Under the pieces are notes generated by a model, which had not been told where the DNA came from, did not search any database, and saw only the letters and a list, made by a program, of their open reading frames with translations. From Ruminococcus sp. (lineage in GTDB: Bacteria; Bacillota; Clostridia; Oscillospirales; Ruminococcaceae), in the NCBI GenBank assembly GCA_017461395.1, contig JAFTYF010000028.1, forward strand, positions 1-32,291: DNA of 32,291 bases, given 5' to 3'. Shown piece after piece: positions 1 to 32,291 of this stretch (the first letter of the stretch is position 1; the number at the start of each line of letters is the position of its first letter). The translations under genes and the position numbers were made by a program.

Positions 1-128
1 AATTTCTCTCCAAATCTGCTCTCATTTCTCTTGAAAATGAAAAAACGCCCGTTCAAGTCCCAAAAACACTCGAAAAAGACCTTAGGTTATCCACGGTTTT
101 GCGAATGAAATTTTAGTGTCCATATACG

Positions 129-158
129 CAAAAAAGTCCGAAAAATCGGACTTTTTTG
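129..158 (-). terminator. Terminator of the tRNA operon
   Basis: A 12-base-pair hairpin (AAAAAAGTCCGA / TCGGACTTTTTT, 4-base loop) lies about 30 bases beyond the 3' end of tRNA-Ser. The U-run is inside the 3' arm, so the element is symmetrical and could also stop transcription entering from the left. Confidence 0.75.
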
Positions 159-186
159 GCATGTGATCTTTTTCGTCACATATAGA

Positions 187-278
187 TGGCGGACAGAGAG
201 GGATTCGAACCCTCGATACGCTATTAACGTATACACGAGTTCCAGTCGTGCGCCTTAGACCAGCTCAGCCATCTGTCC
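187..278 (-). tRNA. tRNA-Ser (GGA anticodon)
   Basis: Read on the minus strand this folds as a class II tRNA. The acceptor arm is GGACAGA/TCTGTCC with a G discriminator, and the 3' CCA is encoded (187-189). The anticodon arm CACGA-CTGGAAC-TCGTG gives anticodon GGA. A long variable arm built on TACG/CGTA follows, then a standard T-arm with GGTTCGAATCC. It lies 5 bases downstream of tRNA-Leu and is surely co-transcribed with it. Confidence 0.97.
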
Positions 279-283
279 ATATA

Positions 284-368
284 TGGTGCGAGTAATGGGA
301 CTTGAACCCATACGTCGATTGACACACGCCCCTCAAACGTGCCTGTCTGCCTATTCCAGCACACTCGC
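284..368 (-). tRNA. tRNA-Leu (GAG anticodon)
   Basis: On the minus strand the acceptor arm is GCGAGTG/TACTCGC with an A discriminator and an encoded CCA (284-286). The D-arm contains TGGAATAGGCAGACA. The anticodon arm CACGT-TTGAGGG-GCGTG gives anticodon GAG. A long variable arm follows, as expected for leucine tRNA. It is the first gene of the two-tRNA operon. Confidence 0.96.
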
Positions 369-381
369 ATCAACGTTATAT

Positions 382-410
382 ATTATACACTGATTATTTA
401 CAAAAGTCAA
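382..410 (-). promoter_or_regulatory. Sigma-A promoter of the tRNA operon
   Basis: On the minus strand TTGACT, a 17-base spacer and TATAAT end about 14 bases before tRNA-Leu. Spacing and sequence fit a strong housekeeping promoter, as expected for tRNA genes. Confidence 0.88.
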
Positions 411-430
411 TAGTTTTTTAAAAAGTTTTT

Positions 431-455
431 ATTATAACAAAACCATTGTTATAAT
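431..455. repeat. AT-rich inverted repeat between tRNA and spo0A promoters
   Basis: ATTATAACA (431-439) and TGTTATAAT (447-455) form a perfect 9-base inverted repeat with a 7-base loop. A second overlapping pair, CATTGTT (444-450) and AACAATG (471-477), competes with it. The stretch 411-524 holds no gene. This may be an operator or a weak tRNA-upstream terminator; no function can be assigned. Confidence 0.4.
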
Positions 456-524
456 GTTATACAATTTATTAACAATGTTTTTAATTATTATCGCTATATA
501 CAAAATTGATATTCTTTAGGCGTC

Positions 525-541
525 TTCGACATTACTCGACA
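525..541 (+). promoter_or_regulatory. Tandem Spo0A-box-like sites upstream of spo0A
   Basis: TTCGACA (525-531) is the exact reverse complement of the Bacillus/Clostridium 0A box TGTCGAA. CTCGACA (535-541) is a one-mismatch copy starting exactly 10 bases later, so both sit on one helix face. They end 9 bases before the -35 element of the spo0A promoter. The arrangement suggests autoregulation by Spo0A; this is inference from motif and position. Confidence 0.55.
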
Positions 542-550
542 TTTTTCCTC

Positions 551-579
551 TTGAAATAATTGTTTGCTTGTTGTATAAT
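551..579 (+). promoter_or_regulatory. Sigma-A promoter of spo0A
   Basis: TTGAAA (551-556), a 17-base spacer and TATAAT (574-579) predict a start near 586. That would give the spo0A message an untranslated leader of about 250 bases. Confidence 0.85.
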
Positions 580-632
580 ATAAAACGATGTCAGTAAAGC
601 AAATAATTCATGCTTAAAAAAGACATCGAAAA

Positions 633-804
633 TTTCGCATATAATTCTTGCAGCTGACGAGAATTATATAGTATTCCGGCGGATTTTGCTGATAACAGAC
701 AAATATTAAATGCTTTCTGTCAAATATGGTTTTTTTGATAATTAAGCAAAATCCGCGCCGGAGAATACTGATAAATCCCCAATGCAAGAATTATCACTGC
801 GAAA
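633..804 (+). promoter_or_regulatory. Self-complementary leader of spo0A with competing folds
   Basis: The outer arms pair at long range: TTTCGCA (633-639) with TGCGAAA (798-804), and ATAATTCTTGCA (641-652) perfectly with 783-794. Inner arms 670-690 and 745-769 pair imperfectly, including an 11-base perfect block (680-690/745-755). A local hairpin, TATAATTCT (640-648) with AGAATTATA (660-668), uses the same bases as the outer arm, so the two folds exclude each other. The outer helix ends about 20 bases before the spo0A ribosome binding site. It may be a regulatory RNA or, less likely, a remnant of an inverted-repeat mobile element. Confidence 0.55.
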
Positions 805-836
805 AATATATTCATATAAAAATGAGGAGACAAAAA

Positions 837-1601
837 ATGGACACATCAACCGAAATCAAAGTACTTATTGGAGACACCACTGCTGACTACGGAGTAAGAA
901 TAGCCTCGGCACTGAAAACAATGGGGATCGCAGCATTCACCAGACGCAAGGATATCAACTCCGTACTCAATTCCATCATCAGGGACAACCCGGATGTTGT
1001 CGTGATCGACCTTGAATTACCGGAATCTGATTCCATGACACTTATGCAGCGGGTTATTAATATGCTGTCAAATCCGCCTGCTTTCATAATTGTCAGTGAT
1101 GTAAACAACAGCTACATTGAGCGTCAGGTAATTGAAAACGGAGCTTCTTACTTTCTTATGAAGCCATTCGAACCTGAAACTCTTTGCACGATTATCAAAT
1201 CTGTTTACTCAAGACCTATTTCCTCAGACTGCTGTGACAAGGAAATTCTTGTAACGAACACTATTCAGAGACTCAGTATTCCGGCACATATCAAGGGATA
1301 TCATTATCTGCGTACTGCAATTCTCTCTACGCTGTCTGATAACTTCTTTTTAGATTCGATCACAAAGCAGATATACCCGCTTGTTGCAAAGGAATACGAC
1401 ACAACACCGTCAAGGGTAGAGCGTGCCATAAGACACGCAATTGAAATCGCATGGAACAGAGGATGTTCTGCTGAAATTACTGCTTTGTTCGGATACAACC
1501 CTGATTTCTACAACTGCCGACCGACAAACTCAGAATTCATAGCACTTATTTCCGATAAACTGCGCTTAAAGCTGAAAAATCAGCGCAATAAGGAAGTTTA
1601 A
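837..1601 (+). CDS. spo0A: Spo0A, master response regulator of sporulation/stationary phase
   Basis: This is a 254-residue cytoplasmic response regulator. Residues 6-125 form a receiver with phosphoacceptor Asp58 (VVVIDLELP), Ser87 and Lys109 (FLMKPF). Residues 143-250 are the Spo0A DNA-binding domain, which is nearly diagnostic: IPAHIKGYHYLR, then the recognition helix around TTPSRVERAIRHAIEIAW (189-206) and PTNSEFIALISDKLR. The start at 837 is chosen because GAGGAGA lies just upstream; earlier in-frame ATGs at 726 and 822 lack a suitable ribosome binding site. In the receiver the usual acidic pair is Gly12-Asp13 instead of two acidic residues, which could weaken Mg2+ binding. Phosphorylated Spo0A should bind 0A boxes such as those at 525-541. 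The gene is monocistronic, with its own terminator. Confidence 0.96.
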   Translation: MDTSTEIKVLIGDTTADYGVRIASALKTMGIAAFTRRKDINSVLNSIIRDNPDVVVIDLELPESDSMTLMQRVINMLSNPPAFIIVSDVNNSYIERQVIENGASYFLMKPFEPETLCTIIKSVYSRPISSDCCDKEILVTNTIQRLSIPAHIKGYHYLRTAILSTLSDNFFLDSITKQIYPLVAKEYDTTPSRVERAIRHAIEIAWNRGCSAEITALFGYNPDFYNCRPTNSEFIALISDKLRLKLKNQRNKEV

Positions 1602-1631
1602 AACCAGACACAATAGCATTATACACAACTT

Positions 1632-1656
1632 AAAGGGCGGAAATTTCCGCCCTTTT
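1632..1656. terminator. Bidirectional terminator between spo0A and the anti-sigma gene
   Basis: AAAGGGCGGAAATTTCCGCCCTTTT is a near-perfect GC-rich hairpin between two convergent genes, with T-runs available on both strands. Confidence 0.85.
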
Positions 1657-1684
1657 ATAATTTCTTCTGTTCTGTGAATATCAA

Positions 1685-3139
1685 TCATTTTCTGTATAAA
1701 ACCGCTTCAATCGGTTCTGAATAAGGATAAGCAGATTCATGAACAGCCACATATACACTGTCAGAATCACGGAAATATATATAACCTCTGATTCCAGGTT
1801 CATTTTCATCTCCGAAAGTATCAAATGTTGCAATACGCGCTGTAGGATCTCCGGTACCGTGAGTATCTGCTGTTATAGACCCTGTTGAATACATACGATA
1901 GCTGCTAAGATTAAATGTAACGATGCCGTCATTTATAGATTCAATATTAAGTTCATATCCAGGTGCATCAGGTTCGTTATTCCATGTACCAACAAAACCG
2001 CTGTAGTCTGTAAGTTTGTTTTCATTCTGATCTTTGTTGAGATATTCTCTTACAGCCTGATATTCAGGACAAGCTTCTAATGACTCCGTTACTATATCAG
2101 TACGATTAGTGTATTCAGATACTCTCCAGCCGCTGTTTTCGCAAACAAGTGTAATCTGCAGAGGATATTCATACCTATAATCCTCGGGGAAAAGATACTG
2201 CATTTCATCGGGAACATAGTAGTCATGGTAACCAGTTGTAATCCAGTCAGTGAAATCCACATAAACATCGGCAACAATTTTATTTTCATCCTTGCTCTTG
2301 ATTTCTATTCTCGAATCAGAAAAATCGAGGAAACCCGCGAAATCTCCGCCGGTAAATTTACAATAAACCTTTCCGTTCTCTTCCTTGAAACTGCTCCATA
2401 TTTCATCAAGGAGGCTGTAATCCTCTGAATATACAGAAAGTACATCCTCTTTGATACCTTCAAGAGTAAGGCTGTCTTCTTTGAAAGCATAGTACCACAT
2501 ATTTTTACTATCAATAATCATGTCTCCACGTTTCACCGCATCATCTACAGTAATATTTAAATCATCATACCATTGTTCTGCGTAAGTTTCCGGATAGCTG
2601 AACGGCAGCATTGTATCAAAGCTGTAATCATCTGCGGCTGCAACATATTTTCTTACTGCTTCGATAAGTTCTTCGTCTGTATCATTTTCAGGATCAATAT
2701 CTGGAAGTCCGAGCTTGTTGAAATATGTGCTGTTTTCGGAATCGATTATAATCTTTGTAGGTTCTTCTGTTACTGCTTCTGTTGTGGTTTCAGTTGATTT
2801 TTCACCTGTTACAATTGTTGATAAAACCTCTGTCTGAACAGGAATTGTTGTTTCATCAGATGCTGAGTTCATAGGCTCCGAATTATTCTTTGAAGCGCCC
2901 TTCATTGCGAATCCTACTGCTCCTGCCGCGGTAACAAGTACGCCGCAGGCTGCAATTGCGCCTACTGTATGCATAATTTTATTCCTTCTCATTGTGTCTA
3001 CTCCTTCAACTGTATATTCATATTCATCGGATGTCATTCTCATTTGTGCCGGTTCGGAAAGCTTTTTTCTCATTTTCGCCTTGAATTCGTCTGTAAAATC
3101 TATTTCATCATAGATTTTGCGGAAATCATCTTTTTTCAT
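1685..3139 (-). CDS. Membrane anti-sigma factor-like protein with large extracytoplasmic domain
   Basis: A protein of about 484 residues encoded directly after an ECF sigma gene. It has a basic N-terminal cytoplasmic part (about 1-57), one membrane span (about 58-80, rich in Ala/Gly/Val), a Ser/Thr-rich linker, and about 380 extracytoplasmic residues that I cannot assign to a family. The C-terminal 100 residues (from FVGTWNNEP) look like a beta-rich, lipocalin-like domain. By position and topology it should hold the ECF sigma factor at the membrane until an outside signal arrives. Start choice: an ATG at 3145 overlaps the sigma stop codon (ATGA), but AGGAGG lies only one base before it. The second ATG at 3139 has the ideal spacing of 7 bases, so I prefer 3139. 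No anti-sigma family signature is clear, so the role rests on context. Confidence 0.75.
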   Translation of the reverse strand: MKKDDFRKIYDEIDFTDEFKAKMRKKLSEPAQMRMTSDEYEYTVEGVDTMRRNKIMHTVGAIAACGVLVTAAGAVGFAMKGASKNNSEPMNSASDETTIPVQTEVLSTIVTGEKSTETTTEAVTEEPTKIIIDSENSTYFNKLGLPDIDPENDTDEELIEAVRKYVAAADDYSFDTMLPFSYPETYAEQWYDDLNITVDDAVKRGDMIIDSKNMWYYAFKEDSLTLEGIKEDVLSVYSEDYSLLDEIWSSFKEENGKVYCKFTGGDFAGFLDFSDSRIEIKSKDENKIVADVYVDFTDWITTGYHDYYVPDEMQYLFPEDYRYEYPLQITLVCENSGWRVSEYTNRTDIVTESLEACPEYQAVREYLNKDQNENKLTDYSGFVGTWNNEPDAPGYELNIESINDGIVTFNLSSYRMYSTGSITADTHGTGDPTARIATFDTFGDENEPGIRGYIYFRDSDSVYVAVHESAYPYSEPIEAVLYRK

Positions 3140-3141
3140 TT

Positions 3142-3621
3142 TCATGCCTCCTCTATCTCGATTTTCAGCTTTGCACGCCCTCTGCGCAGAAGCGAGCCTA
3201 CAGTATTTTCGCTTTTTTCAAGTATCGACGCAATTTCCTTTATCGAATATCCCTCGTAATAGTAAAGAAATATCACAGACGAATATTTTTCAGGAAGTGC
3301 CGCAACAGCTTCTCTCAGTTCTCTTGACTTTGTTGAATCCTCCGACATGACCGATTCAGGAACTGAGTCAAGTTCTGTGCGAACTTTTTGTCTCCAGCTT
3401 TTCTTGTAGTTTATACAGCGGTTTATTGCTGCCCTCAGAAGCCATGCTTTGAGGTGCTCGTCATCGTTGAAGCTTCTTGGGTTTTCGTGAAGCCTGAGGA
3501 ATACCTCCTGTGAAATATCCTCCGCTTCGCTGTAATTTCCGACACAGCAATAGGCTGTTCTCAGTACAAGCTGACCGAATGTATCAAATGCGTATAATGC
3601 TGTAAATTTTTCATCATTCAT
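3142..3621 (-). CDS. ECF-type RNA polymerase sigma factor
   Basis: A 159-residue sigma-70 family protein of the extracytoplasmic-function type, with only regions 2 and 4. Region 2 includes YSEAEDISQEVFLRLHE and the helix KAWLLRAAINRCINYKK. Region 4 includes LPEKYSSVIFLYYYEGYSIKEIASILEKS and the DNA-reading helix ENTVGSLLRRGRAKLK. The length is normal for the family. It overlaps or abuts the anti-sigma gene downstream, so the two are co-transcribed and probably translationally coupled. The upstream promoter (3730-3758) looks like a housekeeping one rather than an ECF-type autoregulated one. The target regulon cannot be read from this window. Confidence 0.93.
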   Translation of the reverse strand: MNDEKFTALYAFDTFGQLVLRTAYCCVGNYSEAEDISQEVFLRLHENPRSFNDDEHLKAWLLRAAINRCINYKKSWRQKVRTELDSVPESVMSEDSTKSRELREAVAALPEKYSSVIFLYYYEGYSIKEIASILEKSENTVGSLLRRGRAKLKIEIEEA

Positions 3622-3729
3622 CCTATATCACACCCTTTTTCTGTTGAAAGATCTCCGGAATGTCTTTCTACTTACTACACAATCGAAGTTACTGAAATTG
3701 TGCACTCTGGAATAATTTTTTCTCAGGAT

Positions 3730-3758
3730 ATTATATCACCTATTAAATAATGTTTCAA
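3730..3758 (-). promoter_or_regulatory. Sigma-A promoter of the ECF sigma/anti-sigma operon
   Basis: On the minus strand TTGAAA (3753-3758), a 17-base spacer and TATAAT (3730-3735) give a start near 3723 and a leader of about 100 bases. It is back-to-back with the polyamine operon promoter, with about 37 bases between the two -35 elements. Confidence 0.8.
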
Positions 3759-3795
3759 GGTTTATCTATGATGTTATTAATTAAAATTATTTCTA

Positions 3796-3824
3796 TTGAC
3801 AAGCCGTGAATTTTGTGATATAAT
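3796..3824 (+). promoter_or_regulatory. Consensus promoter of the polyamine operon
   Basis: TTGACA (3796-3801), a 17-base spacer and TATAAT (3819-3824) are a perfect sigma-A consensus. The predicted start is near 3831, which leaves a leader of about 290 bases before speD. Confidence 0.9.
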
Positions 3825-3887
3825 ATGTTAAACTGCAAAAGAAGCGATTGTTTCAGAGCATGATTTTTGACCACCCCTTTGGGGTCA

Positions 3888-3962
3888 ATGCCATACGGAC
3901 AGCTGGTCAAATGCCGACCGCCGGAACTCCGGCTGGCAACTTCTGTTGCCTTATTGAATTAA
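3888..3962 (+). CDS. Possible 24-codon upstream ORF in the polyamine leader
   Basis: ATG at 3888, preceded by GGGG at 3881-3884, opens a 24-codon frame ending at TAA 3960-3962. The peptide begins MPYGQLVKCRPPELR and ends in LALLN-like hydrophobic residues. The frame spans the second and third hairpins, and its ribosome binding site lies in the stem of the first. Codons such as CGG, CGA and CCG are unlike the neighbouring genes, so the RNA structure rather than the peptide may be what is conserved. A sensory peptide of the SpeFL kind (an Escherichia coli polyamine-sensing leader peptide) is an attractive but unproven parallel. Confidence 0.3.
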   Translation: MPYGQLVKCRPPELRLATSVALLN

Positions 3963-4072
3963 TTTTATGAGTTTTTTCTCAGCTTGTGAAAGGTCAATAA
4001 GAGTAGTAAAAGGTATCTTTGCTCAGAGCACATCTATGCTCCACGCTTCTTAAGCTCCTTGTTTTTGTCACT

Positions 4073-4110
4073 AAGTACAGGCTGAAAAAAGTCTGTACTT
4101 TTTTATTTTT
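4073..4110 (+). terminator. Intrinsic terminator inside the leader, just before speD
   Basis: An 11-base-pair stem (4073-4083 with 4090-4100, one G-U pair) with loop GAAAAA runs directly into TTTTTTATTTTT. It ends one base before the speD ribosome binding site GAGGTG. No gene lies between the promoter and this terminator other than the possible small ORF, so it should act as an attenuator. Confidence 0.85.
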
Positions 4111-4120
4111 GAGGTGTTTT

Positions 4121-4903
4121 ATGGAAAATAAGCTAAAGCTTTATGGTTTCAATAACCTTACAAAATCCCTGAGCTTCAATATATATGATGTCTGCTATGC
4201 CCGAACCCCAAAAGCTCAGCTTGATTATATTGCCTATGTTGATGAGGTTTATAATTCTGAACGTATCACCGATATTATGACTCATCTGACCGAAATGATA
4301 GGCGCTCAGGTGCTCAGTATTTCCCGTCAGGACTACGATCCTCAGGGAGCTTCTGCTACCTTCCTTATCGCTGATGATACTATGATCCCAGCCGGCGGAA
4401 CCGAAACCGTTGCTCATCTCGACAAGAGTCATGTTACCGTCCACACATATCCGGAGTATCATCCCGATACAAGCATTGCTACATTCCGTGTTGACATCGA
4501 CGTTGCTACCTGTGGAAAGATCACTCCCCTCACCGCCCTTGATTACCTCATAGGAAGCTTTGATTCCGATATCATCACCATGGACTATCGTGTTAGAGGC
4601 TTTACAAGAAATCTCAGCGGCGAGAAATTATTCATAGATCACAATATAACTTCTATCCAGAATTACATAAACGAGGCTACCCTCGACAAATACGACGCAG
4701 TGGATATCAATGTATATCAGGCAAATATGTTCCATACAAAAATGCTCATAAAGGAAATCGAGCTTCAGAATTACCTCTTCAACACCGATGTCCGTGAGCT
4801 CTCACCGAGAAGCCGCCTTGATATCACAAATGCTCTGCGCCGTGAAATGATAGAAATTTTCAGCGGAAGGAATGTGTTCGGAAATGGCTCTTTCTCAGAT
4901 TAA
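4121..4903 (+). CDS. speD: S-adenosylmethionine decarboxylase proenzyme
   Basis: This enzyme decarboxylates S-adenosylmethionine to supply the aminopropyl donor for SpeE. At 260 residues it matches the long, Escherichia coli-type class of SpeD rather than the short (about 126-residue) Bacillus SpeH type. The self-cleavage site that creates the pyruvoyl cofactor is visible as Lys102-Ser103 in [14 protein letters not shown], followed by the conserved acidic/aromatic segment and Cys131 in [11 protein letters not shown]. The ATG at 4121 follows GAGGTG by 4 bases; earlier in-frame starts fall inside the leader terminator. It is the first gene of the operon, and its end overlaps the start of speA by 20 bases, which points to translational coupling. 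Confidence 0.95.
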
Positions 4904-6329
4904 TGCACCAATTTATGAGGCTCTGCGGAAATTCAGACGAATGAGAGTTGTCCCTTTTGATGTTCCCGGTCACAAGCGTGGTCGTGGAAACATGGAACTT
5001 ACGGAATTTCTCGGCGAAGACTGCATGAATGTCGATGTAAATTCCATGAAGCCGCTGGACAACCTCTGTCATCCCGTTTCTGTTATCAAGGACGCCGAAG
5101 ATCTCGCCGCTGAAGCTTTCCATGCGGCAAACGCTTTCTTCATGGTCGGAGGAACTACCTCCGCAGTCCAGAGCATGATAATGTACGCCTGCAAGAGCGG
5201 AGACAAGATAATCATGCCCAGAAACGTCCACAGAAGCGCAATCAACGCTCTTATTCTTACCGGAGCTGTTCCGGTTTATGTCAATCCCGATGTAAATAAT
5301 CAGCTCGGCATTGCTCTCGGAATGTCCGTTTCACAGGTTGAACAGGCTATCAGGGAAAATCCCGATGCCAAAGCTGTTATGGTAAATAACCCCACATATT
5401 ACGGTATCTGTTCCGATCTGCGCCGTATCACCGAACTTGCTCACGCTCACAATATGCTCGTTCTTGTTGATGAGGCTCACGGAACCCACTTCTACTTCGG
5501 AGAGAATTTTCCCGTTTCCGCTATGGATGCGGGTGCGGATATTGCTTCAGTTAGTATGCATAAGTCTGGCGGAAGTCTCACCCAAAGCTCATTCCTTGTA
5601 ATGGGAAAGGCTGTAAATGCCGATTATATGCGTCAGATAATTAATCTCACGCAGACTACAAGTGCCTCCTATCTTCTGCTGTCAAGCCTTGATATTTCCA
5701 GAAAGAGACTCGCTCTCATGGGACGTGAGATATTCGCTGAAACAGTCGAAATGGCTGAATATGCACGTTCCGAGATTAACAGCATCGGAGGATATTACGC
5801 ATACTCAAAGGAGCTTATCAACGGCGACAGCATCTTCGATTTTGACGTATCAAAGCTCAGTGTGTATACTCTGCCTGTCGGACTTGCCGGCATCGAAGTA
5901 TACGACTACCTCCGTGATGAATACGATATACAGATAGAATTCGGTGATATCGGAAATATCCTTGCGTATATTTCTGTAGGCGACCGCAAGCGTGATATTG
6001 AACGTCTTATAAGTGCTCTTTCGGAAATAAAGCGAAGATTCGGCAGATCGGGTGCTGATATGCTTACTCAGGAGTATATCTCCCCTGTTGTTGCAGAAGC
6101 TCCGAGAACGGCTTTCTATGCCGAAAAGGTATCTCTGCCGCTTGATGAAGCTCCCGGTCATGTATGCTCAGAGTTCGTTATGTGCTATCCTCCGGGAATT
6201 CCGATTCTTGCTCCCGGCGAGCTTGTAACAAAGGAAATTATCGACTACATCCGCTATGCCAAGGAAAAAGGCTGTCAGCTTACCGGTACTGAGGATATCA
6301 ACATTGAACGTTTAAATGTTCTTGTTTAA
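4884..6329 (+). CDS. speA: PLP-dependent arginine decarboxylase (Orn/Lys/Arg decarboxylase family)
   Basis: A 481-residue fold-type I, PLP-dependent decarboxylase of the Bacillus SpeA/YaaO type. It shows [12 protein letters not shown] near the N-terminus (23-35), [11 protein letters not shown] (196-206) and the Schiff-base lysine K227 in [13 protein letters not shown]. The Orn/Lys/Arg decarboxylase C-terminal domain ends the protein (GIPILAPGE). The length matches the family (about 480-490). Arginine as substrate is inferred from the agmatinase gene downstream; lysine cannot be excluded from sequence alone. Product: agmatine, the entry to putrescine. The start at 4884 lies about 11 bases after GGAAGGAA; an ATG at 4872 is too close to it. 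The gene overlaps speD. Confidence 0.9.
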
Positions 6330-6341
6330 GGAGAAAAAGAT

Positions 6342-6782
6342 ATGACAAAATCAAAAGTCTGTTTTCTGCTTGTTTTTATCCTTGATATTTTTACGGCAGC
6401 TATAGCTTATGGTAATTTTGTTGAAATAAATGGAGCAGTTTCTTATTTTATTTTCGTCATACCGATTATAATTACAATAATAAGTATTAAAAAAATGCAG
6501 AAAAAATCATCTAAAATCATTCTTATTATTCTGCTATTTATCTGCTGTTTTTCGAGGTTGCTTTTCATTATCCGTGAAAACTGTTACGGACGTAAATTAA
6601 TTCACAACGAAAAATCAGGTAGATATATTTATCAGATCCACGAAATAAATCCAGGAGCCATGAGTCATTTGTCATATGAAAAAAGAATTTATTACAGCCT
6701 TATCGATACGAAATTCTTAACAATCCGAATTGTGAAAGAATCTGAACATTACAGATATTCGGATTTTATATCGTGGGACTGA
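6342..6782 (+). CDS. Small membrane protein of unknown function
   Basis: I do not recognise this 146-residue protein. It has three hydrophobic spans near residues 5-25, 28-48 and 57-76, then a charged C-terminal part of about 65 residues rich in Tyr and Ile. AAGGAG lies 8 bases before the ATG. It sits between speA and the acetyltransferase with gaps of 12 bases or so, thus inside the operon. It is noticeably more AT-rich than speA or speE, so it may be a later addition. A role in polyamine transport or sensing would be speculation. Confidence 0.7.
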   Translation: MTKSKVCFLLVFILDIFTAAIAYGNFVEINGAVSYFIFVIPIIITIISIKKMQKKSSKIILIILLFICCFSRLLFIIRENCYGRKLIHNEKSGRYIYQIHEINPGAMSHLSYEKRIYYSLIDTKFLTIRIVKESEHYRYSDFISWD

Positions 6783-6818
6783 ATGTGCTTAAATAAGAAT
6801 TTACAGGAGGAAATGAGA

Positions 6819-7286
6819 ATGAATATCAGACCATTTGAACAGACTGATGCAGTTGCTGTTTCTGAATTAATCAGAAATACAATCCGTATATCAAATGTGA
6901 AGGATTATCCTATTGAATTAATGGAGAGACTCATTGAAAGTCAGACACCTCAGCACGTTATCGAAAGAGCAAGCTGGACGCATTTTTATGTGGTTCAGCA
7001 ACAGAAAAAGATTATCGGCTGCGGAGCTATCGGACCATATTGGGGCAAAGAGGACGAGAGCAGCTTATTTACTATTTTCGTATTGCCTGAATATCAGGGA
7101 AAAGATATAGGACGTGCAATTATTGATACGCTTGAGAATGATATATATTTTCTGCGTGCAAGAAGAATTGAAATTCCTGCGTCAATAACCGGTGTACCAT
7201 TCTATCTGAAGATGGGTTATCACTTCAAAAATGGTATTTCCGAACCCGATAATGAACACATAATCAGAATGGAGAAGAACAGATAA
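6819..7286 (+). CDS. GNAT-family N-acetyltransferase
   Basis: A 155-residue single-domain GNAT protein. The acetyl-CoA-binding motif A is visible as VLPEYQGKDIGRAIIDTLE (around residues 89-107), and the C-terminal motif B as VPFYLKMGYHF. The start at 6819 has AGGAGG 8 bases upstream; ATGs at 6783 and 6813 fit worse. Its place inside a polyamine operon makes a polyamine or agmatine N-acetyltransferase (as for SpeG or PaiA) a reasonable guess, but nothing in the sequence fixes the substrate. Confidence 0.85.
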   Translation: MNIRPFEQTDAVAVSELIRNTIRISNVKDYPIELMERLIESQTPQHVIERASWTHFYVVQQQKKIIGCGAIGPYWGKEDESSLFTIFVLPEYQGKDIGRAIIDTLENDIYFLRARRIEIPASITGVPFYLKMGYHFKNGISEPDNEHIIRMEKNR

Positions 7287-7318
7287 ATCACGATTTATGA
7301 TAAACAGGAGGGGATTAC

Positions 7319-8170
7319 ATGGAATTATGGTTCACGGAGAGACATACTCCGAATGTAAAATTTTCAATAAAGGTTGACCGTCAGCTTTATACCGGAAACA
7401 GCGAATTCCAGCGTATCGACGTGTTTGATTCAAAGGAATTCGGACGTTTTCTCACTCTCGACGGCTACATGATGCTTACCGAAAAGGACGAATTTATCTA
7501 CCACGAAATGATAACTCATGTTCCAGTGGCAGTTCATCCGAACCCTAAAAATATCCTTGTTATCGGTGCCGGCGACGGCGGCGTTATCAGAGAACTTACA
7601 CGTTATCCCTCGGTAGAATCAATTGATCTCGTGGAAATAGACGAGCTTGTAATCGAAGTCTGCCGTAAATATCTTCCCTCGACAGCCTGTCGTCTTAACG
7701 ATGAGCGTGTTCATATCTACTATGAGGACGGAGTGAAGTTCATCCGCCGCTGTGAAAACAAATACGATATCATTATCGTTGACTCGACTGATCCTTTCGG
7801 ACCGGGCGAGGGACTTTTCACAAAGGAGTTCTACGGCAGCTGCTTCAAGGCTCTGCGTGAGGACGGAATCATGGTCAATCAGCATGAAAGTCCGTTCTAT
7901 GATGAGGATGCAGCCGCTATGCAGAGATCACACAAGCGCATTGTCGAGAGCTTTCCTATAAGCCGTGTGTATCAGGCGCATATTCCCACATATCCGTCAG
8001 GTCACTGGCTTTTCGGTTTCGCCTCAAAGAAATATCATCCCGTGCACGATCTGAACGCTGCAAAGTGGAATCTGCTCGGACTTAAAACAAAGTACTACAA
8101 CACAAGGCTTCATGCCGGAGCATTCTGTCTCCCCAACTACGTTGAGGAAATGCTCAGGGATGTTGAGTAA
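7319..8170 (+). CDS. speE: Spermidine synthase (putrescine aminopropyltransferase)
   Basis: A 283-residue cytosolic aminopropyltransferase that joins putrescine to the aminopropyl group of decarboxylated SAM. The N-terminal beta domain begins MELWFTERHTPNVKFSIKV. The Rossmann-like nucleotide-binding loop is GAGDGG (83-88) followed by VESIDLVEID, and the catalytic region is IVDSTDPFGPGEGLFT (Asp155 and Asp158). Length and motifs are standard for bacterial SpeE. AGGAGGGG lies 6 bases upstream of the ATG. The gene is 15 bases from speB. Confidence 0.96.
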   Translation: MELWFTERHTPNVKFSIKVDRQLYTGNSEFQRIDVFDSKEFGRFLTLDGYMMLTEKDEFIYHEMITHVPVAVHPNPKNILVIGAGDGGVIRELTRYPSVESIDLVEIDELVIEVCRKYLPSTACRLNDERVHIYYEDGVKFIRRCENKYDIIIVDSTDPFGPGEGLFTKEFYGSCFKALREDGIMVNQHESPFYDEDAAAMQRSHKRIVESFPISRVYQAHIPTYPSGHWLFGFASKKYHPVHDLNAAKWNLLGLKTKYYNTRLHAGAFCLPNYVEEMLRDVE

Positions 8171-8185
8171 AAAGGAGAAAAAACA

Positions 8186-9037
8186 ATGCTTCAAAAGAAT
8201 ATATCTACATTTATCGCCTGTGACAGCGAATACAAGGACGCAAAAATAGTTCTGTTCGGTGCCGGCTTTGACGGAACAACAAGCTTCCGTCCGGGAACAC
8301 GCTTTGCTCCGGCGGCGATAAGAAATGAAAGCTTCGGTATAGAAACATACAGTCCCTACCAGAACAAGGATATGACCGATTACAGCTACTTTGACAGCGG
8401 TGATCTGGAGCTTCCGTTCGGAAGTACAAACCGTGCTGTTGCTGATATCGCTATGAGAGCCGATATGATACTCACGGACGGAAAAACTCCGTTCATGATC
8501 GGCGGCGAGCATCTTGTAACTCTTGGCTCTGTTATGGCAGTCAAGGAAAAATACGATGATCTTTACATTGTTCACTTTGACGCTCATGCTGATCTTCGTG
8601 ATGATTATCTCGGACAAAAGCTCTCCCACGCCTGTGTTCTCAGACGATGCCACGAGCTTGTTGGGGACGATCATATTTTCCAGTTCGGTATCAGAAGCGG
8701 CGACCGTGAGGAATTCTTCTTTGCTGACGAGCATACTGAAATGCATAAGTTCAATTTTGACGGTCTTGAGGAAACAGTTGAAAAGCTCAAAGGAAAAAAC
8801 GTTTACCTCACTGTTGATCTTGATGTTCTTGATCCGTCTGTATTTCCGGGAACGGGCACTCCCGAAGCTGGTGGAGTTTCCTTTGATGAACTCCGCAAAG
8901 CTCTCACACTTGTATGCAGCAAGCTGAATATAGTGGGATGCGACGTCAATGAGCTTAGTCCCGTTTACGATCAGAGCGGTGTTTCAACAGCAGTTGCCTG
9001 TAAGATAATCAGAGAAATGCTTCTGGCTCTGTCATGA
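8186..9037 (+). CDS. speB: Agmatinase (agmatine ureohydrolase)
   Basis: A 283-residue arginase-superfamily enzyme that turns agmatine into putrescine and urea. The binuclear Mn2+ ligands are all present: His109 (GGEH), Asp132, His134 and Asp136 (FDAHADLRD), and Asp211 and Asp213 (TVDLDVLDPS). AAGGAG precedes the ATG by 9 bases. Agmatinase is the favoured assignment because an arginine-decarboxylase-type gene sits in the same operon. N1-aminopropylagmatine ureohydrolase is an alternative, since the family cannot be separated by motifs alone. Confidence 0.92.
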   Translation: MLQKNISTFIACDSEYKDAKIVLFGAGFDGTTSFRPGTRFAPAAIRNESFGIETYSPYQNKDMTDYSYFDSGDLELPFGSTNRAVADIAMRADMILTDGKTPFMIGGEHLVTLGSVMAVKEKYDDLYIVHFDAHADLRDDYLGQKLSHACVLRRCHELVGDDHIFQFGIRSGDREEFFFADEHTEMHKFNFDGLEETVEKLKGKNVYLTVDLDVLDPSVFPGTGTPEAGGVSFDELRKALTLVCSKLNIVGCDVNELSPVYDQSGVSTAVACKIIREMLLALS

Positions 9038-9047
9038 GGTAAACGCT

Positions 9048-9677
9048 ATGCACAAAATTTTTAAAGAACAATTTACAGTAAACGGACATCCGGTTAATCC
9101 GTTTGGATATGTGGAAAAAAAGCTGCGTATAATGAAAATTATTATTCCGTTGTTTTTAGTAATGTTTTTTTCGATTTTCTTTTTTATAGGAACAGTTATA
9201 TCAAATATTCAGGGAAAAGCGAAAAAAGTCTGCACTGAACCGGTAAATGCAGTTGTTTGTGATATGGCAAGATCGATATCAAGCGACAGTACAACATATG
9301 CTCCCGTGTATGAATTCGAATACAACGGCATGACATACAAAATAAAGAGCAATACTTATTCAAGTCCTATGCCGTTACAAGTTGGAGATAACGTGCAGAT
9401 TTTCGTAGAGCCGGGAAATCCCGACCGTATCTACAGTCCGCATGAGAAGGCAACAACAATGGTGGGCAGAGTTTTCCAGATTATAGGCGGAATCGGCATG
9501 CTTATTCCACTGATAATCATAATTGTTACACTTTCAAGAAGCGGACGCAAAAAAACAGTATCCAATCACAGCAGTAATATGCCAGATGAATTCACTGACG
9601 GTGTTTCAACATTTGAAGAAACTTCTGAATGTGTTGATGAAGTTTCAGTATATGACGAAACCGATGGATATCAGTAA
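9048..9677 (+). CDS. DUF3592-type membrane protein (first copy)
   Basis: A 209-residue protein with two membrane spans (about 28-50 and 138-158). Between them is the extracytoplasmic DUF3592 segment, seen as APVYEFEYNGMTYKIKSNTYSS followed by VGDNVQIFVEPGNPDRIYSP. Function is unknown for the family. The acidic C-terminal tail repeats the pattern DGVSTFEET and DEVSVYDETDGYQ, which returns in the next gene. The start codon is 10 bases after the speB stop and the ribosome binding site (GAGGTAA) is close to the ATG. It lies inside the polyamine operon, so co-expression is expected even if the role is not obvious. Confidence 0.8.
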   Translation: MHKIFKEQFTVNGHPVNPFGYVEKKLRIMKIIIPLFLVMFFSIFFFIGTVISNIQGKAKKVCTEPVNAVVCDMARSISSDSTTYAPVYEFEYNGMTYKIKSNTYSSPMPLQVGDNVQIFVEPGNPDRIYSPHEKATTMVGRVFQIIGGIGMLIPLIIIIVTLSRSGRKKTVSNHSSNMPDEFTDGVSTFEETSECVDEVSVYDETDGYQ

Positions 9678-9701
9678 GATGACCTGGTGAGGTGAATATT
9701 T

Positions 9702-10250
9702 ATGAACAGATCAATAAAAAAAACTGCAGTGCCTAAGCCTGTTAACTATCTTCAAGTAGCATTCATTTTCATAATATTCGGATGTGTAATGTTATATTTT
9801 GGAATGAGCGATAGTACTCATTATGATGAGTTAAAAAAAGACTGTTCCTTCTCAACCAAAGCCACTGTAACAAGACTTAATGAAAAGGGTTCAAAAATTG
9901 CTCCGGTATTTGAATTTGAATATCAGGGAAGAAACTACAAATATACAGGTGATGTTTATAAAAAAAAGGGAACATATGAAATCGGGGATACTGTGAAAAT
10001 CTATATAGATCCGATAACGTCTTCCCGTATATTTATTCCCGGCTATACCAAAGGAGAAACATGGAGTAAATTTTGCCATATATTCACAATTATAATTGGT
10101 CTACTTTTATTAGGCATGGGCATTTTTATCTTTGTTTTGGCGTTATTGGAAAAAAAGAACAGCAGTAATACAATTAATCATCTCGACGATGTATCAACCG
10201 ATTGTATTGACGAGGTTTCAACATACGATGAAACTGATGAATATCAATAA
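9702..10250 (+). CDS. DUF3592-type membrane protein (second copy)
   Basis: A 182-residue paralogue of the preceding gene, with spans near residues 20-40 and 125-147. The DUF3592 core reads APVFEFEYQGRNYKYTGDVY then IGDTVKIYIDPITSSRIFIP. It ends in DEVSTYDETDEYQ, almost the same tail as its neighbour, while the body has diverged. GAGGTGA lies 8 bases before the ATG. This is a tandem duplication with a tail conserved beyond the rest, which suggests that the cytoplasmic tail has its own partner. Confidence 0.8.
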   Translation: MNRSIKKTAVPKPVNYLQVAFIFIIFGCVMLYFGMSDSTHYDELKKDCSFSTKATVTRLNEKGSKIAPVFEFEYQGRNYKYTGDVYKKKGTYEIGDTVKIYIDPITSSRIFIPGYTKGETWSKFCHIFTIIIGLLLLGMGIFIFVLALLEKKNSSNTINHLDDVSTDCIDEVSTYDETDEYQ

Positions 10251-10279
10251 AACAATATTAATTTCAGGAGGAAAATAAA

Positions 10280-11482
10280 ATGAAAAAATGTATGATAATA
10301 GGCTGCGGAGGAGTAGCTTCCGTAGCAATTCACAAGTGCTGTCAGAACAGCGAGGTTTTCGAGGGAATTATGATCGCAAGCCGTACAAAATCCAAGTGCG
10401 ATGCCCTTAAAGAAAAGCTCCAGCCTACAACAAAGACAGTTATCGAAACTGCTCAGGTAAATGCTGACAACGTTGATGAACTTATCGCTCTTATCGAGAG
10501 CTACAAGCCTGATGTTGTGCTCAATCTTGCACTCCCCTATCAGGATCTTACAATCATGGACGCTTGTCTCGCTACAAAAACTCACTACGTTGATACTGCA
10601 AACTACGAACCGCTTGATACAGCAAAATTCGAATATAAGTGGCAGTGGGCTTACCGTGAGAAGTTCGAAAAGGCTGGAATTACCGCTCTCCTCGGAAGCG
10701 GCTTTGATCCCGGTGTTACAGGTGTATTTTCCGCATACGCTATGAAGCATCACTTCGATGAGATAAATTACATCGACATCCTTGACTGCAACGGCGGCGA
10801 TCACGGTTATCCGTTTGCAACAAACTTCAACCCTGAAATCAACATCCGTGAGGTTTCTGCAAAGGGAAGCTACATCGAGGACGGCAAGTGGATCGAGACT
10901 GAACCTATGGAGATAAAGCGTGTGTATGACTTCAAGGGCGTCGGCGAAAAGGATATGTATCTTCTCCACCACGAGGAACTTGAATCTCTCGCTCTCAATA
11001 TCAAGGGCATCAAGAGAATCCGCTTCTTTATGACATTCGGTCAGAGCTATCTCACACATCTCAAGTGCCTTGAAAATGTCGGCATGACTTCTATCGAGCC
11101 TATCATGTACGAAGGTAAGGAAATTGTTCCGCTTCAGTTCCTTAAGGCAGTTCTTCCCGATCCAGCTTCACTCGGCCCGAGAACAGTCGGCAAGACAAAT
11201 ATCGGCTGTATCTTCCGTGGAAAGAAGGACGGCAAGGACAAGAATTACTATCTCTACAAAATATTCGATAATCAGGAATGCTACAAGGAAGTCGGCTCAC
11301 AGGCAATTTCCTACACAACAGGAGTTCCGGCAATGATCGGCGCAATGATGATCATTACAGGTCAGTGGAACAAGGCTGGCGTTTACAATATTGAGGAATT
11401 TGATCCGGATCCGTTCATGGAAGCTCTCAACAAATGGGGACTTCCATGGGAAGAAGATTTCAACCCTGTTCTCGTTGATTAA
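10280..11482 (+). CDS. Carboxy(nor)spermidine dehydrogenase-type enzyme (saccharopine dehydrogenase family)
   Basis: A 400-residue NADPH-dependent reductase of the saccharopine dehydrogenase/LYS1-like family. It begins with a Rossmann loop, MIIGCGGVASVA (residues 5-16). DTANYEP and GSGFDPGVTGVFSAYAM follow, then the long catalytic domain. The family condenses an amine (putrescine, diaminopropane or, in a cyanobacterial variant, agmatine) with aspartate beta-semialdehyde to give the carboxylated polyamine. The decarboxylase partner lies at 12628-13764. A normal AGGAGG site sits 9 bases upstream of the ATG. Substrate choice (putrescine, giving carboxyspermidine, is the favourite) is inferred from the rest of the operon. 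Confidence 0.9.
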   Translation: MKKCMIIGCGGVASVAIHKCCQNSEVFEGIMIASRTKSKCDALKEKLQPTTKTVIETAQVNADNVDELIALIESYKPDVVLNLALPYQDLTIMDACLATKTHYVDTANYEPLDTAKFEYKWQWAYREKFEKAGITALLGSGFDPGVTGVFSAYAMKHHFDEINYIDILDCNGGDHGYPFATNFNPEINIREVSAKGSYIEDGKWIETEPMEIKRVYDFKGVGEKDMYLLHHEELESLALNIKGIKRIRFFMTFGQSYLTHLKCLENVGMTSIEPIMYEGKEIVPLQFLKAVLPDPASLGPRTVGKTNIGCIFRGKKDGKDKNYYLYKIFDNQECYKEVGSQAISYTTGVPAMIGAMMIITGQWNKAGVYNIEEFDPDPFMEALNKWGLPWEEDFNPVLVD

Positions 11483-11493
11483 GGAGGCTCATC

Positions 11494-11679
11494 ATGGAAT
11501 TTAAAATGGAGGACGCCCTCCTTCGCTATCTTGAAAGAGAATGCACAGCCCATACTGTTAAAGGTACGTTTTATGGCATTCTGAAAGAAGTCGGTGATGG
11601 ATTTATTCTGCTCACAGACAGCGGTGAAGATTCAATTGTAAACACATCTAAAATCACTGGTATCAGTTTTGATAACTGA
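11494..11679 (+). CDS. Tiny conserved-looking protein, first of a pair
   Basis: A 61-residue protein I do not recognise. It has a helical start (MEDALLRYLEREC) and a short beta-rich core, KGTFYGILKEVGDGFILLTDSG, that resembles small Sm-like or SH3-like barrels. AAGGAGG lies 7 bases before the ATG. The next gene is a diverged paralogue: compare YLERECTA, LKEVGDGFI with YINEKCTI, IEEVGEGWI. It is tightly packed in the operon, 11 bases after the dehydrogenase gene. Confidence 0.7.
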   Translation: MEFKMEDALLRYLERECTAHTVKGTFYGILKEVGDGFILLTDSGEDSIVNTSKITGISFDN

Positions 11680-11692
11680 AAGGAAAAAACAA

Positions 11693-11920
11693 ATGAATTT
11701 AAACGAAGTTCTTACACAATATATAAATGAAAAATGTACAATAGGAATCCTTTCTCAGAGTTTTACAACGTACTATAATGGCGAAGGTATTATTGAAGAA
11801 GTCGGCGAAGGCTGGATAAAATTTGTGGATACTTCACGATTCGAGTATATAATCCCGATATCAGCCATTGCATATGTACGCAGGAATGAGCGCAGAGAAA
11901 AGAAAAAGCGCAATGAATAA
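11693..11920 (+). CDS. Tiny conserved-looking protein, second of a pair
   Basis: A 75-residue paralogue of the preceding protein, sharing the helix LTQYINEKC and the core GEGIIEEVGEGWIKFVDT. A very basic tail follows (RRNERREKKKRNE) that could bind RNA or membranes. The start at 11693 follows AAGGAA by 8 bases. An ATG at 11669, which would overlap the previous gene, is less likely. Function unknown; a barrel-like fold is inference only. Confidence 0.68.
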   Translation: MNLNEVLTQYINEKCTIGILSQSFTTYYNGEGIIEEVGEGWIKFVDTSRFEYIIPISAIAYVRRNERREKKKRNE

Positions 11921-11942
11921 TTTTTATAAAGGAGTATTTAAA

Positions 11943-12626
11943 ATGAAAAAAGTATTAGCATTAGCATTTTCCGCACTGTTTATCTTTACAGGATGCGGTA
12001 AGGACGTAAGCACAGACGAAAAAACTTCAAAATCAGACACTTCTGTTTCAGATGATACATCATCTGAAAGCAACACTGCTATCTCAGAAGAAACATCCAC
12101 AGGCGGAGAATTTGTAATCACGCTCTATCCGGAGTACGCTCCTATAACCTGTGAAAACTTTGAAAATCTCGTAAATGACGGTTTCTATGACGGACTTATA
12201 TTCCACCGTGTAGTTGAGGGATTCATGGCTCAGGGCGGTGATCCTCAGGGCACAGGCATGGGCGGAAGCAAAGAAACTATCAAGGGAGAATTTTCCTCAA
12301 ACGGCGTAAACAACACACTTTCTCACAAGAGAGGTATTGTTTCAATGGCAAGAAGTCAGAATCCTGACAGTGCTTCAAGTCAGTTCTTTATCTGCTATGA
12401 TGATTCATGCTCCTTCCTCGATGGAAACTACGCTGCATTCGGTGAAGTAACTGAGGGTATGGAGGTTGTTGATGATTTTCTTAAAGTTCCACGTTCACTT
12501 GGCAGCGACAACGATATTTCTTCACCTAACTCACCCATCAGAATCAAAGACGCAGTAATGATTGAAGATGATGAAAACGGCAACCCGAGAGTTCGTGTAA
12601 CAATGAACGAATTCCTTGACGACTGA
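11943..12626 (+). CDS. Secreted cyclophilin-type peptidyl-prolyl isomerase lipoprotein
   Basis: A 227-residue lipoprotein with a signal peptide and lipobox IFTGC (lipidated Cys18), a Ser/Thr-rich linker (19-55), and a cyclophilin domain. Active-site and structural motifs include GLIFHRVVEGFMAQGGDPQG, KRGIVSMARS, SASSQFFICYDD and LDGNYAAFGEV. The position often held by His in LDGKH of eukaryotic cyclophilins is Tyr, as in many bacterial forms. It should help fold exported proteins at the outer face of the membrane. AAGGAG lies 12 bases before the ATG at 11943. The link with polyamine genes is positional only. Confidence 0.92.
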   Translation: MKKVLALAFSALFIFTGCGKDVSTDEKTSKSDTSVSDDTSSESNTAISEETSTGGEFVITLYPEYAPITCENFENLVNDGFYDGLIFHRVVEGFMAQGGDPQGTGMGGSKETIKGEFSSNGVNNTLSHKRGIVSMARSQNPDSASSQFFICYDDSCSFLDGNYAAFGEVTEGMEVVDDFLKVPRSLGSDNDISSPNSPIRIKDAVMIEDDENGNPRVRVTMNEFLDD

Positions 12627-12627
12627 A

Positions 12628-13764
12628 ATGAATAAGATCACAGAATTAAAGAGCCTTCCCACACCATGCTATGTAATTGACGAGGAAAAGCTCATGCAGA
12701 ATCTTGAAATACTTCATGGAGTTGAACAGCGTACAGGAGCGAAAATCCTCCTTGCACAAAAAGCTTTTTCATGCTATCACGTCTATCCGGTCATAGGGAA
12801 ATACCTCTCAGGAACAGCGTGCAGCGGACTTTTCGAGGCTCGTCTCGGCTTTGAGGAAATGGGAAAGGAAAATCACGTTTTTTCCGCTGCCTATCGTGAA
12901 GCAGAAATAGATGAGATAATTTCGTATTGTGGACATATCATTTTCAATTCCTTTACACAGCTTGACAAATACCGTGACAGGGTATTGAAAGCCGGAAAGA
13001 AAATCGGTCTGCGTATAAATCCGGAGCTTTCTACTCAGGAAGGACATGAAATATACGATCCTTGTTCACCGAAATCACGTCTTGGAATAACAAACAAAAA
13101 CTTCCGCCGTGATGATCTCGATGGCGTTACAGGACTTCACTTCCACACTTTATGTGAGCAGAATTCCAATGACCTTGAAAGAACATTACAAGCAGTTGAG
13201 GAAAAATTCGGTGATATACTTCCGGAAATGGAATGGATAAACTTCGGCGGCGGACATCACATCACACGAGAGGATTATGATATTCCGCTGCTTGAAAAGT
13301 GCATAAAGCGGATGAAGGATAAATATAGGCTGGAGGTATATCTTGAACCGGGCGAAGCTGTCGCTCTCAATGCTGGTTTTCTTGTAACTGAGGTGCTTGA
13401 TCTCACTGAAAACGATATGCCTATCGCAATTCTGGACACATCTGCTGCGTGTCATATGCCGGATGTTCTCGAAATGCCTTACAGACCACCGCTTATGGAC
13501 TCCGGAGAACCCTATAAAAAGCCGTATACCTATCGTCTTGGCTCTCAGACCTGCCTTGCCGGAGACATTATCGGTGAGTACTCCTTTGATGAGCCGCTTA
13601 GTATTGGAGACAAGCTTGTTTTCGCTGATATGGCGATATATTCAATGGTTAAAAACAATACCTTCAATGGAATGCCGCTGCCGGATATCATTCTCAGAAA
13701 AGCAGACGAAAATTTCGTAACACTGGAAAAATTTGGCTATAAGGATTTCAAATTCAGACTTTAA
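12628..13764 (+). CDS. nspC: Carboxynorspermidine/carboxyspermidine decarboxylase
   Basis: A 378-residue PLP enzyme of the alanine-racemase fold (fold-type III, DapA/LysA-like). It removes the carboxyl group of carboxyspermidine or carboxynorspermidine. The N-terminus is typical (LPTPCYVIDEEKL), and the PLP lysine is K45 in LLAQKAFSCY. Further signatures are SRLGITNKNF, GLHFHTLCEQ, WINFGGGHHI, YLEPGEAVAL and TSAACHMPDVLEMPYRP. I chose the ATG at 12628, directly after the TGA of the previous gene. A TTG at 12616 would overlap it, and neither has a strong ribosome binding site, so translational coupling is likely. It works with the dehydrogenase at 10280-11482. Confidence 0.92.
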   Translation: MNKITELKSLPTPCYVIDEEKLMQNLEILHGVEQRTGAKILLAQKAFSCYHVYPVIGKYLSGTACSGLFEARLGFEEMGKENHVFSAAYREAEIDEIISYCGHIIFNSFTQLDKYRDRVLKAGKKIGLRINPELSTQEGHEIYDPCSPKSRLGITNKNFRRDDLDGVTGLHFHTLCEQNSNDLERTLQAVEEKFGDILPEMEWINFGGGHHITREDYDIPLLEKCIKRMKDKYRLEVYLEPGEAVALNAGFLVTEVLDLTENDMPIAILDTSAACHMPDVLEMPYRPPLMDSGEPYKKPYTYRLGSQTCLAGDIIGEYSFDEPLSIGDKLVFADMAIYSMVKNNTFNGMPLPDIILRKADENFVTLEKFGYKDFKFRL

Positions 13765-13784
13765 TCTGTTAAGGAAGTATTTTT

Positions 13785-16313
13785 ATGCAGAATAAAAAAT
13801 TTGACATAACCGGAATGACCTGTTCGGCCTGTCAGTCTCACGTTGAAAAAGCTGTCAGCCGGCTTGATGGTGTATCTAAAGTCAACGTGAATCTTCTCCG
13901 AAATTTCATGGAAGTAGAATTTGATGAAAGTATCACAGGAACGGATGAGATTATACAAGCAGTTGAAAAAGCTGGATACGGAGCTTCAGAAAAAGGCATA
14001 CAGTCAAAATCTGACAACTCAGAAACAGACAGTGATACCGCTCATCTCAAAAAGATGAAGCAGAGACTTATACGTTCAGTATTATTTCTTATACCCTTAT
14101 TCTACATCTGTATGGGACACATGATAAATGCCCCTCTGCCGAAATTCCTTACCGGACGTGAGAATATGATGCTCCTTGCACTCACCCAACTTCTTCTCAC
14201 TATACCAATTATAGCACTGAATTTTCATTTCTTCCGCAACGGATTCAGAAATCTTCTCAGACGAGCTCCTAATATGGATAGTCTCATTGCTCTCGGAGCA
14301 TCAGCTGCATTTATATACAGTTTATACGGAACGTATATGTCTGCATATCACATAGGACACGGTAATCTTTCTGAAGCTCACAGCTTCATGGAAAACCTTT
14401 ACTATGAATCATGTGGAATGATTCTCACGCTTATTACTGTAGGTAAATTTCTTGAAGCTAAAAGCAAAAGAAAAACTTCCGATGCTGTCAGCCGGCTTAT
14501 AGATCTCGCACCGAAAACGGCTATAATTCTACGTGACGACATCGAAACTGAAATTCTTGCCTCTGAAATTGCTGTTGGAGACATTTTCCTGCTTAAAGCC
14601 GGTGCATCTGTTCCTTGCGACGGCACTATCCTTGAAGGAAGCTGCTCCGTTGACCAGTCAGCTCTGACCGGAGAAAGTATTCCTGTTGAAAAATCCGTCG
14701 GAGATACTCTCATGAGTGCAAGCGTTTCCACTGGCGGATTTGTGAAATGCCGCTGTGACCGTGCCGAAAAAGATTCCACGCTCTCACGAATTATCGCACT
14801 TGTTGAGGATGCTTCGGCTTCAAAGGCTCCTATCGCCCGACTTGCCGACAAGATAAGCGGCATTTTTGTGCCAGTCGTTATCGCAATTTCGCTCATTACT
14901 GCTGGTGTATGGATAGCCGTTACAGGTAATTTTCCAGCAGCACTGACAGCAGCAATTTCTGTGCTTGTCATCTCGTGCCCATGCTCTCTGGGACTGGCAA
15001 CCCCTACCGCTATCATGGTCGGAACCGGCAAGGGTGCACAGAACGGAATCCTTATAAAATCGGCTGAAAGTCTCGAAACTGCACATCATATCACGACTGT
15101 AGTACTTGACAAAACAGGTACCTGCACCGAAGGAAAACCGTCCGTACAGGATGTATATACACGAAATATAGCTGAATCCGAGCTTCTTCCGCTTGTGGGT
15201 GCTGTTGAGGTAAATTCTTCACATCCGCTTGCAAAGTCGATCACAGAATACTGCGGAATAAAAAATATCACCCTGTCAGACTGCACATATTACACTGAAA
15301 CTCCCGGCGGAGGCATCTCAGGAATTGCCGACGGAAGAAAAATTCTCGTAGGAAACCGCCGTCTTATGGAGCAGCATGGAACAGATATATCTTTCTTTGC
15401 CGATAGAGCCGCAAAATCTGCTGAAAATGGCGGAATTCCACTGTATATTGCTGTTGACGGCATCGCAGAGGGAATACTTATTATCGCTGATCCAGTAAAA
15501 CCAACGTCGAAAGAAGCCGTTCTATCCCTTAAAAAAATGGGAATAAAAACTCTAATGCTTACCGGCGATAATCACAAAACAGCCGAAGCTGTCAGAAATC
15601 AGCTTGAAATAGATGACGTCTGCGCCGATCTTCTTCCGGAAGACAAAACACGCATAATCCGTGAACTTCAGTCCTGCGGCGAATGTGTTGCCATGACAGG
15701 TGACGGTATCAACGACGCTCCGGCTCTTGCCGCCGCAGATGTAGGAATTGCAGTCGGCGCTGGTCAGGATATTGCCATAGAATCGGCAAATATCGTGCTT
15801 ATGAAGAATGATCTACGCGACGCCGCCGAAGCAATTCGTCTCAGTCGCGCAACAATACGGAATATCAAGCAGAATCTTTTCTGGGCACTTATCTATAACT
15901 CGCTTGGAATTCCATTGGCGGCTGGTGTATTCTATCCGATTTTCGGATGGCAGCTGAATCCAATGTTCGGAGCAGCGGCAATGAGTTTAAGCTCAGTCTG
16001 CGTTGTGACAAATGCTCTCAGGCTGAATTTTTTCCGCAGCGAAAAAAGCAATACAGCTGAGCTGATGACTCAGGAAATAAATATTACTGAACCGGAGGTG
16101 AAAATCGTGAAAAAAACAATGATGATCGAAGGCATGATGTGCAATCACTGCACAGGCATGGTTACAAAGCTTCTTAACGCTATCGAAGGTGTCTCAGCTG
16201 AGGTATCGCTTGAGGATAAATGTGCGTATATCGAGCTTTCCGGCGATGTTTCCGATGATGTTCTCATCAAGACGGTCACAGACGCTGGTTATGAAGTAAA
16301 GGGAATCCAGTAA
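13785..16313 (+). CDS. copA: Copper-translocating P1B-type ATPase with N- and C-terminal metal-binding domains
   Basis: An 842-residue membrane pump that exports Cu(I) with ATP. The N-terminal HMA domain carries GMTCSAC (Cys13, Cys16). Membrane spans surround the transport motif CPC (398-400). The A-domain loop is LTGESIP, the phosphorylation site is Asp442 (DKTGTCTEG), and the ATP-hinge regions are MLTGDNHKTAEA and MTGDGINDAPALAAADVGIA. An extra HMA domain with GMMCNHC (Cys786, Cys789) follows the last membrane helix, which is unusual because such domains normally lie at the N-terminus. It lies 20 bases after nspC with AAGGAAG before the ATG, so it appears to be the last gene of the polyamine operon, followed by a strong terminator. 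An internal start may release the C-terminal domain separately. Confidence 0.95.
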   Translation: MQNKKFDITGMTCSACQSHVEKAVSRLDGVSKVNVNLLRNFMEVEFDESITGTDEIIQAVEKAGYGASEKGIQSKSDNSETDSDTAHLKKMKQRLIRSVLFLIPLFYICMGHMINAPLPKFLTGRENMMLLALTQLLLTIPIIALNFHFFRNGFRNLLRRAPNMDSLIALGASAAFIYSLYGTYMSAYHIGHGNLSEAHSFMENLYYESCGMILTLITVGKFLEAKSKRKTSDAVSRLIDLAPKTAIILRDDIETEILASEIAVGDIFLLKAGASVPCDGTILEGSCSVDQSALTGESIPVEKSVGDTLMSASVSTGGFVKCRCDRAEKDSTLSRIIALVEDASASKAPIARLADKISGIFVPVVIAISLITAGVWIAVTGNFPAALTAAISVLVISCPCSLGLATPTAIMVGTGKGAQNGILIKSAESLETAHHITTVVLDKTGTCTEGKPSVQDVYTRNIAESELLPLVGAVEVNSSHPLAKSITEYCGIKNITLSDCTYYTETPGGGISGIADGRKILVGNRRLMEQHGTDISFFADRAAKSAENGGIPLYIAVDGIAEGILIIADPVKPTSKEAVLSLKKMGIKTLMLTGDNHKTAEAVRNQLEIDDVCADLLPEDKTRIIRELQSCGECVAMTGDGINDAPALAAADVGIAVGAGQDIAIESANIVLMKNDLRDAAEAIRLSRATIRNIKQNLFWALIYNSLGIPLAAGVFYPIFGWQLNPMFGAAAMSLSSVCVVTNALRLNFFRSEKSNTAELMTQEINITEPEVKIVKKTMMIEGMMCNHCTGMVTKLLNAIEGVSAEVSLEDKCAYIELSGDVSDDVLIKTVTDAGYEVKGIQ
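16107..16313 (+). CDS. Possible internally started CopZ-like copper chaperone
   Basis: Inside copA and in the same frame, GGAGG (16094-16098) lies 8 bases before a GTG (16107). This starts a 68-residue reading frame beginning MKKTMMIEGMMCNHCTGMV, a complete heavy-metal-associated domain with the Cys-x-x-Cys metal site. Such a perfect initiation signal inside a coding region suggests either a free CopZ-like chaperone made from the same gene, or the scar of a copA-copZ fusion. Translation from it is inference. Confidence 0.5.
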   Translation: MKKTMMIEGMMCNHCTGMVTKLLNAIEGVSAEVSLEDKCAYIELSGDVSDDVLIKTVTDAGYEVKGIQ

Positions 16314-16344
16314 GGCAGTATAGATTATTTCTTATCATTACAAA

Positions 16345-16389
16345 AAATAGTCACAGGATCAGCAAATGATCTTGTGACTATTTCATTTT
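16345..16389. terminator. Bidirectional terminator between copA and GH44 gene
   Basis: A long stem (16345-16361 with 16367-16383, one mismatch) encloses a 5-base loop and continues into CATTTTT. It separates two convergent operons; the minus strand reads AAATAG...CTATTT then TTTTG. Confidence 0.9.
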
Positions 16390-16395
16390 TAATTA

Positions 16396-18729
16396 TTATT
16401 TTTCTGGCAGACTGTCAATAAGCTTAAGAAGATATTTCTGAATAGCAAGAGCGTCTGCGTTTGTGAGATTGTCACCAACGTTGGCAACATCACCGTTGAT
16501 AATTCCCTGTTCTGTGATATGGGAAGCATCAGAGCCGTTTACACCGTAAGTATCTGGGTTTCCGATTGACTGCATAATGATTATAGCATCTGAGAGAGAA
16601 ACATCTCCGTCGCAGTTAGCGTCGCCGTAGTCTGCGGCAGGAGCCTTGTTTTCATATTCATAAACGACTTCTATCTTTTTGTAGTCTACTGAAATGATAT
16701 CTTCAACCTCGTTTTCAGCCTGTTCAGAAGAATCCCACCATTTCTGCAATTCGATCTTTCCGTCAGCAACAACAGCGTTTACGATTTCATCTTTGTTGGA
16801 AAGAGTGCCGTCGAACTCAACAGATGCAGTTGAACCTTTTCCGAGTTTCAGAGAATAGCTCTTGGAAGTCCAGAACTTAGTACCGTCCTCGTCTACAGCG
16901 TTGATGCAGGCAGCACAGCCGGCAGTACCCCAGCTTGAACCAGCGCTGGAATTTACATCAGCAGTGATATCAATTCTTGCAAGATGCTCAGGATCAGAAA
17001 TCGGAATTTCAACGTAACCGTTATCATTGATCATGTTTTCTATATCTTCAAAAGTTTCTGTCTCGTATTTAAATTTGTCAGGATCATAAAGCTCCAGACC
17101 TTCAAAATCAGATGCATCGTCAGTAATAACAACCATAGCTGCTGAATAAGCAGGAAGTTCAACATTAACTACGTTATCCTTTACATCTTCAACGATGTCG
17201 ATAAGCTTGATCTCAGCAGAATCGCCGTAAACTGCATAAACAGCGGCAGCCTCATATGATGTATCTGCGTTTTTGAGATTAATAACAGCATTTTCAGTAT
17301 TCTTCATATCCTTATTTGTGATCATTGCTGTAACTGTTCCCTGATCATCACCCTTGATAGAAGCATATGCACTTGAAAGTGATACATCGTCTGTTTTTGT
17401 AGGAATGAGCATATCACCGAATGAACTGCCATTTCCATCATAGTTTGTGTAGAGGTCGATACCTGCGAACTGATAATCGTTGCTGCTCCATTTTGTTGCA
17501 AGATAGACACCAGCATCCGCAAAACATCCAAGAGCTTCTGCCTGTGCGATAGTAGCACTAAGATCATTACCACCGAAGTTATATTCAGTAATAGCGAGCT
17601 TTGTTCCGGGATAATACTTATCTATGGATTCCTGAATTGTAGGGATCATAGGAAGATTTTCTTTTCCCCATTCACCGATCCAGCTATCCTCGATATAGCC
17701 TTCCTCGTAAAGAGTGCGGACAGACTGCATTCTTGCTTCTGCACATTTAGTATGAGTAGGATTATTACACTCAGATACACGGCAGTCTCCCTTAGCTTCA
17801 GGGTAATAGTGGATATCAAGAACGTCGAGAAGACGGATTCCATGTTCTTCCTCAGCCTGCTTCATCTGCTCAAGATAGCAGTCGATATACCAGTGATAGT
17901 TGTTTTCAGCCTTGATATTTTCCCACTCATCAGATGAGTCGTCGTCAGCAAGGCTCTTGAACGCTGTATAGCCATAGAGTGCCGGTCCGAAGATATCTGC
18001 CTTAGGATCAAGCTTCTTTACAGCTGCTGCCATTTCGATGGACTTTTCAGCAAGCTCAGCGATGGTTACACGTTCAGGGTGGATTCTGCCATGTGTATGA
18101 TGCCAGAGAGCCGGCTCGTTGTCAAGGCTGTAGCCCTGAATACCCGTAGGTGAAGTTGAATCTCCTAATTTATTTATGATGTAGTTTACATATTCGTCCA
18201 TATATACCTTACCGTCAGTAAGATCAGGAGTTTCATCGAATTCGCTTCCCTTTGTGAGAACAACTTCATTCCAGCGGTCTGACGGAGCAGCTTCTGCTTC
18301 GCTGACAGGACCATCCTTATCTGCTGCAACATATCCGGCAAGCTGAAGTGTTGTGAACTTGTATGAAGCACCGTTTCTTTCAGCTTCTTTTGAAAGCTGA
18401 ATAGCACAGTCAGCGGGATCATCGGAATTAGAAACGTTATTATCAGAGCTGTGCTTCCAGTCCGAACCGGCATTTGACGCATTGTTTTCCCAGTTGTAGG
18501 CCGTCATTCTGTTTCCGCCCTGTCTCAAAGCAGTTGTAGTAACCTTGCTCAGATCGTTACCGTACTGGTTCACACCATAAATATAGGGGCTGATTGCTTT
18601 TTTCTCAGCGGAAAGGTCGATATTAATATTCATTTTATCTGCTGCTTCAGCAGTAATAGGTGCAAATGGCGCTGCCATAGGTGCAGCCATCATAACAACT
18701 GCTGTTAAAAGTGACGCATACTTCTTCAT
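16396..18729 (-). CDS. Secreted GH44 endoglucanase/xyloglucanase with CBM-like region and dockerin
   Basis: A 777-residue secreted glycoside hydrolase. Residues 1-29 are a signal peptide (cleavage near ITAEA-A). About 33-540 match family GH44: ISPYIYGVNQYG, a GGNRMTAYNWENN motif, the probable acid/base Glu205 in YSLDNEPALWHH, and the probable nucleophile Glu382 in LAITEYNFGG. Residues 555-695 are a beta-rich, Trp-containing region that looks like a carbohydrate-binding module I cannot place. Residues 701-775 are a type I dockerin: a clear first calcium loop (GDANCDGDVSLSDA) and a degenerate second one (GDVANVGDNLTNADA). It should cut beta-glucans or xyloglucan and dock onto a cellulosomal scaffoldin. 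It lies 18 bases downstream of a regulator gene, in the same operon, with GAGGAGA before the ATG. Confidence 0.94.
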   Translation of the reverse strand: MKKYASLLTAVVMMAAPMAAPFAPITAEAADKMNINIDLSAEKKAISPYIYGVNQYGNDLSKVTTTALRQGGNRMTAYNWENNASNAGSDWKHSSDNNVSNSDDPADCAIQLSKEAERNGASYKFTTLQLAGYVAADKDGPVSEAEAAPSDRWNEVVLTKGSEFDETPDLTDGKVYMDEYVNYIINKLGDSTSPTGIQGYSLDNEPALWHHTHGRIHPERVTIAELAEKSIEMAAAVKKLDPKADIFGPALYGYTAFKSLADDDSSDEWENIKAENNYHWYIDCYLEQMKQAEEEHGIRLLDVLDIHYYPEAKGDCRVSECNNPTHTKCAEARMQSVRTLYEEGYIEDSWIGEWGKENLPMIPTIQESIDKYYPGTKLAITEYNFGGNDLSATIAQAEALGCFADAGVYLATKWSSNDYQFAGIDLYTNYDGNGSSFGDMLIPTKTDDVSLSSAYASIKGDDQGTVTAMITNKDMKNTENAVINLKNADTSYEAAAVYAVYGDSAEIKLIDIVEDVKDNVVNVELPAYSAAMVVITDDASDFEGLELYDPDKFKYETETFEDIENMINDNGYVEIPISDPEHLARIDITADVNSSAGSSWGTAGCAACINAVDEDGTKFWTSKSYSLKLGKGSTASVEFDGTLSNKDEIVNAVVADGKIELQKWWDSSEQAENEVEDIISVDYKKIEVVYEYENKAPAADYGDANCDGDVSLSDAIIIMQSIGNPDTYGVNGSDASHITEQGIINGDVANVGDNLTNADALAIQKYLLKLIDSLPEK

Positions 18730-18747
18730 TTTTTATTTCTCCTCATT

Positions 18748-19638
18748 TTAATCTTCGGCTTCATGCCATAATGATACTTCGGGAACGGGCGTAAGCTCTT
18801 TCGGAGCAGTATATCGGAAAGGTCCTCGTGAATACTGATCAATAGAAAGGTCGTGGAATCTTATATATCCTGAAATTGACTTGGCTATAACAAGCAGGCA
18901 GGTGAGAGGCGTATTATGACCGTATCCGTAAATAATGGTCGGAGTATCGCTTATATCAGCAGAAACACGCCATACGATTCCGAGACGGTCGAGGTTATCC
19001 ATTATTTTCTTTACTCTGTTTACCGGAATATTTACTTGTCTGGAAATGAATTCCAGTGACTGCATTCTATTGCGGTAACAACTTCCGAGATAATGGATGA
19101 TTTCGATTGCGTCCTTGTTTGCGAGAGTCTGAAAAAGATAAATCATATTATCGCTTGCTTTGGTATAGGAATCAACGCCATTTTCCGGAATTTTAAGAAA
19201 ACAGCAGTATTTCAGATCATCATTCAGACGTGCAATAGAGCATTCATAATCTGTTCTTAATTCTGCATACGTTTCAAGTTCAAGATTTTCAGGATATTTT
19301 GCAGCTGAAAGGGTGTAGTCGTTATATGCCGAAATGGCGGTATAATACAGCTGCATGATAAGATCAGCACGTTCTTTCAGCGGTGTCTGCCGTATTTTCT
19401 GGATAATAAGCTGATCAAGTTCCTGTTCAGCCTGTTCCTGTTTAATGCCGAAAAGAACATCAAGAGAAATGCCTAAGATTCCAGAAATTTTCGGCAGAAG
19501 CTCCGAATCCGGCAAGCTTCCGTTTTCCCATTTTGAAACAGCCTGTGGAGTGACATTCAGTTTAGCGGCAAGCTGTCCCTGAGTCAATCCGCAGATCTTT
19601 CTGTATTTTACTAAATTTTTACTGAATTGCAATTCCAT
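18748..19638 (-). CDS. XRE-type transcriptional regulator with C-terminal winged-helix-like domain
   Basis: A 296-residue DNA-binding protein. Residues 5-62 form a Cro/C1-type helix-turn-helix (LVKYRKICGLTQGQLAAKLNVTPQAVSKWENGSLPDSELLPKI, quoted here only as its landmark helices LTQGQLAAKL and TPQAVSKWE). A helical middle follows. Residues about 180-260 look like a winged helix (DAIEIIHYLGSC, EFISRQVNIPVNRVKKIM, LDRLGIVWRV). The start at 19638 has GAGGTG about 11 bases upstream; the longer frame would begin upstream of the predicted transcription start. The only downstream gene is the GH44 glycanase 18 bases away, so it most likely controls its own operon. No known inducer-binding domain can be named. 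Confidence 0.85.
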   Translation of the reverse strand: MELQFSKNLVKYRKICGLTQGQLAAKLNVTPQAVSKWENGSLPDSELLPKISGILGISLDVLFGIKQEQAEQELDQLIIQKIRQTPLKERADLIMQLYYTAISAYNDYTLSAAKYPENLELETYAELRTDYECSIARLNDDLKYCCFLKIPENGVDSYTKASDNMIYLFQTLANKDAIEIIHYLGSCYRNRMQSLEFISRQVNIPVNRVKKIMDNLDRLGIVWRVSADISDTPTIIYGYGHNTPLTCLLVIAKSISGYIRFHDLSIDQYSRGPFRYTAPKELTPVPEVSLWHEAED

Positions 19639-19682
19639 TTTATTTTGCACCTCAAAAATCAACTGATAATTGTTTTTTGAAC

Positions 19683-19704
19683 GATAGATATCCGGATATC
19701 TGTC
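19683..19704. promoter_or_regulatory. Palindromic operator candidate of the regulator/GH44 operon
   Basis: AGATATCCGGATATCT (19686-19701) is a perfect 16-base palindrome, extending imperfectly to 19683-19704. On the minus strand it lies about 7-25 bases downstream of the predicted transcription start, an ideal place for a repressor such as the XRE protein it precedes. Confidence 0.55.
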
Positions 19705-19714
19705 TACAGCTATT

Positions 19715-19743
19715 ATTATATCACAATTCCCTGTTGGATGCAA
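19715..19743 (-). promoter_or_regulatory. Sigma-A promoter of the regulator/GH44 operon
   Basis: On the minus strand TTGCAT (19738-19743), a 17-base spacer and TATAAT (19715-19720) predict a start near 19708, about 70 bases before the regulator ATG. Confidence 0.8.
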
Positions 19744-19793
19744 CCAAAGATTTTTTTACAAATAACAACCAACCGTTTACATAAAAAACAATA

Positions 19794-19824
19794 AGTTGAT
19801 GATTTGATAAGCAGCATATCAACT
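19794..19824. repeat. Inverted repeat upstream of the regulator promoter
   Basis: AGTTGAT (19794-19800) and ATCAACT (19818-19824) are a perfect 7-base inverted repeat. ATCAACT recurs near 19658 inside the regulator leader. It could be a second operator; no protein can be assigned. Confidence 0.35.
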
Positions 19825-19842
19825 AGAGGTTTGCTGAAAATG

Positions 19843-19876
19843 AAATCCCCGAATCATGACGGTTCAGGGATTTTTA
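19843..19876. terminator. Terminator-like hairpin, first of two
   Basis: AAATCCC (19843-19849) pairs with GGGATTT (19867-19873), plus GAA/TTC inside, followed by a T-run on the plus strand. On the minus strand it would end transcripts coming from the DUF4956 gene. The interval 19744-20200 contains no gene I can support. Confidence 0.6.
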
Positions 19877-19971
19877 TTATATTAAATCAACATCAAATTC
19901 TTTTCTGCTTTTTTAATTGCGAATACACCAAAGATTACCATAACTGTGCAGGAAAATATTTTGTACAATAA

Positions 19972-20010
19972 CAGAAAAAACCGCACTCATAGCTAGAGGC
20001 GGTTTTTCTG
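19972..20010. terminator. Terminator-like hairpin, second of two
   Basis: CAGAAAAAACCGC (19972-19984) pairs with GCGGTTTTTCTG (19999-20010) with one bulged base and a 14-base loop. The T-rich arms serve either strand. It probably ends the leftward VTC/DUF4956 operon. Confidence 0.6.
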
Positions 20011-20200
20011 ATTTGTCCCATTTTATATTTAACCCTTACTTCCCTCTCTTACAGTGAAGAATGAGAGAGTATCAATTGTTCAGAAGCATACACCTCACCG
20101 CAGCAGGATCAAAAGCATATGTCACGCTGTCATTGCAGATATTCAACGGAATACATATCTGATCAAACCCGTTTGGGTATTGCTTTTTAATATATTTTTA

Positions 20201-20884
20201 TCAGAGCCTGTCCTCTGTTCTTGCAAGTACAAGTGTTACATTTAAATTCCCGTTAAGAGTTCTTATATGATCAATAAATTTTTTGTGATCAGCATCATTG
20301 ATCATATTCACATCATATATAAGCTCAAACAGACTGCCGAATTCCGTTGTTTTTACTCGTCTTAAATTCCATGATTTGGTGTAGGTATTCAGAACGCTGT
20401 CGAACAGTCTCTGATAATTCAGATCCTCGGGAATTGTTATTTTAAGAGTCATGTTGGTCACAGGAGGTGTTCCGAACCTGATGAAATTAAGCAGTATCAT
20501 TATAACTCCAAGAATTATAAGGAATACAAATCCGAATCCGACAAATCCCATACCGCAGGCAAGGCCTATCGCCACTGAGAAGAATATGTATGAGATATCA
20601 GCTGGATCGCCGGAAGCACTTCGGAATCTTATCAGTGAAAATGCTCCTGCAAGACTGAAAGCCTTTGCCATGTTATTTCCGACAAGCATGATTATTATTG
20701 CTATTATGGCAGGAAGCATGACCATTGAGAGAACATAGCTTTGTGAATATCCGCTTTTTCTGTGAGTAAACATATATATCATACATATCAGAAACCCGAG
20801 TACGACCGCACTCAGCGTGCATATTATTACCTGAGTAAGAGTAAGAGAATCTGTTGAGAGGACAGATTTAAAAAGATTATTCAT
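20201..20884 (-). CDS. DUF4956 membrane protein
   Basis: A 227-residue protein with about four membrane spans (about 17-38, 52-72, 95-115 and 117-137). The DUF4956 hallmark is the conserved segment AFSLAGAFSLIRFRSASGDPADISYIFFSVAIGLACG, named here by its core SLIRFRSA and DPADISYIF. It ends in a soluble C-terminal domain of about 80 residues. Genes of this family commonly sit next to VTC-domain and CotH-type genes, and here a VTC gene is 21 bases upstream. The biochemical role is unknown; a membrane partner of the polyphosphate polymerase-like protein is a reasonable inference. Confidence 0.87.
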   Translation of the reverse strand: MNNLFKSVLSTDSLTLTQVIICTLSAVVLGFLICMIYMFTHRKSGYSQSYVLSMVMLPAIIAIIIMLVGNNMAKAFSLAGAFSLIRFRSASGDPADISYIFFSVAIGLACGMGFVGFGFVFLIILGVIMILLNFIRFGTPPVTNMTLKITIPEDLNYQRLFDSVLNTYTKSWNLRRVKTTEFGSLFELIYDVNMINDADHKKFIDHIRTLNGNLNVTLVLARTEDRL

Positions 20885-20905
20885 ATTTATTTTAACGCTC
20901 CTTTA

Positions 20906-21697
20906 TTACTTTGCTGAAATCATATTTTCTTTTATGAATTCTCTGTTCCGTGCATTTACATGAATTCCATTTTCCACCATTTTTTCAAGAGTATATCCCT
21001 TGAATGCACGACCGTATTTCGAAAAGCTTGTTTTGAATATTTTAAGCTCAGAAAGTGAATGAGACAGCCACAGCGGCATTGAACCTATGATTTTCACTTC
21101 CATAAGATGCTGATTTTCTCCGATGATCTGATTACCGTAGCTTTCATGTGCAAGCGTCAGATCATCTCGTCTTGCAGTAATTTTTCTGTCAAAGGTCAAA
21201 CGAAAGTCCTTATTTTCCTTTCCAAAAAAAGCTGAACGCTGATAGCTTATGTACTGTGCAGGATGAATTCTGTACGTTTTCAGAAACTGAACAAGCTCCG
21301 CCATAACCTGATTTTGTATATATTTGCTGCTTTCAGGAGGAATTATCCCGTACTTCAGAAAATCCTCTGCCTGAGCAAGAGTCATTGATACACGTCTTTT
21401 TGTAACAATTCCGCCTATTTTCTTTTTTATTTCCAGAAAGACGAGATCATCCGGCTGTGCAGGTGAATAATAACTGCGCAGTCTTATTTTTTCCTTGTAA
21501 TACGGTTTTTCGAGCGATGTTCTTATCAGATAGTTATCATCTGTATCATAATATATGTTGTATATGCCGTATTCTTTGCCGCCTATGCAATATTTATCCG
21601 GATTCATATACTGATGAATTACAGGAAGAATACCGTTATATTGTTCATCATTCAGCAGAAATTTAAGTTCATTTCTTTTGAATGTATTTATAGCCAT
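20906..21697 (-). CDS. VTC-domain protein (polyphosphate polymerase-like)
   Basis: A 263-residue soluble protein of the triphosphate tunnel metalloenzyme/VTC family. Tunnel residues include the N-terminal basic/acidic pattern KRNELKFLL (7-15), KEKIRLRSYY, FLEIKKKIGG, KRRVSM and the late acidic strand LMEVKIIG. In yeast Vtc4 this fold makes polyphosphate from ATP; bacterial homologues are often next to DUF4956 proteins, as here. The start at 21697 has AAGGAG 9 bases upstream; the upstream in-frame ATG at 21763 lacks one. It is the first gene of the leftward pair and is divergent from the dockerin/DUF4353-like gene. Confidence 0.88.
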   Translation of the reverse strand: MAINTFKRNELKFLLNDEQYNGILPVIHQYMNPDKYCIGGKEYGIYNIYYDTDDNYLIRTSLEKPYYKEKIRLRSYYSPAQPDDLVFLEIKKKIGGIVTKRRVSMTLAQAEDFLKYGIIPPESSKYIQNQVMAELVQFLKTYRIHPAQYISYQRSAFFGKENKDFRLTFDRKITARRDDLTLAHESYGNQIIGENQHLMEVKIIGSMPLWLSHSLSELKIFKTSFSKYGRAFKGYTLEKMVENGIHVNARNREFIKENMISAK

Positions 21698-21732
21698 CAA
21701 AGCTTCTCCTTTCAAATAAGCTTCTGTCTTTG

Positions 21733-21916
21733 AATAACCCCTATATAAATTCTCAATTTGCAATCTTATATATAGAATACGAACAAATCTGCATAGATTC
21801 GGGGTATTGATATAATAAATCCCAAATCAGACAACATTTTCCACTAAAGCCACAAAAAACAATTATGCACAGCTTGATTATTTCATCATTTTAGACAAAC
21901 CTATAGAAATACCCCG
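21733..21916. repeat. GGGGTATT-type repeats in the divergent VTC/DUF4353 intergenic region
   Basis: CGGGGTATT on the plus strand (21800-21808) is repeated perfectly inverted as AATACCCCG (21908-21916), with a near copy AATAACCCC at 21733-21741. A TATAAT follows the first copy at 21811-21816 without a good -35, so an activator site is possible. The rest of 21698-22134 contains no gene I can support. Confidence 0.4.
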
Positions 21917-22134
21917 TTTTTCAAAATGAAGCTTCGTAAACTACAATTATAAAAATCCAGTGCTAAAAAAGCGTACTGCTGCATTCCCTCCCCTCTTCCA
22001 AAAATTTCTCATACATCAGTAGGTATGCAAGTTTTTATACTATCCGGCTGCGTATCTTTCACACAAGCTTTATGCAGTATCGCCTTTAATTATACAGCCG
22101 TCTGGATTTGCACTAATAAAAGGAGTTGTTTTTT

Positions 22135-24147
22135 ATGAAATCGAAAAGCCGTAAAAAATATATCAGCAGGATCACTGCGGTTTCAATAGTTACATTATCG
22201 TGTGCTTCTGCAATATCGGTTTATTCTCTTACAAACAGCCTGAGCACAGAAGCCCAGCCGACTGCTGAGAATCTCAAAGGCACAGGTGATTATATTTTAG
22301 GCAGAGCTGATACTGCTCCTGAAAATGCCGACATGGACGGCGACGGTGTAATTGATGCATTTGATATGGTATTGATGAGACAAGCTCTTTCTGCAGGCAC
22401 GGGAGAAGATACAGAAGACGATACTGCAGAAAAGCATATCTATCTTGAAGGTAGTACAATCCGTTATGAAGGTTCTGGAATGTCTCTCAATGAAACCGCT
22501 GACGTAATAACGATCTCAAAACCGGGAACATTTATAGTTACCGGTGAATTAGAAAATGGTCAGATAATAGTTGATGTTGACAAGGAAGCATATCCGGAAG
22601 AAGCTGTCGAGCTCAGTCTTGAAGGTATGGAAATCTCGTGCTCTGACAACTCACCGATTTATATTGCAAGCATTGACGATGAATGTACAATTACTGCAAA
22701 GAAAGGCACGGATAATATAATTTCAGACGGCACTTCATATACAAACGCCGATGAGGATTGCGGAGCAATATACAGCAAAGATGATCTTAAATTCAAGGGC
22801 AAGGGCAATCTTACTGTAAACGGAAACTGCGCTGATGGTATTGTCGGCAAGGACGATGTCAAGATATATAACGGAAATATCACAGTAAATGCTGTTGACG
22901 ACGGTATCAGAGGCAAGGATTCCGTCAGAATCGGCGATGCAGACGATTTAGGCGTTGAGGACGCTTTCAAGAATCTTTCTGTAACCATAACTACAAGGTC
23001 TGGTGACGGAATAACATCAACCAATGCAGATGATGAAGGCAAGGGCTATGTCACAATTAATGGCGGAACTGTTTCTATTGATTCTTACGCTGACGGTGTA
23101 CAGGCTGAACAGGATATCACGGTAAACGGCGGTGATATCACCATCGAAACATACGAAGGCAGCTCGTTCTCCGGAAATGCATCATCTGGCTCATGGGGCG
23201 GAAGCAGTTCGGCTGAACCTGAAGTAAGCGCAAAGGGTCTTAAATCTAACGGTACACTTACAATAAACGGCGGTAATATTAATATTGATTCCTCTGACGA
23301 TTGTATTCATTCTGCCGGAAATCTCTCTCTCATCGGCGGAAAGCTTTCACTTGCCACTGCAGATGATGCCTGTCACTCAGATGCAGATCTCACAATAGGA
23401 AATGGAACTGAAAATACTTTTGATGACATAATTATCTACACAACAAAATGTTATGAGGGTATCGAAGGTCTTAATATTACTCAGAACAGCGGAACTGTCA
23501 TTATAAATTCAACTGACGACGGATACAATGCAGCCGGCGGTGCAGACGGTTCGGGAAATACTTCTCCCGGCGGTTGGAATTCCGGCGGTTTCGGCGGAAG
23601 CACAGGAAGTTATTCGCTGAATCTCAAAGGCGGATTTGCTCTGGTAAATATCTCAGACGGCGACCATGACGGATTCGATTCAAACGGAACTCTCACAATA
23701 AGCGGAGGATACTTTATAACAAACGGAAATGAACCTTTTGACTGTGATGGTACAAAAACATATTCCGGCGGCGTATATGTTATAAATAAGGGCTCAGGCG
23801 GAATGGGCGGCGGTCCTGGAGGTATGGGCGGCGGTCCCGGAGGTATGGGCGGAAGCGAACTTGCTTCTACTGTTACTGCATCATGCTCAGCTAATGCAGG
23901 CACAAGAATCACTCTTGCCGATGGTGAAAATGTCATTGTTTCATTTATCGCAGGTAAAAACGTGACCTCACTCACAGCAGGCTGTAACGCCCATACAGGA
24001 GCAAAATTCTATACAGGCGGAACTGTAACGGGAACTCCTGCAGCAGAACTCAATTCGCAAATCTGTTATATTAACGGAACTATTTCAGGTGGAACTGAGC
24101 TTGCATCAGGCAGTTCAGGAAGTAATACAAACCCATGGAGTAAATAA
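22135..24147 (+). CDS. Secreted DUF4353-like carbohydrate-binding protein with one dockerin-like EF-hand
   Basis: A 670-residue exported protein. A signal or anchor segment (about 12-33) is followed by a single dockerin-like calcium repeat (about 56-88): ADMDGDGVIDAFDMVLMRQAL, with Asp66, Asp68, Asp70 and Asp77 as likely ligands. The remainder is a beta-helix-like DUF4353 region with repeated turns such as GNGNITVNAVDDGIRGKDSV and GTLTINGGNINIDSSDDCIHSAG. Near residues 555-575 a Gly/Met-rich run repeats GGMGGGPGG. Proteins of this kind are often found beside CotH, VTC and DUF4956 genes; two of these lie just upstream on the other strand. AGGAG lies 9 bases before the ATG. Enzymatic activity is not evident; surface adhesion or binding is inference. 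Confidence 0.82.
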   Translation: MKSKSRKKYISRITAVSIVTLSCASAISVYSLTNSLSTEAQPTAENLKGTGDYILGRADTAPENADMDGDGVIDAFDMVLMRQALSAGTGEDTEDDTAEKHIYLEGSTIRYEGSGMSLNETADVITISKPGTFIVTGELENGQIIVDVDKEAYPEEAVELSLEGMEISCSDNSPIYIASIDDECTITAKKGTDNIISDGTSYTNADEDCGAIYSKDDLKFKGKGNLTVNGNCADGIVGKDDVKIYNGNITVNAVDDGIRGKDSVRIGDADDLGVEDAFKNLSVTITTRSGDGITSTNADDEGKGYVTINGGTVSIDSYADGVQAEQDITVNGGDITIETYEGSSFSGNASSGSWGGSSSAEPEVSAKGLKSNGTLTINGGNINIDSSDDCIHSAGNLSLIGGKLSLATADDACHSDADLTIGNGTENTFDDIIIYTTKCYEGIEGLNITQNSGTVIINSTDDGYNAAGGADGSGNTSPGGWNSGGFGGSTGSYSLNLKGGFALVNISDGDHDGFDSNGTLTISGGYFITNGNEPFDCDGTKTYSGGVYVINKGSGGMGGGPGGMGGGPGGMGGSELASTVTASCSANAGTRITLADGENVIVSFIAGKNVTSLTAGCNAHTGAKFYTGGTVTGTPAAELNSQICYINGTISGGTELASGSSGSNTNPWSK

Positions 24148-24181
24148 CTCTTTAATCAAAGTATAAAACCTATCATATCAG

Positions 24182-24217
24182 AAAAACCGGCAGCCTTTTC
24201 AGACTGCCGGTCTTTTA
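24182..24217 (+). terminator. Terminator after the DUF4353-like gene
   Basis: ACCGGCAG (24186-24193) pairs with CTGCCGGT (24204-24211), followed by CTTTTATT; the A-run on the left also lets it work for the opposite strand. Confidence 0.85.
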
Positions 24218-24277
24218 TTCCACATTAGTAAACTCTGTCTCTGTACCAGTATCAGTATGAGACTATAAAAATATGCA

Positions 24278-25555
24278 TTATTTCAGTTCTATAACCGTAT
24301 TTTTACCAGACTTCTTAGCTTTGTAAAGTGCCTTATCCACACGGGAACAAAGCGAATCAACAGTATCGTCAGGATTTGCCTGAGTCACACCGAGACTTAT
24401 CGTCTGAGACGGAATATTTCCAAGATCCATGCTGCTGAATGCTATACGTATCCTCTCGGCAATATTTTTTGCTTCGGCAAGATCAGAATTTTTCAGAAGA
24501 AGCATAAATTCCTCACCGCCCCACCGTCCGGCGCAAAAATCTTCTGTTCCGATGAGTTCATCATCCATGAGAATTCCCGCAAGACCTTTCAGAACCATAT
24601 CACCGGTATTATGTCCGTATGTATCGTTTACCTGTTTAAAATCATCAATATCAAGCATTATAAGACATCTAGTACCGCCTTTTTCCTTCATGACCGCAAG
24701 ACCTTTTCTGATGCGTGACTGAATTTTCCGGCGATTCAGCAGACCGGTAAGACCATCAGTATCGGCAGCAGTTTTTAGTCTGCGCCGAAGTCTTTCGTGC
24801 TCAGTAACATTGTTGAGAAGCCCGACAATTCCGCATACCCTGTCGTTTTTATCTTTAACTGGTTCCTTTATCACCTCAAAATACTCTGCTTCATCGTCAG
24901 CACCGACTTTAATTACATAAGAAGTTCCCTTACCTGTCCGAATTATTTCCTTGTCCGCTTCCATTGCAGCAAGAGCATTCTCCGTATCCTTTCGGATATC
25001 CACGTCTGTTTTTCCACGGATTGTCCATGCCGGATCGTTATCGTGCTCAATATGATACCAATCACGTGTAGCAAAGACGTATTTACAGTCGGCATCTTTA
25101 AGGTAAATATTTGATGGCAGAGCCATGAGCATACGCTCAATTTCGTAAAAAGACGCAGAGTCCTTCAGCCTGATCGCATTTTCGATACGCTGCTCAGTCA
25201 GCTTTTTATGGAACGGCGGAACTATGATATCCACTGCTCCCTGTGACAGACATTCGATTTCCTCGTTCATAGGGATTCCACTGGCAACAAGAATTATAGG
25301 AATGAACATGAATCTCGGTTCTTCCTTGACTCTCGCCATAAACTCCTTGCCTTTTTTGGCAGCAAGCATGGAATCAAGCAGAATTGCCGAAATATTGCTG
25401 TAATTCTGTTCGAGCTGCTGTATACCAGCTTCAATGCTGTCCGAAAAGATGAAGCTGTACCTGTCATTAAGGAGAGTGCCCATCTCGCTGGAAATCCTGC
25501 TGTTTTCTGAAATCAGCAGTAATTTTTTTATTTTATTATTCTGTTCAGAATTCAT
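24278..25555 (-). CDS. Diguanylate cyclase with degenerate receiver and PAS domain
   Basis: A 425-residue cytoplasmic signalling protein predicted to make cyclic di-GMP. Residues about 10-125 resemble a receiver with Asp in ISAILLDSMLAAKKG. The acidic pair is Ser-Glu and the usual Lys-Pro is replaced by Pro-Pro (IIVPPF), so normal phosphorylation is doubtful. Residues about 135-255 look like a PAS sensor (LPSNIYLKDADCKYVFATRDW). Residues about 265-425 form a GGDEF domain with an active GGEEF (346-350), DTDGLTGLLNRRKI and YGHNTGDMVLKGL. No RxxD inhibitory site precedes GGEEF. The start at 25555 is favoured because the predicted transcript starts near 25586 and GGTGGGGA precedes it; longer frames begin upstream of that point. 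Confidence 0.93.
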   Translation of the reverse strand: MNSEQNNKIKKLLLISENSRISSEMGTLLNDRYSFIFSDSIEAGIQQLEQNYSNISAILLDSMLAAKKGKEFMARVKEEPRFMFIPIILVASGIPMNEEIECLSQGAVDIIVPPFHKKLTEQRIENAIRLKDSASFYEIERMLMALPSNIYLKDADCKYVFATRDWYHIEHDNDPAWTIRGKTDVDIRKDTENALAAMEADKEIIRTGKGTSYVIKVGADDEAEYFEVIKEPVKDKNDRVCGIVGLLNNVTEHERLRRRLKTAADTDGLTGLLNRRKIQSRIRKGLAVMKEKGGTRCLIMLDIDDFKQVNDTYGHNTGDMVLKGLAGILMDDELIGTEDFCAGRWGGEEFMLLLKNSDLAEAKNIAERIRIAFSSMDLGNIPSQTISLGVTQANPDDTVDSLCSRVDKALYKAKKSGKNTVIELK

Positions 25556-25592
25556 CAAGGAATCCCCACCCCCTATCATTTCTTGCATATAT

Positions 25593-25621
25593 ATTATATA
25601 ATCTTTTTGATTTTTTGTCAA
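25593..25621 (-). promoter_or_regulatory. Sigma-A promoter of the diguanylate cyclase gene
   Basis: On the minus strand TTGACA (25616-25621), a 17-base spacer and TATAAT (25593-25598) form a consensus promoter with a start near 25586. It is back-to-back with the rnpB promoter. Confidence 0.88.
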
Positions 25622-25690
25622 TTACTTTCACTAATTATATACACATCACACAAATAAGACAACGTATTTTTGTTCATACAAACGAATCAG

Positions 25691-25719
25691 TTGACAAATC
25701 AAAATATAAATGGTATAAT
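25691..25719 (+). promoter_or_regulatory. Sigma-A promoter of rnpB
   Basis: TTGACA (25691-25696), a 17-base spacer and TATAAT (25714-25719) match the consensus exactly; the start near 25726 coincides with the 5' end expected for RNase P RNA. Confidence 0.92.
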
Positions 25720-25725
25720 AAATTT

Positions 25726-26065
25726 GAGCAGACTATGCGGTAGCGGAAACGTTTTAGTTTATGAGGAAAGTCCGGGCATCACAGGGCAGGGTAGCTGCTA
25801 ACGGCAGCCGAGGGCGACCTTAGGGCAAGTGCAACAGAGATATACTGCCTCCTCGTGAGGTGATGGTGGAAAGGCGAGGTAAGAGCTCACCAGAGTACAG
25901 GAGACTGTACTGCTATGTAAACCCTATCCGATGCAACGTCTATTGGTGCTTTATATCTTAACGTCTGCCCGGCGGATATAGAGTAATGACGGCTTGAGCC
26001 TGTCGGCGACGGCAGGCGTAGATAAATTACCGCACACGACAGAACCCGGCTTATCGGTCTGGTCA
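25726..26065 (+). ncRNA. rnpB: RNase P RNA (bacterial class A-like)
   Basis: The catalytic RNA that trims tRNA 5' ends. It contains the near-universal core GAGGAAAGTCCGGGC (about 25759-25773) and its P4 partner ACAGAACCCGGCTTAT (about 26039-26054). GGTAGC, AGGGCAGGGTAGCTGC and the loop GGTAAGAGCTCACC also match. The terminal P1 helix pairs CAGAC (25729-25733) with GTCTG (26057-26061). The length of about 340 bases fits. The ends are set by the promoter and the P1 pairing, and could be off by a few bases. Confidence 0.96.
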
Positions 26066-26089
26066 TTTTACTTCCCAACAATTGAGGAA

Positions 26090-26122
26090 GAAAAAAAGAG
26101 AGCTTTTCAGCTCTCTTTTTTT
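26090..26122. terminator. Terminator of rnpB, shared with the AraC gene
   Basis: AAAAAAAGAGAGCT and AGCTCTCTTTTTTT pair over about 14 bases with loop TTTC. It follows rnpB by about 25 bases and touches the stop codon of the convergent araC-type gene. Confidence 0.9.
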
Positions 26123-26975
26123 AATCCATCCACATTTTCCTGTAAGCAAAGCACGTTATATTCTCTGATTTTTTGAACTGTCTCGCAAAATAGCTCTGGT
26201 CGTTGAAGCCGCACAGATGCGCTATATCATCAATGGATTTATCCGAAAATCTCAGCAGCTTTTTGCCGTAATTTATCCTTGCCGTGATGATATGCTGGAA
26301 TATCGTCATGCCGTATATCTTCTTGTACTCTCTTGTAAGATAAAATTTGCTTATATAAAACTGAGTTGAAAGCATTTCCAGCGAAAGATCATCACTGAAA
26401 TGATCCTCTATATAATTATGTACTGCCATAAGCTTGTTTTTCAGTGCAGAATCATATTCCTCATCGCCGGAATTTGCCATAAGCGATAGCGTGAGCAGAT
26501 CCATGATATAGCGTGAGGATAATATCTCACTGTCCGGACTTTTTTCCTCATTTATCCCGATTATCTTAGTTATCGCTGAAACAGCACGGTCGAAGGATGC
26601 AACACGAAACACATTCTTAGAGTGCGAAACAAAGTGATCGTAATACTGACGTGATGTTGCGCCATTGAAATACACCCACAGAAGCTTCCAGGGCTCGTCC
26701 ACAGAGCTTGCATATGAATGTGGCAGACGGCAGTCAATAAAGAAGCAGTCGCCCTTTGATACAGTGCAGCTTTCCTTGCCGAAGCTCAGTTCTCCCCTGC
26801 CCTTTATAACAGCGGCAAACAGAAAGGATTCCAGCTGCTGCATATGCGAAGCCGCCCTTTCCCCTGCAACAAGACATCCCGTTTCCTGAACGTAAAAGAA
26901 GGCATTCTTCGCCGACGGACTGGGCGTGCAGATTATTCGCTTTGATGAATTTACAGTTTCCTTTATTTTTTCCAT
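26121..26975 (-). CDS. AraC-family transcriptional regulator
   Basis: A 284-residue regulator with an N-terminal cupin-like sensing domain (RGELSFGKESCTVSKGDCFFIDCRLPHSY, recognisable by CTVSKGDCFFID and the final PHSY) and two C-terminal AraC helix-turn-helix motifs. The first motif is LSLEMLSTQFYISKFYLTREYKKIYG; the second is DIAHLCGFNDQSYFARQFKKSENIT, of which SYFARQFKK is the diagnostic helix. Such proteins usually sense a sugar or other small molecule and act near carbohydrate genes, but no such target lies beside it. The start at 26975 has AAGGAGG 7 bases upstream. The gene lies 10 bases after a small membrane-protein gene and is probably co-transcribed with it. Confidence 0.93.
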   Translation of the reverse strand: MEKIKETVNSSKRIICTPSPSAKNAFFYVQETGCLVAGERAASHMQQLESFLFAAVIKGRGELSFGKESCTVSKGDCFFIDCRLPHSYASSVDEPWKLLWVYFNGATSRQYYDHFVSHSKNVFRVASFDRAVSAITKIIGINEEKSPDSEILSSRYIMDLLTLSLMANSGDEEYDSALKNKLMAVHNYIEDHFSDDLSLEMLSTQFYISKFYLTREYKKIYGMTIFQHIITARINYGKKLLRFSDKSIDDIAHLCGFNDQSYFARQFKKSENITCFAYRKMWMD

Positions 26976-26985
26976 ATCTGCCTCC

Positions 26986-27243
26986 TTAGTGCATGAAAAT
27001 AAAGATGACAGCCGCAGCTGATACAATTGCAGCGATGAGGAAAAAAATTCTTCCCCATTTTCTGTGTTTGCGTCGTTTGGTGTATTCAAGCCCGAGCTTC
27101 GCTATATACCGGTGTGCTTCGGCTCTTGACACCTCCGGCGGAAGCTCCCTTACATTAGGTCTGAGATAGAATACCGCCTTTTCAAAGTAAATGCTGTCAG
27201 GATTATTGATCTCAACTATCTTTTTTGTTACGCCCTTTATCAT
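26986..27243 (-). CDS. Small membrane protein of unknown function
   Basis: An 85-residue protein I do not recognise. The first 60 residues are soluble and charged (IEINNPDSIYFEKAVFYLRPN). A C-terminal membrane span follows (about 65-83), preceded by the strongly basic KRRKHRKWGR, so the N-terminus should be cytoplasmic. The ribosome binding site GAGGTA lies 8 bases before the ATG. It precedes the AraC-type gene by 10 bases. Confidence 0.72.
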   Translation of the reverse strand: MIKGVTKKIVEINNPDSIYFEKAVFYLRPNVRELPPEVSRAEAHRYIAKLGLEYTKRRKHRKWGRIFFLIAAIVSAAAVIFIFMH

Positions 27244-27303
27244 AATAATTACCTCGCAGAATCATAATTATATTCTGATTATTGGTAATTTTCGGGATAT
27301 TAT

Positions 27304-28119
27304 TCATTTTTCCGGAAGATTGCGTATATAATGAAAAAGATACTGCTGTGCGATACCTGCATTTTCACTGAGATATTCCGGAAATCCGTCCGGATAATAC
27401 TCTGCAAGAACTCTTTTTATCCACACATCAACCGGAAACGCCTCTGTACGATGCATTCCGAAAAGAAGAACACATTCTGCAACCTTTGGTCCGACTCCGG
27501 AAATTTTTTTCAGTTCTGTTCTTGCTTCTTCAATTGGCATTTCTTCAATCTCCGAAAGATTTACTATTCCGGAAGCTGCCTTTGCAGCGGCATCACAGAT
27601 ATACTTAGCACGGAAACCGCTCCTCAGCTCTGAAAGCGTTTCCGGAGTTTCGGCGGAAAGCTCTGCCGCATCCGGAAAACGTCCGCTGTACATTCCGCAA
27701 AGACGGTCAATTATCCCCTTTATACGGGGAATATTATTATTCTGGGAAATAATGAAGGAAATAAGGCATTCCCAGCTGTTCTGACGAAGAAGACGGATCC
27801 CTCCCGCAAAACGGCAGGCTTCATACAGCGTTTTTTCCTCGGAAAACTGCCTTTTCAGCTCGGAATAGTCAGTTTCAAAGTCGAAATAATCCTTCCATGT
27901 TCCAAGAAAACTTTCCTCTGAAACGTCATGAAAGAAGAACTCTCCTTTTTTTATCTGAGATACCATAAGCTCGCTGTTAAGAAATCTTCCCCGATATGTA
28001 CAATCGTAGTCAGAGGGAATCCTTTTCCACCGGAATGCCTGACCGCAGTCGAGAGTTTCATCGAGATCAAGATCAGTCTCAGATACGATAATTCCATTAT
28101 CTGTAACCTTATAATCCAT
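27304..28119 (-). CDS. 8-oxoguanine DNA glycosylase/AP lyase, Ogg1-like
   Basis: A 271-residue base-excision repair enzyme of the HhH-GPD superfamily, resembling eukaryotic-type OGG1 more than MutY or Nth. The N-terminal domain has ETLDCGQAFRWKR. The helix-hairpin-helix is LKKISGVGPKVAECVLLFG (203-221), the catalytic lysine is K172 (GFRAKYI), and the catalytic Asp is D231 (FPVDVWIKR). It removes oxidised guanine. No iron-sulphur cluster cysteines are visible. Ribosome binding site AGGAG lies upstream of the ATG. It is separated from the small gene downstream by 60 bases without a clear terminator. Confidence 0.93.
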   Translation of the reverse strand: MDYKVTDNGIIVSETDLDLDETLDCGQAFRWKRIPSDYDCTYRGRFLNSELMVSQIKKGEFFFHDVSEESFLGTWKDYFDFETDYSELKRQFSEEKTLYEACRFAGGIRLLRQNSWECLISFIISQNNNIPRIKGIIDRLCGMYSGRFPDAAELSAETPETLSELRSGFRAKYICDAAAKAASGIVNLSEIEEMPIEEARTELKKISGVGPKVAECVLLFGMHRTEAFPVDVWIKRVLAEYYPDGFPEYLSENAGIAQQYLFHYIRNLPEK

Positions 28120-28169
28120 ATTCCCACTTGCTCCTGTTAATGAAATTTTGGTGAAATGCGTAAATACAC

Positions 28170-28198
28170 TTGATTTTTCTATTTAATTATACTAAAAT
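28170..28198 (+). promoter_or_regulatory. Promoter of the TPM lipoprotein/alarmone synthetase operon
   Basis: TTGATT (28170-28175), a 17-base spacer and TAAAAT (28193-28198) lie 35 bases before the predicted start codon. Confidence 0.6.
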
Positions 28199-28232
28199 AT
28201 TAATAAGATTACAAGTAGAAGGATTGATTTTT

Positions 28233-29141
28233 TTGAAAAAAATTTTTTCAGCAGCCATACTGACTCTCACTGCAGTGATGATCTGCGGATGCGCAAAAAA
28301 GACCGAAAAGGCAGATAACGGCGATACGCCGGCAAATGCAACCATTCAAACCGAAGCAACAACAAAAGTTCTTGACAGAGTTCCTGTAACTGAGCCGGAA
28401 GCTACCACAGTACGCAAAACTCCGGAAAGCACAATTTCAAGTGCCTACATAAAGGATAATGCCAGCATAATGACTGACGAGGATATTCAGCTCTGCGATC
28501 AGCTTATATCAGAATTACGCTCCAGCCGTATGCTGAATGCCGCTGTCGTTACTACAAACGATCTTGGTGGCGATGAACCTTACAACTATGCAGCAAAATG
28601 CTACAACGAGATATTTATCGCTGATAAAAACAATGGTATCCTCTTTCTTATAAACAACGATACAAATGAGGATATCCTCTATAAATCTGGAATTATGACT
28701 ATTGACCCTGACGCTGAAAAGGAAGCTCTTTTTAAGGCAACACAGGAAATAGTCGCCGGTAATTACGGCGCTGCTGCTTCAGGAATGCTCCGGCTCGGCG
28801 AAGCTTGTCCGTCGCATATTTTCGATAATTCCGGATTTTTTACACCTCAGCAGATCGCTGATATCGAAAAAGCTGCCGCTGAATACGGCACTGAGCTTTC
28901 AGTCTGCACAGTCGGAAGTCTGATTGATGTAGATAACACCGCCTCCAATATATTTTACCAGAGGCGCTATCCTGAGAAAAATGGAATTCTGCTCCTTATC
29001 GACGGCAGCGGAGCAACTGCGGCTTACTCCGATATGAACATTCCGCAAAATCTCAAAAATACAGCTCCAGCTTCACCTGTATCCAACACCAACGACTTAT
29101 ATACATTTTTGATTGATCTTCTTACAGAAAAGAGGGATTAG
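28233..29141 (+). CDS. Lipoprotein with two TPM-like domains
   Basis: A 302-residue putative lipoprotein with signal peptide KKIFSAAILTLTAVMICGC, lipidated Cys near residue 20, and a Thr-rich linker. Two tandem copies of a TPM-like fold follow, each starting with a helix and ending in a GIL(L/F)LI strand. The first is about 70-165 (IMTDEDIQLCDQLISELRS ... NNGILFLINNDTN), the second about 190-285 (FTPQQIADIEKAAAEYGTEL ... KNGILLLIDGSGATAA). TPM (DUF477) proteins are often acid phosphatase-like or involved in quality control at the membrane. The start is a TTG at 28233, 10 bases after AGAAGG; an upstream in-frame ATG at 28170 falls in the promoter. The next gene starts 2 bases after its stop. 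Confidence 0.78.
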   Translation: MKKIFSAAILTLTAVMICGCAKKTEKADNGDTPANATIQTEATTKVLDRVPVTEPEATTVRKTPESTISSAYIKDNASIMTDEDIQLCDQLISELRSSRMLNAAVVTTNDLGGDEPYNYAAKCYNEIFIADKNNGILFLINNDTNEDILYKSGIMTIDPDAEKEALFKATQEIVAGNYGAAASGMLRLGEACPSHIFDNSGFFTPQQIADIEKAAAEYGTELSVCTVGSLIDVDNTASNIFYQRRYPEKNGILLLIDGSGATAAYSDMNIPQNLKNTAPASPVSNTNDLYTFLIDLLTEKRD

Positions 29142-29143
29142 CA

Positions 29144-29836
29144 TTGAGCGAAATGGACTTTTACATGGAAACACTGGAAAATCTTCCGGCTGTGATAAAC
29201 AGCGGCGAGAGCATGAAAGAACGCGTCGCCACACTTGTATACGACTTCATGCAGCTACAGCACCTTTATGACTCCGCAATTGAGGTCGTGAAAACATATC
29301 TCAATATCATCGACAGCGAATTCAGCATGAAATTCCAGCGAAATCCCATCCACAATATTGACAGCCGGCTGAAATCTCCGCAGTCGATTATCGGAAAACT
29401 GCAGAAAAAAGGACTCCCCGTAAGTATTGAGACTGCGCAGAAAAATCTCCTTGATATAGCCGGAATCCGTGTAACCTGCTGTTACATAAACGATATCTAC
29501 GCAGTTGCAGATATGCTTTGCCGCCGTGATGATTTCACTGTAATCAAGCAGAAAGACTACATAAAAAATCCCAAACCAAGCGGATACCGAAGCTTTCACA
29601 TTATCGTGAGCGTTCCTGTTTACCTTTCAACAAGAAAAACATATGCTCCTGTGGAAATACAGATAAGAACTATCGCTATGGATTTCTGGGCAAGTCTTGA
29701 ACACCAGCTTAAATACAAGACTGCCTCTGCCATTACACCGGAAATTTCCGAGGAACTCCGGAACTGTGCGGATAAAATTGCAGAAACAGATATTCAGATG
29801 CAGGATATCTTCATGAAGATACACGACATTGACTGA
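29144..29836 (+). CDS. Small alarmone synthetase, RelQ/RelP type (GTP pyrophosphokinase)
   Basis: A 230-residue cytosolic (p)ppGpp synthetase with only the RelA/SpoT synthetase domain. Motifs include SRLKSPQSIIGKLQKKG (ATP-binding basic region), DIAGIRVTC, KQKDYIKNPKPSGYRSFHIIV, and PVEIQIRTIAMDFWASLEHQLKYK. There is no hydrolase, TGS or ACT domain, and the length fits RelQ/RelP. It starts at TTG 29144 with AGAGGG 7 bases upstream; the in-frame ATG at 29153 is an alternative. Co-transcription with the lipoprotein gene is supported by the 2-base gap. Confidence 0.93.
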   Translation: MSEMDFYMETLENLPAVINSGESMKERVATLVYDFMQLQHLYDSAIEVVKTYLNIIDSEFSMKFQRNPIHNIDSRLKSPQSIIGKLQKKGLPVSIETAQKNLLDIAGIRVTCCYINDIYAVADMLCRRDDFTVIKQKDYIKNPKPSGYRSFHIIVSVPVYLSTRKTYAPVEIQIRTIAMDFWASLEHQLKYKTASAITPEISEELRNCADKIAETDIQMQDIFMKIHDID

Positions 29837-29895
29837 CCTTAGAACTACATCTCCATTGTTCGACAAAAGCTTCTCTTATTGCTATTTTTCTCCTA

Positions 29896-29924
29896 TTCAC
29901 AAAAGCTCTCCTGAATGATATAAT
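29896..29924 (+). promoter_or_regulatory. Promoter of the DUF6514-like gene
   Basis: TTCACA (29896-29901), a 17-base spacer and TATAAT (29919-29924) lie 33 bases before the start codon. TTCGACA, a 0A-box match, lies 30 bases upstream of the -35 at 29859-29865; that match may be chance. Confidence 0.7.
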
Positions 29925-29956
29925 GAGTTATATCAAAAAAGGAGGCTTACAAAGCT

Positions 29957-30259
29957 ATGTTCGGAATAGTAAGAAAAACAAAACACGAAGTCAGAAACAG
30001 GACTGTTTACATGGAGGTTTACGGAGACAACAAGGTCGCATACCGTGTAACTGCCGGATGGATAAACCCCTGCGGCGAAAATATCTGTACATATGGCGTT
30101 GAAGCAGAGGATTACACTTCCGGAGAAAAGGAAACTATCCCTGATTTTTCCAGAAATGTCGAGGATGCTGTAGATTTTGTAGAAATGATGATAACTAAAC
30201 GCATACGCCCGAAAAATATGTACGACAGAGCACTAAATTATCTATGTATCTCTATATAA
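29957..30259 (+). CDS. Small DUF6514-like protein
   Basis: A 100-residue protein with its own promoter and terminator. The pattern CTYGVEAEDYTSG, IPDFSRNVEDAVDFVEMMI and RPKNMYDRALNYLC resembles the Clostridia-specific DUF6514 family, of unknown function; I am moderately sure of this match. No membrane segment. GGAGG lies 11 bases before the ATG, slightly far. A strong monocistronic unit of this kind in Clostridia is often a regulatory or stress-related gene, but that is only a guess. Confidence 0.75.
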   Translation: MFGIVRKTKHEVRNRTVYMEVYGDNKVAYRVTAGWINPCGENICTYGVEAEDYTSGEKETIPDFSRNVEDAVDFVEMMITKRIRPKNMYDRALNYLCISI

Positions 30260-30261
30260 AG

Positions 30262-30296
30262 CAAAAACGGATTGCATGAGCAATCCGTTTTTTTCT
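30262..30296 (+). terminator. Terminator of the DUF6514-like gene
   Basis: AAAAACGGATTGC and GCAATCCGTTTTTTT pair over 13 bases with loop ATGA and a T-run; it begins 3 bases after the stop codon. Confidence 0.9.
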
Positions 30297-30359
30297 TTAT
30301 AGTAAACCTGTGCATTAAGCCTAATAAGCTTTTCGTTGGAAAGTGATATATCATGACTG

Positions 30360-31157
30360 CTAATTTAAATAAATAGTGTATAGTCGTTCTTGATAGCGAT
30401 TACGGTTTTCCAACTCATTATTACCTTGATTTCCTTCTACGACAGCTTTCTTGTATTTGTAATAAAATTCATCAGTATAAGTATAGATTGTTATATTAAC
30501 ACAATCTCCGGAATAATCACCATTGAAATCCTGTGAAAAGTACTCTTTATATATTTTTTCTATCTTGTAATATAACAATTCATTATATGACGATGATGGA
30601 ATTACAATGGTGTAATCTAAAGATACATCGTATACATCAGTAATTTCTTTGAGTGTATTATTTTCATTTATGCATTTGAATTCTGGTGAAAATCCAAAGT
30701 CAGATGTAATTCTTTCATCTACTGACCAAAGAAATGTAAAGTATTCATGGATATCAAGTTGAGACAGTATTCCATCCATTTGTTCCTTTACCCAAGGTTT
30801 CACAAGAGAAGTCATATAATTATCTTCTTCGATAATGTAATCTTTCTTATTTGAAGCATGGATAACACGAACCTTATATGTTTCGTTTGGCTCTGAATCT
30901 TTAATAGTAAGCTCAACATCACACCAATAATCTTGAACTACGCCCGGTGCAAAACTATATTTTGCATCCTTTGTACTACTGATAACTTGAAATTCCTTAT
31001 AATATTTATTGTTCATATACTCCAAAGCAACTTCTGCTGCCTTATCTGTATCCATCGACTTATAATTTTTCATCTCATTCTTCGTTCTATAACAGCCGCA
31101 CGTCACACTCAAAAGCATAGCAGCAAATAAAAGTAACCTTAATTTTTTTCTTATCAT
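30360..31157 (-). CDS. Putative lipoprotein of unknown function
   Basis: A 265-residue protein with a lipoprotein signal peptide (RLLLFAAMLLSVTCGC; Cys22 likely lipidated) and no family I recognise. The mature part is rich in Tyr, Asn, Asp and Lys and has no obvious repeats or active-site motif. AAGGAG lies 8 bases before the ATG. It is more AT-rich than the neighbouring genes and stands alone between two terminators, so recent acquisition is possible. Confidence 0.75.
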   Translation of the reverse strand: MIRKKLRLLLFAAMLLSVTCGCYRTKNEMKNYKSMDTDKAAEVALEYMNNKYYKEFQVISSTKDAKYSFAPGVVQDYWCDVELTIKDSEPNETYKVRVIHASNKKDYIIEEDNYMTSLVKPWVKEQMDGILSQLDIHEYFTFLWSVDERITSDFGFSPEFKCINENNTLKEITDVYDVSLDYTIVIPSSSYNELLYYKIEKIYKEYFSQDFNGDYSGDCVNITIYTYTDEFYYKYKKAVVEGNQGNNELENRNRYQERLYTIYLN

Positions 31158-31336
31158 AAAATTGCTCCTTATACTTGTATATTAAGCCAACATTTTTGAC
31201 TTTATGTTATCGCCGCATACTTTCGTAGATTTAAACAAAATATTACGTTGTTTTCAGAATTTGCTGGAATAATGTGACGGAAATTCCAAAACCGTTTGTC
31301 TGCAAAAAATTTTAGATATTTTTTAGATATGCTTGA

Positions 31337-31370
31337 ATCTGCACGAAACCCCCGTGCAGATTATTTTTTG
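31337..31370. terminator. Bidirectional terminator between lipoprotein and AAA-ATPase-like genes
   Basis: ATCTGCACG and CGTGCAGAT pair with a loop AAACCCC and then TATTTTTT. It would end the leftward AAA-ATPase-like gene as well as readthrough from the left. The 240-base interval 31158-31398 contains no gene I can support. Confidence 0.8.
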
Positions 31371-31398
31371 TAAACTTCATCAATTTGCTGACAGAAGA

Positions 31399-32291
31399 TT
31401 ATACCATCTTTACCCGACAGGATTTCTGATAGAACGCCACACCGCATTTGATGATCTTCTGGTAACAGTCGTTCACAAGCTCAGCTTCATAGTTCCTATC
31501 CTCGATCTGCTGTAATGCATCATCACATTTTGTTTCCATCTCTGCAAAGCGTTCAGCTACCTTGATTTCGATAATTACTGCCAGCTTATGCCTTCTCCGT
31601 TCCATAATCAGAATGTCCGGTCTTCCAAGTCCGCTTTCACGGTTGGACTTTACTGTATAGCCACGGAATCCAGAAAGCAAGCCGGAAAGGAAGCCGTGAT
31701 AGTACAGCTCCTTGCCGTCATAGTAGCTGATGGATTCATCCAGCCAGTCACCCAACAGCTCCTCAAACTGCTCCACATCGCCCCGAAGCAAGGCTTCAAA
31801 GAGATCATCACGGGAAACGGCATTCCTTTTTTCCTCAAACCACTGCATGACTGTACTTCTGTAAATGCTCTTGACTTCACGGTTCGGAATCACCATTTTA
31901 GAGTAGATGATCTCCTCCTCCAGACGGGATTCAATCTGCTTCAAGTAGCCCGTAAACAGCAAAAAGCTCCAGATATAGTCGCTATTGATCTTCACGTTAC
32001 GGTAGGTAATATCCTCATAGATGGGCTTATCTACAAAGCCCCCTCCCAGCAGCTCCTCAATTTGTCTGCGTGTCTCCTCATTCCCCTCATTGACAAGCTG
32101 GTGGATGATGTCGTTGGAACTGGTATTGCTCCAGTAGGGCTTGGGAATGATCTGGTTGCCGCTGATTGCTGACTGAATATAGTTGATCATGCTCCACGGA
32201 TTATAGATCTCCGTTTCACCAAAACGATACCCGTCATACCATTGCTGAATTTCATCCAGACGGTCACTGATACCGTAAAAATCAGCTGCAT
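31399..32291 (-). CDS. AAA-ATPase-like/PD-(D/E)XK nuclease family protein, C-terminal part (runs off the window)
   Basis: At least 297 residues are visible; the reading frame stays open to the right edge, so the N-terminal AAA-ATPase-like part lies beyond the window. The first visible residues (WYDGYRFGETEIYNPWSM) are typical of the AAA-ATPase_like family (PF09820). The C-terminal part carries a PD-(D/E)XK nuclease-like domain: GRPDILIMERRRHKLAVIIEIKVAE, with Asp and Glu-Ile-Lys as the putative metal-binding core. These proteins are common, often in many copies, in gut Bacillota and Bacteroidota, and their function is unsettled (defence or mobile-element associated has been proposed). The nominal ATG at 32190 is internal. 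Confidence 0.85.
   Translation of the reverse strand, partial: AADFYGISDRLDEIQQWYDGYRFGETEIYNPWSMINYIQSAISGNQIIPKPYWSNTSSNDIIHQLVNEGNEETRRQIEELLGGGFVDKPIYEDITYRNVKINSDYIWSFLLFTGYLKQIESRLEEEIIYSKMVIPNREVKSIYRSTVMQWFEEKRNAVSRDDLFEALLRGDVEQFEELLGDWLDESISYYDGKELYYHGFLSGLLSGFRGYTVKSNRESGLGRPDILIMERRRHKLAVIIEIKVAERFAEMETKCDDALQQIEDRNYEAELVNDCYQKIIKCGVAFYQKSCRVKMV

Follow-up and report, generated by a model that had tools for sequence, protein, structure and literature searches.

The stretch of DNA analyzed here, referred to as the window, comprises 32,291 nucleotides of a Ruminococcus sp. contig (JAFTYF010000028.1, assembly GCA_017461395.1) and contains a polyamine operon with further genes interspersed among the polyamine genes (Table 1). 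Two spermidine routes, SpeD/SpeE and CANSDH-like/NspC, adjoin in this operon (4121-13764), and the pairing recurs in some relatives. Elsewhere, the window encodes an RNase P class A RNA (25725-26069, plus strand), two tRNA genes (190-368, minus strand) and, as read from the translations, large secreted-looking proteins (16396-18729 and 22126-24147) with repeats that we take to be dockerin-like.

Table 1. Features of the leader and of the polyamine operon in the window
Feature	Positions	Strand	Basis
Sigma-70-type promoter, TTGACA (3796-3801), 17 nt, TATAAT (3819-3824), TG before the second hexamer	3796..3824	+	12 of 12 matches
Long-range closing helix, 5' strand; overlaps hairpin P0 (3841-3845/3850-3854)	3839..3861	+	8-bp perfect inverted repeat; pairing test z 9.4
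P0 and inner closing helix (3856-3861 with 4036-4041)		+	Reading of the sequence
Full conserved RNA (model R1, 199 positions)	3866..4035	+	79.5 bits, E 4.6e-22; window outside the model
P1 (3867-3872 with 3905-3910) and P1a (3873-3877 with 3881-3885)	3867..3910	+	R1 alignment, covariation
RF02440 (SpF59 / ldcC RNA) domain: P1, P1a, conserved CCATACGGACAG core	3868..3917	+	56 bits, gathering score 37.2
Extra hairpin GCCGG/CCGGC; several potA leaders have a hairpin at the same site	3920..3933	+	Predicted fold, sequences of relatives
P2 hairpin GGCAAC/GTTGCC	3935..3950	+	Predicted fold; equals P2 of the family, with covariation
P3, TTATTGA (3951-3957) with TCAATAA (3994-4000)	3951..4000	+	Predicted fold, inverted repeat, R1 alignment
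P5, TTTTATGAG (3963-3971) with CTTGTGAAA (3983-3991)	3963..3991	+	R1 alignment
Putative antiterminator strand CAGCTTGT, complementary to 4077-4084	3980..3987	+	Pairing in the window, family-wide test
P6 domain GAGTAGTAAAAG...TTTGCTC; 3' side divergent in the window	4001..4035	+	R1 alignment
Intrinsic terminator; left-arm part 4077-4084 common to the antiterminator	4073..4100	+	11 pairs, then TTTTATTTTT at 4101-4110
speD, adenosylmethionine decarboxylase	4121..4903	+	TIGR03331, 392 bits
speA-like Orn/Lys/Arg decarboxylase	4872..6329	+	PF01276
speE, spermidine synthase	7319..8170	+	TIGR00417
speB, agmatinase	8186..9037	+	TIGR01230
Carboxynorspermidine synthase-like gene (CANSDH)	10280..11482	+	NF043000, below curated cut-off (399.7 of 800)
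nspC, carboxynorspermidine decarboxylase (CANSDC)	12616..13764	+	TIGR01047

A preliminary description of the leader, made from the sequence alone, had noted a perfect promoter and an 11-pair terminator upstream of the speD ribosome-binding site. Both are indeed there, the promoter with all 12 hexamer matches and a 17-nt spacer and the terminator at 4073-4100, with GAGGTG (4111-4116) directly 3' of the TTTTATTTTT tract and the speD start at 4121. The three consecutive hairpins placed between them did not hold up, as the predicted fold contains more than three; for the segment 3866-4110 (245 nt), this fold has an energy of -78.7 kcal/mol (z -5.05), and none of 200 dinucleotide shuffles was as stable. 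The preliminary description had also regarded the complementarity of TTGACC (3867-3872) to three copies of GGTCAA (at 3883, 3905 and 3992) as a sign of alternative folds. All these elements are present, but the alternative folds built from them mostly are not retained on comparison with relatives: the copy at 3905 is the conserved partner of TTGACC in P1, the copy at 3883 overlaps the small P1a hairpin and the copy at 3992 overlaps the strand of P3 whose partner is 3951-3957. Comparison backs two other alternative pairings, one between 3980-3987 and 4077-4084 and one between 3839-3846 and 4044-4051.

The covariance search against Rfam that had been proposed for this leader yielded a single hit at the gathering thresholds, at 3868-3917, which with 56 bits makes the leader a member of RF02440 (SpF59_sRNA, "Streptococcus sRNA SpF59 (ldcC RNA)"), a 54-nt model of Rfam type Gene; sRNA with a gathering score of 37.2. 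In the permissive scan, the hits to GibS (E 0.53) and to the L20 leader (E 0.42) were weak and were taken as chance matches. Consistent with the earlier impression that SAM, T-box, guanidine and preQ1 features are missing, the leader matched no SAM family at the gathering score or with E values up to 1, and no T-box, guanidine or preQ1 riboswitch in Rfam; the eight relatives scanned also matched no SAM family, and L008 matched none with E values up to 1. The pneumococcal RNAs F59, SN20 and srn235, which are equated with RF02440 on the strength of the Rfam name, are located upstream of SP0916. According to the respective papers, SN20 (869478-869791) has a promoter and a Rho-independent terminator (PMC2887815), F59 lies between SP0915 and SP0916 (PMC3395615), a lung phenotype is listed in a review table (PMC4387999), and M7 (srn235/F59/Spd_sr49) was treated as a putative sRNA in 2025 (PMC12323649). 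The window is akin to this family in that 3868-3917 scores above the gathering threshold; the difference is that Rfam defines a 54-nt sRNA, whereas the conserved RNA found here is approximately 200 nt long and lies upstream of polyamine genes. Accordingly, the label "undescribed" given to the leader fails for its first 54 nt, which are RF02440, but holds for the larger RNA and its role as far as the matches listed in the open-licence text of PMC go, none of which describes the larger RNA as a riboswitch; in subscription papers and preprints, an earlier account is possible. The larger RNA is not described in the accessible parts of PMC8632094, PMC10043782, PMC13273304, PMC12335538, PMC11477304 and PMC2965389, and polyamine terms are absent from the text of PMC11109978.

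Sequence conservation continues for about 150 nt past the Rfam model. A simple motif search found the core in 63 of the first 66 loci, and the remaining three (L014, L016 and L062) were matched by model R1, described below. For the structural analysis, 28 sequences were picked, with the window, L102, L156 and L176 deliberately excluded; L092 was dropped because its P5a is aberrant, leaving 27 sequences in alignment A1. Among the 217 columns, 78 are invariant and these are spread over 200 nt, the conserved segments including CCAUACGGACAGCCGGGUC, GCCG, UUAUUGAUUGAG, UUUUAUAAGUUGG, ACUUGUGAAA, UCAAUAAGAGUAGUA and UGCUAUAUAGACUCU. The family structure consists of P1 with P1a, P2, P3 (UUAUUGA/UCAAUAA), P4, P5 carrying P5a and P5b, and P6; P5 is formed by UUUUAUAAGU and ACUUGUGAAA, and its two G-U pairs are kept in 24 and 27 of the 27 sequences, respectively. 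The comparison thus shows that the Rfam family covers only the 5' part of a structured RNA of approximately 200 nt.

The comparison of related leaders also revealed the compensatory changes for which the preliminary description had proposed to look. In A1, 95.9% of the cells are paired, compared to 30.0-43.4% with slid partners; both sides changed in 16 pairs, against a shuffled mean of 7.4, and none of 500 shuffles attained any of the five observed measures. Alignments A2 and A3, which lean towards the model because they were fitted to it, gave 37 (15.4 shuffled) and 36 (13.0 shuffled) both-side changes. Covariation is clear in P1a, P2 and one pair of P1, as well as in P4 in A2. P5a shows it weakly, and P3, P5 and P6 show almost none; because these three helices hardly vary, covariation is not very informative on them. 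In one locus from a Synergistaceae MAG (L153), compensating changes in P3 and P6 were noticed by eye. A free MAFFT/RNAalifold alignment of 98 sequences produced no usable fold because of loop insertions.

Model R1 comprises 199 positions and 53 pairs and was built without the window and the three named relatives nearest to it. P5b was omitted from the model because the register of this helix varies between groups. In the window, the sole hit of R1 with E values up to 1 is at 3866-4035 (79.5 bits, E 4.6e-22) and spans the whole model. Judged by its sequence, the window copy is a divergent member of the RNA family, without P4 and P5a/P5b and with the 3' side of P6 altered relative to the relatives; the window shares the shortened P5 with L176, from a Ruminococcus MAG whose speD is 90% identical. 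The genome to which the window belongs has one copy of the RNA, by RF02440 and by the full model, so the dispersed repeat that the preliminary description had allowed for was rejected.

R1 matches 212 of the 213 collected loci (95/95, 79/80 and 38/38; 27 of these are training sequences), which, as the loci were chosen by RF02440, R1 or the core pattern, indicates that the longer RNA accompanies the core and does not give its frequency. The only miss, L133, belongs to an Actinomycetes MAG and seems to be a fortuitous occurrence of the core pattern within a coding sequence. The RNA is common in the genus of the window and patchy in the phylum: with its own genome included in each count, R1 matches 48 of 60 genus genomes (several of the 12 non-matching ones are incomplete) and 24 of 398 phylum genomes, and RF02440 is found in 49 of 197 family genomes (48 above the cut-off) and 18 of 398 phylum genomes. 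Lactococcus lactis, which served as a control genome, likewise has an RF02440 match. The spread encompasses several Bacillota groups, among gut and soil bacteria, including the gut genera Faecalibacterium, Gemmiger, Blautia and Ruminococcus. Outside Bacillota, the RNA was detected in a Synergistaceae MAG (L153:3706-3905, 84.5 bits) and a Spirochaetes MAG (L120:3372-3572, 61 bits), with misbinning possible in both cases. A linkage to phages was rejected, no viral contig having an exact match to the core pattern. Two genus genomes (G598 and G645) have two R1 matches each; those in G645 are 120 bases apart on one contig and perhaps represent a single RNA with an insertion. At two further loci, L234:1501-1709 (48.7 bits) and L237:1501-1680 (37 bits), only the 3' part is seen by eye, from ACUUGUG to GACUCU, and an RF02440 hit is absent; a promoter-like sequence is located just before this 3' domain and speD after it, and a terminator-like hairpin is evident in L234 but doubtful in L237. 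This arrangement suggests either a 3' domain that can function independently of the RF02440 domain or a reduced class of the RNA.

The genes behind the RNA were analyzed in 207 loci that remained after removal of 5 identical copies, the first recognized gene being scored among ten query proteins; 9 loci had too little downstream sequence. The 198 informative loci cannot count as independent (a single family contributes many of them, and the genus of the window 29 of those searched); among them, this gene is speD in 105, speA in 45, CANSDH in 26 and potA in 20, altogether 196 of 198. Those CANSDH loci whose organism is named belong to Bacillales (for example, Paenibacillus and Neobacillus); in Bacillus testis (L127), the gene is speA, and in Kurthia (L161), it is speD. 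The potA proteins of L070 and L137 pass the NCBIfam cut-off for polyamine transporters, and for the potD that follows potA in L070, PotD is the best family, with a score below the cut-off. In L137, a gene for a P-II-like regulator is located between the RNA and potA. The two exceptions, L065:1534-1718 (27.9 bits) and L066:1503-1692 (35.4 bits), are weak members upstream of similar-looking lipoproteins, of which the one scanned, in L065, contains a peptidase C39-like domain; possibly, these represent a variant with another ligand or regulon. With synthesis as well as import under the control of the RNA, and in one large group CANSDH-CANSDC too, the signal shared by these genes would most simply be the end product, spermidine.

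A terminator, defined as a hairpin followed by a T-tract with a custom score threshold, precedes the gene in 130 of the 199 loci in which the downstream sequence is 160 nt or longer, compared to 1 of 199 mononucleotide shuffles; in the other 69 loci, none was recognized. In 105 usable loci among 107 non-redundant ones with a terminator, the left arm is complementary to the 3' strand of P5 (mean score 13.5 versus 8.4 for other parts of the aptamer, median percentile 0.028, among the best 5% in 67 of 105, Wilcoxon p 2.5e-19), and UUAC occurs in the terminator arm in 10 of 19 loci with GUAAA in P5 versus 4 of 85 with GUGAA (Fisher p 2.4e-6), p-values that overstate independence because the sequences are related. 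A helix of 8 pairs, one of them G-U, is possible in the window between CAGCUUGU (3980-3987) and ACAGGCUG (4077-4084). The antiterminator is calculated to be unfavorable here, the forced structure being 8.8 kcal/mol worse than the free fold before the right terminator arm has been transcribed and 12.5 worse afterwards; in the first 39 other non-redundant loci, taken in the order of their names (in a few of which the best helix lies elsewhere than CUUGUG), the helix comes at no cost in 8 and costs up to 5 in 19, the median being 5.1 kcal/mol, with energies that ignore tertiary structure and folding order. Furthermore, in 135 non-redundant loci of the 199, complementarity between the sequence preceding P1 and the 20 nt after P6 exceeds that of a mismatched-locus control (z 9.4); z drops to 3.0 and then 2.7 in the two 20-nt intervals that follow and to 0.2 from 60 nt onwards. 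Because the pairing exceeds the 95th percentile of the controls singly in 20 of 135 loci, the long-range helix is supported for the group and not for every member; in the window, it consists of 8 perfect pairs (3839-3846 with 4044-4051) along with 3856-3861 paired with 4036-4041. This helix excludes the 5' hairpin P0 and thus could provide a second switch. All in all, the RNA is likely to be a transcription-termination OFF switch.

What computation has shown is a conserved structured RNA family with its genes, a terminator in the majority of loci and a terminator arm complementary to the P5 strand. The suggestion of the preliminary description that the leader is a riboswitch or attenuator of the polyamine operon is strongly supported by the covariation, the gene association and the terminator with its antiterminator complementarity, and the RNA is almost certainly a conserved cis-acting attenuator of polyamine genes. 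Beyond that, it is probably a direct polyamine (spermidine) riboswitch that acts as an OFF switch, where ligand binding, ligand identity and switch direction are what we infer. Under this scenario, an aptamer of approximately 200 nt (P1 to P6), which the long-range helix closes by joining the 5' end to the bases that follow P6, would sense a polyamine, with spermidine the most likely one. Ample spermidine would stabilize the aptamer and hold the 3' strand of P5 (CUUGUG) in P5; the terminator would then form and keep speD-speA-speE-speB as well as the carboxyspermidine genes untranscribed. When spermidine is scarce, the 3' strand of P5 would pair with the left arm of the terminator, allowing read-through.

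The same genes and the same terminator arrangement would be expected if the leader were a cis attenuator folded under the control of an RNA-binding protein that senses polyamine status, with no direct binding of a ligand, and ligand binding is precisely the part of the aptamer scenario that we infer; nevertheless, this appears unlikely given the 78 invariant columns over 200 nt and the span from several Bacillota groups to a Synergistaceae MAG, a degree of conservation and spread that would be more typical of an aptamer. An RNA that responds to SAM, decarboxylated SAM or MTA as stand-ins for polyamine flux would fit speD as the first recognized gene in 105 of the 207 loci but is very improbable because of the 20 loci that precede potA and the 26 that precede CANSDH, PotA and CANSDH using no SAM; moreover, the Rfam SAM families are unmatched in the leader. 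Hence, of the polyamine or SAM feedback originally expected for this operon, the former is favored by the genes for synthesis and import and the latter is not. The view of the RNA as a trans-acting small RNA, placed before polyamine genes incidentally, would agree with the Rfam type and with the reports on pneumococcal F59/srn235 as a short transcript and, in 2025, a putative sRNA, but has little to commend it when a polyamine gene comes first in 196 of 198 informative loci, usually behind a terminator (130 of 199), and when a terminated leader would likewise yield a short transcript. Finally, ribosome-mediated attenuation through an upstream peptide that senses polyamines or ornithine, of which speFL is an existing example, can hardly apply, as an open reading frame of at least 8 codons preceded by a Shine-Dalgarno sequence is absent in 179 of 196 leaders, the window among them (13 have one and 4 have two), and the lengths of the P1a segment are distributed over all three classes modulo 3.

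If the RNA is a direct spermidine riboswitch, its closest functional counterpart is the spermidine OFF riboswitch, a SAM-I variant, that controls ldcC in Trichococcus (Salvail et al., 2023; PMC10853860). There, the genes are of the same kind (ldcC, speB, speD and speE) and the switch is likewise an OFF switch that acts by transcription termination; unlike the RNA described here, it has the four-stem SAM-I fold, whereas the window and the eight scanned relatives match no SAM family. Other leaders of polyamine genes have been described. The ABC-leader is likewise a predicted attenuator, located before potABCD in Pasteurellaceae (PMC2965389), but is a gammaproteobacterial candidate. The speF and odc1 motifs precede ornithine decarboxylase genes in Alphaproteobacteria, speF being reported once, with doubt, in C. 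difficile; the window leader has no Rfam match to either motif. On balance, and with somewhat less assurance than for the spermidine riboswitch itself, we lean to the view that the RNA is a second class of riboswitches for spermidine, without structural relation to the first and apparently more widespread, of about 200-260 nt with a large invariant core, previously filed as a 54-nt streptococcal small RNA, which would control both synthesis and import in Bacillota and reach Synergistota. If true, this would explain how gut bacteria such as Faecalibacterium, Gemmiger, Blautia and Ruminococcus set their spermidine supply and would provide a testable function for a conserved pneumococcal "sRNA" that is listed with a lung phenotype in PMC4387999, and the large invariant core would be material for studying the selective recognition of a simple polycation by RNA.
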